From contig NZ_MQUS01000009.1 of the NCBI RefSeq assembly GCF_001953885.1, positions 62,277 to 126,276 of the forward strand: 64,000 nt of DNA. The letters run 5' to 3'. Below, piece by piece: positions 1 to 64,000 of the stretch. How positions within the stretch are numbered: position 1 is the stretch's first letter; each line of letters starts with the position of its first letter. The notes beneath the pieces are model-generated. The model saw nothing but the letters and a program-made list of their open reading frames with translations, did not search any database and had not been told where the DNA came from. This DNA is from Streptomyces sp. IMTB 2501. Lineage in GTDB: Bacteria; Actinomycetota; Actinomycetes; Streptomycetales; Streptomycetaceae. Made by a program: the position numbers and the translations under genes.

Positions 1-1
1 G

Positions 2-757
2 GTGTACGCCTGGCCCTGGCCCAGCGAGGGCGGGCCCGCCGAGGCCGGGGCGGTGGTGGAGGGCGCCGCCGCCGACGCGGGGCCGACGGACTACGCCCGC
101 GACAAGCGGGGCGGCGAGCTGGCCGCCGTCGAGGCCTTCGGCGAGCGGAACTCGCTGCTGGTGCGGGCCGGGCTGATCCTCGGCCCGTACGAGAACGTGG
201 GCCGGCTGCCCTGGTGGCTGAACCGGATCGCCCGGGGCGGCCCGGTCCTCGCCCCGGGCCCGCGTGAGCTGCCGGTGCAGTTCATCGACGCCCGCGACCT
301 GGCCGGCTGGCTGCTCGGGGCGGTCGAGCGGTCGCTGAGCGGGCCGTACGACCTGGTCGGCCCGCCGGGGCACACCACCATGGGTGAGCTGCTCGACACC
401 TGTGTCCGGGTCACTGGCGCCGGCGCCGAACTGCGCTGGACCGGCCCGGAGATGATACTGGCCGCCGGGATCCAGCCCTGGACCCAGCTGCCGGTGTGGG
501 TACCGCCGGACGACGAGCTGTACGCCGCCGCCCACCGCACGGACGTCTCCCGGGCGCTGGCCACCGGCCTGGTGTGCCGGCCCGCCGCGGAGACCGTCGC
601 CGACACCTGGCACTGGCTGACCGGGATCGGCGGCGAGCCGCCCCGACGCCCGGACCGCCCGCCCGTCGGCCTCGACCCCGAGACGGAAACGGAGGTGCTG
701 GCCGGGGCCGGGGGTGTACCTGGCACCACCCCGGAAGAGGCGACTTCGGACGACTGA
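2..757 (+). CDS. NAD(P)-dependent epimerase/dehydratase family protein, 5' partial
   Basis: The N-terminal part lies outside the window, so the glycine-rich nucleotide-binding motif is not seen. The visible 251 residues look like the C-terminal half of an extended short-chain dehydrogenase: YARDK at residues 31-35 fits the YxxxK catalytic pair, followed by the family-typical LLVRAGLILGPYE and QFIDARDLAGWLL segments. The tail from about residue 215 is Pro/Glu-rich and probably disordered. The substrate cannot be inferred. The gene ends 31 bp before the sensor kinase, so the two may be co-transcribed. GTG at base 2 is only the first in-frame codon available, not a true start. Confidence 0.8.
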   Translation: MYAWPWPSEGGPAEAGAVVEGAAADAGPTDYARDKRGGELAAVEAFGERNSLLVRAGLILGPYENVGRLPWWLNRIARGGPVLAPGPRELPVQFIDARDLAGWLLGAVERSLSGPYDLVGPPGHTTMGELLDTCVRVTGAGAELRWTGPEMILAAGIQPWTQLPVWVPPDDELYAAAHRTDVSRALATGLVCRPAAETVADTWHWLTGIGGEPPRRPDRPPVGLDPETETEVLAGAGGVPGTTPEEATSDD

Positions 758-788
758 CGCGTACAGGGCCGTCGGCAAGACTGGCCGC

Positions 789-2063
789 ATGAACATCGAC
801 ACGAAGAGAGACGGCTTCCGCACCCTGGCCGGGGAGACGCTGCTGGCCGCCGTGCGGGGACTGGTGCTGGCACTCGTGGTGCTGCCGTGCGGTGTGGCGT
901 TTCTCGTCCTGACCCTCGTCTCCGTCGCGCTCGTCCCGCTCGGCATCGGGCTCGTCACCACTCCGGCGGTCCTCACTGGTGTACGGGCTCTCGCGGACGC
1001 CCGCAGGAGGCTCGCGGCGGAGTGGTGCGGGATCCGGATACCGGCGGTGTACCAGCCGCTCCCGAAGACCGCCGGCCCGTGGACGCGCACGGTCGCCCTG
1101 CTCCGGGACCCGCAGGTGCGGCGGGACCTGCTCTGGCTGCCGGCGGACATGACCGCGGGCTTCGTCACCGCGCTGCTGCCCGCCGTGCTGGTGTTCTTCC
1201 CGGTCGAGGGGTTCCTGCTGGCAGCCGGGCTGTGGCGGGCGTACGTGCACGGTCCGCACGACACCTACTGGTACGCCTTCGTGCCGGTGACCGGCCAGGC
1301 GAGCGCCTTCGGCGCGGCCGCGCTCGGCGCCGTGATCCTGGCCGCCGGCCGGCGCCTCACCCCGCGGCTGCTGACCACGCACTTCCAGCTCACCCGCGCC
1401 GTGCTCGGCGGCGACGCGGAACTCGCCGAGCGGGTCCGGGTGCTGACCGAGACCCGGCGGGACGCCGTGGACACCTCCGCCGCCGAACTGCGCCGCATCG
1501 AGCGGGACCTGCACGACGGGGCGCAGGCCCGGCTGGTCGCCATGGGCATGGACCTGGGCACCATCGAGATGCTGGTGGAACACGACCCGGCGCAGGCCAA
1601 GCGGCTGCTCGCCCAGGCCCGCCGGAACTCCGCCGAGGCCCTGGAGGAGCTGCGCGACCTGGTGCGCGGCATCCATCCGCCGGTCCTCGCCGAACGGGGG
1701 CTTGGCGACGCCGTACGGGCGCTGGCACTGCGGCTGCCGCTGCCGGCCGAGGTGAGCGTGGAGCTGGCGGGCCGCGCGGACGCGCCGGTCGAGTCGGCGG
1801 CCTACTTCGCGGTCAGCGAGGTGCTCACCAACGCCGTCAAGCACTCCGGCGCCGACCGGATCTGGGTCGACGTGCACCACACCGACGGGCGGCTGCGGAT
1901 CACGGTCACCGACAACGGCAAGGGCGGCGCGGCGATCGGCGCCGGGTCGGGGCTCGCCGGGGTCGAGCGCCGGCTCGGTACATTCGACGGCGTCCTGGCC
2001 GTCAGCAGCCCCACCGGCGGTCCCACCCTGGTGACGATGGAGATCCCGTGCGCGTTGTCCTAG
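789..2063 (+). CDS. Sensor histidine kinase (HisKA_3 type)
   Basis: A membrane histidine kinase of the NarX/DesK class, 424 residues. The N-terminal half has hydrophobic stretches at about residues 12-50, 125-150 and 165-185, as in the actinobacterial 'sensor' domain. The dimerisation motif ERDLHDGAQARL places the phospho-acceptor at His242. The ATPase domain has the N box in LTNAVKHSGA and the G box in DNGKGG...GSGLAGVERRLG. The ATG at 789 was preferred over upstream in-frame codons because the protein then starts just before the first membrane segment. Its last 16 bp overlap the response regulator, indicating translational coupling. The signal is unknown. Confidence 0.9.
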   Translation: MNIDTKRDGFRTLAGETLLAAVRGLVLALVVLPCGVAFLVLTLVSVALVPLGIGLVTTPAVLTGVRALADARRRLAAEWCGIRIPAVYQPLPKTAGPWTRTVALLRDPQVRRDLLWLPADMTAGFVTALLPAVLVFFPVEGFLLAAGLWRAYVHGPHDTYWYAFVPVTGQASAFGAAALGAVILAAGRRLTPRLLTTHFQLTRAVLGGDAELAERVRVLTETRRDAVDTSAAELRRIERDLHDGAQARLVAMGMDLGTIEMLVEHDPAQAKRLLAQARRNSAEALEELRDLVRGIHPPVLAERGLGDAVRALALRLPLPAEVSVELAGRADAPVESAAYFAVSEVLTNAVKHSGADRIWVDVHHTDGRLRITVTDNGKGGAAIGAGSGLAGVERRLGTFDGVLAVSSPTGGPTLVTMEIPCALS

Positions 2064-2701
2064 CCGAAGACCTCTTCCTGCTGCGCGACGGGCTGGTCCG
2101 GATGCTTCAGGCCTTCGGCTTCGAGATCGCCGCCGCCGTCGAGTCCGGCCCCGAACTCACCCGGGCACTGGCCGAGTCGGAGCCGGACGTGGCCGTGGTC
2201 GACGTGCGGCTACCGCCCACGCACACCGACGAGGGCCTGCAGTGCGCGCTCGCGGCCCGCAAGGCGCGGCCGGGGCTGCCGGTGCTGGTGCTCTCCCAGC
2301 ACGTGGAGCAGCTGTACGCGCGCGAGCTGCTCGCGGACGGCACCGGCGGGATCGGCTATCTGCTGAAGGACCGGGTCTTCGACGCCGAGCAGTTCATCGA
2401 CGCCGTACGGCGGGTCGCGGCCGGTGGTACGGCGATGGACCCGCAGGTCATCCAGCAGCTGCTTGCCCGGCGCGCGGCCGACGACCGGCCGCTCGCGGGC
2501 CTGACCCCGCGCGAGCTGGAGGTACTGGAGCTGATGGCGCAGGGCCGGTCGAACGCGGGCATCGCGGCCCAGCTGGTGGTGACGGAGCGGGCCATCGCCA
2601 AGCACACCTCCAACATCTTCGCCAAGCTGGGCCTGGAGGTGTCGGACGACGACAACCGGCGTGTCCTGGCGGTCCTCGCCCACCTCGACCGGGACCGGTG
2701 A
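2048..2701 (+). CDS. LuxR/NarL-family response regulator
   Basis: Cognate regulator of the preceding kinase, 217 residues. The receiver domain opens with VRVVLAEDLFLLRDG (acidic pocket) and carries the predicted phospho-acceptor Asp52 in VAVVDVRLPP, then the conserved Lys in YLLKD. The C-terminal LuxR helix-turn-helix runs from LTPRELEVLELMAQG to IFAKLGL, ending near residue 200. GTG at 2048 is chosen because the receiver's first beta strand begins immediately after it; the start lies inside the kinase gene (16-bp overlap). The target genes cannot be identified from the window, though the secreted DUF1996 gene follows directly. Confidence 0.9.
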   Translation: MRVVLAEDLFLLRDGLVRMLQAFGFEIAAAVESGPELTRALAESEPDVAVVDVRLPPTHTDEGLQCALAARKARPGLPVLVLSQHVEQLYARELLADGTGGIGYLLKDRVFDAEQFIDAVRRVAAGGTAMDPQVIQQLLARRAADDRPLAGLTPRELEVLELMAQGRSNAGIAAQLVVTERAIAKHTSNIFAKLGLEVSDDDNRRVLAVLAHLDRDR

Positions 2702-2856
2702 CCGGAATCGGCGTGACCTGCCAACTCCCCTGTTTCTGCGAGTAATTTGTGAGACCGGTGAACAACTCTGAGGCGGTGTCCGTATGGAAGGGCGCCGCTT
2801 CACTCCTGTCGGGCGCCCCGATGCTGCCCCGCTCGCAAGGAAGTCAGAGGAGTTCC

Positions 2857-4386
2857 ATGGGACGCAACACACGAAAACGCCGTACGCCGCTGGCCACCAA
2901 GGCCATAGCCGCATCGGCGGCCCTAGCGCTCGGTGGGGGCGGGCTGATCTGGGCGAACTTCTATGCCTCCGCGCACGAGTCGAACAACCAGACGTGGGGA
3001 GGCAACCAGACGAAGGCCGCGACGGCGCAGGTCGCGACGATCTCATGCCCGGACGTCCAGCAGAAGCTGACCAACGTGCCCTGGCGGGCCCGCCAGGGCG
3101 TGGCGACCGAGCTGGCCAACCTCGACAAGCAGATCACCGAGGCCTACACCCGGCTCGCCTCCACCCGGGACGCGCAGTCCAAGGACCCGAGCTTCGTGCA
3201 GAACGCGATCGTCGGCCCTCTCAAGGACAAGCGGGCCGCGACGATCGACCGGATTCGCATCGACATCCAGCGGGTCGGCGGGTCGGTCAACGGCTGGCTG
3301 TCCCAGCTCGCCGCCTGTACGACCCAGACCGCCAACCAGACCACCGCCGGGGGGCAGCAGCAGAACAACGGTGGTCAACAGCAGAACAACGGCGGACAGC
3401 AGCAGAACAACGGCGGTCAGCAGCAGGGTGGCCAGCAGCAGGGCAACAACGGTGGCCAGGGCGGTGACGGCCCGGCCGCGGCGGACTTCGTGGACATCAC
3501 GAAGGTCGCCCCGAACGTCCAGGGCAAGCCGCAGAATCAGCAGAACGCCTCGACCGGCACGTTCATCACGCGCTGCGGCGTGAACGCGAACCAGAACCAC
3601 AACAGCGACAACGTGATCGTCGCCCCCGGTGTGACCAACGGTGCCCACCACGTGCACGACTACGTCGGCAACCAGAAGGTCAACGCGTTCTCCAGCAACC
3701 AGACGTTCCTGCAGGGCGGCACCAGCTGCCAGAACCGCAACGACCTGTCGGCGTACTACTGGCCGGTCATCCGCGAGCAGGACGGCACCCAGGAGAAGGA
3801 CGCGAACGCGGACGGCGGTGGCAAGGACCTCAACGTCGGCAAGATCCTGGTCGCCCAGCAGGCGCAGATCAAGTACGTCGGCAGCCCGGCGAGCAAGGTC
3901 GTCGCGATGCCGCAGTTCCTGCGGATCATCACCGGTGACGCCAAGGCCTTCGTCAACGGCCCGGGCAACGCCAACGCGCACTGGAGCTGCACCGGCTTCG
4001 AGAACAAGGTGCAGCTGACGGACAAGTACCCGATCTGTCCGCAGGGCAGCCAGGTGGTGCGCTCGTTCGCCTTCCAGAGCTGCTGGGACGGCGTGAACAT
4101 CGACAGCGCCAACCACCGCACGCACGTGGCCTTCGCCGACCCCGCGAGCGGGGTCTGCCCGAACGGCTTCAAGGCGATCCCGCAGCTGACGATGCGCCTC
4201 GTGTACAACGTGCCGCAGCCCGTCGTCCAGGCGGACGGCACGGTGAAGAACGCCTACGCGGTGGACGGCTTCCCGGAGGAGCTGCACAAGCCGATCACCG
4301 ATCACGACGACTTCATCAGCGTCACGACCGGCGGTCTGGCCAACAAGATCGCGAACTGCATCAACAGCGGTCGCAGGTGCGCCTGA
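2857..4386 (+). CDS. Secreted DUF1996 domain protein with Gln/Asn-rich linker
   Basis: A 509-residue exported protein. The start ATG follows a clear AGAGGAG ribosome site. Residues 1-45 form a basic then hydrophobic export signal. Residues about 50-160 are a helical, charged segment; 164-204 are a low-complexity linker of GGQQQNN repeats; the rest is a DUF1996 domain with the characteristic HHVHDYVGN motif, a Cys-rich core (TRCGVN, GTSCQN, HWSCTG, QSCWDG) and the [15 protein letters not shown]-like end. DUF1996 proteins are secreted in fungi and actinobacteria and have no established reaction. The transcript ends at a strong hairpin shared with the convergent lipoprotein gene. Confidence 0.88.
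3346..3468 (+). repeat. In-gene 21-bp repeats encoding GGQQQNN
   Basis: Inside the DUF1996 gene, about four copies of a 21-bp unit encode GGQQQNN, degenerating to GGQQQGN at the 3' end. The copies differ at wobble positions (ggt/ggc, caa/cag), so the peptide is conserved better than the DNA. It joins the helical N-terminal segment to the DUF1996 domain and is probably a flexible hydrophilic linker. Such repeats are prone to copy-number change between strains. Confidence 0.85.
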
Positions 4387-4411
4387 TCACCTGACGCGGG
4401 CCACGAGACGA

Positions 4412-4447
4412 GGCCGGTGACGGACCCCCCTCCCGTCACCGGCCTTT
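4412..4447. terminator. Bidirectional hairpin terminator
   Basis: A perfect 12-bp stem, GGCCGGTGACGG (4412-4423) pairing with CCGTCACCGGCC (4433-4444), with a 9-nt loop and a short TTT on the + strand. It lies between the stops of the convergent DUF1996 and lipoprotein genes and can serve both. Confidence 0.85.
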
Positions 4448-4456
4448 CCGTGTGTT

Positions 4457-4858
4457 TCAGCCGCCGTGCATGGAATGGGAGGAGTGATTGGTACCCATCT
4501 CCACGTCCCCGCCCAGCGTGCCGCGCAGCGCCTTGACGACGCCGTCGTCGCCGACCGCGACCCACTTGCGGCCGACGAGGTAGTAACCGCCGTAGTCCTT
4601 CGCATCGTTGATCCACTCGCGCTGGCCGCGGTCGGTGGCGAAGGTGGCGAGGATGAACCTGCCGTCGCTGTTCGTGCAGATGGCCTGCCGGAGTTCATCG
4701 GCGTCGGTCTGCATGTTCGGCCGGCACTTCACCTCGGCGGCCAGGCTCTCCAGGCTGCCGGTCGCGGTGGCCGGGACCGCCTTGGTCTCTCCACCCGCAC
4801 CGCAGCCCGCCAGCGCCAGTACGGCCGCGGTGGCCGGCAGCAGTCGTGTCACCCTCAT
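4457..4858 (-). CDS. Small putative lipoprotein, function unknown
   Basis: A 133-residue protein with a lipoprotein signal peptide: MRVTR, a hydrophobic core, then the lipobox LAGC (Cys at about residue 19). The mature part has two Cys residues (KCRPN and AICTN) that could form a disulfide, a GYYLVGRKW strand and a His/Ser-rich tail ending in SMHGG. The compact C-terminal part reads as a small beta-rich extracytoplasmic domain of a kind common in Streptomyces. No catalytic motif is visible. It ends at the shared hairpin terminator. Confidence 0.75.
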   Translation of the reverse strand: MRVTRLLPATAAVLALAGCGAGGETKAVPATATGSLESLAAEVKCRPNMQTDADELRQAICTNSDGRFILATFATDRGQREWINDAKDYGGYYLVGRKWVAVGDDGVVKALRGTLGGDVEMGTNHSSHSMHGG

Positions 4859-5001
4859 CTGTTCCTCCGGTCCTGTGGGCCCAGCATGCCTCAGCTCCTT
4901 CGGATACGGCTCCCGGCCACCGCCTGCTCAAAGGTGACGGCCGAAAGGGCGGAATCACCCGTCCGGGGTGACCAACGTCCGGCTCGCTCGTTTTCCCGGA
5001 C

Positions 5002-6921
5002 GTGCAGTCACAGGATGTAGCCCAGCGTCACGCCCCCGCCTCCGCCGGACAGCCCGGACCGGTCGACGTCGAGCAGGCCGAGGCCGCGCTCGTCGAGCAC
5101 TATCCACGGCTGGTCCGGATCGCCTACCTGGTGCTGCCACCCGGACTCGGCCGCAGCCGCCGGGTGCTGACCGCGCACTCCCTCGCCCAGCGCTCCCTGC
5201 CCAGCGGCCGGGGGCAGCAGCCCGTGATCCCGGCGCAGGCCTCGGGCGAGGACGGCGACCCCGGGTACGCCTTCCTGCGCGAGCGCGTCCTGACCACGGC
5301 CCTGGAGGCGGCCCGGCCCCGCAAGGGCCTGCCCCGGCTCTCCCAGCTGCCGCCGCTGCTGCCCCAGGTGTGGGGCCTCAAGCTGTTCCCGCGCTCCGGC
5401 GGCGCCGACGAACTCGCCCTGGACCAGCGGCTGTCCGCCCTGTCCGGCCCGGCCCGCGCCGCCTATGTGCTGCGCGGCCTGGAGCAGCTGTCGGACGCCG
5501 AGATCCGGGACCTGCTGACGGCCGCCGGGGTCGACGACCCGGGCGGCGCGCTGGCGCAGGCCAACGGCGTGCCCACCCAGCCCGCGCTGCTGGCCTCCGC
5601 CGAGTTCGACCCCTGTCTACTGCAGGCCCGGCCCACGGATCTGATGCGCCGCCGCCAGCACTCCAAGGCCGCGCTCGCCGCCGCCGCGGCGCTCGCGGTG
5701 TGCGGGGCGCTGATCTCCCTGCCCGGCGACGGCTGGGGCCCCGACGGCGCCGCCGCGCCCGTCTACGCCGGGAACCCGGCCGCCGAGGCCGCCCTCGACC
5801 CGGCCCGGCTGATCCGGGTCACCCCCACCGCCTGGGAGTCCGCCGCCCGCACCGACTTCTCGGTGTGGCCCGCGCGCGGCCAGCTCACCGGAGACTCCGG
5901 GCTGCTGCGCCGCGCCCTCGCCGTATGGGCCCGCCCCGGCGCGACGGTCCATGTCTCGGCGACGGTCGGCACCGAGCCCGGCGGCCCGGCCGGCCCGCCC
6001 CAGCTGCTGTACGCGGGCCAGGTGGACAACGCCCGCGTGGTCGTGTTCTACGACGGTCTGCGCATCGCCCGGTACGCCGAGCCGGTCGACGGCACCCAGG
6101 GCGCGGCCCTCGACTTCGCCCGTGCCGACGGCGCGACCGGCGCCGAGGCGAGCGCGCTGGTGCTGGGCCGTTCCGACGGCAACGTGCAGTATCTGACCGC
6201 GCCCTGGGTGCAGAAGGCGGCCTCCCGGAACCTGATGAAGCCGGACTCGTCCGCAACCTCGCTGAAGGTCACCAACGGTGTCACGGCACCGCTGGCCAGC
6301 CCCGCGCTGCGCCCCGGCAACTGCACCTCCTGGACGGTGCTCCAGCTGACCGACGCCTCCGGCACCGCTGTCACCACCGACCTGGGCGAGCTGGTGCCCG
6401 CCCACCTCACCGTCGGCAGGCCCGGCTCACCCGGCGAGGTGTCCGACGCCGCAGGGCGCGCCGCCTGGGCACCGTTCGCCTGCTCGCTGGCGGCGGAGCG
6501 CTCGGTCGGGGTGCGCAGCGTCAACGCCTGGTCGTACGCCGACCAGCCGCTGCCCGACGGCAGCGGGGCGGCCGAGTGGATGTGCACCAGGGCCGAGACC
6601 TGGCGCGGCGACGGTACGGGCGCGCTCGCCCAGTTCCGCACGCCGGGCGGACGGTCGGCGGCGGTGGTCGCCAAGGGCACGGATGCGCTGTCCTGCGGGC
6701 CGCGTGATCCCCATGTGCTCGCCGGCGTGAAGTGGAAGTCCGCGTCCGGGCACTGGTACCTGCTGGCGGCGGGCGACAAGGACACGGCGTCGATCCATGC
6801 GGGGGGCGGGGTCACCGCCGCCGGACAGGGCCAGTTCCTGGTTGCCCGGGCCAAGCAGGGGGCCCGGGCCACGCTGAAGGGCACACTGGAGAACGGTCAG
6901 GCGATCAACGGGTTGCAGTAG
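5002..6921 (+). CDS. Membrane protein with degenerate ECF-sigma-like N-terminus
   Basis: A 639-residue protein not assigned to a named family. Residues about 20-190 resemble an ECF sigma factor that has lost its usual core: EHYPRLVRIAYLVLPPG is like sigma region 2.1, and LSALSGPARAAYVLRGLEQLSDAEIRDLL is like the region 4 helices. One membrane segment follows at about 222-240 (SKAALAAAAALAVCGALISL), then a roughly 400-residue, probably extracytoplasmic domain with paired Cys (GNCTSW, PFACSL, EWMCTR, LSCGPR). The start is GTG at 5002 with a weak ribosome site, so it is less certain than the rest. It could be a membrane-tethered regulator or a sigma-derived scaffold. Confidence 0.75.
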   Translation: MQSQDVAQRHAPASAGQPGPVDVEQAEAALVEHYPRLVRIAYLVLPPGLGRSRRVLTAHSLAQRSLPSGRGQQPVIPAQASGEDGDPGYAFLRERVLTTALEAARPRKGLPRLSQLPPLLPQVWGLKLFPRSGGADELALDQRLSALSGPARAAYVLRGLEQLSDAEIRDLLTAAGVDDPGGALAQANGVPTQPALLASAEFDPCLLQARPTDLMRRRQHSKAALAAAAALAVCGALISLPGDGWGPDGAAAPVYAGNPAAEAALDPARLIRVTPTAWESAARTDFSVWPARGQLTGDSGLLRRALAVWARPGATVHVSATVGTEPGGPAGPPQLLYAGQVDNARVVVFYDGLRIARYAEPVDGTQGAALDFARADGATGAEASALVLGRSDGNVQYLTAPWVQKAASRNLMKPDSSATSLKVTNGVTAPLASPALRPGNCTSWTVLQLTDASGTAVTTDLGELVPAHLTVGRPGSPGEVSDAAGRAAWAPFACSLAAERSVGVRSVNAWSYADQPLPDGSGAAEWMCTRAETWRGDGTGALAQFRTPGGRSAAVVAKGTDALSCGPRDPHVLAGVKWKSASGHWYLLAAGDKDTASIHAGGGVTAAGQGQFLVARAKQGARATLKGTLENGQAINGLQ

Positions 6922-6997
6922 GACGTTGCTGACATCCGTGTAAACAAGCTCTGCCACGGGGGTTCTCAGCAGGCCTACCCGCCAGTACATTGACGCC

Positions 6998-7876
6998 ATG
7001 TCTAACACGCAGGCCCGGGTGCCGCTCAAGGCACGCAAGGTGTCCTTCTCCTGGGACGGCACGCCGCTGCACTGGGTGCCGGGGGATCCGTTCACCACGC
7101 ACACCATCAACGTGCTGCACCTGCTGCTGCCCGCCGGTGAGCGATGGTTCGTGCACGTGTACAAGCAGGTGCTGCCGTACATACGCGACGAACGGCTCCG
7201 CGAGGACGTCATCGGGTTCATCGGCCAGGAGGCGATGCACTCCCAGGCCCATGACGAGGTGCTGCCACACCTGCGCGAGCAGGGCCTCGACCCGACGCCG
7301 TACACCGCGCAGGTCGACTGGTTCTTCGAGAAGCTGCTCGGTGACCGGACACTGCCGCCGGGCCGGCCGCGCCGGTGGTGGCTGATGGAGCGGGTCGCGC
7401 TCATCGCCGCGATCGAGCACTACACCGCGTTCCTCGGCAACTGGGTGCTCAACGCCGAGGAACTCGACCGGCGCGGCGCCGACCCGACCATGCTGGACCT
7501 GCTGCGCTGGCACGGCGCGGAGGAGGTCGAGCACCGCTCCGTCGCCTTCGAGCTGTTCACGCACGTCGACGGCAGCTACAGCCGACGGGTACGGACCTGG
7601 GCGACGGCCTTCTCGGCGCTGGTGTTCCTGTGGCAGCGCGGGGCGCGCTTCTTCATGGAGAACGACCCGACCCTCATCGACGGCAGGGCGAGCTTCAAGG
7701 ACTTCTACGTCCGCGGCAGGCGCGGTCTGCTCCCCGGCACCGGGGACATGGTCCGGTCCATCCCCCGCTATCTGAGCCGCGGTTACCACCCCTCGCAGGA
7801 GGGCGACACCGAGCAGGCCGTCGCCTATCTGGCCTCCTCCCCCGCGGCCACGGCGGCGGAGAAGAGGGCCGCCTGA
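6998..7876 (+). CDS. Ferritin-like di-iron protein (PF10118 'metal-dependent hydrolase' family)
   Basis: A 292-residue soluble, mostly helical protein. Databases label this family a predicted metal-dependent hydrolase, but the residues match a four-helix di-iron carboxylate centre: Glu49 (PAGERWF), Glu78-x2-His81 (GQEAMHSQ), Glu140 (AAIEHYTAF) and Glu176-x2-His179 (AEEVEHRS). That pattern is typical of oxygen-activating proteins. The gene's TGA overlaps the ATG of a ferredoxin reductase (ATGA), suggesting an oxygenase with its own electron donor (inference). The TetR gene behind them is a likely local regulator. The substrate is unknown. Confidence 0.82.
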   Translation: MSNTQARVPLKARKVSFSWDGTPLHWVPGDPFTTHTINVLHLLLPAGERWFVHVYKQVLPYIRDERLREDVIGFIGQEAMHSQAHDEVLPHLREQGLDPTPYTAQVDWFFEKLLGDRTLPPGRPRRWWLMERVALIAAIEHYTAFLGNWVLNAEELDRRGADPTMLDLLRWHGAEEVEHRSVAFELFTHVDGSYSRRVRTWATAFSALVFLWQRGARFFMENDPTLIDGRASFKDFYVRGRRGLLPGTGDMVRSIPRYLSRGYHPSQEGDTEQAVAYLASSPAATAAEKRAA

Positions 7877-8898
7877 TGCCCAGGCTGCGTACTGTCGCGC
7901 TCCTCGCGGGCGCCGCCCTGCTGACCCGGCAGGCCCTGCGCCGCCGTATCCAGGTCTCGCCGCTGTGGCCGATGCCCGCGCTGGAGGAGCCCATTTCGGG
8001 CCGTCCGCGCTCGCGGGCGCTGCGGCTGCTGGTGACCTCGCACGAGACCGTGGCCGACGGGGTCGTTCAGCTCCGTCTCGAAGGGCCGGACCTGCCCCGC
8101 TGGGAGCCCGGCGCGCATCTCGACCTCGTCCTGCCGTCGGGGCTCGTCCGGCAGTACTCGCTGTGCGGTGACCCCGAGGACACCTCCTCGTACACCGTCG
8201 CGACCCGGCTGGTCGAGAACGGGCGGGGCGGCTCGCGCGAGGTCCACGAGCAGGTGACGGAGGGCATGGAACTGGAGGTGCGGGGGCCCCGGAACCGTTT
8301 TCCGCTGGTCGAGGCCGAGTCGTACGTCTTCGTCGCCGGCGGGATCGGGATCACCCCACTGCTGCCGATGCTGCGGGCACTCCCGGAGAACGCCGAGTGG
8401 CGGCTGCTGTACGCGGGGCGCGACAGGGCCTCGATGCCCTTCCTGGAGGAGGTCGAGAAGCTGGGCCGCGACCAGGTGACCGTCGTGGAGGGGCGGCCGG
8501 ACCTCGACGCGCTGGAGGTGAGCGAAGGGGCCACCGTCTACGCCTGCGGTCCCGAGGGGCTCATGGCGGCCGCCACGGCACGCTTCCCGGACGTCCGTCT
8601 CGAACGCTTCACGCCCCGTACGTCGTCCGAGGGCAACACGGAGTTCGAGGTCGAACTCCGGCGCAGCGGGCGGACCTTGACCGTACCGGCCGACTCCACC
8701 GTGCTGGCCGCCGTACGCCGGGAACTGCCGGACACCGCCTACTCCTGTGAGCAGGGGTTCTGCGGGACCTGTCAACAGCGGGTGCTGGAAGGGGAGATCG
8801 ACCACCGGGACGAGCTGCTGACGGACGAGGAGCGCGCCGACTCGATGCTGATCTGTGTGTCGCGGTCCCGGAGCGATCGTTTGGCGCTCGACATGTGA
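7876..8898 (+). CDS. Ferredoxin reductase with C-terminal [2Fe-2S] domain (PDR/VanB type)
   Basis: A 340-residue flavin oxidoreductase moving electrons from NAD(P)H through flavin to a plant-type iron-sulfur cluster. Order: hydrophobic N-terminus (residues 5-20), flavin domain with RQYSLCGDP, nucleotide-binding domain with VAGGIGITPLLPM and VYACGPEGLM, and a 2Fe-2S domain with CEQGFCGTCQQ plus a distal Cys in MLICVSRS, giving all four ligands. The start overlaps the stop of the di-iron gene by one base, so both should be made together. It is probably the reductase of that protein; the N-terminal hydrophobic stretch may attach it to the membrane. Confidence 0.9.
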   Translation: MPRLRTVALLAGAALLTRQALRRRIQVSPLWPMPALEEPISGRPRSRALRLLVTSHETVADGVVQLRLEGPDLPRWEPGAHLDLVLPSGLVRQYSLCGDPEDTSSYTVATRLVENGRGGSREVHEQVTEGMELEVRGPRNRFPLVEAESYVFVAGGIGITPLLPMLRALPENAEWRLLYAGRDRASMPFLEEVEKLGRDQVTVVEGRPDLDALEVSEGATVYACGPEGLMAAATARFPDVRLERFTPRTSSEGNTEFEVELRRSGRTLTVPADSTVLAAVRRELPDTAYSCEQGFCGTCQQRVLEGEIDHRDELLTDEERADSMLICVSRSRSDRLALDM

Positions 8899-8932
8899 AC
8901 ACCTGCGGCCGGAACCGATCGGTAAGGTGTTC
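8897..8932. promoter_or_regulatory. Nested inverted repeat before the tetR gene
   Basis: GAACACCT (8897-8904) and AGGTGTTC (8925-8932) are perfect 8-bp arms around 20 nt, which hold a second palindrome ACCGATCGGT (8914-8923). The element overlaps the stop codon of the reductase gene and ends 2 bp before the tetR ATG. It could be an autoregulatory operator or an RNA hairpin covering the tetR start. Confidence 0.55.
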
Positions 8933-8934
8933 GC

Positions 8935-9624
8935 ATGAGTACCGAGGTTCGCCGCAGGATGGGCGTCGAGGAGCGGCGGCAGCAGCTGATCGGCGTCGCT
9001 CTCGACCTGTTCAGCCAGCGCTCGCCCGACGAGGTCTCCATCGATGAGATAGCGACGGCGGCAGGCATCTCACGCCCGCTGGTGTACCACTACTTCCCCG
9101 GCAAACTCAGCCTGTACGAAGCCGCGTTGAAGCGTGCCGCGCAGGATCTCGCGGACCGCTTCGCCGAGCCGCGCCAGGGCCCGCTCGGCGCCCGGCTGCT
9201 GCGCGTGATGCGCCGCTACTTCGACTTCGTGGAGGAGCACGGCCCCGGTTTCTCGGCGCTGATGCGCGGCGGACCGGCCGTGGGCTCCTCCGCGACCAAC
9301 GCCCTCATCGACTCCGTGCGCCAGGCCGCCTACGAGCACATGCTGGCGCACCTCGACATCACCGCGGTCCCCCCGCGCCTGGAACTGGTCGTGCGCTCCT
9401 GGATCTCCCTCGCCGAGTCCACGGCGCTGATCTGGCTGGACGGCAGGCGTATTCCGCGCAGGGAGCTGGAGATCCAGCTGGTGCACGACTTCGCCGCGCT
9501 GGCCGCCGTCAGCGCCGCCTACGACGAGGACATGGCGGGCCTGCTGAAGAAGATGGTCAAGGACGAGCCGGCCGACGGCCACTTGGCGGACCTCGTCGGC
9601 CGGCTCATCTCCCTGGGTTTCTAG
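8935..9624 (+). CDS. TetR/AcrR-family transcriptional regulator
   Basis: A 229-residue regulator. The N-terminal DNA-binding domain is classical: RRQQLIGVALDLFSQRSPDEVSIDEIA, recognition helix near AAGISRPLVYHYF (about residues 42-54), followed by PGKLSLYEAAL. The C-terminal helical ligand-binding domain contains no diagnostic motif. It lies 36 bp behind the di-iron protein/reductase pair in the same direction and probably controls that unit. The gap holds a nested inverted repeat that could be its operator. It converges on the amylopullulanase gene with 6 bp between stops. Confidence 0.9.
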   Translation: MSTEVRRRMGVEERRQQLIGVALDLFSQRSPDEVSIDEIATAAGISRPLVYHYFPGKLSLYEAALKRAAQDLADRFAEPRQGPLGARLLRVMRRYFDFVEEHGPGFSALMRGGPAVGSSATNALIDSVRQAAYEHMLAHLDITAVPPRLELVVRSWISLAESTALIWLDGRRIPRRELEIQLVHDFAALAAVSAAYDEDMAGLLKKMVKDEPADGHLADLVGRLISLGF

Positions 9625-9630
9625 GGACGG

Positions 9631-15006
<5,376 letters not shown>

Positions 15007-15076
15007 GCGGTAACTCCTAGCGAATGCGGCTCTCTTGGGTCCGACCCCGCGTGACCGTATCCCCAACGAAAGCTTT

Positions 15077-15114
15077 ACAGCAAGAGTCTTGAAACTCATA
15101 GCAAGAAGTTTCAA
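15077..15114. promoter_or_regulatory. Operator-like repeats between pulA and the alpha-amylase gene
   Basis: TTGAAACT (15089-15096) and AGTTTCAA (15107-15114) form a perfect inverted repeat with a 10-nt spacer. AGCAAGA occurs twice, at 15079-15085 and 15100-15106, one of them in that spacer. The AGCAAG half-sites resemble those before the other alpha-amylase gene and malE, so this is a candidate MalR site controlling both divergent genes. Confidence 0.6.
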
Positions 15115-15203
15115 CGTCAACCTTGACGTGCCCTTCTCAACTGCCGCACGCTCACCGGTTGTTGAAATCCGATCATTCTGCAACCTCTCTTTCGGAGCCG
15201 CAC

Positions 15204-17273
15204 ATGAGCAGACACCGACCCCCGGGTGTCCTCCGCCGCACCGCGACCGCCGCGGCCGCAGGCGCCCTCGCACTGGCCGGAGCCATCGCGCTTCCCGCTC
15301 CGGCCGCACAGGCGGACACCACCGCCAAGGGCGATGTGATCGCCAACCTCTGGGAGTGGAACTGGGACTCGGTCGCCGCCGAGTGCACCAGCGTCCTCGG
15401 ACCGGCCGGATACGGCGCGGTCCAGGTGGCACCGCCGGAGGAGTCTCTGAAGCAGTCGTCGTACTACTGGTGGGACGTCTACCAGCCGTACTCGTACAGC
15501 CTGAACAGCCGCTTCGGCAGCCAGGCGAAGTTCAGCGCCATGATCACCGCGTGCCACAAGGCGGGCGTGAAGGTCTACACGGACGCGGTGATCAACCACA
15601 CCGCCGCGCAGACCGGCACGGGCTACGACGGCACGACGATCACCAGCAAGTACTCCACCCCCGACTGGAGCCGGACCGACTATCACGACTCCAGCGAGTG
15701 CCCGACCTCGGACCTGACCATCCAGGACTACTCGAACCTGACCCAGGTCCAGAACTGCGAACTGCTCGGCCTGCCCGACCTCAAGACCGAGTCGGACACC
15801 GTCCGCGCCGGCCTCGCGAACTACCTCAACTCCCAGCTGGCGCTGGGTGTGGACGGCTTCCGGATCGACGCGGCCAAGCACATCCCCGAGACCGACATCG
15901 CGGCGATCGAGGGCAAGCTGACGAACACCACGGCAGGCTCGGCGCCGTACGTCTTCCAGGAGATCTACCCCGGCGCGACCCCCCAGCCGAGCGACTACTA
16001 CGGCACCGGTGACGTCCTGGACTTCAGCTACGCCGGCAAGATGAAGTCGGCGTTCCAGGGGAACGTGAGTGATCTGGCCTCGCTGTCGTCGTCCGGCATC
16101 CTCCCCGCCGCCGACTCGGTGTCCTTCGTGACCAACCACGACACCGAGCGCAACGGCACGGACATGTCGTACAAGGACGGCGACACCTACAAGCTCGCCA
16201 ACCTCTTCCAGCTCGCCTACAAGTGGTCCACACCCACGGTGTACGCCAGCTGGGAATGGACGCAGAGCGACCAGGCCCCGCCGAACTCCTCGGGCTTCGT
16301 CACCAACACGGACTGCGCCGGCGGCGCCTGGTACTGCCTGGACCGCGACACGGCCGTGGTCGGCATGGTGGCCTGGCACAACGCGACCGACACCGCCGCG
16401 GTCTCCGACTGGCAGACCATGTCGTCCAGCGTGATCGGCTTCGGCCGCAGCGGCAAGGGCTTCTTCGCGCTGAACAACGGCACGAGCAGCGCGACCTACA
16501 CGTTCACGACGGGCATGGCCGACGGCACGTACGCGAACGTCATCGACGGCGGCAGGACGACGGTGACCGTGTCGGGCGGCAGCGCGTCGATCACCGTCCC
16601 GGCGAAGAGCGCGGTCGCCTTCTACAACTCGTCCTACACCTGCACGGTCGGCTGCTCCGACGCGGGCGGCGGCTCGGGCGACACGGTGAACGCAACCTTC
16701 AACGAGTACGCGTCGACCACGTCCGGCACCAACGTGTACGTGGTCGGGTCCATCGCGGCTCTGGGCGGCTGGGACACGTCGAAGGCGATCCAGCTGTCCT
16801 CGTCCGGCTACCCGATCTGGTCGGGTGAGGTGAGCGTGCCGGTGAACACGTCGTTCACCTACAAGTTCATCAAGAAGGACAGCTCGGGCAATGTGACGTG
16901 GGAGTCGAACGCCAACAGATCAACGGCCACCACCACATCGGCCCTGTCCCTGAACAACTCCTGGAACGTGGCGGACGCGGACGCCACCGACGTCACCTTC
17001 AACGAGAACGCGACGACCGACTGGGGCACCAACGTCTACGTCACGGGCTCCGTCCCGTCCCTGGGCTCCTGGAACACGGCCGACGCCATCCCGCTCTCCT
17101 CGGCTTCGTACCCGAACTGGAGCAGGCTGGTCATCGTCCCCAAGAGCACGTCCTTCACGTACAAGTATCTGAAGAAGGACGGCTCCGGGAACGTGACCTG
17201 GGAGTCCGGGACGAACCGCTCGTACACGACGGGCAGTTCGTCGGGCTACACGACGAGCGACACCTGGAAGTAG
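15204..17273 (+). CDS. Secreted alpha-amylase (GH13_32-like) with two CBM20 modules
   Basis: A 689-residue endo-acting starch hydrolase. The signal peptide (residues 1-37, ...APAAQA) is followed by a GH13 barrel: nucleophile Asp222 in [14 protein letters not shown], Glu253 in VFQEIY and transition-state Asp313 in [10 protein letters not shown] beta-sandwich domain C precedes two consecutive starch-binding CBM20 modules (about 495-590 and 598-689), each with NEYA/NENA-TNVYV, LGGWDT or LGSWNT, and a FTYKF/FTYKY-KKD strand. The ATG at 15204 has a GGAG site 7 nt upstream and opens the signal peptide. It converges on another amylase gene with only 10 bp between stops. Confidence 0.93.
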   Translation: MSRHRPPGVLRRTATAAAAGALALAGAIALPAPAAQADTTAKGDVIANLWEWNWDSVAAECTSVLGPAGYGAVQVAPPEESLKQSSYYWWDVYQPYSYSLNSRFGSQAKFSAMITACHKAGVKVYTDAVINHTAAQTGTGYDGTTITSKYSTPDWSRTDYHDSSECPTSDLTIQDYSNLTQVQNCELLGLPDLKTESDTVRAGLANYLNSQLALGVDGFRIDAAKHIPETDIAAIEGKLTNTTAGSAPYVFQEIYPGATPQPSDYYGTGDVLDFSYAGKMKSAFQGNVSDLASLSSSGILPAADSVSFVTNHDTERNGTDMSYKDGDTYKLANLFQLAYKWSTPTVYASWEWTQSDQAPPNSSGFVTNTDCAGGAWYCLDRDTAVVGMVAWHNATDTAAVSDWQTMSSSVIGFGRSGKGFFALNNGTSSATYTFTTGMADGTYANVIDGGRTTVTVSGGSASITVPAKSAVAFYNSSYTCTVGCSDAGGGSGDTVNATFNEYASTTSGTNVYVVGSIAALGGWDTSKAIQLSSSGYPIWSGEVSVPVNTSFTYKFIKKDSSGNVTWESNANRSTATTTSALSLNNSWNVADADATDVTFNENATTDWGTNVYVTGSVPSLGSWNTADAIPLSSASYPNWSRLVIVPKSTSFTYKYLKKDGSGNVTWESGTNRSYTTGSSSGYTTSDTWK

Positions 17274-17283
17274 TGCTCCCGGC

Positions 17284-18657
17284 TCAGCAGCTCGACTTCC
17301 CGGCGTAGATCGCGAGCGCCGTGTTCGAGCCCAAGGTGGCGGTGAACTGCCCACTGGAGTTCACCGTCACCGTCGTGTTGTTCTGGACGTTGCAGTAGGT
17401 CCCGGCGGGCAGGGACGTCTGGAAGGTCCTGTCGAGGCTGCCGGCCTCGTGGTTGATCGCCACGTAGCCCTTGCTCCCCCGCCCGAACCCGATCGCGTTG
17501 TTGCCGTCGTCCCACCAGCCGGAGACGGCCTGGCCCGTCGTCGCATTGCGGAACGCGACCATGGACTTGATCTCCGGCCAGGCGTGCTGGCACTTCCAGC
17601 CGTCCTGCCAGCAGGCGTTGACCTGGCCGTTGTTGGGCGGGCCGGCGTCCGCGTCGGACCATTCGTAGCCGGAGTTGATGTCGGGGGCGCCGTACGGCCA
17701 GGCGAGCATGAAGACATTCGCCAGGGTGTAGTTGGCGCCGTCCTTGTAGTTGAGGGTGCTGCCGTTGCGCTCGGTGTCGTGGTTGTCGACGAACACGCCG
17801 GCCACGGAGCTGCCGAGGTAGCCCCAGCCCTCGCCGAAGTTGTTCAGGTACGCCAGCTTCTCGGAGTTGAAGACGCGCTTGAGGTCGAAGGCGTAGCGGA
17901 ACTCCTGGACGTCTCCGTTGCCGGTGTACTCGGAGGGCTGGACGGCCTCGTTCGCGCCGTAGATGACCTCCTGCTTCCAGTAGGCGGAAGGATTCGTCAG
18001 GCGGGACTTGATGTTCGCCAGGTCCTCCGCCGGGATGTGCTTGGCCGCGTCGATGCGGAAGCCGTCGGCGCCCAGGGAGAGCAGGTCGTTCATATAGCCG
18101 GCGATCGTCTTGCGGACGTACTCCTCGCCGGTGTCCAGGTCGGCCAGGCCGACGAGTTCGCAGTGCTGGACGTTCCAGCGGTCCTGGTAGTTGGTGACCG
18201 GCGAGGTGCAGTCGTCGAGGTCGGCGTACGAGTACAGGCCCGGGTAGTTGTACTTCGTATACGTCGAGCCGCCGGTTCCGGTGCCGCTGCCCGCCGACAT
18301 GTGGTTGATGACGGTGTCGACGACGACCTTCAGACCGGCCGCGTGACAGGTGTCGATCATGTTCTTGAAGGCGGTACGGTCACCCAGCCGGCCCGCGATC
18401 TTGTACGACACCGGCTGGTACGAGGTCCACCACTGCGAGCCCTGTATGTGCTCGGCGGGCGGGGAGACCTGGACATAGCCGTAGCCGGCCGGGCCGAGGG
18501 TGCTGGTGCACTCACGGGCCACCGAGGCGTAATTCCACTCGAAGAGGACGGCGGTGACGTCCTTGGTGCCGGGCGGAGAGGCATCGGCGGTGGATGGGGT
18601 CATGACAAGGGCGGCCGCCGTGAGGGCGACCGCCCCGGAGAGGGTTCTGCGTGCCAT
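17284..18657 (-). CDS. Secreted alpha-amylase (GH13), single catalytic domain
   Basis: A 457-residue exported alpha-amylase related to the neighbouring enzyme but without a starch-binding module. Signal peptide: residues 1-27 (...PSTADAS). Catalytic motifs: Asp203 in [24 protein letters not shown] with the Glu, and [10 protein letters not shown]. It keeps the short domain C ending [14 protein letters not shown]. The ATG at 18657 has an AAGGAA ribosome site. Upstream lies an inverted repeat TTGCTG-N8-CAGCAA, a candidate MalR site. The operon ahead of it ends at the hairpin at 18750-18777, so this gene probably has its own promoter. Confidence 0.92.
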
Positions 18658-18705
18658 GTGGGGGTTCCTTCGACGTTGAAGGCTTGGGGAGCCCGCTGAA
18701 GACGC

Positions 18706-18731
18706 TTGCTGCAATCTTTCAGCAAACTTGC
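18706..18731. promoter_or_regulatory. Candidate MalR operator before the second alpha-amylase gene
   Basis: TTGCTG (18706-18711) and CAGCAA (18720-18725) form an inverted repeat with an 8-nt spacer, and a further CTTGC follows at 18727-18731. Half-site and position fit the CTTGCA-type sites known for Streptomyces maltose-responsive genes. About 50 bp upstream of the amylase start codon. Confidence 0.6.
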
Positions 18732-18749
18732 GGTGACGCAGATGTTAAA

Positions 18750-18777
18750 GGCCCGCTGCCCTGAAAGGCAGCGGGCC
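18750..18777 (-). terminator. Rho-independent-type terminator after aglA
   Basis: GGCCCGCTGCC (18750-18760) pairs perfectly with GGCAGCGGGCC (18767-18777) around a 6-nt loop. Read on the minus strand the stem is followed by CTTTAAC, a short U run. It lies 36 bp after the aglA stop and should end the malEFG-aglA transcript. Confidence 0.85.
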
Positions 18778-18813
18778 GTTGTGAAGTTGATGCAAAAACT
18801 TCTCGACGGGTCG

Positions 18814-20499
18814 TCAGGCCGCCGTGAACCACACCGTCGTGTCGGCGGGCACCTCCGTCGCGCCGTCCCCCTCGGTCACCTCACCGCTCGCCAGCAGGAC
18901 GCGGCCGTACGCCGGGGTCGTCACCGGCTCCCCCGTGGTGTTCGCCACGCACACGAACTCACCGCGGCGGAAGGTCAGGACGCCCTCGGGGGCGCGCAGC
19001 CACTGCACGGTGTCGCCCGCGCCGAGGTCGGGCTCGGCGCGGCGGGCGGCAAGGGCCGCGCGGTACAGCTCCAGGGTCGAGCCGGGGGCGCCCGTCTGCG
19101 CCTCCACGCTCAGGTCGGCCCAGGTCTCCGGCTGCGGGAGCCAGCTGCCGCCGGTGCCGAAGCCGTACGAGGAGCCCGCACGGGTCCACGGGATCGGGAC
19201 GCGGCAGCCGTCGCGGAAGCCGTCCTGGCCCGCGCCGCGGAAGTACGCCGGGTCCTGGCGCACCTCGTCGGGAAGGTCCACGACGTCCGGGAGGCCCAGT
19301 TCCTCGCCCTGGTAGATGTAGGCCGAGCCGGGCAGGGCCAGCATGAGGAGGGTGGCGGCGCGGGCGCGGCGCAGGCCCAGTGCACGGTCGCCCGCCGTGC
19401 GGATCTGGGTGCCCAGGCCGGGCGGGTTGGCGAAGCGGGTGGCGTGCCGGGTGACGTCGTGGTTGGACAGGACCCAGGTGGCGGGGGCGCCGACCGGGCG
19501 CATCGCCTCCAGGGTGCAGTCGATGACCGTACGGAGTTCCTTCGCGTCCCACTCGGTGCTCAGGTACTGGAAGTTGAAGGCCTGGTGGAGTTCGTCCGGG
19601 CGGACGTAGTTGGCGGTGCGCTCGACGGTCGGGGTCCAGGCCTCGGCGACGAAAATGCGCTCGCCCGCGTACTCGTCCAGGATGTGGCGCCACTGGCGGT
19701 AGATCGCGTGGACACCGTCCTGGTCGAAGAACGGCATGGCATCGTTGCCCAGCAGTTTGAGCTGGTCGTGCGAGCCGAGGTCGGGCAGGCCGTCGGCCTT
19801 CACCAGGCCGTGGGCCACGTCGATGCGGAAACCGTCCACGCCCATGTCCAGCCAGAAGCGCAGGATCGAGCGGAACTCGTCGCCCACGGCCGGGTGTTCC
19901 CAGTTGAAGTCGGGCTGCTCGGGCGCGAAGAGGTGCAGATACCACTCGCCGGCCGTGCCGTCGGGTTCGGTGACCCGCGTCCACGCCGGGCCGCCGAAGA
20001 TGGACTCCCAGTCGTTGGGCGGGAGTTCGCCGTTCTTCCCCTTACCGGGGCGGAAGTGGTAGCGCTCCCGCAGCGGGGAGCCGGGGCCCTCGGCGAGGGC
20101 GCGCTTGAACCACTCGTGCTGGTCGGAGGAGTGGTTGGGCACCAGGTCCACGATGATGCGCAGGCCGTGGTCATGGGCGTCGCGGATCAGCGCGTCGGCG
20201 TCCAGCAGGTTGCCGAACATCGGGTCGACGGCGCGGTAGTCGGCGACGTCGTAGCCGGCGTCGGCCTGCGGCGAGGCGTAGAAGGGGCTGAGCCACACGG
20301 CGTCCACGCCGAGGTCGCGCAGATACGGCAGGCGGGAGCGAACGCCTTCCAGATCACCCATGCCGTCGCCGTTGCTGTCGGCGAAGCTGCGTGGATAGAC
20401 CTGGTAGATGACCGCGTCCCGCCACCAGTCGCGGCGACGGTCGGCTACGGCGGCTGCGGCGGAGTGGGGGGCCGGTGCGGCAGGGTGCTGCTGGCTCAT
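18814..20499 (-). CDS. aglA: Alpha-glucosidase of the maltodextrin operon (GH13)
   Basis: A 561-residue cytoplasmic enzyme (no signal peptide) releasing glucose from imported maltose and maltodextrins. GH13 signatures: IIVDLVPNHSSDQH, the QPDFNW motif typical of the oligo-1,6-glucosidase/alpha-glucosidase subfamily, nucleophile Asp227 in VDGFRIDVAHG, acid/base Glu286 in FVAEAWT and VLSNHDVTRH. Last gene of the malE-malF-malG-aglA unit, 203 bp after malG; the gap holds no terminator that I can see. The operon context makes maltodextrin hydrolysis more likely than isomaltose or sucrose hydrolysis. The ATG at 20499 is chosen because the catalytic domain begins shortly after it (DWWRDAVIYQVYPRSF). 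Confidence 0.92.
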   Translation of the reverse strand: MSQQHPAAPAPHSAAAAVADRRRDWWRDAVIYQVYPRSFADSNGDGMGDLEGVRSRLPYLRDLGVDAVWLSPFYASPQADAGYDVADYRAVDPMFGNLLDADALIRDAHDHGLRIIVDLVPNHSSDQHEWFKRALAEGPGSPLRERYHFRPGKGKNGELPPNDWESIFGGPAWTRVTEPDGTAGEWYLHLFAPEQPDFNWEHPAVGDEFRSILRFWLDMGVDGFRIDVAHGLVKADGLPDLGSHDQLKLLGNDAMPFFDQDGVHAIYRQWRHILDEYAGERIFVAEAWTPTVERTANYVRPDELHQAFNFQYLSTEWDAKELRTVIDCTLEAMRPVGAPATWVLSNHDVTRHATRFANPPGLGTQIRTAGDRALGLRRARAATLLMLALPGSAYIYQGEELGLPDVVDLPDEVRQDPAYFRGAGQDGFRDGCRVPIPWTRAGSSYGFGTGGSWLPQPETWADLSVEAQTGAPGSTLELYRAALAARRAEPDLGAGDTVQWLRAPEGVLTFRRGEFVCVANTTGEPVTTPAYGRVLLASGEVTEGDGATEVPADTTVWFTAA

Positions 20500-20702
20500 G
20501 GCGTCCTTGATCGTTAAGGGAGTTCTGGCTGGGGCACCTCCCGGCTCGAGCGCAGCCGAGAGCTGGGGGAGGGCGCGTGGGTGGGGCGGCGGAGGCGGAT
20601 CGGGGGTGTGCGAGGCGGCCGCGGTGACAGCGGGGTCGGATGGGTACCGCGGCCGCCCACCCGCGCCGGCTGAAGGGCGCGGGAGTCTCTTTTCGGGGGC
20701 CG

Positions 20703-21608
20703 TCAGCCCTTCGTGCCGCCCGCGGTCAGGCCGGTGACGAGGTTCTTCTGGACGAGGTAGAAGAACACCGACACGGGTATCGCGATCAGCACCGCGGTGG
20801 CGGCCATGTAGTTCCACTGGGCGTCGTGCTCGCTGACGAAGGTCTGCAGACCGACGGCGAAGGTGTACTTCGAGTCGTCCAGCATGAAGGTCGTCGCGAA
20901 GGCGACCTCGCCGACGGCGGTGATGAAGTTGTAGAAGGCGGCCACGGCCAGGCCCGGGCGGGCCAGCGGCAGGATCAGCCGGAAGAAGGTGCCGAAGGGG
21001 GTCAGTCCGTCCACGCGCCCCGCCTCGTCTATCTCGAAGGGGATGGTGTCGAAGTATCCCTTGAGCAGCCAGGCGCTGTACGGCACGGCCGTGGTGCAGT
21101 TGATGACGATCAGCGCCCAGTAGGTGTCGATGAGATCCAGTTCGCTGAAGATCTCGTACATCGGCACGATCAGGATGGCGATCGGGAAGGCCTGGGTCAG
21201 CAGCAGGACCCACATCAGCTGCTTGTAGCCGGGAAAGCGCATCCGGGAGACCGCGTAGCCGGTGGTGGCGGCGACGAAGACACCGATCAGGGTGGTGCCG
21301 CACGCCACGATCATCGTCGACTTGAACCAGTCGAAGAAGCCGGTGTGCTGCAGCACGAAGCTGTAGTTGGAGAAGGTGAGCTTGCCCAGGATCTTGCCCG
21401 GGTGCAGATAGTCGTCCTTCTCGGGGCCGAGGGACAGGAAGACCAGCCAGGCCACCGGGGCGAGCGCGATCAGGCTCGCCACGACGAGGCCGCCGTGCAG
21501 CAGGGCGGTGCCGGCCGGGCCGCGCCCGTCGCGCCGGCGGGTCCGGCGCGAGGGCTGGGTGGCGGGGGCCGCTGCGGCCGCTGTCTTCTCAAGGGTCGGG
21601 GTGCTCAT
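20703..21608 (-). CDS. malG: Maltose/maltodextrin ABC transporter permease MalG
   Basis: A 301-residue inner-membrane permease pairing with MalF. About six membrane segments begin near residue 28 (LLHGGLVVASLIALAPVAWL). The ATPase-coupling EAA loop is EIDEAGRVDGLTPFGTFFRL. The C-terminal end LVTGLTAGGTKG is the usual MalG ending. The ATG at 21608 is chosen over the codon at 21647 because an AGGAG ribosome site lies 8 nt upstream of it. The gene starts 19 bp after the malF stop. Confidence 0.93.
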   Translation of the reverse strand: MSTPTLEKTAAAAAPATQPSRRTRRRDGRGPAGTALLHGGLVVASLIALAPVAWLVFLSLGPEKDDYLHPGKILGKLTFSNYSFVLQHTGFFDWFKSTMIVACGTTLIGVFVAATTGYAVSRMRFPGYKQLMWVLLLTQAFPIAILIVPMYEIFSELDLIDTYWALIVINCTTAVPYSAWLLKGYFDTIPFEIDEAGRVDGLTPFGTFFRLILPLARPGLAVAAFYNFITAVGEVAFATTFMLDDSKYTFAVGLQTFVSEHDAQWNYMAATAVLIAIPVSVFFYLVQKNLVTGLTAGGTKG

Positions 21609-21627
21609 GGCGGCGGCTCCTGCGGCG

Positions 21628-22632
21628 TCAGACGGCGAGCTGGTCATTGCGCTTCAGCCAGCGGAAGTAGAAGGAGGTGAAGACGGTGACGATCGACAGC
21701 AGCAGAACGCCGTACGCGGCGGACTGGGCGAAGTCGCGCGGCTGCTGGCCGAAGCCCAGGTAGTAGGCCCAGGTGACGAGGATCTGGGCGTCCGGGGCGC
21801 TGGTCGGGCCGAACAGCAGGAAGATGATGGCGAACTGGTTGAAGGTCCAGATGATGCCGAGGAGTACGACGGTGGAGCTGACGGACCGCAGCCCCGGCAG
21901 GGTGACGTGCCGGAAGCGCTGCCAGGCGTTCGCGCCGTCCATCTCGGCGGCCTCGTAGAGCGAGGAGTCGATGGACTGCAGGCCGCCGAGCAGCGAGAGC
22001 ATCATGAACGGCACACCGCACCAGGTGTTGACCATGATGGCGGCGAACCGCTGCCAGAAGGTGTCCTCCAGCCACTGCGGCTGGGGCAGATGCAGCGTGT
22101 GCAGGACCTGGTTCATCACTCCCGAGTCGGAGAGCATGATCCGCCAGGAGAAGACGGTGACGAACGTCGGCACGGCCCAGGGCACGACCAGCAGCAGCCG
22201 GTAGAGGGTGCGTCCGCGCAGCTTCTCGTTGAGCATCAGCGCGAGGCCCAGGCCGAGCGTGTAGTGCAGGGCCACGCACGCGACCGTCCAGACGACGGTC
22301 CACAGGAAGTGCGACCAGAACCGGTCGTACGACAGCGGGCCGAACAGGATGTCCTTGTAGTTGCCGAGCCCGATGAACCTGTACGTGGCCGCGATGTGGT
22401 TGACGCCGATCGTGCGCGCCGAGTTGAGGCTGTTGGCATCCGTCAGCGTCAGGTAGACACCGCGGATCAGCGGATAGGCCACGATGACGGCGAGCACGAG
22501 GACCACCGGGGCGATCATCGCGTAGGCGTACCAGTACTTCTGGTAGCCGTTTCTGATGCGCTGCCGCAGCCCGGGCCGAGGTGCGCGGTCACCGCGGCGC
22601 TTGCCGGTCGCGCGGTCGATGGCGACTGTCAT
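21628..22632 (-). CDS. malF: Maltose/maltodextrin ABC transporter permease MalF
   Basis: A 334-residue membrane subunit. The first membrane segment is at about residues 38-60 (AMIAPVVLVLAVIVAYPLI), followed by an external loop and five more segments. The EAA loop EAAEMDGANAWQRFRHVTLP contacts the ATPase. It lacks the large periplasmic loop of the E. coli protein, as is normal for actinobacterial sugar importers. The operon encodes no ATPase; in Streptomyces the shared ATPase MsiK normally energises this transporter. Confidence 0.93.
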   Translation of the reverse strand: MTVAIDRATGKRRGDRAPRPGLRQRIRNGYQKYWYAYAMIAPVVLVLAVIVAYPLIRGVYLTLTDANSLNSARTIGVNHIAATYRFIGLGNYKDILFGPLSYDRFWSHFLWTVVWTVACVALHYTLGLGLALMLNEKLRGRTLYRLLLVVPWAVPTFVTVFSWRIMLSDSGVMNQVLHTLHLPQPQWLEDTFWQRFAAIMVNTWCGVPFMMLSLLGGLQSIDSSLYEAAEMDGANAWQRFRHVTLPGLRSVSSTVVLLGIIWTFNQFAIIFLLFGPTSAPDAQILVTWAYYLGFGQQPRDFAQSAAYGVLLLSIVTVFTSFYFRWLKRNDQLAV

Positions 22633-22738
22633 GGTTCGACACCTTCAAAACGATCAGGGGTTGGGCCGGGCACAGGGCGGTGACCGCCGGATCCTTCCCC
22701 CCCGTTGTGCACCGGGAGGATCCGACGGCCACGCGGGC

Positions 22739-24013
22739 TCACTTGCTGAAGTCGGGCACCAGCTTGGCGATGGCGACCTCGGCGTTGCTCAGGCCCTGGT
22801 CCAGCGGCTCCTTGCCACCGGCGATCTTCGACAGCTCGGTGTCGAGCGGAACCCACAGGGAGCTGTACTCGGGCAGTTCAGGGCGGGGCTGCGCGGCGGT
22901 CAGGACGCTCTGGAAGCCGGCGATGCCGGGGTCGGCCTTGACCTGCGCGGTGTAGGCGTCGGAGCGGGTGGGCAGGGTGGAGTTCTTCAGGGCGATGGTC
23001 TCCTGGGAGGTCGCCGAGGTCATGAACTTCACGAACTTCAGGGCCGCGTCCTGGTGGGCCTTGTCGGAGCCGGCGTAGACGGAGAGGTTGTGGCCGCCGG
23101 TCGGGGCGCCCGCCTTCCCGCCGGAGCCGGCCGGGACCACGGCGATACCGAGGTTGGACTTGTCCTTGAAGGCGCTGCCCTTGTAGATGTTCGTGATCTC
23201 CCAGGGTCCCTGGACGATCGCGGCGACCTTGCCGTTGACGAACGCGTCCTGGATGTGGGCGTAGGCGTCGGCGGTGGTGTCGGCCTTGTGCAGGCCCTGC
23301 CCGGAGAACAGGCTCAGCCAGGTGCCGTAGGCCTTCTTCGCGGCGGCCGAGTCGACGGTGATCTTCTTGGCGGTGGCGTCGACGGTGTCGGTGCCCTCGC
23401 CGTAGAGGAAGGTCTGGGCGTAGTAGGCCTGGGTGGAGCCCCAGTAGCCGTACACCTTGTCCTTGGAGTCGATCTTGGCGGCGTCGGACTTCAGCTCGTC
23501 CCAGGTCTTGGGGGCGTCGGTGATGCCGGCCTTCTTGAACAGGGCCTTGTTGTAGACGAGGGCGAGGGTGTCGGTGACCAGCGGGGCGCCGTAGGTCTTG
23601 CCCTGGTACTGGGCCTGCTTGATCAGGCTGGGCTGGAACTTGGCCTGGTCGGCGAGGGCCTCGGTGCCGTCCAGCGGCAGGAAGTAGCCCTTCTTGGCGA
23701 AGGCCGGGGTCCAGCCGACCTCGGAGCGCAGGATGTCCGGCGCGCCCTTGGAGCCGGCCGCGGTGTCGAACTTGTTCTGCGCCTGGTCGAAGGGCACGTT
23801 GACGTAGTTGACCTTGATGTTCTTGTTGGCCGCCTCGAACTGCTTGACCAGGGCCTGGTACGTCGGCGCCTCATTCGTGGCGTTGGAGGTGTCCCACCAG
23901 GTGATGGTGACCGGGCCGCCGGCCTTGCCGCTGTCACTGCTCCCGCCGCCGCAGGCCGTCGCCGCGAGGGCGAGGGACGCCACCAGCGCGGAGGCCGCTA
24001 TGCCACGCCGCAT
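22739..24013 (-). CDS. malE: Maltose/maltodextrin-binding lipoprotein MalE
   Basis: A 424-residue solute-binding lipoprotein that captures maltodextrins outside the membrane for MalFG. The lipobox LAATAC places the lipidated Cys at residue 21, followed by a Gly/Ser linker. The body is an extracellular binding protein of the MalE type (VTITWWDTSNATNEAP near the N-terminus, GPWEITNIYKG, LPTRSDAY). The ATG has an AAGGAG ribosome site 6 nt upstream. First gene of the leftward mal operon; candidate repressor sites lie between it and malR. A 106-bp gap to malF has no strong hairpin. Confidence 0.94.
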   Translation of the reverse strand: MRRGIAASALVASLALAATACGGGSSDSGKAGGPVTITWWDTSNATNEAPTYQALVKQFEAANKNIKVNYVNVPFDQAQNKFDTAAGSKGAPDILRSEVGWTPAFAKKGYFLPLDGTEALADQAKFQPSLIKQAQYQGKTYGAPLVTDTLALVYNKALFKKAGITDAPKTWDELKSDAAKIDSKDKVYGYWGSTQAYYAQTFLYGEGTDTVDATAKKITVDSAAAKKAYGTWLSLFSGQGLHKADTTADAYAHIQDAFVNGKVAAIVQGPWEITNIYKGSAFKDKSNLGIAVVPAGSGGKAGAPTGGHNLSVYAGSDKAHQDAALKFVKFMTSATSQETIALKNSTLPTRSDAYTAQVKADPGIAGFQSVLTAAQPRPELPEYSSLWVPLDTELSKIAGGKEPLDQGLSNAEVAIAKLVPDFSK

Positions 24014-24111
24014 GAGTTCTCCTTGAGGGTGAAAGCCCGTGTGATGCCGACTGCGCCGTCGCGGCCGCCGGGCGACCAGGAACGTAACAGCGTTGTAAGC
24101 GTTGCGAAAGA

Positions 24112-24134
24112 CCTTGCAGAAAAAAAGTGCAAGG
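24112..24134. promoter_or_regulatory. Candidate MalR operator, malE side
   Basis: Perfect inverted repeat CCTTGCA (24112-24118) and TGCAAGG (24128-24134) with a 9-nt A-rich spacer, about 100 bp upstream of the malE start. The sequence matches the CTTGCAG-type elements described for Streptomyces amylase and maltose genes. This is the clearest MalR-type site in the window. Confidence 0.75.
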
Positions 24135-24180
24135 GAACACGATGGTTACCCTGTCGTTACCGCTCAGCGGACAGAAGACA

Positions 24181-24207
24181 CTTGTGCAAGACTCTGCAAG
24201 CTCTTGC
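24181..24207. promoter_or_regulatory. Second cluster of MalR half-sites, malR side
   Basis: CTTGTGCAAG (24181-24190, a palindrome), TGCAAG (24195-24200) and CTTGC (24203-24207) lie side by side. Together with the operator at 24112-24134 they flank the divergent promoters and would allow autoregulation of malR. Confidence 0.55.
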
Positions 24208-24324
24208 CGCCATCAATTTCGAGGGAGCCCGATGAGGCAGCAACCCAGGGCGGGCCGTCCGGCCGCTCGTGCACGGCGTCCCATCGGTGTGCAAGGCGGC
24301 ATACGACCGGTACAGTCCAGTGCC

Positions 24325-25359
24325 GTGACCACACGGCTTGCCGACATCGCTGCGCAGGCGGGGGTGAGCGAAGCGACCGTCAGCCGGGTCCTCAACGGGA
24401 AGCCGGGCGTCGCCGCCACCACCCGCCAGTCCGTGCTCGCCGCGCTGGACGTCCTCGGCTACGAGCGCCCGGTGCGGCTGCGGCAGCGCAGCGAGGGCCT
24501 GGTCGGGCTGATCACGCCGGAGCTGGAGAACCCGATATTCCCGGCACTGGCCCAGGTCATCGGCCAGGCGCTCACCCGCCAGGGCTATACGCCGGTGCTC
24601 GCCACACAGACGCCGGGCGGGTCGACCGAGGACGAGCTGACCGAGATGCTCGTGGACCGCGGGGTCGCGGGGATCATCTATGTCTCCGGGCTGCACGCGG
24701 ACACCACCGCCGACATGCAGCGCTATGAGCGGCTGCGGGCGCAGGGCGTGCCGTTCGTGCTGGTGGACGGGTTCTCGCCGAAGGTGCAGGCGCCGTTCAT
24801 CTCCCCCGACGACCGGGCCGCGATGACGCTCGCGGTGACCCACCTGGCGTCGCTGGGGCACACCCGGATCGGGCTCGCGCTCGGGCCGAAGCGTTTCGTG
24901 CCGGTGCAGCGCAAGATCGAGGGCTTCGTGCGGGCCATGCAGGACCAGTTGGGGCTCGCCGCCGAGACGATCGAGACCGAGCTGATCCAGCACTCGCTGT
25001 ACACGCTGGAGGGCGGCCAGGCAGCGGCCACGGCGCTGATCGAGCGGCGCTGTACGGCCGTGGTGTGTGCCAGCGACATGATGGCGCTCGGTGCGATAAG
25101 GGCGGCCCGGCAGCGGGGGCTGGAGGTGCCCCGGGACGTGTCGGTGGTCGGCTTCGACGACTCCCCGCTGATCGCCTTCACCGATCCGCCGCTGACCACG
25201 GTCCGCAAGCCGGTGCCGGCGATGGGGCAGGCCGCGGTGCGTACGTTGCTGGAGGAGATCGGCGGGACGCCCGCGCCGCACAGTGAGTTCGTGTTCATGC
25301 CGGAGTTGGTGGTGCGCGGTTCGACCGCTTCGGCCCCGAATGTCGTCCGTACGTCGTAG
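24325..25359 (+). CDS. malR: LacI-family maltose repressor MalR
   Basis: A 344-residue LacI/GalR repressor of the maltodextrin genes. The helix-turn-helix starts at residue 2 (TTRLADIAAQAGVSEATVSR) with the hinge helix near RQSVLAALDVLGYER, followed by the periplasmic-binding-like sensor domain (VGLITPELENPIFPAL, GFDDSPLIAFTDPPLTTVRKP). The alternative ATG at 24232 has a good GAGGGAG site, but the 31 extra codons lose the G/C third-position bias (about 11 of 31 end in A or T), so GTG at 24325 is preferred. Divergent from malE, with CTTGCA-type operators in the 311-bp gap. Confidence 0.92.
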   Translation: MTTRLADIAAQAGVSEATVSRVLNGKPGVAATTRQSVLAALDVLGYERPVRLRQRSEGLVGLITPELENPIFPALAQVIGQALTRQGYTPVLATQTPGGSTEDELTEMLVDRGVAGIIYVSGLHADTTADMQRYERLRAQGVPFVLVDGFSPKVQAPFISPDDRAAMTLAVTHLASLGHTRIGLALGPKRFVPVQRKIEGFVRAMQDQLGLAAETIETELIQHSLYTLEGGQAAATALIERRCTAVVCASDMMALGAIRAARQRGLEVPRDVSVVGFDDSPLIAFTDPPLTTVRKPVPAMGQAAVRTLLEEIGGTPAPHSEFVFMPELVVRGSTASAPNVVRTS

Positions 25360-25427
25360 AACGTGCGGGGCGGACCCGACCTTGGGATGATCTGGCGAGG
25401 AAGGCTTTTCTGGCAGACTCTGTGCCT

Positions 25428-26306
25428 ATGAGTGACTCGTCCGTGACAGAGCAGGAAGGTCGCGAGGAGGTGGCCGTTCCGCGGCCCGTCACGGGTGAGC
25501 ACGACCGCGGTGCGCTGCCGGGTGTGCTGAGCCGGCTGCGCTCTCCGCGGCGGCCCAGGTTCTGGTTCGAGATCCTTCTGATCGCGGTGAGTTACTGGAC
25601 GTACTCGCTGATCCGCAACGCGGTCCCGGAACAGAAGGCCGAGGCGCTGCGCAACGCGGACTTGATCTGGTGGATCGAGCACCATCTGGGCATCGACGTC
25701 GAGCAGTCGATCAACCACGCCCTGAACTCGGTGACTTGGTTGATCATCGGGATGAACTACTACTACGCCACACTGCACTTCATCATCACGATCGGTGTCC
25801 TGGTGTGGCTGTACCGGTGGCATCCCGGCCGCTATGCGGCGGGCCGGCTGGTGCTGTTCGCGACGACGGGTGTGGCCCTGCTCGGTTACTACCTGTTTCC
25901 GCTCGCCCCGCCCCGGCTGATGAGCGACGGGAACTTCGTGGACACGGTCATGGTGCACCACACCTGGGGCTCGATGGCCTCCGGCGACCTCAAGCACATG
26001 TCGAACCAGTACGCCGCGATGCCGTCGATGCACATCGGCTGGTCGCTGTGGTGCGGGCTGACGATCTTCGCGCTGGCGTCGGTGCCGTGGGCGCGGGTGC
26101 TGGGCCTGTTGTACCCGGCGACCACCCTGCTGGTCATCGTTGCCACCGCCAACCACTTCTGGCTGGACGCGGTGGGCGGTGTGCTGTGCCTGGCGTTCGG
26201 TTTCACGGTGGCCCGGGCGTGGTACGGCGCGCTGCCGTACCGGCTGCCGCGGGTCGTACCGGCCCGGGCGCCCGAGCCCGAGCCGGCCGCGGCGTCCTGC
26301 GTCTGA
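25428..26306 (+). CDS. PAP2-superfamily membrane phosphatase/transferase
   Basis: A 292-residue membrane protein with about six membrane segments after an N-terminal soluble stretch of some 40 residues. The PAP2 catalytic signatures near the C-terminus are PSMHIGW (general-acid His) and NHFWLDAVGG (nucleophilic His with its Asp). The N-terminal part and FPLAPPRLM resemble inositol-phosphoceramide-synthase/AUR1-like proteins, so it may transfer or hydrolyse a lipid phosphate on the outer membrane face. Exact substrate unknown. It converges on glnE, with a long imperfect hairpin between. Confidence 0.85.
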   Translation: MSDSSVTEQEGREEVAVPRPVTGEHDRGALPGVLSRLRSPRRPRFWFEILLIAVSYWTYSLIRNAVPEQKAEALRNADLIWWIEHHLGIDVEQSINHALNSVTWLIIGMNYYYATLHFIITIGVLVWLYRWHPGRYAAGRLVLFATTGVALLGYYLFPLAPPRLMSDGNFVDTVMVHHTWGSMASGDLKHMSNQYAAMPSMHIGWSLWCGLTIFALASVPWARVLGLLYPATTLLVIVATANHFWLDAVGGVLCLAFGFTVARAWYGALPYRLPRVVPARAPEPEPAAASCV

Positions 26307-26314
26307 GAGGCTGC

Positions 26315-26393
26315 GTCACACCCCCGGCCGGGCGCCGGACGCCTGGCACGCGGGCCCCTGGACGCCGCGCGCTGATCCGGCCGGGGATGTGAC
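26315..26393. terminator. Long-armed inverted repeat between PAP2 gene and glnE
   Basis: GTCACACCCCCGGCCGG (26315-26331) pairs with CCGGCCGGGGATGTGAC (26377-26393), 16 of 17 positions, around a 45-nt loop that is itself GC-rich. It lies between two convergent genes and probably stops transcription from both sides. Confidence 0.6.
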
Positions 26394-26412
26394 ACCGGCT
26401 CCAAGGGTTACG

Positions 26413-29412
26413 TCACGCTCCGTCACCGTAGAACAGTTCCTCCACCACCGTGCGCGCCCTACGCGTGGTGCGGCGGTACGCGTCCAGCATGTCTCCCGCG
26501 TGACCTGCGCCATAGCCCAGGTAGCGGCCCACGGCGGCCAGCTCGCGGGGCTCGGTGGGGAAGGTGTCCCCGGCCCGGCCGCGTACCAGCATCACCGCGT
26601 TGCGCACCCGGGTGGCCAGTACCCAGGCCTCGTCCAGGATCTCCGCCTCCTCGGCCGACAGCAGCCCGGCCTCGCGGGCGGCGGCCAGCGCCTCGCGGGT
26701 GCGCGTGGTGCGCAGGCCGGGGTGGTCCCAGCCGTGCCGGAGCTGGAAGAGCTGGACGGTCCACTCGACGTCGGACAGGCCGCCCGGACCCAGCTTGGTG
26801 TGCAGCTTGGGATCGGCGCCGCGCGGAAGGCGCTCGGACTCCATACGGGCCTTCAGCCGGCGGATCTCACGGACGGCGTCCTCCGTCAGGCCGTGCCGCG
26901 GATAGCGCAGCGGGTCGATCAGTGCCGTGAAGCGGCGGCCCAGGTCCTCGTCCCCGGCCACCGGTTCCGCCCGCAGCAGCGCCTGGGACTCCCAGATCAG
27001 GGACCAGCGGCGGTAGTACGCCTCGTACGCCTTCAGGGTCCGCACCAGCGGGCCCGACTTGCCCTCCGGGCGCAGGTCGGCGTCGATGAGCAGCGGCGGA
27101 TCTGCGCTGGGCAACTGGAGCAGGCGGCGCATCTCGGCGACGACCTTGTTCGCGGCGGCGGCAGCCTCGTGCTCGTCCACGCCGTCCTGCGGTTCGTGTA
27201 CGAAGACGACGTCCGCGTCGGAGCCGTAGCCCAGCTCGTGGCCGCCGAACCGGCCCATCCCTATCATCGCGAAGCGGGTGGGGAGCGTGTCGCCCCAGCC
27301 CTCCCGGACCACCGCGCGCAGCGTGCCCGCCAGGGTGGCGGCGGTGAGGTCGGAGACCGCCGCGCCGACCCGGTCCACCAGGGCGCCCTGGTCGGCCTCG
27401 GCGGGGTTGTTCTCCGTGCCGTAGGAGTCGACGATGTCACCGGCGGCGGTGCGGAACAGTTCGCGGCGGCGTACGCCGCGAGCCGCCGTGACCCCCTGCT
27501 CGGCGTTCTCCGCCCGGCCCACCGCGGCCAGGATCTCCTGCTCCAGCGGCGTGCGCTCGCGGGGCTCCAGACCGCCGCCGTCGCCGTCGCCCAGCAGGGC
27601 CACCGCCTCGGGGGCGCGCATGAGGAGGTCGGGGGCGAGTCGGCCCGCCGAGAGGACGCGGGCCAGGTTCTCCGCCGCGGCGCCCTCGTCGCGGAGCAGG
27701 CGCAGGTACCAGGGGGTCTTGCCGAGCGCGTCCGAGACCTTGCGGAAGTTCAGCAGGCCCGCGTCCGGGTCCGCCGAGTCGGCGAACCAGCCGAGGAGGA
27801 CGGGGAGGAGGGTGCGCTGGATGGCCGCCTTGCGGGTCACGCCGGCGGCCAGGGCCTCCAGGTGGCGCAGGGCCGCTGCCGGGTCGGCGTAGCCGAGGGC
27901 GATCAGGCGTGTGCGGGCCGCTTCCAGGCTCAGGCGGGCCTCGCCGGGGGCGAGTTGGGCGACGGCGTCCAGGAGCGGGCGGTAGAAGAGCTTTTCGTGG
28001 AGTCTGCGTACGACGCCCGTGTGCCGCTTCCATTCTCGGATCAGCTCCGCCGCCGGGTCCGTGCGCAGGCCCAGGGAGCGGCCCAGGCGCCGCTGGTCCT
28101 CCTCGGCCACGGGGACCAGGTGGGTGCGGCGCAGCCGGTAGAGCTGGATGCGGTGCTCCATGCAGCGCAGGAAGCGGTACGCCTCGTCGAGGCGGGCGGC
28201 GTCCTCGCGGCCCACGTAGCCTCCGGCGGCCAGGGCCTGGAGGGCGTCCAGGGTGGTGCCGCTGCGCAGGGCGGGGTCGGTGCGGCCGTGGACCAACTGG
28301 AGGAGCTGGACGGCGAATTCGACGTCGCGGAGGCCGCCGGGGCCCAGTTTGAGTTCTCTTTCGATCTCGGACGCAGGGATGTTCTCCACGACCCTGCGGC
28401 GCATTTTCTGGACGTCCGGTACGAAGTTCTCGCGTTCCGCCGCCGTCCAGACCATGGGTTCCAGTGCGTCGACGTACGCCTGGCCCAGGTCCGCGTCGCC
28501 GGCCACCGGGCGGGCCTTGAGCAGGGCTTGGAACTCCCAGGTCTTCGCCCAGCGCTGGTAGTAGGCGAGGTGGGAGGAGAGGGTACGGACGAGGGGGCCG
28601 TTGCGGCCCTCGGGGCGGAGGTTGGCGTCCACCGGCCAGATGGAGCCCTCGACGGTCGTCTCCGAGCAGATCCGCATCAGGTGTGAGGCGAGGCGGGTGG
28701 CGGAGGTGAGTGCCTTGGCCTCGGTGATGGTGCCGGTCGCCTCCGCCACGAAGATCACGTCCACGTCGGAGACGTAGTTCAGTTCGTGGCCGCCGCACTT
28801 GCCCATCGCGATCACCGCGAGGCGGCAGGCGGCGGCGTCCTCGGGGGCGTGCGCCTGCGCTATGGCCAGGGCCGTGCGGAGGGTGGCGGTGGCGAGGTCC
28901 GCCAGTTCGGCGGCTGTCTCGGCGACGTCGGTCGTGCCGCAGACGTCCCTGGCGGCGATGGAGAGGAGGCAGCGGCGGTAGGCCACCCGCAGGGACACGG
29001 GGTCGGTGGCGCCGGCCAGGCCGCGCTCGAACTCCATGAGGCCCGGGTGCAGGTCCTGCGGCTCGTACATGACCAGGGCCTGCCAGTCCGCCGGGTGGCG
29101 GGCCAGGTGGTCGGTGAGGGCGGCGGAGGCGCCGAGGACACCCAGGAGCCGGTCACGCAGGGGTTTGGCCGCGATGAGGGTGTCCAGCAGTTCGCGGTGG
29201 GCGGTGGGGCCGTCCTGGGCCTCCAGGAGGCGGACGAGGCCGTGCAGGGCCAGGTCGGGGTCGGCGGTGGCGCCGAGGGCTTCCAGGAGGACCGGGTCGT
29301 CACGGACGGGGGCGAGTTCCGGGCCGTCCAGGAGGCGCTCAGCGGCGGAGGGGTCGGTGAAGCCGTGTCGGAGCAGACGGGTGAAGGTGCTGCTTCTGCG
29401 GCCCGGCGTCAT
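26413..29412 (-). CDS. glnE: Bifunctional glutamine synthetase adenylyltransferase/deadenylase GlnE
   Basis: A 999-residue cytoplasmic enzyme that adenylylates (inactivates) and deadenylylates type-I glutamine synthetase. Two nucleotidyltransferase domains are visible: the first with GKCGGHELNYVSDVDVIFV, the second with GRFGGHELGYGSDADVVFVHE; each ends in DANLRPEG or DADLRPEG and is followed by a helical GlnD-PII-like domain (FVPDVQKMRRRVVE; LTEDAVREIRRLKARME). Full length for the actinobacterial family. Its expected target, glnA encoding GSI, is not in this window; the nearby GlnA2-type gene is probably not its substrate. Confidence 0.95.
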   Translation of the reverse strand: MTPGRRSSTFTRLLRHGFTDPSAAERLLDGPELAPVRDDPVLLEALGATADPDLALHGLVRLLEAQDGPTAHRELLDTLIAAKPLRDRLLGVLGASAALTDHLARHPADWQALVMYEPQDLHPGLMEFERGLAGATDPVSLRVAYRRCLLSIAARDVCGTTDVAETAAELADLATATLRTALAIAQAHAPEDAAACRLAVIAMGKCGGHELNYVSDVDVIFVAEATGTITEAKALTSATRLASHLMRICSETTVEGSIWPVDANLRPEGRNGPLVRTLSSHLAYYQRWAKTWEFQALLKARPVAGDADLGQAYVDALEPMVWTAAERENFVPDVQKMRRRVVENIPASEIERELKLGPGGLRDVEFAVQLLQLVHGRTDPALRSGTTLDALQALAAGGYVGREDAARLDEAYRFLRCMEHRIQLYRLRRTHLVPVAEEDQRRLGRSLGLRTDPAAELIREWKRHTGVVRRLHEKLFYRPLLDAVAQLAPGEARLSLEAARTRLIALGYADPAAALRHLEALAAGVTRKAAIQRTLLPVLLGWFADSADPDAGLLNFRKVSDALGKTPWYLRLLRDEGAAAENLARVLSAGRLAPDLLMRAPEAVALLGDGDGGGLEPRERTPLEQEILAAVGRAENAEQGVTAARGVRRRELFRTAAGDIVDSYGTENNPAEADQGALVDRVGAAVSDLTAATLAGTLRAVVREGWGDTLPTRFAMIGMGRFGGHELGYGSDADVVFVHEPQDGVDEHEAAAAANKVVAEMRRLLQLPSADPPLLIDADLRPEGKSGPLVRTLKAYEAYYRRWSLIWESQALLRAEPVAGDEDLGRRFTALIDPLRYPRHGLTEDAVREIRRLKARMESERLPRGADPKLHTKLGPGGLSDVEWTVQLFQLRHGWDHPGLRTTRTREALAAAREAGLLSAEEAEILDEAWVLATRVRNAVMLVRGRAGDTFPTEPRELAAVGRYLGYGAGHAGDMLDAYRRTTRRARTVVEELFYGDGA

Positions 29413-29572
29413 CTCCGTGGCCTCCCCTCGGGTGTGGTCGTCCTGGCCAGAGCCTATCCGGCAGGGGGACGGGGGCTGGGGCTCCGGGGCCGGGCGCGGG
29501 TGCGTCGTGGCTTGTGACGCGCCTGCGGTGGGTGAGGGGCGGTGCCGCGGCTGGAGGCCGCCGACGGCAGCA

Positions 29573-29594
29573 GTTCATCCGCTCTTCACCAATT
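29573..29594 (+). promoter_or_regulatory. PHO box (PhoP site) before the phosphoesterase operon
   Basis: Two 11-nt direct-repeat units, GTTCATCCGCT (29573-29583) and CTTCACCAATT (29584-29594), each matching the GTTCACC core at 6 of 7 positions. This is the layout of a Streptomyces PhoP-binding PHO box, 86 bp upstream of a secreted phosphoesterase gene, so induction by phosphate starvation is likely. Confidence 0.65.
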
Positions 29595-29679
29595 CGGTTG
29601 GGTGCCGTGAGGCGAGGGAATATTGGCGTGTGCATGCTCTGTCCGCACCGCCAGCCCCGTCCCCTACCCGGAGGTTGAT

Positions 29680-30567
29680 GTGTCCGGCAGTTCCGTGTAC
29701 CGCCGTGCCCGTACCGTCGTGGCGTCCTCAACGGCCCTCGCCGCGGCCGCGATCGGGCTGTGGACCGGGATCGGAGAAGGGTCCGCGCACGCCGCGGGCG
29801 CCGTGCCGACTCCGGATCACGTGGTCGTCGTGGTCTTCGAGAACCACGCGTACAGCCAGGTCATCGGCTCCTCCAACGCCCCGTACATCAACTCGCTGAA
29901 GTCGGGAGGTGCCAACCTGACGCAGTCGTACGCCGAGACCCACCCGAGCCAGCCGAACTACTACGCGATGTTCTCCGGCGACACCCAGGGCATCACGGAC
30001 GACAGTTGTGTCACGCCCGGTTTCTCCTCGGCGCCCAACCTGGCGTCCGAGGTGACCGACGCCGGCCGCACCTGGGCCAGCTACAACGAGGACCTGCCCG
30101 GTCAGGGCGACACCTCGTGCAGCAGCGGCGACTACGCCCAGAAGCACAACCCGTGGTTCGGGTTCAGCAACGTGCCGACGTCGAGCGCCATGACGTTCGA
30201 CCAGTTCCCGACGGACTACTCGACGCTGCCCCAGATGTCGTACGTGGTCCCCAACCTGTGCAGCGACATGCACGACTGCTCGGTGTCCACCGGTGACACC
30301 TGGCTGAAGAACAACCTGGGCGGCTATGCGAGTTGGGCCAAGACCCACAACAGCCTGCTCGTCGTCACCTTCGACGAGGACAACCGGCTGAGCGGGAACC
30401 GGATCCCGACCGTGCTGTACGGGCAGCCGGTCACTGCCGGGTCGTCCAGCTCGACCACGTACAACCACTACGACCTGCTGCGCACCCTGGAGGACACGCA
30501 GGGTCTGACCACGCACGCGGGCAACGCGGCCTCCGCGCAGGACATCACCGGTATCTGGGCGTCCTGA
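29680..30567 (+). CDS. Secreted phosphoesterase / acid phosphatase-like protein
   Basis: A 295-residue exported protein. Basic N-terminus, hydrophobic core and AHAAGA give a signal peptide of about 38 residues. The mature start PDHVVVVVFENHAYSQVIG is the metal-binding opening of the PF04185 phosphoesterase family, with HPSQPNYYAMFSG and VVTFDEDN as further metal/active-site regions. GTG at 29680 follows GGAGG by 5 nt. It is preceded by a PHO box and its stop is one base from the GTG of the next MFS gene, so it probably heads a phosphate-responsive operon. Whether it cleaves phosphomono- or phosphodiesters cannot be told. Confidence 0.85.
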   Translation: MSGSSVYRRARTVVASSTALAAAAIGLWTGIGEGSAHAAGAVPTPDHVVVVVFENHAYSQVIGSSNAPYINSLKSGGANLTQSYAETHPSQPNYYAMFSGDTQGITDDSCVTPGFSSAPNLASEVTDAGRTWASYNEDLPGQGDTSCSSGDYAQKHNPWFGFSNVPTSSAMTFDQFPTDYSTLPQMSYVVPNLCSDMHDCSVSTGDTWLKNNLGGYASWAKTHNSLLVVTFDEDNRLSGNRIPTVLYGQPVTAGSSSSTTYNHYDLLRTLEDTQGLTTHAGNAASAQDITGIWAS

Positions 30568-30568
30568 C

Positions 30569-31828
30569 GTGTACGTAGCGGACAGCCGCGCGGGCACGCC
30601 GGCGTCCGCGGACGGTGCCGTCCGGCCAGTGGCCGGGCGGCGCCGTGCCGCGATCGCCCCGACCGTGTTCGCGCTCGGAACGGTCAGTCTGGTGACGGAC
30701 GTGTCGAGCGAGATGGTCACCGCCGTGCTGCCGTTGTACCTGGTCACCGGGCTCGGCCTGTCGCCGTTGGGGTTCGGTCTGCTCGACGGGGTCTACAACG
30801 GGTTCTCGGCCCTTGTCCGGCTCGTGGGCGGGCATCTCGCCGATCGGGGCGGTGGGCGGCACAAGTGGGTCGCCGGGTTCGGGTACGGCATCTCCGCCGT
30901 GTGCAAGCCGTTGCTGCTGGTCGCTCATTCGCTGACTCCGATCGGGCTGGTTCTTGCCGCCGACCGTACGGGGAAAGGGCTGCGGACCGCTCCGCGCGAT
31001 GCCCTCATCTCGTTGTCGAGTACGGCCGAGTCCCGGGGGCGTGCCTTCGGGGTGCACCGGGCCATGGACACGGCCGGGGCGCTGCTCGGGCCGCTGGTCG
31101 CCTTTCTGATCCTGCGGGCGACGGTCGACGGGTACGACGCCGTGTTCACCGTCAGCTTCTGTGTCGCGGTGGCCGGTGTCCTCGTGCTGGTGCTCTTCGT
31201 GCCGGGCGGGCGGGGTGGTGCGGTCGCGGTCGAGCGGCCCACCCTGCGGGGTGCGGTGGGCCTGTTGCGGCGGCGGGGGCTGCGGCGGATCGCCGTGTGC
31301 GCGCTGTTGCTGGGGCTTGCCACGGTGAGTGACTCGTTCGTCTATCTGCTGCTTCAGCGTCGGCTGGGTGTGCCGGACCGGTGGTTCGCCTTGCTGCCGC
31401 TCGGTACGGCCGCCTCGTTCCTGCTGCTCGCGGTGCCGCTCGGGCGGCTCGCGGACCGGGTGGGCCGGTGGGCCGTGTTCGTGGCCGGGCACGGTGCCCT
31501 GCTCGTCGCGTACACGCTGCTGCTCACGGCGTGGCGCGGATCCGCTCTGCCGTACGTCGTCCTGACCCTGCACGGCGCCTTCTACGCGGCCACCGACGGG
31601 GTGCTGATGGCGGCGGCCTCGGACGGGGTGCCGGAGGCGCTGCGCTCGTCCGGGCTGGCCCTCGTGCAGACCGGCCAGGCGCTCGCCCGGTTCGCCTGCT
31701 CACTGCTGTTCGGCGCGGCCTGGACGGTGTGGGGCGACCGGGCGGCGCTGGCGGGGGCGGCCGTGGCACTGGCCGCGTGTGCCCTGTTCTCCCTCACCCT
31801 GCGCCCGAAGGCGGCGGTGCCCGCATGA
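30569..31828 (+). CDS. MFS transporter, phosphate-operon associated
   Basis: A 419-residue carrier with about 12 membrane segments. The first is FALGTVSLVTDVSSEMVTAV; the loop LADRGGGRHKWV is the MFS motif A region. GTG at 30569 lies one base behind the stop of the phosphoesterase and its own stop overlaps the ATG of the next gene (ATGA), so three genes are translationally linked. The VTDVSSEMV segment near TM1 occurs in a poorly characterised MFS subgroup. The cargo may be a product released by the phosphoesterase (inference). Confidence 0.85.
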   Translation: MYVADSRAGTPASADGAVRPVAGRRRAAIAPTVFALGTVSLVTDVSSEMVTAVLPLYLVTGLGLSPLGFGLLDGVYNGFSALVRLVGGHLADRGGGRHKWVAGFGYGISAVCKPLLLVAHSLTPIGLVLAADRTGKGLRTAPRDALISLSSTAESRGRAFGVHRAMDTAGALLGPLVAFLILRATVDGYDAVFTVSFCVAVAGVLVLVLFVPGGRGGAVAVERPTLRGAVGLLRRRGLRRIAVCALLLGLATVSDSFVYLLLQRRLGVPDRWFALLPLGTAASFLLLAVPLGRLADRVGRWAVFVAGHGALLVAYTLLLTAWRGSALPYVVLTLHGAFYAATDGVLMAAASDGVPEALRSSGLALVQTGQALARFACSLLFGAAWTVWGDRAALAGAAVALAACALFSLTLRPKAAVPA

Positions 31829-32844
31829 CCGTACGCAACCGCATCCTGATCCTGGTCTCGGCCGTCGCCGTGCTGGCGGCGGTCGGGGTCGCGGCTGTGC
31901 TGCATGCCTCGGCCCGGGCCGACCGGCGCAACCACACCCAGGCGGGCGGTCCGCGGGTCACGCCGGGCCCGGTGACGCTGACGGGGCAGGGGTCGATGGT
32001 CTTCCGGAACATGGCGTGGGGGCCGCATCGGGACGAGGTCGTCAGCGTTCCGGCCGGCGATCCGTCGGGGCCGCGTACCGCCTCCGGCGTCAAGTGCCTG
32101 CGGTTCTACGCCGCTTCGGGGACGGGTGTGTGTCTGCAAGCGGTGCACGGGCCGGTTTCGGACACGTATCGGGCGCTGATTCTGGATGACCGGTTGCGGA
32201 CCGTGCACAAGTACGACGTGCCGGGCATCCCCTCCCGCGCCCGGGTCTCCCCCACCGGGCACTTCGCCGCCTGGACGGCGTTCGTGGGCGGTGACAGCTA
32301 CGCCGGTACGAACTTCTCGACGCGCGCGGCGATCGTGGACACCCGCAGTGGTGAGCTGATCCCGACGCTGGAGGACTTCAAGATCGTCAAGGACGGGCAT
32401 CCGTACCGGGCTGCGGACACCAACTTCTGGGGCGTGACGTTCGCCCGCGACGACCGCACCTTCTACGCGACGCTCGCCACCCAGGGCAGCACCTATCTGG
32501 TGCGGGGCGATCTGCGGGCCCGTACCGTCACGACCCTGCACGCCGACGTCGAGTGTCCCTCGCTCTCGCCCGACGGCACGCGGATCGCCTACAAGAAGCG
32601 GGTCAAGGGCCTGCCGAAGGACGCCCCTTGGCATCTGTACGTCCTCGACCTGCGCACCCTGCGGGAGACCCCGCTGGCCGAGCGGAGGAGCGTGGACGAC
32701 CAGGCGGTGTGGCGGGACGCGCGTACGGTCGTGTACGCGCTGCCGGGGAACTACGGCGCCGATCTGTACCAGGTTCCGGCCGATGGGTCGGGGGCTCCTC
32801 GGCGGATCAGTACGGCCGCCGTGTCACCGGCGTACATCGGATAG
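31825..32844 (+). CDS. Membrane-anchored TolB/WD40-like beta-propeller protein
   Basis: A 339-residue protein with an N-terminal membrane anchor or signal (residues 5-29, ILILVSAVAVLAAVGVAAVL) and no lipobox Cys. The rest has propeller-blade sequence typical of TolB-like domains: ARVSPTGHFAAWTAF, GVTFARDDRTFYATL, CPSLSPDGTRIAYKK and DLYQVPADGSGAPRRIS. Its ATG overlaps the MFS stop. As third gene of a PHO-box operon it may bind a ligand or an envelope partner outside the membrane. No enzymatic residues are evident. Confidence 0.8.
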   Translation: MTVRNRILILVSAVAVLAAVGVAAVLHASARADRRNHTQAGGPRVTPGPVTLTGQGSMVFRNMAWGPHRDEVVSVPAGDPSGPRTASGVKCLRFYAASGTGVCLQAVHGPVSDTYRALILDDRLRTVHKYDVPGIPSRARVSPTGHFAAWTAFVGGDSYAGTNFSTRAAIVDTRSGELIPTLEDFKIVKDGHPYRAADTNFWGVTFARDDRTFYATLATQGSTYLVRGDLRARTVTTLHADVECPSLSPDGTRIAYKKRVKGLPKDAPWHLYVLDLRTLRETPLAERRSVDDQAVWRDARTVVYALPGNYGADLYQVPADGSGAPRRISTAAVSPAYIG

Positions 32845-32898
32845 CCACACCGGTCCCGGCCGCGTGACCTGCTCCGATCCGAAGTCGTTGACCAGGCT

Positions 32899-33198
32899 AT
32901 GAAGAAGATCACCGCTCTCGCCGCGCTCACCGCTGCCGGTCTCGGGCTCGCCGCTCCGGCCCACGCCCACGACGGCGACCACGGCCGCATCAACATCGCC
33001 GGCCGGACCCTGTCCGGCAACAAGATCTGCCAGCAGGCCCTCGGGCTGGTTCCCTTCGTCGTGCCGGGGACCAGCCAGCCGGTGTACGACGCCTGCAACA
33101 ACCGCGACCACGACGGTCGTGTACAGCCCCAGCCCCAGCCCCAGCGTGGTCACGTACAGCAGTTCCAGGAGACCAACTCCGAAGCCGACGCGGGGTGA
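32899..33198 (+). CDS. Small secreted protein, function unknown
   Basis: A 99-residue exported protein. MKKITALAALTAAGLGLAAPAHA is a clean signal peptide. The mature part has a His/Asp-rich start (HDGDHGRIN), two Cys (NKICQQ and YDACNN), and a QPQPQPQ tail rich in Gln and Asn. The small size, two Cys and low-complexity tail resemble cell-surface proteins of Streptomyces, but it is not a recognisable chaplin or rodlin. It is followed by a 16-bp tandem repeat. Confidence 0.7.
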   Translation: MKKITALAALTAAGLGLAAPAHAHDGDHGRINIAGRTLSGNKICQQALGLVPFVVPGTSQPVYDACNNRDHDGRVQPQPQPQRGHVQQFQETNSEADAG

Positions 33199-33212
33199 CG
33201 GCCCACCGGGCC

Positions 33213-33268
33213 GAGGAAGGGCCGGTCTGAGGAAGGGCCGGTCTGAGGAAGGGCCGGTCTGAGGAAGG
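33213..33268. repeat. Tandem repeat, 3.5 copies of a 16-bp unit
   Basis: GAGGAAGGGCCGGTCT is repeated exactly at 33213-33228, 33229-33244 and 33245-33260, then a half copy GAGGAAGG at 33261-33268. It lies in the 180-bp gap between the small secreted protein gene and an MFS gene, about 110 bp before the MFS start. Too short and too few units for CRISPR. Possibly a multi-site operator or a slippage-prone repeat. Confidence 0.9.
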
Positions 33269-33378
33269 CGGGATTCCGTCCGTGCGGTGAGCTGCGGTGC
33301 CGGGACAATGGGACGCCATCCGCATCTCCGGAGCCGCACAGGACGGGCGGGCGGTGCTTCACTCGACCAGGAGAAGCC

Positions 33379-34833
33379 GTGCCGAACACTGCCGGGGACG
33401 AGACAGGGTCGTCGAGCCGCTCCCCCGTCCCGACCGCCGGACTCCTGGTCGCCCTGCTGGTGTACGTGGAGATCAGCAGCGGTGTCGTCCAGGGCTCCAT
33501 CTCGCCGATGCTGCCCGTGCTGGGCGAGCGGCTCGGAGTCGATCCGGCCGGTCTGAACTGGGTGAACATCTGCCAGCTGCTGTCCTCGGCGGTATGCGTC
33601 CCGGCGCTGGCGCGACTCGGTGACATGTACGGACACCGGCGGCTGCTGTGGGTGACCCTGGTCTGCGTCGCCGTCGGCACCGTGCTGGTCGCCCTCGCCC
33701 CCGACTACCCCGTCCTGCTGGCCGGCCGGGCCCTCGAAGGGCTGCTGGCGGTGTGGCTGCCGCTGGAGTTCGCCATCGTCCGGGACCGGCTGCCCCGCGA
33801 GCGCGTCGCCGCCGCGATCGCCAGGCTCACCGGAGGACTGACCCTCGGTGTCTCCCTGGGCACGCTCCTCGCCGGGCTGGTGGCCCGGATCAACCCGGAT
33901 CCGCGGATCGTCCTGGCGGTGCCGGCCGTGCTCACCCTGGTCTGTCTGCCGGTCGTGGGGTTCCTGGTGCCCGAATCCGTCAACCGCGCTCGGGAGCACG
34001 CGGACGTCCGGGGCGCGGTGCTGCTCACCCTCGGTCTCGGCGCACTGCTCGTCGGGCTCTCCCAGGGCGGGCGGCTGGGGTGGACGTCCCCGGCGTTCGC
34101 CGCGCTGATGACGGGGGCGGTCGTACTTCTCGGGCTGTGGGCGGTGGCGGAACTGCGGTGCGCACGGCCGATGGTGGATCTGCGGTTCACCGTGCGCCGG
34201 GACGTGCTCCCGCTCTACGCGGCGGCGGTCACGGTCGGCGCGGCTCTGTTCGGCACCCAGTCCGCGCTCGCCACGTTCACCGCCGCCGACCCGCACCTCG
34301 GATACGGCTTCGGGTACGCCACTCTCGGCGTGGCGCTGGTGACGCTGCCGGTGGGTGTCTCCCAGTTCGCCGGGGCCAACGTCTACACCTCGGCCGCCCG
34401 CCGCGCCGGCGGGCCCCGCGCGATCGCCGCGGGCTTCGGTCTCGCCGCCGTCGGCTATCTCCTGCTGACCTGGGCGCATGCCGAGGTGTGGGAGGTGGTG
34501 GCCGCCAACGTCGTCACGGGCGTCGGTGTCGGCGCCGTCATCGCGGGGCTGCCGGCGGTGCTCGTCCGCGCGGCGCCGAAGGACGACACCGGTATCGCCG
34601 GCGGGATCTACCAGGTCTCCCGCAACATCGGCGGCAGCATCGCCGGTGCCGTCTTCGCCGCGGTGCTCGCGGCGCGGACGACGGCGGGCGGGGCGGCTCC
34701 CTCGGAAGGGGCCTATCAGACGGTGTGGCTGATCTGCGGTGTCCTGCTGGTACTCGGCGGCGTTGTCGTCTTCCGGGTCCCGCGACCCGGCGCCGACGAC
34801 ACCGCTGGCGCCGTGGCCCGGGCCGAGGCCTGA
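33379..34833 (+). CDS. MFS drug-efflux transporter (DHA2/EmrB-like)
   Basis: A 484-residue proton-coupled exporter with 13-14 predicted membrane segments. N-terminal motifs fit the DHA2 group: VQGSISPMLPVLGERLGVDPAGLNW in place of the usual substrate-entry segment, and LARLGDMYGHRRLLWV as motif A. The GTG start gives a 20-residue cytosolic lead before TM1. It is a single gene without an adjacent regulator, so the substrate cannot be predicted. The tandem 16-bp repeats are in its upstream region. Confidence 0.88.
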   Translation: MPNTAGDETGSSSRSPVPTAGLLVALLVYVEISSGVVQGSISPMLPVLGERLGVDPAGLNWVNICQLLSSAVCVPALARLGDMYGHRRLLWVTLVCVAVGTVLVALAPDYPVLLAGRALEGLLAVWLPLEFAIVRDRLPRERVAAAIARLTGGLTLGVSLGTLLAGLVARINPDPRIVLAVPAVLTLVCLPVVGFLVPESVNRAREHADVRGAVLLTLGLGALLVGLSQGGRLGWTSPAFAALMTGAVVLLGLWAVAELRCARPMVDLRFTVRRDVLPLYAAAVTVGAALFGTQSALATFTAADPHLGYGFGYATLGVALVTLPVGVSQFAGANVYTSAARRAGGPRAIAAGFGLAAVGYLLLTWAHAEVWEVVAANVVTGVGVGAVIAGLPAVLVRAAPKDDTGIAGGIYQVSRNIGGSIAGAVFAAVLAARTTAGGAAPSEGAYQTVWLICGVLLVLGGVVVFRVPRPGADDTAGAVARAEA

Positions 34834-35212
34834 GGCCGCAGGGTCGGCCCTGCTGGACGCCGCGACCGCGCCGGCGTGGACGGCCACCGAACTCGCCGCC
34901 GACGACGAGCAGGGGGCGCGCGTCTTGCACGCCCACAACGAACGGACGACGGCGACCGCCGCCCAGCCGGCCCCCGGGAAGGACCGGAACGACCGGTAGC
35001 GGGAGCGATCAGCCGGCGGAGGGCCGGCCGTCAGGCGCGGCAGCGCAGCATCTCCAGCCGGGGTTGGCGAAGGCGGCGAGCCGGTTCGCCTGCGTCTCCG
35101 GCAGGCCGCCGATCAGCACGGACGGCCGGATTCGCCGAGCCGGGAGCACGACCGGCCCGTTGTCCACGGGCCGGTCCGGTCCTCCTCACGGACCGAGCAG
35201 CTCCCGCCCCGC
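34834..35212. other. Intergenic stretch between MFS gene and glnA2
   Basis: A 379-bp region without a gene that I can support. A short + strand reading frame ending at 34999 has plausible third-base bias but no ribosome site of its own, and a minus-strand frame near 35040-35120 reads like a leftover protein end; neither has a recognisable homolog. The 3' part carries the glnA2 terminator hairpin. Confidence 0.5.
35150..35176 (-). terminator. Hairpin after glnA2
   Basis: GACCGGCCCGT (35150-35160) and ACGGGCCGGTC (35166-35176) form a perfect 11-bp stem with a 5-nt loop, 36 bp after the glnA2 stop on the minus strand. No clear U run follows. Confidence 0.65.
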
Positions 35213-36574
35213 CTACAGCACCGGCAGGTTCTTCCGCAGCTCGAACGCCGTGACCTCCGAGCGGTACTCGTGCCACTCCGCCTGCTTGTTGCGCAGGAAG
35301 AAGTCGAAGACGTGCTCGCCGAGGGTCTCGGCGACCAGGTCGCTGCGTTCCATCAGGGCGAGGGCCTCGCCGAGGTTCTGCGGGAGGGGTTCGATGCCCA
35401 TCGCGCGGCGCTCGGCGTCGGAGAGGGCCCAGACGTCGTCCTCGGCGCCCGGCGGGAGCTCGTAGCCCTCCTCGATGCCCTTCAGGCCGGCGGCCAGCAG
35501 GAGGGCGTAGGCCAGGTACGGGTTGGCTCCGGAGTCGATGGAGCGGACCTCGACGCGCGCGGAGCCGGTCTTGCCGGGCTTGTACATCGGGACGCGGACC
35601 AGGGCGCTGCGGTTGTTGTGGCCCCAGCAGATGTACGACGGGGCCTCGCCGCCGGCGCCCGCGGTGCGCTCGGAGCCGCCCCAGATGCGCTTGTAGGAGT
35701 TCACCCACTGGTTGGTGACCGCCGAGATCTCCGCCGCGTGCTTGAGCAGGCCCGCGATGAAGGAGCGGCCGACCTTGGAGAGCTGGTATTCCGCGCCCGA
35801 CTCGTAGAACGCGTTGCGGTCGCCCTCGAAGAGGGAGAGGTGGGTGTGCATGCCGCTGCCGGGGTGCTCCGAGAAGGGCTTCGGCATGAAGGTCGCCTGG
35901 ACGCCCTGCTCCAGCGCGACCTGCTTCATGACCAGGCGGAACGTCATGATGTTGTCGGCCGTCGACAGCGCGTCGGCGTAGCGGAGGTCGATCTCCTGCT
36001 GGCCCGGGGCGCCCTCGTGGTGGGAGAACTCCACCGAGATGCCCATCGACTCCAGCATGGTGATCGCCTGGCGGCGGAAGTCCATGCCGACGTTGGTGGG
36101 CGTGTGGTCGAAGTAGCCCGAGTTGTCGGCCGGGGTGGGACGGGAGCCGTCCAGCGGGCGGTCCTTCAGCAGGAAGAACTCGATCTCGGGGTGGGTGTAG
36201 AAGGTGAAGCCCAGGTCGGAGGTGCGGGCCAGGGCACGCTTCAGGACGTAGCGCGGGTCCGCGAAGGACGGGGAGCCGTCCGGCATGAGGATGTCGCAGA
36301 ACATCCGGGCCGTGCCCGGGGTCTCCGCGCGCCACGGCAGGACCTGGAAGGTGGAGGGGTCCGGCTTGGCGATCATGTCGGACTCGTACACCCGGGCGAA
36401 GCCCTCGATGGCGGAGCCGTCGAAGCCGATGCCCTCGTCGAAGGCCTGCTCCAGTTCGGCGGGGGCCACGGCGACGGACTTGAGGAAGCCCAGCACGTCC
36501 GTGAACCACAGGCGTACGAACCGGATGTCGCGCTCCTCCAAGGTCCGGAGCACGAACTCCTGCTGCTTGTCCAT
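35213..36574 (-). CDS. glnA2: Type-I glutamine synthetase homolog GlnA2 (gamma-glutamylpolyamine synthetase in S. coelicolor)
   Basis: A 453-residue ATP-dependent ligase of the glutamine synthetase fold: beta-grasp domain (residues 20-110, IRFVRLWFTDVLGFLKSVAV), then the catalytic domain with EIEFFLLKD, HHEGAPGQQEIDLRYAD, PGSGMHTHLSL and YICWGHNNRSALVRVP. In S. coelicolor GlnA2 has been reported to glutamylate polyamines rather than make glutamine. Here the usual adenylylation loop NLYxLPP is replaced by EGYELPPGAED, so regulation by GlnE is doubtful. MDKQQEF at 36574 is chosen (GGGGAAG site) over ATG at 36589. Divergent from a flavohemoglobin gene. Confidence 0.9.
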   Translation of the reverse strand: MDKQQEFVLRTLEERDIRFVRLWFTDVLGFLKSVAVAPAELEQAFDEGIGFDGSAIEGFARVYESDMIAKPDPSTFQVLPWRAETPGTARMFCDILMPDGSPSFADPRYVLKRALARTSDLGFTFYTHPEIEFFLLKDRPLDGSRPTPADNSGYFDHTPTNVGMDFRRQAITMLESMGISVEFSHHEGAPGQQEIDLRYADALSTADNIMTFRLVMKQVALEQGVQATFMPKPFSEHPGSGMHTHLSLFEGDRNAFYESGAEYQLSKVGRSFIAGLLKHAAEISAVTNQWVNSYKRIWGGSERTAGAGGEAPSYICWGHNNRSALVRVPMYKPGKTGSARVEVRSIDSGANPYLAYALLLAAGLKGIEEGYELPPGAEDDVWALSDAERRAMGIEPLPQNLGEALALMERSDLVAETLGEHVFDFFLRNKQAEWHEYRSEVTAFELRKNLPVL

Positions 36575-36881
36575 CTTCCGCTTCCCCATCCTTGCTGGTC
36601 AGGCCGCCTTTCCCGGGTACCACCGGACGGCGGTCGGGCACCTGAGCATCACACCACAACACCATTTCGTGCGCGTTGCGGACCTTGATCGCCCGAGCGT
36701 CCTCGGCCTGAACGCCTCTCATACGGCAGGTGTACTGCTCTGTCGCCCATCTTGCCTGCTCGGACTGACATCCGTAATGGCCGAACCCATGCGACGAGTG
36801 AGCGAAACCACGTTCCTTTAATTTGCATCTCAGATGCAAGTTTTCATAGCGTGCCGCTCAGTCGAGTCGTGAGGAGTCCCG
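36575..36881. other. Divergent promoter region glnA2 / hmpA
   Basis: A 307-bp region. The half nearest hmpA holds an NsrR-type palindrome; the half nearest glnA2 shows no repeat or hairpin I would support. In particular I see no convincing GlnR box (gTnAc-n6-GaAAc) for glnA2. Confidence 0.6.
36820..36842. promoter_or_regulatory. NsrR-type operator before hmpA
   Basis: An 11-1-11 inverted repeat centred on C36831: left arm AATTTGCATCT, right arm AGATGCAAGTT, 10 of 11 pairs matching, with a perfect inner core TTGCATCT-C-AGATGCAA. Spacing and sequence fit Streptomyces NsrR sites. It ends 39 bp before the hmpA ATG. Confidence 0.8.
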
Positions 36882-38072
36882 ATGCTGTCCGAGCCGTCCG
36901 CAGCCACCGTCCGCGCCACCCTTCCCGCCGTCGGCGCGGCCATCGGCGAGATCACCGAGCGCTTCTACGCGCGTCTCTTCGCCGCCCACCCCGAACTGCT
37001 GCGGGACCTGTTCAACCGCGGCAACCAGGCCTCCGGCGCCCAGAAGCAGGCCCTCGCGGGCTCCATCGCCGCCTTCGCCACGCATCTGCTGGACCACCCG
37101 GACACCCGGCCCGACGCCCTCCTCGGCCGTATCGCCCACAAGCACGCCTCGCTCGGCGTCGCGCCCGGGCAGTACGCCGTCGTCCACGAGCACCTCTTCG
37201 CCGCCATCGCCGAGGTTCTCGGCGACGCCGTCACGCCCGAGGTCGCCGCCGCCTGGGACGAGGTCTACTGGCTGATGGCGAACGCGCTCATCGCCATCGA
37301 GAAGCGGCTCCACGAGGAGAGCGGCGGCCGGGGCCTGCGGGAGTGGGAGGTCGTCGAACGGGTCACGGAGACCGCGGACGTCGTCTCCCTCCGGCTGCGC
37401 CCGGCCGACGGCGGGGCGGTGCGGGACTTCCGGGCCGGCCAGTACGTCTCCGTGCGCGTGCCCCTGCCCGACGGAGCCCGGCAGATACGCCAGTACAGCC
37501 TGTCCGGGGCGCCGGGCGAGGCGGTACGGCAGTTCAGCGTCAAGCGGGTGCGGGGCGACGCCGTGACGCCCGACGGCGAGGTCTCGAACCACCTCCACGC
37601 GCGCGTGCGCGTCGGCGACCGCCTCGAACTGTCCGAACCGTACGGCGACCTGGTCCTGGACTCCGCCGGCCCGGACACGCCCCTGCTGCTCGCCTCCGCG
37701 GGCATCGGCGTGACCCCGGTGATCGCGATGTTGGCCGACCTCGCGGCGACCGGCCACCGCGGCCCGGTCACCGTCCTCCACGGCGACCGCTCCCCCGCCG
37801 ACCACGCCCTGCGCACCGACCACGAGACGTACGCCGAAAAGCTCCCGGACACATCCGTCCACTTCTTCTACGAGCGAGACGCCGCCCCGGGCACCCACAC
37901 CGGCCTGGTCGATCTCTCCGACGTCCCGGTACGCCCCGGCACGCACGCGTACCTGTGCGGCCCGCTCCCCTTCATGCGCGCCCTGCGCACCCGGCTGATC
38001 GAGAAGGGCACGCTCCCGGCCGACATCCACTACGAGGTCTTCGGCCCCGACCTCTGGCTGGCACAAGGCTGA
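36882..38072 (+). CDS. hmpA: Flavohemoglobin, nitric oxide dioxygenase
   Basis: A 396-residue cytoplasmic enzyme converting NO and O2 to nitrate with NAD(P)H. Order: globin domain (1-140) with B10 Tyr29 (ERFYARLF), E7-region Gln54 and proximal His88 (IAHKHASLGV); FAD domain (about 150-255) with RQYSLSG; NAD domain with ASAGIGVTPVIAM and AYLCGPLPFM; terminal EVFGPDLW. Full length for the Hmp family. The ATG has a GAGGAG site. A palindrome matching NsrR sites lies just upstream and an NsrR-like gene follows convergently, so induction by NO is expected. Confidence 0.95.
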   Translation: MLSEPSAATVRATLPAVGAAIGEITERFYARLFAAHPELLRDLFNRGNQASGAQKQALAGSIAAFATHLLDHPDTRPDALLGRIAHKHASLGVAPGQYAVVHEHLFAAIAEVLGDAVTPEVAAAWDEVYWLMANALIAIEKRLHEESGGRGLREWEVVERVTETADVVSLRLRPADGGAVRDFRAGQYVSVRVPLPDGARQIRQYSLSGAPGEAVRQFSVKRVRGDAVTPDGEVSNHLHARVRVGDRLELSEPYGDLVLDSAGPDTPLLLASAGIGVTPVIAMLADLAATGHRGPVTVLHGDRSPADHALRTDHETYAEKLPDTSVHFFYERDAAPGTHTGLVDLSDVPVRPGTHAYLCGPLPFMRALRTRLIEKGTLPADIHYEVFGPDLWLAQG

Positions 38073-38165
38073 GCGCCGGCACCCTGAGGGGCGAGAACCC
38101 GGGGAAACGACCAGCCCCGACGGCGCGGCAGCCGCAGGACGACAGGTCCCGGCACCCCTGGGCGC

Positions 38166-38609
38166 CTATACCGCCCCCGGCCCCCGAGAGATACCCAAGA
38201 GCAAAGGCCCCGTGGGCTCGGCCACGATCTCCGCGACCGTGACCGGATCCAGCGAAGCGAAGAACGCCTCCTGAGCCCGCCGCAGGGCGCCCCGCAGGCG
38301 ACAGCCGGAGTTCAGGGGGCACGGGGTCGCCCCCTCGCACTCGACCACGTCACCGTCGCCCTCGAAAACCCGCACCAGCGCGCCCACCGACGCCGTACGG
38401 CCCTTCTCGGTCAGGGTGAGGCCGCCGCCGCGGCCGCGCCGGGCGTCGACGAGCCCGAGGTGCTGGAGTTCGGCGACGACCTTCGCGGCATGGGTGTAGG
38501 GCACGTCCATGTCCACCGCGACCTGGCGGGTCGTGGGCGTGGCGTCGGTGGCCACGGCCAGTCGCATCAGGACGCGCAGGGCCAGGTCGGTGGAGCGCAG
38601 GAGCCGCAT
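38166..38609 (-). CDS. nsrR: Rrf2-family nitric-oxide sensor NsrR
   Basis: A 147-residue [4Fe-4S] repressor that releases DNA when its cluster reacts with NO. Winged-helix domain in residues 1-80 (TTRQVAVDMDVPYTHAAKVV; RRGRGGGLTLTEKGR). Cluster ligands Cys91, Cys97 and Cys103 (CEGATPCPLNSGC) have the spacing of S. coelicolor NsrR; Asp8, the fourth ligand there, is also at position 8 if translation starts at ATG 38609. That supports this start over the ATG at 38633, which lies inside a putative operator. It converges with hmpA, its probable target. Confidence 0.92.
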   Translation of the reverse strand: MRLLRSTDLALRVLMRLAVATDATPTTRQVAVDMDVPYTHAAKVVAELQHLGLVDARRGRGGGLTLTEKGRTASVGALVRVFEGDGDVVECEGATPCPLNSGCRLRGALRRAQEAFFASLDPVTVAEIVAEPTGPLLLGISRGPGAV

Positions 38610-38624
38610 ACCGCGAGCGTAGGT

Positions 38625-38647
38625 AATACGCATCCCGGGTTCAAATT
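38625..38647. promoter_or_regulatory. Weak NsrR-type site in the nsrR promoter
   Basis: AATACGCATCC (38625-38635), one central base, then GGGTTCAAATT (38637-38647): an 11-1-11 arrangement with 7 of 11 pairs matching, and the AA...TT ends of the hmpA site retained. Position just upstream of nsrR suggests autoregulation. Confidence 0.45.
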
Positions 38648-38804
38648 ATCCCGCCGCCGTACGCCGTCACCCGCCTTCACCCTTTTTGCGCACCACCCCG
38701 GTCGTTCCTTTGCGGTGCCCTCCCTACGGAAGGCGGCCCCTCCCCTACTACGATCAGCGGGCCCCACTTCCTGTTGCCGTCTCTTTCACCCAGAAGGACA
38801 CCTC

Positions 38805-39479
38805 ATGGGTTCCGCCAAGAACAGCAGCGCGGCGCGCAAGGCGCGCATAGAGGAGATGCGCCGCGCCGAGCGGGCGCGCGAGCGCCGCAACCGCATACTC
38901 ACGATCGCCGCGAGCGTGGTGGTCGTCGCCGGCCTCGTCGTCGGCGGTGTGGTCCTCGTGAACTCCCGGTCCGACGCCAAGAAGGACACCGCGAGCGACA
39001 CCAAGGGCGGCTCCTCCGGTGACTCCGGGCACTGGGTCGCCGGCAAGGACGGCGTGCAGACCTGGTCCGGCAAGCTGGCGCGGACGCATGTGACGGCCAA
39101 GGTGTCGTACCCGATGCACCCGCCGGTCGGCGGCAACCACAACCCGGTCTGGGCGACCTGCAACGGCACCGTCTACACCAAGCCCCTGCAGGACGAGAAC
39201 GCGGTGCACTCGCTGGAGCACGGCGCGGTCTGGGTGACGTACTCCGACAAGGCGAACAAGGCCGACATCGACGCGCTCGCGGCGAAGGTGAAGAAGACGC
39301 CGTACTCGCTGATGAGCCCGTACGCGAACCAGACGGCGCCGCTGATCCTGTCGGCGTGGGGCCACCAGGTGACGGTGAAGAGCGCGAGCGATCCGGAAGT
39401 GGACAAGTTCTTCGCGGCCTATGTGCAGGGGCAGCAGACACCCGAGCCGGGCGCCGCCTGCACCAACGGGGCGATGTAG
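38805..39479 (+). CDS. DUF3105 domain membrane-anchored protein
   Basis: A 224-residue protein. A strongly basic and charged cytosolic lead (residues 1-30, RKARIEEMRRAERARERR) is followed by one membrane helix (31-53, ILTIAASVVVVAGLVVGGVVLV), a Gly/Ser/Asp linker and an extracytoplasmic DUF3105 domain with the family hallmarks YPMHPPVGGNHNPVW, NAVHSLEHGAVWVTY and LILSAWGHQ. His-rich conserved motifs suggest metal binding, but no reaction is known. Its TAG overlaps the GTG of the DUF305 gene by one base, so the two proteins are probably made together. Confidence 0.9.
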   Translation: MGSAKNSSAARKARIEEMRRAERARERRNRILTIAASVVVVAGLVVGGVVLVNSRSDAKKDTASDTKGGSSGDSGHWVAGKDGVQTWSGKLARTHVTAKVSYPMHPPVGGNHNPVWATCNGTVYTKPLQDENAVHSLEHGAVWVTYSDKANKADIDALAAKVKKTPYSLMSPYANQTAPLILSAWGHQVTVKSASDPEVDKFFAAYVQGQQTPEPGAACTNGAM

Positions 39480-40111
39480 TGAGGCGGCGGCACATCGGCT
39501 GGATCGCGGGGGCCGCGGCGGCGGTACTCGTCGCGGCCGGCGCGGTCACCTATGCGGTCGCCGAGGACTCCGGGGACGCGGGCCCGAGGACGCCGGGCGC
39601 GGAGTCGGCGGACGCCGGATTCGCGCGGGACATGGCCGTGCACCACCAGCAGGCCGTCGAGATGTCGTACATCGTGCGGGACCACACGAAGAACGAGGAA
39701 GTGCGGCGCCTCGCCTACGACATCGCGCAGACGCAGGCCAACCAGCGCGGCATGCTGCTGGGCTGGCTGGATCTGTGGGGGCTGCCGAAGGTGTCGGCGA
39801 AGCCGCCGATGGCCTGGATGGGCATGGGCGACATGCCCGAGCGCGGGGACGGCTCGCTGATGCCGGGTATGGCGACGAACACCGAGCTGAACAAGCTCCG
39901 GTCGCTGGACGGCAAGCAGGCCGAGGTCCTCTATCTGCAGCTGATGACGGACCATCACAAGGGCGGCATCCACATGGCCGAGGGCTGTGTGGCCAAGTGC
40001 ACCGTCGATGTGGAGAAGCGGCTCGCGCAGGGCATGGTCGACGCGCAGCAGTCGGAGCTTCAGATGATGGCCCAGATGCTCAAGGAGCGGGGAGCGAAAC
40101 CGCGTTCTTGA
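39479..40111 (+). CDS. DUF305 domain exported protein
   Basis: A 210-residue protein beginning VRRRHIGWIAGAAAAVLVAAG, a signal peptide or anchor. The helical DUF305 domain carries the two typical His motifs, DMAVHHQQAVEMS and LMTDHHKGGIHMAEGC, plus a Met-rich loop (MAWMGMGDMPERGDG). His/Met clusters of this type point to copper or other soft-metal binding, though function is unproven. GTG at 39479 is chosen because it overlaps the DUF3105 stop. The DUF3105-DUF305 pairing is a recurring actinobacterial arrangement. Confidence 0.9.
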   Translation: MRRRHIGWIAGAAAAVLVAAGAVTYAVAEDSGDAGPRTPGAESADAGFARDMAVHHQQAVEMSYIVRDHTKNEEVRRLAYDIAQTQANQRGMLLGWLDLWGLPKVSAKPPMAWMGMGDMPERGDGSLMPGMATNTELNKLRSLDGKQAEVLYLQLMTDHHKGGIHMAEGCVAKCTVDVEKRLAQGMVDAQQSELQMMAQMLKERGAKPRS

Positions 40112-40214
40112 ACAGGGGGCAACCTCATCCGTAACACAGCCGTAAGGATAAACGGCCCAAATCGCCCCAGCTGACGGTTGCTTGAGTCTCTCTTGACCTT
40201 TCCATTCCCCTGGC

Positions 40215-40227
40215 ATGAACGGTTCAT
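40215..40227. promoter_or_regulatory. 13-bp palindrome upstream of the sedolisin gene
   Basis: ATGAAC-G-GTTCAT is a perfect inverted repeat 118 bp before the sedolisin start, near TTGACC-like -35 sequence. Possible operator; the regulator is unknown. Confidence 0.4.
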
Positions 40228-40344
40228 CGAAAGAGTGACCCCCATCATGTGATCCACCCGACCGGCCGAACCGCCGCGGGCCGTCGCATGGACGCATGAC
40301 GTACCGACCACTACATGCATGCGAACCGCATCGCAGGGGGTTCT

Positions 40345-42291
40345 ATGAGATCCAACCGCGCCAAACTGCGCGCCGTGAGCCTGGCAGCGACACTGCCCAT
40401 GGTCGCAGGCGCGCTGGCGCTGGGCATACCCGCGGCGCACGCCGCGGACAGCCCCGCTCGTGACGCACTGAAGGGCACCAAGCCTCTCTGGGCCACGGCC
40501 AAGGCGGACAAGGGCGCGACCTCGAACAGCGCCCAGGTCAACGCCCGGGTCTACCTGGCCGGCAAGGACGCGGCCGGACTCGCCGCCTACGCCAAGGCCG
40601 TGTCCGACCCCAGCTCGCCGCTGTACGGCAAGTACCTGAGCGCCAAGAAGGCGCAGGCCCGCTTCGGGGCCACCAAGGCCCAGGTGACCGCCGTCAAGTC
40701 CTGGCTGACGTCGGCCGGTCTGAAGGTCACCGAGGTCACCCAGCACTACGTCGCCGTCTCCGGTGACGTGGCCGCCGCCGAGAAGGCGTTCGGCACCCAG
40801 CTGCACAACTACGCCAAGGGATCGGCCACTTACCGCGCCCCCGCGCAGACGGCCTCCGTGCCGGCCGGCCTGAAGGACGCCGTCCTGACCGTCACCGGCC
40901 TGGACAACGCCCCGCACATGGCGAACCACGACGACACGCTGCCGCCGCCGGACGCCGTGTTCAAGAACGCCGGGCCGTTCTCCTCGTACTACGGTTCGAA
41001 GATCGCGAGCACGCTGCCGGACGCGTACGGCCAGAAGGTCCCGTACGCGATCAAGGGCTACACCGGCAAGCAGCTGCGCGCCGCCTACGGCGCCGGCAAG
41101 TACACCGGCAAGGGCGTCCGCATCGCCATCACCGACGCCTACGCCTCGCCGACCCTCGCCTTCGACGCCGGCACGTACGCGGTGAAGAACGGCGACCAGG
41201 CCTGGAGGACCAGCCAGCTGCACCAGTCGCTGCCGGCCGCCTACACCAGGATCAGCGAGTGCAAGGCGGCCGGCTGGTACGGCGAGGAGACCCTGGACGT
41301 CGAGGCCGTGCACGCCGTCGCGCCCAACGCCGACGTCACCTACGTCGGCGCGGCCTCCTGCTACGACGACGACCTGCTGGCCTCCCTCAGCAAGGTCGTC
41401 GACAACCACCTGGCCGACATCGTCTCCAACTCCTGGGGCGACGTCGAGGCCAGCCAGACCCCGGACCTCGCGGCCGCCTACGACCAGGTCTTCCAGCTGG
41501 GCGCGGTGCAGGGCATCGGCTTCTACTTCTCCTCCGGTGACAACGGCGACGAGGTCGCCCACACCAAGACCAAGCAGGTCGACACCCCGGCCAACTCGGC
41601 ATGGGTGACCGCGGTCGGCGGTACGTCGCTGGCGGTCGGCAAGGGCGACACGTACCAGTGGGAGACCGGCTGGGGCACCGAGAAGGCGACCCTGTCGGCC
41701 GACGGCAAGAGCTGGACGAACTTCCCCGGCGCCTTCACCTCGGGCGCGGGCGGCGGCACCAGCAAGACGGTCGCCGAGCCGTACTACCAGAAGGGCGTGG
41801 TCCCGGACGCGCTGGCGCAGGCCAACAGCGCCTCCGGCAACCGCGTCGTCCCGGACATCGCGGCCATCGCCGACCCGAACACCGGCTTCCTGGTCGGCCA
41901 GACCCAGACCTTCCCGGACGGATCGCAGCAGTACAGCGAGTACCGCATCGGCGGCACCTCGCTCGCCGCTCCGGTGATCGCGGCGGTCCAGGCGCTGGCC
42001 CAGGAGGCGGGCGGCGGAAACGCGATCGGCTTCGCCAACCCGACGATCTACGCCAAGTACGGCAAGAAGGGCGTCTTCCACGACGTCACGGACAACCCGA
42101 CGGGCTCCGGCCTGGCGGTCGCCCGCGTGGACTTCGCCAACGGCCTGGACGCCAAGGGCGGCCTGCTGTACTCGGTCCGCAGCCTCGGCAAGGACAGCTC
42201 GCTGTCCGCGACGAAGGGCTACGACGACGTGACGGGCGTGGGCTCGCCCGCGGACGGTTACGTCCAGTCGTACGCGGCGAAGAAGCACTGA
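40345..42291 (+). CDS. Secreted S53 (sedolisin) serine-carboxyl protease
   Basis: A 648-residue exported protease. Signal peptide to about residue 33 (...IPAAHA), then an activation propeptide (about 35-205: YLAGKDAAGLAAYAKAVSDP, YVAVSGDVAAAEKAFGT) and the peptidase S53 domain. The catalytic residues are visible: Glu and Asp in GEETLDVEAVHAVAP, the oxyanion Asp in SNSWGDVE, and Ser in GGTSLAAPVIAAV. The calcium-site region near the end is DDVTGVGSPADGY. The ATG at 40345 follows AGGGGG. The enzyme should be secreted as a zymogen and mature in acid conditions, as in the sedolisin family. Confidence 0.93.
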   Translation: MRSNRAKLRAVSLAATLPMVAGALALGIPAAHAADSPARDALKGTKPLWATAKADKGATSNSAQVNARVYLAGKDAAGLAAYAKAVSDPSSPLYGKYLSAKKAQARFGATKAQVTAVKSWLTSAGLKVTEVTQHYVAVSGDVAAAEKAFGTQLHNYAKGSATYRAPAQTASVPAGLKDAVLTVTGLDNAPHMANHDDTLPPPDAVFKNAGPFSSYYGSKIASTLPDAYGQKVPYAIKGYTGKQLRAAYGAGKYTGKGVRIAITDAYASPTLAFDAGTYAVKNGDQAWRTSQLHQSLPAAYTRISECKAAGWYGEETLDVEAVHAVAPNADVTYVGAASCYDDDLLASLSKVVDNHLADIVSNSWGDVEASQTPDLAAAYDQVFQLGAVQGIGFYFSSGDNGDEVAHTKTKQVDTPANSAWVTAVGGTSLAVGKGDTYQWETGWGTEKATLSADGKSWTNFPGAFTSGAGGGTSKTVAEPYYQKGVVPDALAQANSASGNRVVPDIAAIADPNTGFLVGQTQTFPDGSQQYSEYRIGGTSLAAPVIAAVQALAQEAGGGNAIGFANPTIYAKYGKKGVFHDVTDNPTGSGLAVARVDFANGLDAKGGLLYSVRSLGKDSSLSATKGYDDVTGVGSPADGYVQSYAAKKH

Positions 42292-42328
42292 GCCGCTGAC
42301 ACAACTGACGCGCTGACGCGCTGAGCGG

Positions 42329-42363
42329 AGGGGCGTGGGGTCTTGCCGACCTCACGCCCCTTT
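42329..42363 (+). terminator. Terminator after the sedolisin gene
   Basis: AGGGGCGTGGGGTC (42329-42342) pairs with GACCTCACGCCCCT (42348-42361) with one G-U position and a 5-nt loop, followed by TTTCG. About 38 bp after the stop codon. Confidence 0.8.
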
Positions 42364-42756
42364 CGCGTTCTGCGGCTTCGAAGTCCGGCCCCGCACAACG
42401 GAGTTACCGGCGGACGTCATCGACCACGTCGGCGGCTCACGGCCGCACCTGCATCGAGGTGACCGACCCCGGTCCGCGCGCCATTTAGCACGCCTCACCT
42501 CGCCACGCGTGCACCGACACGCCAGCACGAGTGGGTGAGCGGGAGTCAGGAGATCACCCTAAAGGCCTAATAGTATGTCAATCCCACATTTTCTATGGTG
42601 ACTTGACCTTCTGTCGACGCGCCGATCCGGGCCAGAGATACCCCAAACGGCACCATGTCAGCAATCTTCCGATATTGCCGATATGACATCTCTAAGTACT
42701 TTTGATCTCGAGCCGGCTGACGAGCTGGCATCTGAGACACAAGACAGGAGAAAGAC
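42364..42756. other. AT-richer intergenic stretch
   Basis: The last 220 bp (about 42537-42756) are clearly poorer in G/C than the rest of the window. They contain a tandem pair of 9-bp units, CCGATATTG CCGATATGA (42669-42686). A minus-strand frame of 40 codons (42567-42689, beginning MSYRQYRKIADMVPFG) is open but uses A/T-ending codons freely and lacks a good ribosome site. No gene is called. Confidence 0.5.
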
Positions 42757-43248
42757 ATGAATCTCGCCCGTACGAACATGGTGGCGGCTGCCGTAGGCGC
42801 AGCCGCAGCTCTTGTCGCGACAGGCATCACCTACGCTTCTGCCGCCTCCGACCCGGCGCCTGCCGCAGCTCCGATGGCTGCCGCCAGCGCGCCCCGGGAC
42901 GGCGGCACGCAGAGCAAGGGCAACGAGGGTGGCCGCGAGGAGGAAGGCCGGGGCGGCCGGGAAGGCCGGGAAGGCCGCATCCAGATCAACGAGCGCTCCT
43001 ACTCCTCCCACCCTGGCGACTGCATCACCGTCGTCAGCGGCCTGGGCGCCAAGACCCTCAACATCCGCAACGACAGCCACAAGACCGTCGAGGTGTTCCG
43101 CGGCGCGGTCTGCGACAACGGCGGTCCCATCGCCACCGTCGGACCCCACAGCGACAGCTTCGGCGTGCGCGCCTGCCCGCCCGAGGGCATCGAGGTCGAA
43201 AACGGAGTGATCGCCAGCTTCCGCGTGGTTCGCCACCACGAGGACTGA
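42757..43248 (+). CDS. Small secreted protein with Gly/Arg/Glu-rich linker
   Basis: A 163-residue exported protein of unknown function. Signal peptide residues 1-30 (MNLARTNMVAAAVGAAAALVATGITYASA), an Ala/Pro stretch, a GGREEEGRGGREGREGR charged linker (near residues 58-74), then a compact beta-rich domain of about 85 residues with three Cys (GDCITVV, AVCDNG, RACPPEG). The start has GGAGAAA upstream. It stands alone behind an A/T-rich region, and a strong hairpin follows. No catalytic motif is seen; a surface or structural role is possible. Confidence 0.72.
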   Translation: MNLARTNMVAAAVGAAAALVATGITYASAASDPAPAAAPMAAASAPRDGGTQSKGNEGGREEEGRGGREGREGRIQINERSYSSHPGDCITVVSGLGAKTLNIRNDSHKTVEVFRGAVCDNGGPIATVGPHSDSFGVRACPPEGIEVENGVIASFRVVRHHED

Positions 43249-43270
43249 TCCTGAGTCGGCTGCACGATGT

Positions 43271-43305
43271 GGAGCCCCGGCCCGCCGGAATCGGGCCGGG
43301 GCTCC
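43271..43305 (+). terminator. Terminator hairpin
   Basis: GGAGCCCCGGCCCG (43271-43284) pairs perfectly with CGGGCCGGGGCTCC (43292-43305) around a 7-nt loop, 22 bp after the stop of the small secreted protein gene. No U run, as is common for Streptomyces terminators. Confidence 0.8.
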
Positions 43306-43631
43306 GGTCCCGACCATTGTCCGACACCCTCGCGCCGTGCACACCCTGCCCGACCCGGACGCCAGGCACCGCAGCCCGGTGTCCCGGCAGCCGTCCTTGC
43401 CTTCACCGGCCGATCCGCCCGGTGATGTCCGCCCGAACACCTCCCGTTGGCGTATGCCCCCCGTGGCATGGCCGCCGGCCTTCTGCCGGCGTTTCCCCAC
43501 GCCCGAGCGGGTGACGAAGGGCGCGAGCGGCAGTCCGGCGGCGTGCATGGCGTGATGGTCGCCGCCGGGCCGTGCACGTGCCCCGGTGGCAACATCCGTA
43601 TCCGCGACACCGCGGGGTGAGCGAGGTGAGT
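43306..43631. other. Intergenic stretch with a possible 50-codon reading frame
   Basis: No gene is called. One + strand frame from ATG 43468 to TGA 43620 (50 codons, containing PCTCPGGNIRIRDTAG near its end) has G/C-biased third positions in its 3' half, and its stop overlaps an alternative GTG (43617) of the next gene. There is no strong ribosome site. Confidence 0.35.
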
Positions 43632-44099
43632 ATGCGCCTGGTGGAGGACGCGAGCGACGACACCTATGTCCTGGACATCTTCGACATCACATTGACTCCC
43701 GCATTGCCGTGGCTCGGGCACCAGGTCCGCTGGGAGATGGGCGGCCTCCTCAAGGAAGCCGTCGATCTGACCCGGGTCACCTGCAATGTGATCATGAAGT
43801 TCGGTCCGGTGAAGATGCTGGACAGGAGCTACCGGCTGCCCGATCTGCTGGCGCGCATGGGCGCGAGACTGCAGGGTGACCCGAGGCTGCCCGCCGGGCC
43901 GTGGAAGCAGGTGTGGCACCTCCGGCTTCCCGAGACGGTGCCCGTGGCCCAGCACCGGATCCGGCTGCGCGCACGGACAGGGAACGGAAAGAACTTCCTG
44001 GCCCTGGACATCCCCCTGGACTTCAGCCGCAGATTCCGCCCAACACCCGGCGGCAACGGCTCACGCGTGCTACCCGCAGGCTGGGCCCACAGCAGCTGA
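43632..44099 (+). CDS. Possible ML-domain (MD-2/NPC2-like) lipid-recognition protein
   Basis: A 155-residue protein without a signal peptide. No firm family assignment, but residue pattern and order fit the ML beta-sandwich: an opening LDIFDITLTPALPWLGHQV, a middle VIMKFGPVKMLDRSYRLPDLL that parallels the 'KYG-IKLL-KT-DLC' strand of fungal phospholipid-transfer ML proteins, then LPAGPWKQVW, LPETVPVAQHRIRLRART and FLALDIPLDFS. Only one Cys is present, so the disulfides of secreted ML proteins are absent, which fits a cytoplasmic protein. The ATG at 43632 has GAGG 5 nt upstream; GTG 43617 and 43626 are alternatives. Confidence 0.6.
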   Translation: MRLVEDASDDTYVLDIFDITLTPALPWLGHQVRWEMGGLLKEAVDLTRVTCNVIMKFGPVKMLDRSYRLPDLLARMGARLQGDPRLPAGPWKQVWHLRLPETVPVAQHRIRLRARTGNGKNFLALDIPLDFSRRFRPTPGGNGSRVLPAGWAHSS

Positions 44100-44101
44100 C
44101 A

Positions 44102-45322
44102 TCAGTGGCGCAGCGCCGCCGGCTCCTCGGGCAGGTGGGAGGCGACCAACCTCTCCCGCCCCACCGACGGGGTCCGACGCCGGTCGACGGCGTACGCCAC
44201 CGCCGCCACACCAAGCCCCAGCACGGCGAGCATCGCACCCGCCAGCGCGGGCGAGGTCGTACCGAAGTGCGCCGCGAGGGCCAGTCCGCCGATCCAGGCG
44301 CCGCCGGCATTCGCCAGATTGAAGGCGGCCTGGTTGGCGGAGGAGGCCAGGGAGGGGGCTCCGGCTGCCTTCTCCATCACCATCAACTGGAGCGGCGTAC
44401 CCGTGACGAACGCAGCCATACCCAGCAGGGTCACGCCCACCGCCGCACTCCACTCCGCCCGCATCAGCAGCGGGAACAGCAGCAGCACCGTACCGAGGGA
44501 GGCCAGCCCGCCGAACAGCGTCCCCCGCAGTGAGTGGTCCGCCAGGCGGCCGCCCAGCAGGTTGCCCGCCGTCGCACCGACGCCGAAGAGCGCCAGCAGC
44601 AGAGTGACGCTGCCCTCGGCGTACCCGGCGGTGCCCGTCAGCATCGGGGTCACATAGCTGTACGCCGCGAACAGCGCCCCGAAGCCCGCCACCGTCGTAC
44701 CGAGGGCCAGCCACACCGGCAGGGACTTCAGCGCGGCCAGTTCGTCGCGCAGCCCTGCCGGCGCGGCGGCATGCCCCCTGTCCTGCGGGATCAGCAGGGC
44801 CAGCGAGGCGATCGCGGCCAGGCCGATCGCGCTCACGGCCAGGAACGTCGACCGCCAGCCCAGGTGCTGGCCCATCAGCGTCGCCACCGGCACGCCCGCG
44901 ATGTTGGCGACGGTCAGGCCGAGGAACATCAGCGACACCGAGCGGGCCTTGCGCTCCGGCGGGACCAGCGACGTCGCCACGACCGCGCCCACGCCGAAGA
45001 AGGCGCCGTGCGGCAGGCCGCTGAGGAAGCGGGCGGCGAGCAGGGAGCCATTGCCGGGGGCGAACGCCGACAGGGCGTTGCCCGCGACGAACAGTGCCAT
45101 CAGGGCGATCAGGACCGTGCGGCGGGACATACGGGCCGTGAGCGCGGCGAGCAGCGGGGCGCCGATGACGACGCCCAGCGCGTACGCCGAGACCAGGTGT
45201 CCTGCGGTGGGGATCGAGATGCGCAGGTCGTCCGCGACGTCGGGCAGCAGGCCCATCATCACGAACTCGGTCGTACCTATTCCGAAAGCGCCGACGGCCA
45301 GAGCGAGCAGGGCCAGGGGCAT
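44102..45322 (-). CDS. MFS efflux transporter (DHA1/AraJ-like)
   Basis: A 406-residue carrier with 12 membrane segments. The first segment, LALAVGAFGIGTTEFVMMGLLPDVA, contains the GTTEFV signature of the arabinose-efflux/chloramphenicol-resistance group; motif A is LTARMSRRTVL and LSGLPHGAFFGVGA is typical of segment 4. Likely exports a small toxic compound or sugar by proton antiport. The ATG at 45322 puts TM1 at the N-terminus; its ribosome site is weak. The gene ends 2 bp from the convergent ML-like gene. Confidence 0.88.
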   Translation of the reverse strand: MPLALLALAVGAFGIGTTEFVMMGLLPDVADDLRISIPTAGHLVSAYALGVVIGAPLLAALTARMSRRTVLIALMALFVAGNALSAFAPGNGSLLAARFLSGLPHGAFFGVGAVVATSLVPPERKARSVSLMFLGLTVANIAGVPVATLMGQHLGWRSTFLAVSAIGLAAIASLALLIPQDRGHAAAPAGLRDELAALKSLPVWLALGTTVAGFGALFAAYSYVTPMLTGTAGYAEGSVTLLLALFGVGATAGNLLGGRLADHSLRGTLFGGLASLGTVLLLFPLLMRAEWSAAVGVTLLGMAAFVTGTPLQLMVMEKAAGAPSLASSANQAAFNLANAGGAWIGGLALAAHFGTTSPALAGAMLAVLGLGVAAVAYAVDRRRTPSVGRERLVASHLPEEPAALRH

Positions 45323-45417
45323 GAAGGGCCTGTGCCTTTCGAAGTCAGGGAGCGGAGTTCCGTGCGTTTTAAGTTCAGCAGCGGAACAAAGTCTCTCAGG
45401 CCCAGTATTCCCACCGG

Positions 45418-46467
45418 TTACGAGGACGTGTCCAGCTTCACACGGGCGGCCACCGGAAGGTGATCGCTGCCGGTGCGCGGCAGCGTCCAGGAGCTCTCCG
45501 GCTCCACTCCCCTGACCATGATCTGGTCGATCCGCGCCATCGGGAACGACGCCGGCCAGCTGAACCCGAAGCCACTGCCCGCCGCACCCTGCGTGGAGCG
45601 CATCTGCGAGGTGACCCCGTTGAGCGAGCGGTCGTTCATCGTGCCGTTCAGATCGCCGAGCAGGACCACCCGCTTCAGCGGCTCCTCGGCGATGGCCTCG
45701 CCGAGCGCGTCGGCGCTGGTGTCGCGCTGCCGGGCGGTGAAGCCGGCCTCCACCTTCACCCGGACCGAGGGCATGTGGGCGACGTACACCGCGACCTGCC
45801 CCTTGGGCGTCGACACGGTGGCACGCATCGCACGCTCCCAGCCCAGCTTGATGTCGACGGCCTGCACGTCGGTCATCGGGTACTTGCTCCACAGGCCGAC
45901 CGTGCCGACGACCGCGTGGTGCTGGTACGTCGGCGCGAGCGCCTTCTCGTACACGGGCACCTCGCTGCCGGGGACCTCCTCCAGGGCCAGGATCTCGGCA
46001 CCGGAGGAGGCCACGGAGCGGGCGGTCGCCGGGGGGTCGGGGTTCTCCGCGTTGACGTTGTGCGTCGCCACCATCAGGTCGCCGCCCGAGCCCGACTTGT
46101 CGGTGAGCAGCCCGCCGAAGAGGTTCAGCCACACGATCGCCGGGAGGAGTACGGCGATCAGCGCGGTCGCCGACTTCCGGATCAGGCCGAGCAGCAGCAG
46201 CACCGGGACGGCGAGGCCCAGCCAGGGCAGAAACGTCTCCGTCAGGCTGCCGAGGTTGCCCACCTTGTTCGAGATGTGCGAGTGCAGCAGCATCACCAGG
46301 GCGAGGAGCAGGGCCAGCACCGCGAGGACGATGCCGCGGCGCCAGATGCGTGGATCGCCACGCCATCCTGAGAAGAGCCGACGCATCAGGCGCCGAAGCC
46401 GGGATCCCGGTCGCTCGGGCCCCGAGCCGCCGTCCGCCGTCTCCGTCATGTACGCCTGCTGCGCCAT
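45418..46467 (-). CDS. Membrane-bound endonuclease/exonuclease/phosphatase family protein
   Basis: A 349-residue protein. An Arg-rich cytosolic lead precedes three hydrophobic helices (about residues 45-65, 75-95, 100-122), then an extracytoplasmic EEP domain with the metal and catalytic signature residues: Asn in ATHNVNAENPDP, Glu in ILALEEVPGSE, Asp-x-Asn in LLGDLNGTMNDRS and Asp-His in TGSDHLPVAA. The fold cleaves phosphodiesters (nucleic acids, phospholipids, phosphoinositides); the substrate here is unknown. The ATG at 46467 has GAGG about 8 nt upstream. It precedes the MFS gene by 95 bp on the same strand. Confidence 0.88.
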   Translation of the reverse strand: MAQQAYMTETADGGSGPERPGSRLRRLMRRLFSGWRGDPRIWRRGIVLAVLALLLALVMLLHSHISNKVGNLGSLTETFLPWLGLAVPVLLLLGLIRKSATALIAVLLPAIVWLNLFGGLLTDKSGSGGDLMVATHNVNAENPDPPATARSVASSGAEILALEEVPGSEVPVYEKALAPTYQHHAVVGTVGLWSKYPMTDVQAVDIKLGWERAMRATVSTPKGQVAVYVAHMPSVRVKVEAGFTARQRDTSADALGEAIAEEPLKRVVLLGDLNGTMNDRSLNGVTSQMRSTQGAAGSGFGFSWPASFPMARIDQIMVRGVEPESSWTLPRTGSDHLPVAARVKLDTSS

Positions 46468-46656
46468 ACCGTCTGCCTCACTGCCTGCCGTGCACACCGT
46501 CGTTCCCCCGTGTGTTCTTCCGACCCTAGGGGATGATCGGCTCCGGACCCGCCGTCCCATGACGGCCGTACGGAAGACGAGGACGAACGGGGCGAGGCGG
46601 CGAGTTCCAGCTGCCCCAGAAACGCGGGGGGCTGTGACAAAACGCGCACATGAGTG

Positions 46657-47286
46657 CTACGAGGCTGTCGAGCTGACAGGCCGTAGGCCGTCCAGGACCC
46701 GGTCGACGATCTCCTCCGCCAGCCCCTCGGGCAGCTCGGCGTCGGGGCGCATGATGGCGCGCACCAGCATGGGGCCGACGAACATGTCGTTGGCCAGTTC
46801 CAGGTCGACGTCCGGCCGCAGTTCGCCGTTCTCGCGCGCCCGGCGCAGCACCTCCATGGCGAGGGCGCGACGGGGTGCGACGACGGTGGCGTGGTACTCC
46901 GACCAGATCCTGGGGCTGGACTTCATCTGCGCGTACACGTTGTGCAGGATCGCCGAGGAGCGGCTGGCGAGGCCGCGGCGGCGCAGGGACTCCAGCAGCA
47001 CGACGAGGTCGTCGCGCAGACAGGTGCCGGGAAGTTCGGGGTCGGGGGGCTCCGCGGCGCGTACGACGTCGACGAACAGCTCTTCCTTGCCGCGCCAGCG
47101 GCGGTAGATGGTGGCCTTGCCGACGCCGGCCGTGCGCGCCACGCGCTCCATGGAGAGTTCGGCGAGTGGTACGCCGTCCTCCAGGAGCTTCATCACGCCT
47201 TCCAGGATGGCCCGTTCCGCGGCCTCGCTGCGGGGGCGTCCCCGCACGGGCCCGTCCGGTCGCGGCCGGCTGCCGGCAAGGCTCAC
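46657..47286 (-). CDS. TetR-family regulator of the adjacent DHA2 exporter
   Basis: A 209-residue repressor-type protein. Helix-turn-helix: LAELSMERVARTAGVGKATIYRRWRGKEELF (recognition helix near residues 47-58), preceded by RGRPRSEAAERAILEGVM. The C-terminal domain (SSAILHNVYAQMKSSPRIW) is of the TetR_C type seen in antibiotic-efflux regulators. GTG at 47286 is selected because GGAGAGGA lies 9 nt upstream. It follows the MFS exporter gene by 77 bp on the same strand, and a palindrome before the exporter is its likely operator. Confidence 0.9.
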   Translation of the reverse strand: MSLAGSRPRPDGPVRGRPRSEAAERAILEGVMKLLEDGVPLAELSMERVARTAGVGKATIYRRWRGKEELFVDVVRAAEPPDPELPGTCLRDDLVVLLESLRRRGLASRSSAILHNVYAQMKSSPRIWSEYHATVVAPRRALAMEVLRRARENGELRPDVDLELANDMFVGPMLVRAIMRPDAELPEGLAEEIVDRVLDGLRPVSSTAS

Positions 47287-47363
47287 GTCGATCCGTCCTC
47301 TCCCTGTGCTGCGGGCATTGTCCCGCAGCCGCCTCCTTCCCCCGTGAAAGCCCGTGCCCCGCG

Positions 47364-48956
47364 TCACTCCGCGGCCGAGACCAACTCCGTTTCCTGCTCG
47401 CCCTGCTGAGCGGCCGGCGCCTTGCCCGGCAGGAACAGGGCCGTCACCACGGCGCCGATCAGCGCGACGCCCACCCCGCACAGGGCGGTGACGTGCATGG
47501 CGTGCAGGAACGCGTCGTCGGCGGGGGTGACCAGGGCCTTGCCCTGCGGGCCGAGCTTGCCGGCGATGCCGAGGGTGGCCTCGATGGACTCGGCGGCCTT
47601 GTCGCGCAGGGCCGGCGGCAGCATGCCCAGCTTGCCCTCGATGCCGTTGCGGTACGAGGTGGCGAGCACCGAGCCGAGCACGGCGATGCCGAGCGCGCCG
47701 CCGACCTGGCGGAAGGTGTTGCTGAGCGCGGAGGCCGAGCCGGCCTTCTCGCGCGGCAGGGCCTGCATGATGACGACCGAGGTCGGCGTCATGATGTGCG
47801 CCATGCCGGTGCCCATCAGGAAGAAGACGACCTCAAGCAGCCAGATCGGTGTGTCGGCCTCGAAGGTGGCGAACATGGCCAGCGTCGCCGCGATCAGCAC
47901 CAGGCCGGCGGTGGTGGTGGCCCGGTTGCCGAACCGGTCGACCAGCAGCCGGGCGCGCGGCGCGAAGATCAGCTGGGCGAGGGCGAGCGGCAGCATCAGC
48001 ACGCCGGACTCCAGCGGCGAGTAGCCGCGCACGCTCTGGGTGTAGAAGACACCGAAGAACGTGACGCCCATCAGCGCGAAGAAGACCAGCGCGATGGCGC
48101 TCATGGCGGCCGAGAAGACCTTGTTCTTGAAGTAGGTGACGTCGAGCGACGGGTGGTCGCTGCGCCGCTCGAAGACGACGAAGCCGGTGAGGACGAGGAG
48201 ACCGGCGATGATGGTCGCCAGCACCTTCGCGTCGGTGAAGTCGGCCAGCTCGCCGCCCTTGATGATGCCGTAGACCAGCAGGACGAGGCCGACGACGGAC
48301 AGGACGACGCCGACGGGGTCGAGGCGGCCGGGCCTCGGGTCACGGGAGTCGGGCACCAGCACGGTCATGAGGACCAGCGCGACGATCACGATCGGCACGT
48401 TGACGAAGAAGACCGAACCCCACCAGAAGTGGTCGAGAAGGGCACCGCCGGTGATCGGCCCGATGGCGATCGCGAGGCCCACACCGCCCGCCCAGATACC
48501 GATGGCCTTCGGCTGCTCCTCGCGCTCGAAGACGTTCATCAGGACGGCGAGGGTGGCCGGCATGACAAAGGCGGCACCGAGGGCCATCAGCGCGCGGTAG
48601 GCGATCAGCTGGCCGGGCGAGCCGGACTCTGCGGCGAGGGCGGAACCGATGCCGAACACGGCGATGCCGCCGAGCAGCACCTTCTTGCGGCCGAGGCGGT
48701 CGCCGACGAGGCCGGCGGTGAACAGCAGGCCGGCGAAGACGAGGGTATAGGCGTTGATCGCCCACTCGATCTGGCCCTGGGAGGCGCCGAGGCCGGTCGG
48801 CGCGGGGCTGGAGATGGTCTTGATGGCGACGTTCAGGATCGAGTTGTCGAGCACCACGATGAGCAGGCTCAGCATCAGCACGCCGAGGATGGCCCATCGG
48901 CGCCGGTGCACCGCTTCCGGTATCCGGGAGGCAGGGGCAGGGACGGGACTTGTCAT
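47364..48956 (-). CDS. DHA2-family drug exporter (EmrB/QacA-like, 14 TM)
   Basis: A 530-residue multidrug-type antiporter. TM1 carries the DHA2 signature [17 protein letters not shown], with [33 protein letters not shown] as motif A. Some 14 membrane segments are readable, including the extra central pair. The C-terminal tail is acidic ([16 protein letters not shown]). Transcribed with the tetR gene behind it. A perfect inverted repeat GATACG-N9-CGTATC lies 24 bp before its ATG and should control both genes. Confidence 0.92.
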
Positions 48957-48979
48957 GCGTTCGAGCCTACGACCATTTC

Positions 48980-49000
48980 GATACGGAACGGTCTCGTATC
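48980..49000. promoter_or_regulatory. TetR-type operator before the DHA2 exporter
   Basis: GATACG (48980-48985), a 9-nt spacer and CGTATC (48995-49000): a perfect palindrome in an A/T-richer promoter stretch, 24 bp upstream of the start codon. Probable binding site of the TetR protein encoded downstream. Confidence 0.7.
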
Positions 49001-49023
49001 TTACTTCTTTACCAAGGACTTAC

Positions 49024-49057
49024 ACCGCTCGCTTCCGGCCACCGCTCGCTTCCGGCC
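49024..49057. repeat. Tandem duplication of 17 bp upstream of panB
   Basis: ACCGCTCGCTTCCGGCC occurs twice in immediate succession (49024-49040, 49041-49057) in the gap between the DHA2 exporter and panB, about 115 bp before panB. A recent slippage product or a doubled regulatory site. Confidence 0.9.
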
Positions 49058-49170
49058 ACGGACAGGGATCACAGGGGGCGCCCCTGGTCCTGACTGGCAC
49101 GAGGTGCCACCATGGAACCGATCCGGGGACGCCGTCAGGGCGCCTCGAGATGACTGAAGGAGCCGTTGCC

Positions 49171-50055
49171 ATGACGCAGCTTTCGGCTGCCCAGAACGCG
49201 CAGAGCGCGCATTCCGCATCCTCCGACGGCAGCAAGGCGCTGTACGGAGGGAAGAGCACCCGACGCATCACCGTCCGCGACATCACCCTCGCCAAGGAAC
49301 GCGGCGAGAAGTGGCCCATGCTCACCGCCTACGACGCGATGACCGCGTCCGTCTTCGACGAGTCCGGGATCCCGGTGATGCTGGTCGGCGACTCGGCGGG
49401 CAACTGTCACCTCGGGTACGAGACGACCGTACCCGTCACCCTCGACGAGATGACGATGCTGTCGGCGGCCGTGGTCCGCGGCACGCGGCGCGCCCTGATC
49501 GTCGGCGACCTCCCGTTCGGCTCCTACCAGGAGGGTCCGGTGCAGGCGCTGCGCTCGGCGACCCGGCTGGTGAAGGAGGCCGGGGTCGGGGCGGTCAAGC
49601 TGGAGGGCGGCGAGCGGTCGCACGAGCAGATCCGGCTGCTGGTCGAGTCCGGCATCCCGGTCATGGCCCACATCGGGCTGACCCCGCAGTCCGTCAACGC
49701 GATGGGCTATCGCGTGCAGGGGCGCGGCGAGGAGGCGGCGCAGCAGTTGCTGCGGGACGCGAAGGCGGTCCAGGACGCGGGCGCGTTCGCGGTCGTCCTG
49801 GAACTCGTCCCGGCGGAGCTGGCGGCCGAGGTGACGCGGGTGCTGCACATCCCGACGGTCGGCATCGGTGCCGGCCCCGAGACGGACGCGCAGGTCCTGG
49901 TCTGGACGGACATGCTCGGCCTGACCTCCGGCCGGGTCCCGAAGTTCGTCAAGAAGTACGCCGACCTGCGTGAGGTCATGGGCAACGCGGCGAAGTCGTT
50001 CGCGGAGGACGTCGTCACCGGAACGTTCCCCCTGGAGGAACACTCCGTCCACTGA
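49171..50055 (+). CDS. panB: 3-methyl-2-oxobutanoate hydroxymethyltransferase PanB
   Basis: A 294-residue cytoplasmic enzyme, first step of pantothenate and coenzyme A synthesis: methylene-tetrahydrofolate plus 3-methyl-2-oxobutanoate to 2-dehydropantoate. The barrel motifs are complete: MLTAYDAMTASVFDESGI, VGDSAGNCHLGYETTVPVT (metal-binding Asp), GDLPFGSYQ, VKLEGGE, VMAHIGLTPQ and LELVPAEL with the catalytic Glu, then TVGIGAG. The N-terminal 30 residues are low-complexity, common in Streptomyces orthologs. The ATG at 49171 has AAGGAG 8 nt upstream. A strong terminator follows; panC is not nearby. Confidence 0.96.
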   Translation: MTQLSAAQNAQSAHSASSDGSKALYGGKSTRRITVRDITLAKERGEKWPMLTAYDAMTASVFDESGIPVMLVGDSAGNCHLGYETTVPVTLDEMTMLSAAVVRGTRRALIVGDLPFGSYQEGPVQALRSATRLVKEAGVGAVKLEGGERSHEQIRLLVESGIPVMAHIGLTPQSVNAMGYRVQGRGEEAAQQLLRDAKAVQDAGAFAVVLELVPAELAAEVTRVLHIPTVGIGAGPETDAQVLVWTDMLGLTSGRVPKFVKKYADLREVMGNAAKSFAEDVVTGTFPLEEHSVH

Positions 50056-50074
50056 GCCACTGCGGCAACACCCC

Positions 50075-50119
50075 GGCAGCCCCGCTGATCTTCCCCCGTC
50101 AGCGGGGCTGCCCCCTTTT
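50075..50119 (+). terminator. Strong rho-independent terminator after panB
   Basis: GGCAGCCCCGCTGA (50075-50088) pairs perfectly with TCAGCGGGGCTGCC (50099-50112), 14 bp with a 10-nt loop, followed by CCCTTTTG. Confidence 0.92.
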
Positions 50120-50131
50120 GCGTCCGGACGT

Positions 50132-50172
50132 TGTCGGTGGCTGTAGGCGGCCTGTCGGTGGTTTGTCGGTGG
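50132..50172. promoter_or_regulatory. Three TGTCGGTGG repeats before the ABC exporter
   Basis: TGTCGGTGG occurs at 50132-50140, 50153-50161 and 50164-50172, spaced 21 and 11 bp, about two turns and one turn of the helix, directly upstream of the exporter's ATPase gene (start 50193). Phased direct repeats of this kind suit an OmpR/SARP-type activator; a large SARP-type gene lies convergently downstream. Confidence 0.5.
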
Positions 50173-50192
50173 GCGCTGGCACTGTCTGACGC

Positions 50193-51218
50193 ATGACGCG
50201 AATCGAACACAACCCCGTCGGCGCGAGCCACGCAGTGACGGTACGGGGACTGGTCAAGCACTACGGCGAGACCAAGGCGCTGGACGGTGTCGACCTGGAC
50301 GTGCGCGAGGGCACCGTGATGGGTGTGCTCGGGCCGAACGGCGCCGGCAAGACCACCCTCGTACGGATCCTGTCCACCCTGATCACCCCGGACGCCGGAC
50401 AGGCCACCGTGGCCGGCTACGACGTCGTACGGCAGCCGCGGCAGCTGCGCCGGGTGATCGGACTGACCGGACAGTACGCCTCGGTGGACGAGAAGCTGCC
50501 CGGCTGGGAGAACCTGTACATGATCGGCCGGCTGCTGGACCTGTCCCGCAAGGACGCCCGCGCCCGCGCCGACGAGCTGCTGGAGCGGTTCTCCCTCACG
50601 GACGCGGCCAAGCGGCCTGCCAGTACGTACTCCGGCGGTATGCGGCGGCGGCTGGATCTCGCCGCCTCTATGATCGGCCGCCCGGCCGTCCTCTACCTCG
50701 ACGAGCCCACCACCGGGCTCGACCCCCGTACCCGTAACGAGGTCTGGGACGAGGTCAAGGCGATGGTCGGCGACGGCGTCACGGTGCTGCTGACCACCCA
50801 GTACATGGAGGAGGCCGAACAGCTCGCCTCCGAGCTGACCGTGGTCGACCGCGGCAAGGTCATCGCGAACGGCAGGATCGAGGAGCTGAAGGCCAAGGTC
50901 GGCGGCCGTACCCTCCGCGTGCGGCCCGTCGACCCGCTGCAGCTGCGCCCGCTCGCCGCCATGCTGGACGAGCTGGGCATCACCGGGCTCGCGAGCAGCA
51001 CCGTGGACCCCGAGTCCGGGACGCTGCTGGTGCCGGTCCTCAGCGACGAGCAGCTGACCGCCGTGGTCGGCGCGGTCACCGCGCGCGGCATCACGATGTC
51101 CTCCATCACCACCGAACTGCCCAGCCTGGACGAGGTGTTCCTGTCCCTCACCGGCCACCGTGCCGGTGCCCCGCAGGACGCCACGCCCGCCGACGACCGC
51201 CAGGAGGTCGCCGTATGA
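50193..51218 (+). CDS. ABC transporter ATP-binding protein (DrrA-like)
   Basis: A 341-residue ATPase subunit of a drug/antibiotic exporter. Walker A GPNGAGKTTLV, Q loop at GLTGQYASVDEKL, signature YSGGMRRRLDLA, Walker B VLYLDEPTTGLDP and H-loop region LLTTQYMEEAEQL. The C-terminal 110 residues form the DrrA-type extension (DUF4162-like; VGGRTLRVRPVDPLQL). Its TGA overlaps the ATG of the permease, so the two are coupled. Three TGTCGGTGG repeats lie in the promoter. The compound exported is unknown. Confidence 0.93.
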   Translation: MTRIEHNPVGASHAVTVRGLVKHYGETKALDGVDLDVREGTVMGVLGPNGAGKTTLVRILSTLITPDAGQATVAGYDVVRQPRQLRRVIGLTGQYASVDEKLPGWENLYMIGRLLDLSRKDARARADELLERFSLTDAAKRPASTYSGGMRRRLDLAASMIGRPAVLYLDEPTTGLDPRTRNEVWDEVKAMVGDGVTVLLTTQYMEEAEQLASELTVVDRGKVIANGRIEELKAKVGGRTLRVRPVDPLQLRPLAAMLDELGITGLASSTVDPESGTLLVPVLSDEQLTAVVGAVTARGITMSSITTELPSLDEVFLSLTGHRAGAPQDATPADDRQEVAV

Positions 51219-52033
51219 CCGCCACCGCAGCCACTCCCGTCGCCGACGTCGACGTCCGTATCCCGCTGCGCGGGCATCTGCGGCACACCGGCGCGCTCAT
51301 CCGGCGCAATCTGCTGTGGATACGCCAGGACCCGGAGTCGATGTTCGACGCGCTGCTGATGCCCGTCGTCTTCACGCTGCTGTTCGTGTACGTCTTCGGC
51401 GGCTCGATCGGCCAGGCGCTGGGCGGCGGCCAGGGCCAGTACGTGCAGTACGTCATCCCCGGCATGATCGCGATGATGAGCATGACGCTCTCGCAGGGTG
51501 TCGGCACCGGATTCAGCCAGGACTTCAACAGCGGGGTCATGGACCGGTTCCGCACGCTGCCGATCGGCCGCGGATCCGTGCTGTTCGCGAAGATCGCCGT
51601 CGAGCTGGGGAGGATGCTGTTCGCGACGGTCATCCTGATGGTCGTGGCCGTCCTGGTCGGTTTCCACATCACGCACTGGACGGGCCTGTTCGCCACCGTC
51701 GGTCTGTCCGCGCTGTTCGCCTCGTCGATCATGTGGGTGTTCCTCACCCTCGGCGTGATGCTGAAGAGCGCGCAGTCCGTGCAGGGGGTGGGCTTCCTGG
51801 TCCTGTTCCCGCTGCAGTTCGGGTCCTCGATCTTCGCGCCGACCAGGTCGATGCCGGGCTGGCTGCGGCACTTCACCGACTACAACCCGCTGTCCACGCT
51901 CGCGGACGCGGCCCGCGGGCTGATGGTGGGCGGCCCGGTGGCGCACGACGTGTGGGTGACCGTGGCCTGGTCGGTGGCGATCACGGCCGTCATGGGACCG
52001 GTCGCGATCCACAAGTTCCGCACGAAGAACTGA
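51215..52033 (+). CDS. ABC-2 type exporter permease (DrrB-like)
   Basis: A 272-residue membrane subunit with six helices after a 40-residue cytosolic start. FRTLPIGRGSVLFAKIAVELGRMLF is the ABC-2 coupling region and FGSSIFAPTRSMPGWLRHFTDYNPLSTLADAAR is the usual DrrB C-terminal loop. The start overlaps the ATPase gene by 4 bp. Together they make a homodimeric-type exporter. It converges with a giant SARP-type regulator gene; the probable terminator lies inside the 3' end of that gene. Confidence 0.93.
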   Translation: MTATAATPVADVDVRIPLRGHLRHTGALIRRNLLWIRQDPESMFDALLMPVVFTLLFVYVFGGSIGQALGGGQGQYVQYVIPGMIAMMSMTLSQGVGTGFSQDFNSGVMDRFRTLPIGRGSVLFAKIAVELGRMLFATVILMVVAVLVGFHITHWTGLFATVGLSALFASSIMWVFLTLGVMLKSAQSVQGVGFLVLFPLQFGSSIFAPTRSMPGWLRHFTDYNPLSTLADAARGLMVGGPVAHDVWVTVAWSVAITAVMGPVAIHKFRTKN

Positions 52034-52059
52034 CGTTCGCCCGCCAGGAAGAGTGCGGC

Positions 52060-55000
52060 TCAGAGCAGGGCGGTGGCCTCCACGAGGGAGAGGCCACCGC
52101 CCTCGGCGTACGCGGCCCGGTAGACCGGCTCGTCCAGGGCCTCCCGGATCCGGGCCTCGGTCAGGTTCCGGACCTGGAGCTCGGTCCCGGAGGCGACGTG
52201 CCCGGGCGGCATCATGGCGTCGGCGGCACCCAGGCAGCGGGCGGCGTCGGCGGCGCGGCCGCCGCCGTCGACGCGGGCGAGGGCCATCGCCGCGGTGGTG
52301 AGGCAGACGGAGTACAGGTGCGGGGTGATGACCTGGGCCAGGGGGTCACCGGCGAGCCCCAGCGCCTGCGAGGTCCGGTCCAGGGCGTCCTCGGCACGGC
52401 CCTCAAGGGCGTCCAGCCAGGCCTCCTGGGTGAGGATGACCGAGTCGAAGACGACGAAGTGCGCGATGCTGAACTCCTCGCGCAGCAGCAGCAGTTGCTC
52501 ACGGGCCTCCGCGATGCGCCCGGTCAGGCCGAGCTGGGCCGCGAGGAACAGCCGGGCGGCGGGCATCGCCTCGTTGTGGACGCCGTCCTGGCTCGCGATG
52601 ACGTCCCGGAGCAGTCGCTCGCCGCGCTCGGCGTCGCCGCTCTCCATGAGCACGCTGCCGAGGCGGGCGCGGAGGATGGCCATCTGCCCGCGGGCACCGA
52701 GGCGTTCGGCGTGTTCGACGGCCGCCTCGTAGTCGGCCGCGGCCTCCCGGTAGGCGCCCTGGCGTTCATGGGCCTCGCCGCGGGCCGACAGTGCCTCGGC
52801 GGTGCCCCAGGCGTCACCCAGGCGGCGGAAGATCTCCAGCGCCTCATCGGCGTCGCGGGTGGCGTCGCCCGCCCAGGCGGAGCGGTTGGCGAGGGTGTTG
52901 GCGCGCATCTGCAGGGTCGCGGCCAGTTCCCACTCGAAGCCGGGGGTCTCCCGGCAGGTCCGGACACAGGCGTCCGTGACGGTCCGCAGCGCGTCCAGAC
53001 CGCCGGTCAGCATCACCGCGTAGAACCACAGGATGCCGGGCGCGCGGCAGGTCTGCGGCAGCCCGGGCTGGTAGACCCGGGTGATGGCGCGCAGCTTGGC
53101 CTGCGCCTGAGCGGTCTGCCAGGAGTCCAGCTCGGTGTCCATGCAGGCGAGATGGGCCAGATGGACGCCGCGGCGGGCCTCCAGGAGGACCTCGCCGGTG
53201 TACGGGGGCGGGGTGTCGGTGCACGGCCGCCACACCGGGTGGGCGGGGCGGACCGGTTCGGCGAACGGGTCGGGGCCGAGCGCCATGACCTCCTGGCACC
53301 TGGTGCGGGTCTCGATGCGCTGGTCGCGCATCTGCCAGAACCACACCAGGGACAGCGTCAGGCACAGCGCCTCCTGCTCGTCCCCGGCGGCGACGGCGTG
53401 CCGCAGGGCGGTGCGCAGGTTCTCGTACTCCAGCTGGAACCGGTCGATGGCGGTGCGCTGTTCGGGGCCGCGCAGCAACGAGTCGGTGGTGCGGCCGAGT
53501 TCTCGGTAGTACGCGAGGTGCGCGCGCTCGGCGCCGGCGCGCCGGCCTGCCTCGTCCAGCCGTTCGCCGGCGTACTCGGCCACGGTCTCCAGCAGCCGGT
53601 AGCGCATGGCCGCATCGGCCGAAGGAGCGGCCACCACAAGGGACTTGTCCACCAGCGAGCCGAGCGCGTCCAGGGCGGCCGGGCCGCACACGGCCTCGGC
53701 GGCGGCCAGGTCGCAGCCGCCCGCGAAGACGGACAGCCGGGCGAGGACGTCCCGTTCGTCCGCGTCCAGCAGATCCCAGGACCAGTCCACGACGGCCCGC
53801 AGCGTCTGCTGGCGGGGCAGCACGGTGCGGCTGCCGGAGGTGAGCAGCCGGAAGCGGTCGTCGAGCCGGTCGGCTATCTGCCGCGGGGTCAGCATCCGCA
53901 GGCGCGCCGCGGCCAGCTCGATGGCGAGCGGCAGGCCGTCGAGTCGCCGGCAGATCTCGGCGCAGGCCCCGGGATCGTCCTCGACACGGAATCCGGGCCG
54001 GGCGGCCGCGCCGCGGTCGGCGAGCAGCCGCAGTGCGACCGGCTCGGGCAGCGGCTCCACAGGCCGCACCAACTCCCCCGGCACGCCGAGGGGTTCGCGG
54101 CTGGTGGCGAGGACGGTCAGCTCCGGGCAGCGGGCCAGCAGGCGCTCGGTGAGGTGGGCGGCCGCCTCGATGACGTGCTCGCAGTTGTCCAGGACGATCA
54201 GCATCCGGCGCCGGGCGCAGTGCTCCACGATCCGTTCGAGGGGGTCGTCGTAGCGGTCGGCGACCGCGCGTATGCTCTCGGCCCCCGCGCCGTGCAGCAC
54301 GGTCTCGCGGGCGCCGATCGCGGTGAGCACGGCCTGCGGTACGGCCTCGGGGTCGTCCACGGGCGCGAGTTCGGCCAGCCACACCCCGTCCCGGGCGGTG
54401 TGCCGTACCGCGTCGGCGGCCTCCTGGGACAGCCGGGTCTTGCCGGCGCCGCCGGGCCCGAGCAGCGTGACCAGGCGGGCGGTGGTGAGATCGGCGCCGA
54501 TGGCCTCGATGTCGGACTCCCGGCCGACGAAGGAGGTGAGCCGGGCGGGCAGGTTGCCGAGGACCCGGCGCTCCGGCTCCCCAGGAGCTTCTGTCAGCAA
54601 CTCGGTGTGCAGGGCGCGCAGTTCGGGGCCGGGGTCGGAGCCGAGCCGGTCCGCGAGCAGCCGTCGTACGTCCTCGTAGGCGGCGAGGGCCTGGGCCGGG
54701 CGGCCGGCGCCGCGCAGGGAGCGCAGCCGCAGCGCCTGCAGCGGCTCGTCCAGCGGGTGGTCGTCGCACAGCGCGGTCAGCTCGGGCAGGGACTGCACGG
54801 CGTGGCCGAGGGCGAGGGCGGCGGTGTGCCGGGCACGCAGGGCGTCGAGCCGACGGGTCTCCCAGCGGGCCGCCTCGGCGGTGTGGTCGGGCAGGTCGGC
54901 GAGCGCGGGGCCGCGCCACAGGGCGAGCGCGTCGTCCAGGACGGCGGCGGCCTTGGCCGGGTCGCCGTCGGCGAGGGCCGCGAGGCCGTCGCCGGTCAGC

Positions 55001-55314
55001 CGCTCGAAACGGGTGAGGTCGACGTCGTCGGGGGCGGCGGTGAGCCGGTAGCCGCCCTCGGCGGAGGCGACGGCGTCCGCGCCGAGCGTACGGCGCAGCC
55101 GGCCGACCAGCGCCTGCAGCGCCCCGGCGGCGTCGGCGGGCGGGTCGGCGCCCCACACCTCGTCGACCAGCACGGCGGCGGGCACGGTCCGTCCGGCGCG
55201 CAGCGCGAGGACGCCCAGCAGGGCACGCAGCCGCGCCCCGCCGACCGGGACGGCCGTACCGTCGGGGCGGAGTACCTGGGTGGTGCCGAGCAGGCGATAG
55301 CGCACGGGGTCCAT
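52060..55314 (-). CDS. AfsR/SARP-family regulator with BTAD, NTPase and TPR domains
   Basis: A 1084-residue regulator. Residues 1-95 form a winged-helix DNA-binding domain (MDPVRYRLLGTTQVLRPDG; LRALLGVLALRAGRTV), 96-245 the bacterial transcriptional activation domain (DVDLTRFERLTGDGLAALADGD). An NTPase domain follows with P-loop LLGPGGAGKTRL, Walker B RRMLIVLDNCEHV and LATSREPLGVPGE. From about residue 620 the protein is TPR-like repeats (AEALSARGEAHERQGAYREAAADYEAAVEHAERLG). This matches large AfsR-like regulators of secondary metabolism. Facing an ABC exporter, it may control it, but no biosynthetic genes are nearby. Confidence 0.9.
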   Translation of the reverse strand: MDPVRYRLLGTTQVLRPDGTAVPVGGARLRALLGVLALRAGRTVPAAVLVDEVWGADPPADAAGALQALVGRLRRTLGADAVASAEGGYRLTAAPDDVDLTRFERLTGDGLAALADGDPAKAAAVLDDALALWRGPALADLPDHTAEAARWETRRLDALRARHTAALALGHAVQSLPELTALCDDHPLDEPLQALRLRSLRGAGRPAQALAAYEDVRRLLADRLGSDPGPELRALHTELLTEAPGEPERRVLGNLPARLTSFVGRESDIEAIGADLTTARLVTLLGPGGAGKTRLSQEAADAVRHTARDGVWLAELAPVDDPEAVPQAVLTAIGARETVLHGAGAESIRAVADRYDDPLERIVEHCARRRMLIVLDNCEHVIEAAAHLTERLLARCPELTVLATSREPLGVPGELVRPVEPLPEPVALRLLADRGAAARPGFRVEDDPGACAEICRRLDGLPLAIELAAARLRMLTPRQIADRLDDRFRLLTSGSRTVLPRQQTLRAVVDWSWDLLDADERDVLARLSVFAGGCDLAAAEAVCGPAALDALGSLVDKSLVVAAPSADAAMRYRLLETVAEYAGERLDEAGRRAGAERAHLAYYRELGRTTDSLLRGPEQRTAIDRFQLEYENLRTALRHAVAAGDEQEALCLTLSLVWFWQMRDQRIETRTRCQEVMALGPDPFAEPVRPAHPVWRPCTDTPPPYTGEVLLEARRGVHLAHLACMDTELDSWQTAQAQAKLRAITRVYQPGLPQTCRAPGILWFYAVMLTGGLDALRTVTDACVRTCRETPGFEWELAATLQMRANTLANRSAWAGDATRDADEALEIFRRLGDAWGTAEALSARGEAHERQGAYREAAADYEAAVEHAERLGARGQMAILRARLGSVLMESGDAERGERLLRDVIASQDGVHNEAMPAARLFLAAQLGLTGRIAEAREQLLLLREEFSIAHFVVFDSVILTQEAWLDALEGRAEDALDRTSQALGLAGDPLAQVITPHLYSVCLTTAAMALARVDGGGRAADAARCLGAADAMMPPGHVASGTELQVRNLTEARIREALDEPVYRAAYAEGGGLSLVEATALL
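52067..52103 (+). terminator. Hairpin inside the 3' end of the SARP gene
   Basis: AGGGCGGTGGCCTC (52067-52080) pairs perfectly with GAGGCCACCGCCCT (52090-52103) around a 9-nt loop. It begins 34 bp after the permease stop, within the last 15 codons of the convergent SARP gene, and probably ends the exporter transcript. Confidence 0.65.
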
Positions 55315-55349
55315 TGTCTCCGGGGACGGCCGTACGCCGCTTGCGGGTT

Positions 55350-55685
55350 TCAGATGCGCATGAACTGGTAGGCACCGTTCTCCGGCTGGGTCAGGAGCGT
55401 CCAGGTGGCTGTGCGGACGTCGACGATCAGATACGCCGGGATTCCTCGCAGCGCGTAGTGCTCAGGCTTGGTTTTGTAGTCGCGGTTCTTGTTCTCGGGC
55501 GAGACGACCTCGACGACGCCTGGCAGCCGTTCCTCGATCTGGTTGGCGATACGCCGAGCAGTCGTCGTGTGCGCGTGGGTGACCGGTACCGAAGTGAGCC
55601 CGTTCCTGGTCAGCCGGAGGCGGGCACTCCTGGGCACCTCGATCCGGCCCTGAACCAACTCGACCCAGCCCTCGGCAACCGTCAT
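55350..55685 (-). pseudogene. Uma2 (DUF820) endonuclease-like gene with internal deletion
   Basis: A 111-residue remnant of a Uma2-family PD-(D/E)xK nuclease, a family usually about 180-200 residues long and abundant in Streptomyces. The N-terminal part (EGWVELVQGRIEVPRSARLRL) and the core VEVVSPENKNRDYKTKPEHYALRGIPAYLIVD are recognisable, but the segment between ANQIEERLPG and VVEVVSPENKN, which normally carries the PDVVV-type catalytic Asp, is missing, and the C-terminus stops early at YQFMRI. A strong GAGGAGG site remains before ATG 55685. It is probably inactive; a reduced but functional form is not excluded. Confidence 0.7.
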
Positions 55686-55816
55686 GGCCACCTCCTCAGT
55701 CGACTCGAAATCAGCGTAGGGCTCAGCAGGAACCTCTGGCCGTCCGCGGGACGTTCCCCCCACATCACCGGTACGGTCGACCCCGCCCCGCCCGACCCAT
55801 GACCAGGAGCCCGCCC

Positions 55817-56617
55817 ATGACCACCGCCACCACCCGCCGCGGCGACCGCCGGGTCAGTCCCGTGTTCCTCGGGATCCTGGCCGTGACGGCGGTGACCGGA
55901 TGGGCCACCTGGACCGGGTATGCCGCCCAGCCGGGCGTGGCGATCTTCCTGTTCGTGACGGCGGCCTGGATCGTCTCCCTGTGCCTGCACGAGTACGCGC
56001 ACGCGCGCACGGCCCTGCACGGCGGGGACATCACGGTGGGCGCGAAGGGCTACCTCACGCTGAACCCGCTGAAGTACACACACGCGCTGCTGAGCATCGT
56101 GCTCCCGGTGATATTCCTGATCATGGGCGGGATCGGGCTGCCCGGCGGCGCGGTGTTCATCGAGCGCGGACGGATCCGGGGCCGCTGGAAGCACAGCCTG
56201 GTCTCGGCGGCGGGGCCGCTGACGAACGTCCTGTTCGCGGCCGTGTGCACGGCGCCGTTCTGGCTGCACGCCCTTGACGGCGTGCCCGCCGACTTCCAGT
56301 ACGCGCTGGCGTTCCTCGCCCTGCTGCAGGTGACGGCGTCGATCCTGAACTTCCTGCCGGTGCCCGGCCTCGACGGCTACGGCGTCATCGAGCCCTGGCT
56401 GTCGTACAAGGTGAAGCGCCAGGTGGAGCCGTTCGCGCAGTTCGGTCTGCTGTTCGTGTTCGCGCTGCTGTGGGTGCCGTCGATCAACAGCGTGTTCTTC
56501 GACCTGATCGACGCCATCCTGCGCGGCCTCGGCGTAGGAGACTTCCCGCGTTACTGCGGCCAGGAGCTGTACCGCTGGTGGCAGGGCAACCCCGAGATCT
56601 GCCGGATCAACCCGTGA
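55817..56617 (+). CDS. M50-family site-2-type membrane metalloprotease
   Basis: A 266-residue membrane protein with about six helices. The zinc site is visible: HEYAH (HExxH) in a membrane helix near residues 60-64 and the third ligand in NFLPVPGLDGYG. SAAGPLTNVLFA is the conserved loop between them. Such enzymes cut transmembrane segments within the bilayer, often releasing sigma factors or regulators; this short form lacks PDZ and CBS domains. The ATG at 55817 has AGGAG 8 nt upstream. The convergent small gene overlaps its end by 11 bp. Confidence 0.88.
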   Translation: MTTATTRRGDRRVSPVFLGILAVTAVTGWATWTGYAAQPGVAIFLFVTAAWIVSLCLHEYAHARTALHGGDITVGAKGYLTLNPLKYTHALLSIVLPVIFLIMGGIGLPGGAVFIERGRIRGRWKHSLVSAAGPLTNVLFAAVCTAPFWLHALDGVPADFQYALAFLALLQVTASILNFLPVPGLDGYGVIEPWLSYKVKRQVEPFAQFGLLFVFALLWVPSINSVFFDLIDAILRGLGVGDFPRYCGQELYRWWQGNPEICRINP

Positions 56618-56825
56618 CGGACTTGCCCTGCGCCGCGGCGGCCCGGCCGCGCTTGACGTAGTACCAGGTCATGTTGGACGTCAGACCCGCCAGCAGCACC
56701 CAGACGATCCCCAGCCAGCTGCCCCGGGTGAAGGAGACGACGGCGGCGGCCACGGAAAGGACGCAGACGACGAGGGCGTAGAGGGCGAGTCGCCGGGTCT
56801 GGGCGGGCGGGGGAACAGGGGGCAT
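56607..56825 (-). CDS. Small two-helix membrane protein
   Basis: A 72-residue protein: Pro-rich start (MPPVPPPAQTRR), two hydrophobic helices (LALYALVVCVLSVAAAVVSF and GIVWVLLAGLTSNMTWYYV) and a short basic tail. Conserved-looking but without a known function. The ATG at 56825 has AAGGAG 9 nt upstream. Its last 11 bp overlap the end of the convergent protease gene. Confidence 0.7.
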   Translation of the reverse strand: MPPVPPPAQTRRLALYALVVCVLSVAAAVVSFTRGSWLGIVWVLLAGLTSNMTWYYVKRGRAAAAQGKSVTG

Positions 56826-56880
56826 GGGGCTCGGCTCCTTGCGGGGGACACTGCTTCGCCGACCAGTGTCCCCCATGGGG

Positions 56881-57603
56881 TCATACGTCCGTGACGCGGA
56901 GGCCGGCGTGTGCCTTGTAGCGGCGGTTGACCGAGATCAGGTTCGCGACCAGCGACTCCACCTGGTGGGCGTTGCGCAGCCGGCCGGCGAAGACGCCGCG
57001 CATACCGGGGATGCGCCCGGCCAGCGCCTGCACGATCTCCACGTCGGCCCGCTCCTCGCCGAGCACCATCACATCGGTGTCGATCTGCTCGGTCTCCGGG
57101 TCCTGGAGCAGGACGGCCGACAGATGGTGGAAGGCCGCGGTGACACGGGAGTCCGGCAGCAGGGCGGCGGCCTGCTCGGCGGCGCTGCCCTCCTCGGGCC
57201 TGAGGGCGTAGGCGCCCTTCTTGTCGAAGCCGAGCGGGTTGACGCAGTCCACGACGAGCTTGCCGGCCAGTGCGTCGCGCAGCGCCTTCAGGGTGTCGCC
57301 GTGGCCCTCCCAGGGTACGGCGACGATCACGATGTCGCTGCGGCGCGCGGTCTCGGCGTTGTCGGCGCCCTCGACGCCGTGACCCAGCTCCTGGGCGGCG
57401 GCCTGGGCGCGCTCGGCGGCGCGGGAGCCGATGATCACCTTCTGGCCGGCCTGGGCGAGCCGGTAGGCGAGGCCCTTGCCCTGCGGTCCGGTGCCGCCGA
57501 GCACGCCGACGACGTACCCGGAGACGTCGGGCAGGTCCCAGGGGTCCTTGGCAGGGGCCTTGCCAGGGGTCTGTGCGCTGTCGGAAGAGGTCGTAGAGGT
57601 CAT
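56881..57603 (-). CDS. npdG: NADPH-dependent F420 reductase
   Basis: A 240-residue cytoplasmic oxidoreductase exchanging hydride between NADPH and coenzyme F420, supplying reduced F420 in actinobacteria. The Rossmann motif is GVLGGTGPQGKGLAYRLA, followed by IIGSRAAERA (NADP phosphate binding), VDCVNPLGF and FHHLSAVLL. The N-terminal 25 residues are low-complexity and vary in the family. The C-terminus LRNAHQVESLVANLISVNRRYKAHAGLRVTDV is diagnostic of the group. It stands alone, separated by about 40 bp from the sialidase-like gene on the same strand. Confidence 0.93.
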   Translation of the reverse strand: MTSTTSSDSAQTPGKAPAKDPWDLPDVSGYVVGVLGGTGPQGKGLAYRLAQAGQKVIIGSRAAERAQAAAQELGHGVEGADNAETARRSDIVIVAVPWEGHGDTLKALRDALAGKLVVDCVNPLGFDKKGAYALRPEEGSAAEQAAALLPDSRVTAAFHHLSAVLLQDPETEQIDTDVMVLGEERADVEIVQALAGRIPGMRGVFAGRLRNAHQVESLVANLISVNRRYKAHAGLRVTDV

Positions 57604-57641
57604 GGGGGCGACTCTACGTCCGTGCCGGGCACGGCACCGGT

Positions 57642-58715
57642 TCAGGTGAGCCGGTGCACCGGTACCCGGCGGAAGGTGAGGGTCTCGTAGGCGCTGAAGT
57701 CGCCGGTCTCGTAGAGGAGTCCGACCGTGTCCGTATCGACGCGGACCAGGTCCGAGTAGGCGGCCGGCAGCCCGTCGACGGTGTACGCGGTGCGCCAGGT
57801 GGTGCCGCCGTCGGTGGAGGCGCGGAGCGTCATCAGGGCGCGGAAGGCGGGGTCGGCCGGGCCGGAGTAGAGGAGCAGATCGGGGTCGCGGAGTTGCAGG
57901 ACGGAGGCCTGGCAGACGGGGGCGGTCAGCCCTGCCTGCGGCCTGAACGGCCTGACCAGGGTCTGCCCGCCGTCCGTCGAGTGGGCGTCGGCGCGGTTGC
58001 CGGGCGAGCGCGAGTCGTTGCGGGTGTTGAAGTAGACGCGTCCGTCGGGGAGTGCGGCGGCGGTGGTCTCGTTGACGTTGATGTAGCCGCCGGTGTTCTC
58101 GTCGACGTATCCGAGGTGCCAGCTCTCGCCCCGGTCGTCGCTGAGCAGGCAGTGGCCGCTGTGGTACTTCGCCTCGGTGCCGATGTCGCCGCCGGTGGGC
58201 GGCAGGGTGTGGTTGGCCGGGACGAGTACGCGCCCGCCGGTGAGCTGGAGGGCGTGCCCGGGGGTGGTGGCGTACCAGCGCCAGCCGGGCCGCTTCACCT
58301 GCGCGGTGATCTCCTTCGGCGCGGACCAGGACATCCCGTCGTCATCACTGTGCCGCACCCACACCCGGCGCCCGTCGGCGTCCTCGACCCGGCCGCGCAG
58401 GATGGCGTCCTCGGTGGCGGAGGCGGCGGCCCGGATGTGCACGAGCAGGATCCGGCCGGTGTCGAGGACGACGGGGGCGGGGTTGCCGGCGAGGTGGTCG
58501 CCGTTGCTCGCGGCGACCTGGAGCGGCCCCCAGCTACGGCCGCCGTCCGCGGACCGCCTGAGCACGATGTCGATCTGCCCGTGGTCGGCGGCGGAGCCGG
58601 ACCGGCCCTCGCAGAAGGCGAGGAGGGTCCCGGCGCCGGTGACCACGACCGCCGGGATCCGGAAGCTGGCGTAGCCCTCCTGTCCGGCGCGGAAGGGGAC
58701 GGTGACCTCGGTCAT
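57642..58715 (-). CDS. Sialidase-family (GH33/BNR) protein without signal peptide
   Basis: A 357-residue six-bladed propeller enzyme predicted to remove terminal sialic acid or a related sugar. The N-terminal active-site Arg is in FRIPAVVV, and four Asp boxes are visible (RSADGGRSWG, HSDDDGMSWS, LSDDRGESWH, ASTDGGTTWR). EGRSGSAADHG carries the acid/base Asp region and ETGDFSAYETLTFRRVP ends the last blade. No export signal precedes MTEVTVPFRAG, so it is probably cytoplasmic, unusual for sialidases. A tandem 15-bp repeat lies just before the start. Confidence 0.88.
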   Translation of the reverse strand: MTEVTVPFRAGQEGYASFRIPAVVVTGAGTLLAFCEGRSGSAADHGQIDIVLRRSADGGRSWGPLQVAASNGDHLAGNPAPVVLDTGRILLVHIRAAASATEDAILRGRVEDADGRRVWVRHSDDDGMSWSAPKEITAQVKRPGWRWYATTPGHALQLTGGRVLVPANHTLPPTGGDIGTEAKYHSGHCLLSDDRGESWHLGYVDENTGGYINVNETTAAALPDGRVYFNTRNDSRSPGNRADAHSTDGGQTLVRPFRPQAGLTAPVCQASVLQLRDPDLLLYSGPADPAFRALMTLRASTDGGTTWRTAYTVDGLPAAYSDLVRVDTDTVGLLYETGDFSAYETLTFRRVPVHRLT

Positions 58716-58731
58716 CGGGCGGCTCCTCGGG

Positions 58732-58761
58732 TCGTACGGGACCGGATCGTACGGGACCGGT
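58732..58761. repeat. Tandem 15-bp repeat before the sialidase gene
   Basis: TCGTACGGGACCGGA (58732-58746) is followed directly by TCGTACGGGACCGGT (58747-58761), 14 of 15 identical, each containing the CGTACG palindrome. It is 17 bp upstream of the sialidase start and in the shared region with a divergent gene; possible doubled operator. Confidence 0.8.
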
Positions 58762-58835
58762 GCTTGTCCCCGGGGCGGGCGAATTCCGGGTGAACTCCGT
58801 GTCACGAGTGACCGGTTGCGGCAGGATGCGGGCGC

Positions 58836-59432
58836 ATGGACGCCGTACGGGTCGCGCTGCTGCGCGAAGTGCTCGCCGGGACCGAGTGGCTGGGGGCCAC
58901 CCGGAGATTCGCGGGGGTGCTGCGCGGGTCGGTGGTGGCCCACGGGGGCGGGCTGCTGCTGGTGGGCACGCCGGAGTACGAACCCTGGCATCTGGCCGCG
59001 CACCTGGTGGACGAGGCGGCCTGGTCCGGCACCCCCGAGCTGGCGCCGACGCTCGTACGACATGACGCGCGCCCCTTCGACCCGCCCCACCTCGCCGTCG
59101 GACCCGGGCGGATCGCGGCGGCGCGACGCGGGGAGACCCTGCTCGTCGTGGCGCCCGAGGAGCCGGCGCCGCTGCTGGAACGTGTGCACTCGGCCCGGCG
59201 GGCCGGGGTGACGGTACTGGCCCTGGGCGCCGGCGGAGGCGAGCTGGCCGCGATGGCCCACGAGTCGCTGGCGGCGCCGGAGGGCTCGGAACTGGACCTG
59301 GACACGGTGCAGCACCTGGTCAGCGCGGGTGCGGGCGAAAACGGAAGCTCCCCGAGGGTTCGGCGGGGTTTCCGCGACCGCCTGTCGAGGCTGGCGGAAA
59401 TTCTGACGGCACCGCCCCCTGCCCCCTGGTGA
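58836..59432 (+). CDS. Conserved hypothetical protein
   Basis: A 198-residue soluble protein not assigned to a family. It is rich in Ala, Gly, Glu and Arg, with alternating beta strands and helices: VVAHGGGLLLVGTPEYEPWHLAAHLVDEA, GETLLVVAPEEPAPLLERV and GVTVLALGAGGGELAAMAHESL, suggesting an alpha/beta fold, perhaps a degenerate nucleotide-binding or phosphosugar-binding (SIS-like) domain. The C-terminus is basic (RVRRGFRDRLSRLAEIL). No catalytic residues are evident. It lies 42 bp before the MFS gene in the same direction. Confidence 0.7.
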   Translation: MDAVRVALLREVLAGTEWLGATRRFAGVLRGSVVAHGGGLLLVGTPEYEPWHLAAHLVDEAAWSGTPELAPTLVRHDARPFDPPHLAVGPGRIAAARRGETLLVVAPEEPAPLLERVHSARRAGVTVLALGAGGGELAAMAHESLAAPEGSELDLDTVQHLVSAGAGENGSSPRVRRGFRDRLSRLAEILTAPPPAPW

Positions 59433-59474
59433 AAACCGGTTGCCCAGAGGTCCGGACCGGTCGAGCATTTCCCG

Positions 59475-60752
59475 GTGATCCGCGCTCTGCTCCCCGACCT
59501 CTCCCCCTGGCAGACCTCCGTAGATTTCCGTCGGCTCTGGAAGTCCGGGCTGATCAGCAACTTCGGCAGCTTCCTCACCCTCGTCGCGCTGCCCGTCCAG
59601 CTGAAGGACCTGACGGAGTCCACCGCGGCGGTCGGCGCGATCGGCGCCGTGGAGCTGCTCCCCCTCATCGTCTGCGGACTGTACGGCGGTGCCCTCGCCG
59701 ACGCGCTGGACAAGCGGAAGCTCATCGGGTGGACGGAAGCGGGTCAGGGCCTGCTCAGCGCGGCGCTGCTGCTCAACGCCCTGCTCCCGCGGCCCACGGT
59801 CTGGCCCCTGTACGCCGTCGCCGCCCTCTCCTCCGCCCTGGGCTCGCTGCAGCGCCCGGCACTCGACTCCCTGTGGCCCCGGATCGTCGCCCACGCCGAC
59901 ATCCCCGCCGCGGCCTCGCTGAACTCGCTGCGCTGGACCGTCGGCGGAGTCGCCGGCCCGGCGCTCGCCGGCGTGGTCGTCGCCTACGCGGGCCTCGGCT
60001 GGGCCTACGCCGCCGACCTGCTGACCTTCGCGGTCTCCGTGGCGTACATCGTCCGGATCGCTCCCTCCCCCGCCTCCCACGAGGCCGCGAAGCCGTCGCT
60101 CGGGGCCATCGCGGAAGGCGCCCGGTACGCCTTGAGCCGCAAGGAACTCCTCGGCACCTACGTCGTCGACCTCGCGGCGATGTCCCTGGCCATGCCCCTC
60201 GCCGTACTGCCGTTCCTCGCCGACGAACTGCACGCAGACTGGTCGCTCGGGCTGATGTACGCCGCCCTCCCGGCCGGCTCCCTGCTGGTGAGCCTGACCA
60301 GCGGCTGGGCCTCCCGGATCCACCGGCACGGGCTGATGGTGGTGCTGGCGGCCACCGGATGGGGCCTCGCGGTGGCGGCGGCCGGCCTGTGCGGGAACGT
60401 GTGGCTGGTCCTGGTCCTCCTGACCGTCGGTGGCGGCTTCGACATGGTCAGCGGGATCTTCCGGGCCGCCATGTGGAACCAGACCATCCCCGACGAGCTG
60501 CGCGGCCGGCTCGCCGGGATCGAGCTGCTGTCCTACTCGGTCGGCCCGCAGCTCGGCCAGGTCCGGGCGGGTGGCCTCGCCGCCTGGGCGGGCGTGCGGA
60601 CCTCCGTCGTCTCCGGCGGGCTGGCGTGCGCGGGCGCCATGGGCCTGCTCGCGCTCTGCCTGCCGCGCCTCATGACGTACGACGCCCGGACGAACGAACA
60701 CGCCGTACGGATGAGGGAGCAGCGCGCCGCCACCACCCCGGCTGCCGGCTGA
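59475..60752 (+). CDS. MFS transporter (EntS-like)
   Basis: A 425-residue exporter with 12 membrane segments. The N-terminus DFRRLWKSGLISNFGSFLTLVALPVQLKDLTES and LPLIVCGLYGGALADALDKRKLI (motif A) fit the enterobactin-exporter (EntS)/MFS_3 group. The cargo is unknown; no siderophore genes are close. The start is GTG at 59475. Its TGA and the convergent small gene's stop abut exactly, forming TGATCA. Confidence 0.88.
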   Translation: MIRALLPDLSPWQTSVDFRRLWKSGLISNFGSFLTLVALPVQLKDLTESTAAVGAIGAVELLPLIVCGLYGGALADALDKRKLIGWTEAGQGLLSAALLLNALLPRPTVWPLYAVAALSSALGSLQRPALDSLWPRIVAHADIPAAASLNSLRWTVGGVAGPALAGVVVAYAGLGWAYAADLLTFAVSVAYIVRIAPSPASHEAAKPSLGAIAEGARYALSRKELLGTYVVDLAAMSLAMPLAVLPFLADELHADWSLGLMYAALPAGSLLVSLTSGWASRIHRHGLMVVLAATGWGLAVAAAGLCGNVWLVLVLLTVGGGFDMVSGIFRAAMWNQTIPDELRGRLAGIELLSYSVGPQLGQVRAGGLAAWAGVRTSVVSGGLACAGAMGLLALCLPRLMTYDARTNEHAVRMREQRAATTPAAG

Positions 60753-60986
60753 TCACCCCTCGTCGGCGTCCCCCTGCTGAGCCTTGTCGTGCCAGCGCGG
60801 GTCGGTCTCCCATTCGAGGTTGCGCTCGCGGGCCGTCTCCATCGCGTGCTCGGCCTCCGCACGGCTGGCGTACGGCCCGAAACGGTCCTTGGCCGGGCAC
60901 TCCGGCCCCTCCTCGACCTTGCCGTGCACCAGGCAGTAGTACCACTCGCCCGGCTTGCCGACGGTGCGCTTCTTGAACAGGGCCAT
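60753..60986 (-). CDS. Small conserved protein with SPOR-like end
   Basis: A 77-residue soluble protein: [39 protein letters not shown], two Cys ([14 protein letters not shown]) that could bind metal or pair, then a helical [17 protein letters not shown] segment that resembles half of a SPOR repeat, and an acidic tail. Conserved across actinobacteria by my recollection, without known function. GAGGAG lies 6 nt before the ATG. Divergent from the methionine aminopeptidase gene. Confidence 0.8.
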
Positions 60987-61044
60987 GAACAGCTCCTCTC
61001 GCCACCGACATGTTCCCCCATGCCGGCTCGATAGACTCGCTGGC

Positions 61045-61902
61045 ATGTCTGGCCAGTCACTGCTCGTACCGGGGGAGCTGTCCCCCACCCGTTCGGTCCC
61101 CGGAAACATCCGCCGCCCCGAGTACGTCGGCAAGCCCGCGCCGACGCCGTACACCGGGCCGGAGGTGCAGACCCCGGAGACCATCGAGGCGATGCGGACC
61201 GCCGGCCGTATCGCCGCGCAGGCGATGGCGGAGGCCGCGCGGATCATCGCGCCCGGGGTCACCACGGACCAGCTGGACAAGGTCGCCCACGCGTACATGT
61301 GCGACCACGGCGCCTACCCGTCCACGCTCGGCTACCGCGGCTTCCCCAAGTCCCTGTGCACCTCGGTCAACGAAGTCATCTGCCACGGCATCCCGGACTC
61401 GACGGTCCTCAGGGACGGCGACATCGTCAATCTGGACGTGACCGCGTACATCGGCGGGGTGCACGGCGACAACAACGCCACATACCTGGTCGGGGACGTG
61501 GACGAGGAGTCGCGGCTGCTGGTGGAGCGGACCCGTGAGTCCCTGGACCGCGCGATCAAGGCGGTCAGGCCGGGCCGGCAGATCAACGTCATCGGCCGGG
61601 TCATCGAGTCGTACGCCAAGCGCTTCGGGTACGGCGTGGTGCGTGACTTCACCGGGCACGGCATCAACTCGTCGTTCCACTCCGGCCTGATCATCCCGCA
61701 CTACGACAGCCCGCACGCGACGACGGTCATGCAGCCCGGCATGACGTTCACGATCGAGCCGATGCTGACGCTGGGCACCCACGAGTACGACATGTGGGAC
61801 GACGGCTGGACGGTCGTGACGAAGGACCGCAGGCGGACGGCCCAGTTCGAGCACACGCTGGTGGTGACGGAGACCGGCGCGGACATCCTGACCCTGCCGT
61901 AG
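61045..61902 (+). CDS. map: Type-I methionine aminopeptidase
   Basis: A 285-residue metalloenzyme removing N-terminal Met from nascent proteins. The pita-bread fold metal ligands are present: two Asp in [19 protein letters not shown], His in [11 protein letters not shown], Glu in [10 protein letters not shown] and Glu in [10 protein letters not shown]; substrate-facing [11 protein letters not shown] is intact. The N-terminal extension of about 40 residues ([20 protein letters not shown]) lacks the two-Cys zinc finger but has the PxxP region described for the long actinobacterial Map. It is followed by a good terminator. Confidence 0.95.
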
Positions 61903-61931
61903 CGCCGCGCTCGCCCCGGCCACGGCCGCAC

Positions 61932-61960
61932 AGCCCGCCCTGAGCGAGGGCGGGCTTTCT
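61932..61960 (+). terminator. Terminator after map
   Basis: AGCCCGCCCT (61932-61941) pairs with AGGGCGGGCT (61947-61956) around a 5-nt loop, followed by TTCT; perfect 10-bp stem with a short U run, between map and the heme oxygenase gene. Confidence 0.9.
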
Positions 61961-61974
61961 CTTGTAGACTTTTA

Positions 61975-61989
61975 CCGACATGATGTCGG
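61975..61989. promoter_or_regulatory. Perfect palindrome in the heme oxygenase promoter
   Basis: CCGACAT-G-ATGTCGG is a perfect 15-bp inverted repeat, 23 bp before the ATG of the heme oxygenase gene, next to TTTTA. It does not look like the DmdR/DtxR iron box. Probable operator of an iron- or heme-responsive or other repressor. Confidence 0.65.
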
Positions 61990-62012
61990 CAAGATGGGCA
62001 GGAGACAGCCGC

Positions 62013-62660
62013 ATGGACTCCTTCTCGACCCTCATCCGCACCGCGTCCCACGAGCAGCATGTGGAGGCGGAGACATCGACGTTCATGAGCGACCTGCTCG
62101 GCGGCCGGCTGGGCGTGGCCGCGTACGCGCGCTACACCGAGCAACTGTGGTTCGTGTACGAGGCCCTGGAGAGCGACACCGGGCCGCTGGCGGCGGACCC
62201 GGTGGCGGGGCCGTTCATCCGGCCCGAGCTGCTCCGGCTGACCGCGCTGGAGCGGGACCTGGCGCATCTGCGGGGTCCCGGCTGGCGGGCGGGGCTGAGC
62301 GCCCTGCCCGCGACCCGGGAGTACGCGGACCGGGTCCGCGCGTGCGCCGAGCGCTGGCCCGGCGGTTACGTCGCCCACCACTACACCCGCTACCTGGGCG
62401 ATCTGTCCGGCGGCCAGATCATCCGCGACCGGGCGGAGAAGACGTGGGGCTTCGCGAGGAAGGGCGACGGCGTCCGCTTCTACGTCTTCGAGGGCGTCGC
62501 CAACCCGGCCGAGTTCAAGCGGAGTTACCGGAAGCTGCTGGACGCGATAGGCGTGGACGACCTGGAGAAGCAGCGGATCATGTCCGAGTGCAAGCGCGCG
62601 TTCGCCCTGAACACGGCCGTCTTCCGGTCCCTGGGCGAGGAGTTCCCACTGACCGCGTGA
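62013..62660 (+). CDS. Biliverdin-producing heme oxygenase
   Basis: A 215-residue cytoplasmic enzyme opening heme to biliverdin, CO and iron. The proximal His is His16 in ASHEQHVEAE, and the distal glycine-rich helix is YLGDLSGGQIIRD, with RFYVFEGVANPAEFKRSYR downstream. The length matches bacterial HmuO. The ATG at 62013 has AGGAG 8 nt upstream. It probably recovers iron from heme or removes excess heme; no heme importer is nearby. The promoter carries a perfect palindrome. Confidence 0.94.
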   Translation: MDSFSTLIRTASHEQHVEAETSTFMSDLLGGRLGVAAYARYTEQLWFVYEALESDTGPLAADPVAGPFIRPELLRLTALERDLAHLRGPGWRAGLSALPATREYADRVRACAERWPGGYVAHHYTRYLGDLSGGQIIRDRAEKTWGFARKGDGVRFYVFEGVANPAEFKRSYRKLLDAIGVDDLEKQRIMSECKRAFALNTAVFRSLGEEFPLTA

Positions 62661-62670
62661 TGGGTGGGTA

Positions 62671-63315
62671 CTAGGGCTCCAGAAACACCCTCCCCCCGAT
62701 CTCCACCCACCCGTGCGGTTGCGGGGCGGTCAGGATCTGGGAGCCCTTGCCCTGGGTTATGTTCAGGGCTCGGCCCAGCCGGTCGGTGAGGAGAAGGGCG
62801 GCGGCGCCGGTGGCCTCGTCCTCGTCGATGCCGTCGTTGCGGCCGGGGAAGGCGCGGGCACGGATCCGGCCGGCCGCCTCGTCCTGCCAGGCCCAGGCGT
62901 AGACCCACTCCCCCGGCGGCGGCACGTCCAGGGCGTCGACCTCGGCGGGGGTGCCGTACCGGCGCAGGGTGCGCGGCGGGGCCCACTCCGCCCGGGCCTC
63001 GATCCAGCTGAACTCGCCGTCCAGCCGGGCGCCCACCGCCCCGGCGGGCGTGACCAGTTCGGGCACGTCGAGCAGCCAGGCCGTGCCGACGCAGGGGTGT
63101 CCGGCGAAGGGCAGGCGCAGGGTGGGGGTGTAGATGTCGATCACGCCGCGCTCGGGGTCGTCCACGAACACGGTCTCGCTGAAGCCGAGTTTGGCCGCCA
63201 GCGTCTGCCGGTCGCTCCGCTCGGGCAGCACCGATCCGTCGCGGACGACACCGAGTTCGTTGCCGTAGCCGCCGTCCGGTCCGCAGAAGACGCGCAGTAC
63301 GTCGTAGTCAGTCAC
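62671..63315 (-). CDS. PhzF-family isomerase/epimerase-like protein
   Basis: A 214-residue, somewhat short PhzF-like protein of the diaminopimelate-epimerase fold. The catalytic Glu is Glu47 in KLGFSETVFV; other family motifs are GNELGVV, LPFAGHPCVGTAWLL and the second-domain DEDEATGAAALLLTDRLG. Family members act by proton transfer on varied substrates (phenazine PhzF, YfhB). GTG at 63315 is chosen because the protein then begins at the first strand YDVLRVF. Its start overlaps the end of the upstream gene, so the two are coupled. Confidence 0.88.
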   Translation of the reverse strand: MTDYDVLRVFCGPDGGYGNELGVVRDGSVLPERSDRQTLAAKLGFSETVFVDDPERGVIDIYTPTLRLPFAGHPCVGTAWLLDVPELVTPAGAVGARLDGEFSWIEARAEWAPPRTLRRYGTPAEVDALDVPPPGEWVYAWAWQDEAAGRIRARAFPGRNDGIDEDEATGAAALLLTDRLGRALNITQGKGSQILTAPQPHGWVEIGGRVFLEP

Positions 63316-64000
63316 CGGGGAATTGAAACATCGCGGCACGGGCGAGTGCGCGCCAGGCGGGGGCGCCGCCATGGAGGGGGTGGGTGGCGGTGGGCACCGC
63401 GGCGTACGGCAGTTCGGCGAGCGTGTCACCGTAGGCCCGCTGCACGGCGTCCCGTTGGCGTTCCGCTCCCGGCCCCGGGGGAAGCGCGGCGAGCCGTTCC
63501 ATGTGGTACTCGTGGGCCTGGTGGATCTTTTCGGCGCCGTGCCACCGCTGGTCGGGCGCGGGCAGCCGGGTCAGCTCGACACAGTGCGGGGTCCGCCCCT
63601 CGGCCAGCGCCGCCACCGCCCGGTCGTGGCCGTCGAGGAGCAGCCACCCGTCGAGGAAGGTCACCCACCACAGCAGGACGGGTGCCAGTGTGCCCTCACG
63701 GACGAGTTTGCGGTACGCCTTGACGCGGCCGGAGTCGGGGGGCGAGAGCGGGCGCAGCGGTACGACCCCGTGCCAGCCGCCACCGCAGTACAGCCCGAGG
63801 CTGCCGCCGGGCCACTCCCGCACCAGGTCCTCCTCCCAGATGCCGGGCGGGAATCCGGTGCGCAGGGCCAGCTCCCAGCGGCCGTCGCTCAGCGGTGTCC
63901 CGGTCGTCTCCTCCAGCCGGCGTGCGTACTCGTGCGGCCAGTTGACGGACGACCGCTGCCGCGCCGTACGCAGGGGTGGCAGCGGTGAGCGGTAGCCGTC
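63308..64000 (-). CDS. Unknown protein, 5' end beyond the window
   Basis: The reading frame is open from the window edge to the stop at 63308, giving 230 residues without the N-terminus. Visible features: WPHEYARRLEETTG, WELALRTGFPPGIWEED, GLYCGGGWHGVVPL, a strand pair FLDGWLLLDGHDRAVAALAEG, and AEKIHQAHEYHMERLAA. I do not recognise the family; the Trp and His content and FLDGWLLLDGHDR suggest a compact alpha/beta enzyme-like domain. It overlaps the PhzF-like gene by 8 bp, so both may act in one pathway. Confidence 0.65.
   Translation of the reverse strand, partial: DGYRSPLPPLRTARQRSSVNWPHEYARRLEETTGTPLSDGRWELALRTGFPPGIWEEDLVREWPGGSLGLYCGGGWHGVVPLRPLSPPDSGRVKAYRKLVREGTLAPVLLWWVTFLDGWLLLDGHDRAVAALAEGRTPHCVELTRLPAPDQRWHGAEKIHQAHEYHMERLAALPPGPGAERQRDAVQRAYGDTLAELPYAAVPTATHPLHGGAPAWRALARAAMFQFPGD

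Follow-up and report, generated by a model that had tools for sequence, protein, structure and literature searches.

Comparative analysis of the window, a 64,000-nucleotide stretch of Streptomyces sp. IMTB 2501 DNA, indicates that the product of its PF10118 gene, labeled a metal-dependent hydrolase, is very probably an O2-activating di-iron enzyme supplied with electrons by the reductase encoded immediately downstream. The first-pass annotation had proposed such an enzyme, with its own reductase and masked by the hydrolase label, and this reading is well supported by invariant ligands, matches to ferritin-like folds, conserved coupling to the reductase and the use of another redox chain in a sister branch. 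Gene neighborhoods are the best evidence; most likely the enzyme puts oxygen into hydrophobic molecules, the products perhaps being epoxides.

Putative metal-site residues and predicted fold of the PF10118 protein

The gene at 6998..7876 (forward strand) encodes a protein of 292 aa, the proposed di-iron oxygenase component, which was matched by the PF10118 ('Metal_hydrol') model at 262.3 bits (cut-off 33.2), and is followed on the same strand by genes encoding a reductase and a TetR regulator, in agreement with the coordinates and gene order reported previously. Sampling of 394 genomes across the class detected PF10118 in 96. The full residue set of the putative metal site comprises E48, QE78xxH81, E140 and H172xxEE176xxH179, encoded on the forward strand by the codon of E48 (7139..7141), the QExxH metal motif Q77-E78-x-x-H81 of helix 2 (7226..7240), the codon of the helix 3 ligand E140 (7415..7417) and the HxxEExxH motif H172-x-x-E175-E176-x-x-H179 of helix 4 (7511..7534), the last recognized by conservation and by profile alignment to the IHVxEEARH block of the AurF family. 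The ligands E78, H81, E140, E176 and H179 had been named in the first-pass annotation and stand, while its E49 does not, since translation gives Arg at residue 49 and the Glu is E48, and the set it called complete lacked the third histidine, H172. All of E48, Q77, E78, H81, E140, H172, E175, E176 and H179 are identical in 154/154 aligned homologs (only rows of 241 to 359 residues were kept); W171 and E178 are invariant too, and H85 is kept in 153/154. Q77, H85, H172 and E175, which were absent from the earlier list, are about as conserved as the ligands that it contained.

The E/ExxH/E/ExxH ligand set sits on predicted helices 31-61, 65-94, 123-151 and 163-190. The loose pattern ExxH...E...ExxH arose in 1041/20000 shuffles of the protein and therefore carries little weight alone, the fuller pattern E-ExxH-E-HxxxExxH arose in 8/20000, and conservation is a stronger test of the presumed site than either chance estimate.

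Regarding structure, prediction and superposition of 6998-7876 had been suggested earlier as a check and returned ferritin-like matches, but with weak scores. The AlphaFold model (pLDDT 87.2, pTM 0.86), computed solely from the window and Streptomyces sequences, has the motifs on four long helices and appears to resemble ferritin-like di-metal proteins. The best 50 of 309 Foldseek matches are all proteins that we class as ferritin-like, among them ribonucleotide reductase R2, R2lox, toluene-4-monooxygenase, CmlI, VlmB, an aldehyde-deformylating oxidase and plant acyl-ACP desaturases; the best E was 0.013, and no match reached E 0.001. The 50 listed matches of VIA, which realigned only Foldseek's own matches, were R2, R2lox or CmlI with Z of 13.5 to 11.9, a range around the Z of ~13 that the tool's note describes as borderline for helical bundles.

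Comparison of PF10118 with 29 AurF-family sequences by hhalign gave E 0.0012 at a probability of 19% over 93 columns, against yardsticks of E 0.00093 for AurF versus R2 and 0.077-0.47 for five unrelated families; EAMH was paired with the AurF-family ExxH and WHGAEEVEH with IHVxEEARH, and the helix 3 Glu was not lined up. The profile comparison of PF10118 with R2 was weak (E 0.045). The AurF Pfam model (PF11583) was not matched, PF10118 being the only Pfam match of the protein at E <=0.1, no credible relative was found among solved structures by sequence searches that used the protein or a 15-row profile as query, and the viral contigs searched contained no relative.

Reductase gene and its coupling to PF10118 genes

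The reductase gene (7876..8898, forward strand) encodes a protein of 340 aa of the PDR/VanB type, the proposed electron donor, in which the flavin region, the NAD domain and the C-terminal [2Fe-2S] domain with four Cys expected of this type are all present; the Fer2 and NAD_binding_1 models matched above cut-off, and relatives are named 'PDR/VanB family oxidoreductase' by PGAP. As previously noted, the PF10118 stop codon TGA (7874-7876) overlaps the reductase ATG (7876-7878), the two sharing one base, and all four cluster cysteines are in place: C291, C296, C299 and C327, counted from the ATG at 7876, lie in the stretch encoded by 8746..8856 (forward strand), and their C-x4-C-x2-C...C spacing recurs in 167/173 related reductases of the surveyed loci. 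The best solved relatives are the P450 chains 6kbh and 6laa, followed by phthalate dioxygenase reductase (2pia), and the nearest intact reductase paralog in the window genome adjoins a Rieske VanA-type oxygenase. A membrane-anchored form of the reductase was considered and dropped, its N-terminal extension being only mildly hydrophobic.

In 79/80 close loci the PDR reductase is encoded by the next gene after PF10118, and in the 80th, from one draft genome, a single 650-residue ORF holds both; natural fusion as proof of partnership was dropped because this ORF could be a sequencing error. Across 150 Streptomyces genomes, a PF10118 gene is located no more than 600 bases from 73/75 reductase orthologs (E <=1e-90), and two Streptomyces genomes kept the reductase and TetR genes with no PF10118 remnant found.

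The survey outside Streptomyces covered 120 loci (123 genes), with at least six listed places left out; its listing omits the weakest matches, and strong members are over-represented. Branches were separated at a score >=320 against a home-made PF10118 model, the counts agreeing with the fork of a quick tree, genes were called with our own codon-score caller at a 70-codon minimum, and reductase, TetR and other neighbors were identified with home-made models or single seeds. In the window's subfamily, a PDR gene was found within two genes of 49/68 PF10118 genes, and 10 of the remaining 19, forming one clade, are accompanied by genes for a ferredoxin reductase and a small ferredoxin, giving 59/68 with coupled electron supply. 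An adjacent donor was found for 0/55 genes of the other branch, in which a PDR gene lies at a distance of three to four genes at one locus (L230), and for 0/20 genes of the second Streptomyces branch. Among ten named plasmid-collection records, a PDR gene adjoins PF10118 in three, and no PDR was detected among the genes annotated or scanned in the other seven. The donor type switches only four times on the tree, and the many loci therefore represent few independent events. Thus the association between PF10118 and reductases expected in the first-pass annotation holds for the window's subfamily and not family-wide; its absence, which had been named as counting against the oxygenase reading, applies to other branches of the family and not to the window's subfamily.

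Regulator gene and upstream element

The third gene (8935..9624, forward strand) encodes a TetR regulator with the Pfam domains TetR_N and TetR_C_46, and a relative of it is encoded within three genes downstream in 77/80 close loci, as the second gene in 64. Two bases 5' of the PF10118 ATG lies a conserved element, CGCCAGTACATTGACG (6980..6995, forward strand), a possible regulator site that contains a TACATT -10-like hexamer and a partial inverted repeat; TACATTGAC is present directly upstream in 77/80 close loci. In the window genome the element had one site with one mismatch and six with two mismatches, against six for the reversed control pattern. The TACATT hexamer is a candidate leaderless promoter, and the reading of 6980-6995 as a proven TetR operator was dropped because such a promoter explains the element equally well; in addition, a base of the left arm varies while its would-be pairing base is kept.

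Neighboring genes and proposed function

The inducible detoxification or lipid-modification system proposed in the first-pass annotation goes beyond the evidence; neighbors in relatives point to epoxide chemistry. An epoxide-hydrolase-like alpha/beta hydrolase gene lies on the same strand within three genes of 38/68 non-Streptomyces subfamily genes, with the Asp nucleophile recognized in 37 of the 38, and such a gene was found at that distance in 0/55 cases in the other PF10118 branch, in 0/80 loci of the window's clade and in 0/10 of the ferredoxin clade. For one stand-alone hydrolase of this kind, 16/17 solved relatives at E <=1e-10 are epoxide hydrolases, and the haloalkane dehalogenase model matched it weakly (43 bits, cut-off 241). 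A Rhodococcus plasmid has the order TetR, PF10118, PDR and then a gene with a limonene-1,2-epoxide-hydrolase domain, which is unrelated to the alpha/beta hydrolases, so that two folds are represented. Some relatives also adjoin acyl-CoA ligase, carboxylic-acid-reductase-like, FMO and SDR genes, and no carrier protein was found among the neighbors scanned, genes below 70 codons being dropped by the caller. The EphD-like gene of the window genome is located elsewhere, in an M24 / EphD-like / MerR group lacking PF10118; a tie between this gene and PF10118 within Streptomyces was dropped, as it occurs in 140/150 genomes, whether PF10118 is present or not, and PF10118 in 94.

The PF10118 protein would thus be the oxygenase component of a di-iron monooxygenase that consists of two components and draws on NAD(P)H. 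In the oxygenase, two irons would be held between the helices by E48, E78, H81, E140, E176 and H179 and by H172, the third histidine, while Q77 and E175 would probably belong to the second shell. Electrons would pass from NAD(P)H through the flavin and the [2Fe-2S] cluster of the reductase to the di-iron site, which may activate O2 and insert a single oxygen atom into a substrate that is hydrophobic and probably unsaturated. Some members of the subfamily likely make an epoxide, which would be passed to the neighboring epoxide hydrolase and short-chain dehydrogenase, and TetR is likely a local repressor relieved by a ligand. In a limonene-like route an alkene is converted to an epoxide, a diol, a ketone and finally an ester. 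Tentatively, PF10118 may hold an unrecognized family of AurF/CylC-like three-histidine di-iron epoxygenases that start such an oxidative route for lipids or terpenes, acting alongside a PDR reductase, a dehydrogenase, an epoxide hydrolase of the EphD or limonene type and, at some loci, an FMO-type monooxygenase; we hold this to be possible but rather doubtful.

The enzyme could also be a di-iron oxygenase of another kind, a lipid hydroxylase or desaturase, the epoxide-hydrolase-like genes of relatives serving a different step. The 80 loci of the window's clade without a nearby epoxide hydrolase, the acyl-CoA ligase, carboxylic-acid-reductase-like, FMO and SDR genes beside some relatives and the acyl-ACP desaturases among the Foldseek matches listed all fit this explanation, a serious possibility that nonetheless falls short of probable, given that two unrelated epoxide-hydrolase folds adjoin the PF10118-reductase pair in relatives and that the ligand set includes three histidines, where most hydroxylases have two according to the accessible part of PMC12101540. 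An AurF-like N-oxygenase or a CylC-like halogenase appears unlikely: the AurF Pfam model is unmatched, no carrier protein was found among scanned neighbors of at least 70 codons, and the neighbors are lipid, epoxide-hydrolase-like and SDR genes, even though the profile aligns with the AurF family, the residues follow the QExxH and HxxDExxH pattern given for CylC/NocO in that part of PMC12101540, with Glu for Asp once, and the third histidine is as described for AzoC/AurF in the consulted portion of PMC6783550.

A non-catalytic or redox-sensing ferritin-like protein resembling R2 or R2lox, suggested by the best structural neighbors, is less probable still; a dedicated reductase and pathway-type neighbors fit turnover, and HxxxExxH aligns with the AurF family while the match to the R2 profile is weaker. 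The least probable reading takes the label at its word, as a true metal-dependent hydrolase with a co-regulated but functionally unrelated reductase. The Pfam name, the two genomes that retain reductase and TetR without PF10118, and the lack of an adjacent donor in 55/55 and 20/20 genes of the other two branches speak for it, but the ferritin-like ligand set is invariant, the fold matches are ferritin-like, sister branches use two different electron donors, and hydrolase activity was not reported in the literature searched.

The label can mislead: in the accessible part of a lanthipeptide protease study, a PF10118 group was kept as a candidate protease by label and correlation (PMC8960859). 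No match was found in the literature searched for COG3687 or for the label combined with diiron terms, and 'metal-dependent hydrolase' was not found in the alkane literature among the matches listed. Read as oxygenases, PF10118 proteins become enzymes that have a dedicated source of electrons and can be assayed, and the metabolism of lipids or terpenes in actinobacteria may include a step that forms epoxides; if the epoxygenase family is real, PF10118 genes beside EphD-like genes are candidates for lipid epoxide formation.

Comparison with known systems

The N-oxygenases AurF, CmlI and AzoC (PF11583) share with the PF10118 protein the order E, acidic-ExxH, E, HxxxExxH, as well as three histidines and a similar spacing; the HxxxExxH block, equivalent to H172-x3-E176-x2-H179, is present in 29/29 collected AurF-family sequences. 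The AurF family mostly has Asp or Glu in place of Q77, whereas the PF10118 protein has the invariant W171 and E178, the nearly invariant H85 and a reductase in its own operon. The dimetal halogenases CylC and NocO, likened here by published motif and not by sequence, have a nine-residue pattern of QExxH and HxxDExxH in the part of PMC12101540 consulted; QExxH is shared, the Asp corresponds to E175, and PF10118 loci have no carrier protein among the neighbors scanned. A site of the BioE type, with four Glu and two His in the accessible part of the BioE paper, was rejected as a different pattern. R2 and R2lox gave the best fold matches, which span most of the protein. The PF10118 protein differs from them by H172, Q77, the adjoining flavin/[2Fe-2S] reductase and a weak profile match. 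The EphD-type neighbor of relatives has an N-terminal alpha/beta hydrolase and a C-terminal SDR domain, as does EphD in the consulted part of PMC7998700, and is likened to it by this layout; the window's operon has no such gene. The window reductase has the region order of phthalate dioxygenase reductase and VanB, namely flavin, NAD and C-terminal [2Fe-2S], but their partner is a Rieske oxygenase, whereas its own would be the PF10118 protein.

Organization of the locus

Comparative analysis makes it highly probable that the PF10118 protein is an O2-activating di-iron enzyme fed by the adjoining reductase. The genes encoding the PF10118 protein (6998-7876), the PDR/VanB-type reductase (7876-8898) and a TetR regulator (8935-9624) lie on the plus strand in this order, as the first-pass annotation had read them, and the stop codon of the first and the start codon of the second have one base in common. 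PF10118 is the sole Pfam family found in the first protein, which is the only match to this family in the genome and has its nearest named relatives in Streptomyces; Pfam identified Fer2 and NAD-binding domains in the reductase and TetR with TetR_C_46 in the regulator. The solved structures closest to the reductase are two P450 chains (6kbh and 6laa), of the CYP116B kind, and phthalate dioxygenase reductase.

The sequence TACATTGAC, kept in 77 of 80 named loci of close homologues (79 of them Streptomyces by title and one Microtetraspora), ends three bases upstream of the PF10118 start codon, and a single close copy of the longer element around it occurs in the genome. Because it holds a -10-like TACATT, the element may be a leaderless promoter, and its partial inverted repeat may be a TetR site. 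Regarding neighbouring genes, a 639-residue protein encoded upstream (5002-6921) has no Pfam match and a weak likeness to SigE-family sigma factors at residues 89-172 (E 0.055); a relative of it directly precedes PF10118 in 68 of the 80 close loci. From translations read by eye only, 2749-4386 encodes a protein with a mid-sequence run of near-identical GGQQQNN repeats, and a very long minus-strand ORF (9631-15006, about 1790 residues) apparently combines alpha-amylase and pullulanase-type parts.

Proposed electron supply

The reductase gene directly follows PF10118 in 79 of the 80 close loci, a single ORF containing both in the remaining one, and TetR lies within three genes in 77. In Streptomyces shenzhenensis (locus L133, 6001-7953) the two proteins share one 650-residue frame, either a natural fusion or a sequencing error. 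Among 150 sampled Streptomyces genomes, PF10118 was present in 94 and a reductase orthologue (E up to 1e-90) in 75, of which 73 have a PF10118 match no more than 600 bases away; the two exceptions (L332 and L333) retain the upstream gene, reductase and TetR, and no PF10118 remnant was found between upstream gene and reductase. The one other strong reductase relative in the window's genome (53% identity) adjoins a Rieske VanA-type oxygenase.

In other Actinomycetota, 123 PF10118 genes were viewed in context, of which 68 belong to the same subfamily as the window gene and the remaining 55 to other branches. Within the subfamily, 49 genes have a PDR reductase at most two genes away on the same strand, ten have a ferredoxin reductase and nine have neither. 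The ferredoxin-reductase loci carry an intervening small ORF of about 62 residues (C-x5-C-x3-C...CP, ferredoxin-like); one of the ten reductases, when scanned, contained Pyr_redox_2 and Reductase_C, and its best NCBIfam models were dioxygenase ferredoxin reductases, below cut-offs. Donor type switches four times on the PF10118 tree and the ferredoxin type forms one clade, which indicates an old, conserved partnership with one donor swap and not many independent gains. The coupling proposed in the first-pass annotation holds for this subfamily (59 of 68 with a donor) but not beyond it, as neither donor type was found beside the 55 genes of other branches or at 20 second-branch Streptomyces genes, 19 of which show the order M24, EphD-like, PF10118, MerR. 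Among named records, three plasmids, one from Dietzia and two from Rhodococcus, carry PDR next to PF10118; it was not seen there in Burkholderia, three Acinetobacter, Mycolicibacterium, Tsukamurella and Nostoc records. Two Acinetobacter plasmids (L060 and L338) have a distant PF10118 gene near a set of ferredoxin, P450 and FAD-dependent oxidoreductase and two thioesterase genes, with an IS5 piece between PF10118 and the P450 set; tandem PF10118 pairs adjoin FMO-type genes at L199, L220 and L230, loci of the branch without reductase neighbours.

Predicted metal site and fold

E48, Q77, E78, H81, E140, H172, E175, E176 and H179 did not vary among 55 homologues or in an alignment of 154, and these nine positions point to a site of the form E / QExxH / E / HxxEExxH; F74, W171 and E178 were likewise invariant in the larger alignment, and H85 was retained in 153 of 154. 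Five of the ligands originally listed (E78, H81, E140, E176 and H179) are therefore among the invariant residues, but the first glutamate is E48 and not E49, and the list lacked a third histidine, H172.

The AlphaFold2 model, built from 43 sequences of the window protein and close relatives, has four long helices that carry the four motif groups (pLDDT 87.2, pTM 0.86; mean pLDDT 79 to 69 in the remaining four of five models). The best 50 of 309 Foldseek matches are ferritin-like proteins, although scores are borderline: the best E-value is 0.013, and VIA-align against R2, R2lox and CmlI, Foldseek's own top chains, gave Z 13.5 to 11.9, at the edge of the chance range for helical bundles. Profile-profile comparison, which is independent of the model, aligned PF10118 with the AurF family over 93 columns (E 0.0012, probability only 19%), with both ExxH blocks in register and the helix-3 glutamate out of line. 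This is about equal to AurF versus R2 (E 0.00093); PF10118 gave 0.045 against R2 and 0.077 to 0.47 against five unrelated families. Fold and motif together are good but not decisive support for a ferritin-like di-iron protein.

Proposed reaction and possible product

NAD(P)H would reduce the flavin and then the [2Fe-2S] cluster of the reductase, which would dock on the PF10118 protein and pass electrons to the di-iron site; O2 bound there would supply one oxygen atom to a hydrophobic substrate, in some lineages perhaps across a double bond. One study treats a PF10118 group, called metal-dependent hydrolase, as a candidate protease correlated with lanthipeptide precursors (PMC8960859); no other literature on PF10118, COG3687, further family identifiers or the hydrolase label with diiron terms was found in a search that left most subscription journals outside.

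Regarding the product of the proposed oxygenase, one type of alpha/beta hydrolase is encoded on the same strand, no more than three genes away, at 38 of the 68 subfamily genes; its Asp nucleophile motif was recognised in 37 of these 38 (and in 64 of all 68 hydrolase genes of this type). In 22 of the 38 the hydrolase is fused to a short-chain dehydrogenase, an arrangement known from EphD, an enzyme that opens an epoxide of stearic acid and modifies epoxymycolates (PMC7998700). For one stand-alone hydrolase, 16 of 17 solved relatives are epoxide hydrolases, the remaining one being a fluoroacetate dehalogenase, and a haloalkane dehalogenase model matched weakly. On a Rhodococcus fascians plasmid, TetR, PF10118 and PDR reductase genes precede one for a protein with a limonene-1,2-epoxide hydrolase domain (55.7 bits against a cut-off of 24), and the ends of the genes overlap. 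Since two unrelated epoxide-hydrolase folds adjoin the same pair, an epoxide product is suggested in those lineages. Other plasmid orders are a long SDR-family gene, PF10118, PDR and TetR (Dietzia), and fatty-acid ligase, aldehyde dehydrogenase, PF10118, PDR, FMO-like gene and SDR (another Rhodococcus). An epoxide-hydrolase-like neighbour within three genes was found in none of the 80 loci of the window's clade, which counts against an epoxide for the window protein itself, and in none of ten in the ferredoxin clade. That the PF10118 protein is an epoxidase is a tentative and rather doubtful assignment. The window's genome does have an EphD-like gene, grouped with M24-like and MerR genes (L330, C34:99000-113000) without the PF10118 found among them in related Streptomyces, but this EphD-like gene occurs in 140 of 150 Streptomyces genomes; a decaying PF10118 remnant lies at the corresponding spot in L334.

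Comparison with known di-iron enzymes

The ligands given for AzoC in PMC6783550 (Glu102, Glu137, His140, Glu198, His225, Glu229 and His232) have spacings of 35, 58 and 31, compared with 30 (E48-E78), 59 (H81-E140) and 36 (E140-E176) in the window protein. For the CylC/NocO halogenases, PMC12101540 describes nine residues, seven within QExxH and HxxDExxH, and alanine substitution at any of the nine abolished chlorination by NocO; QExxH is shared with the window protein, whereas Glu replaces Asp in its HxxEExxH. The helix-4 block reads IH(V/I)xEE(A/S)RH in all 29 AurF-family sequences collected. The PF10118 protein putatively works like the AurF/CylC group, yet is a non-member by the AurF family model.
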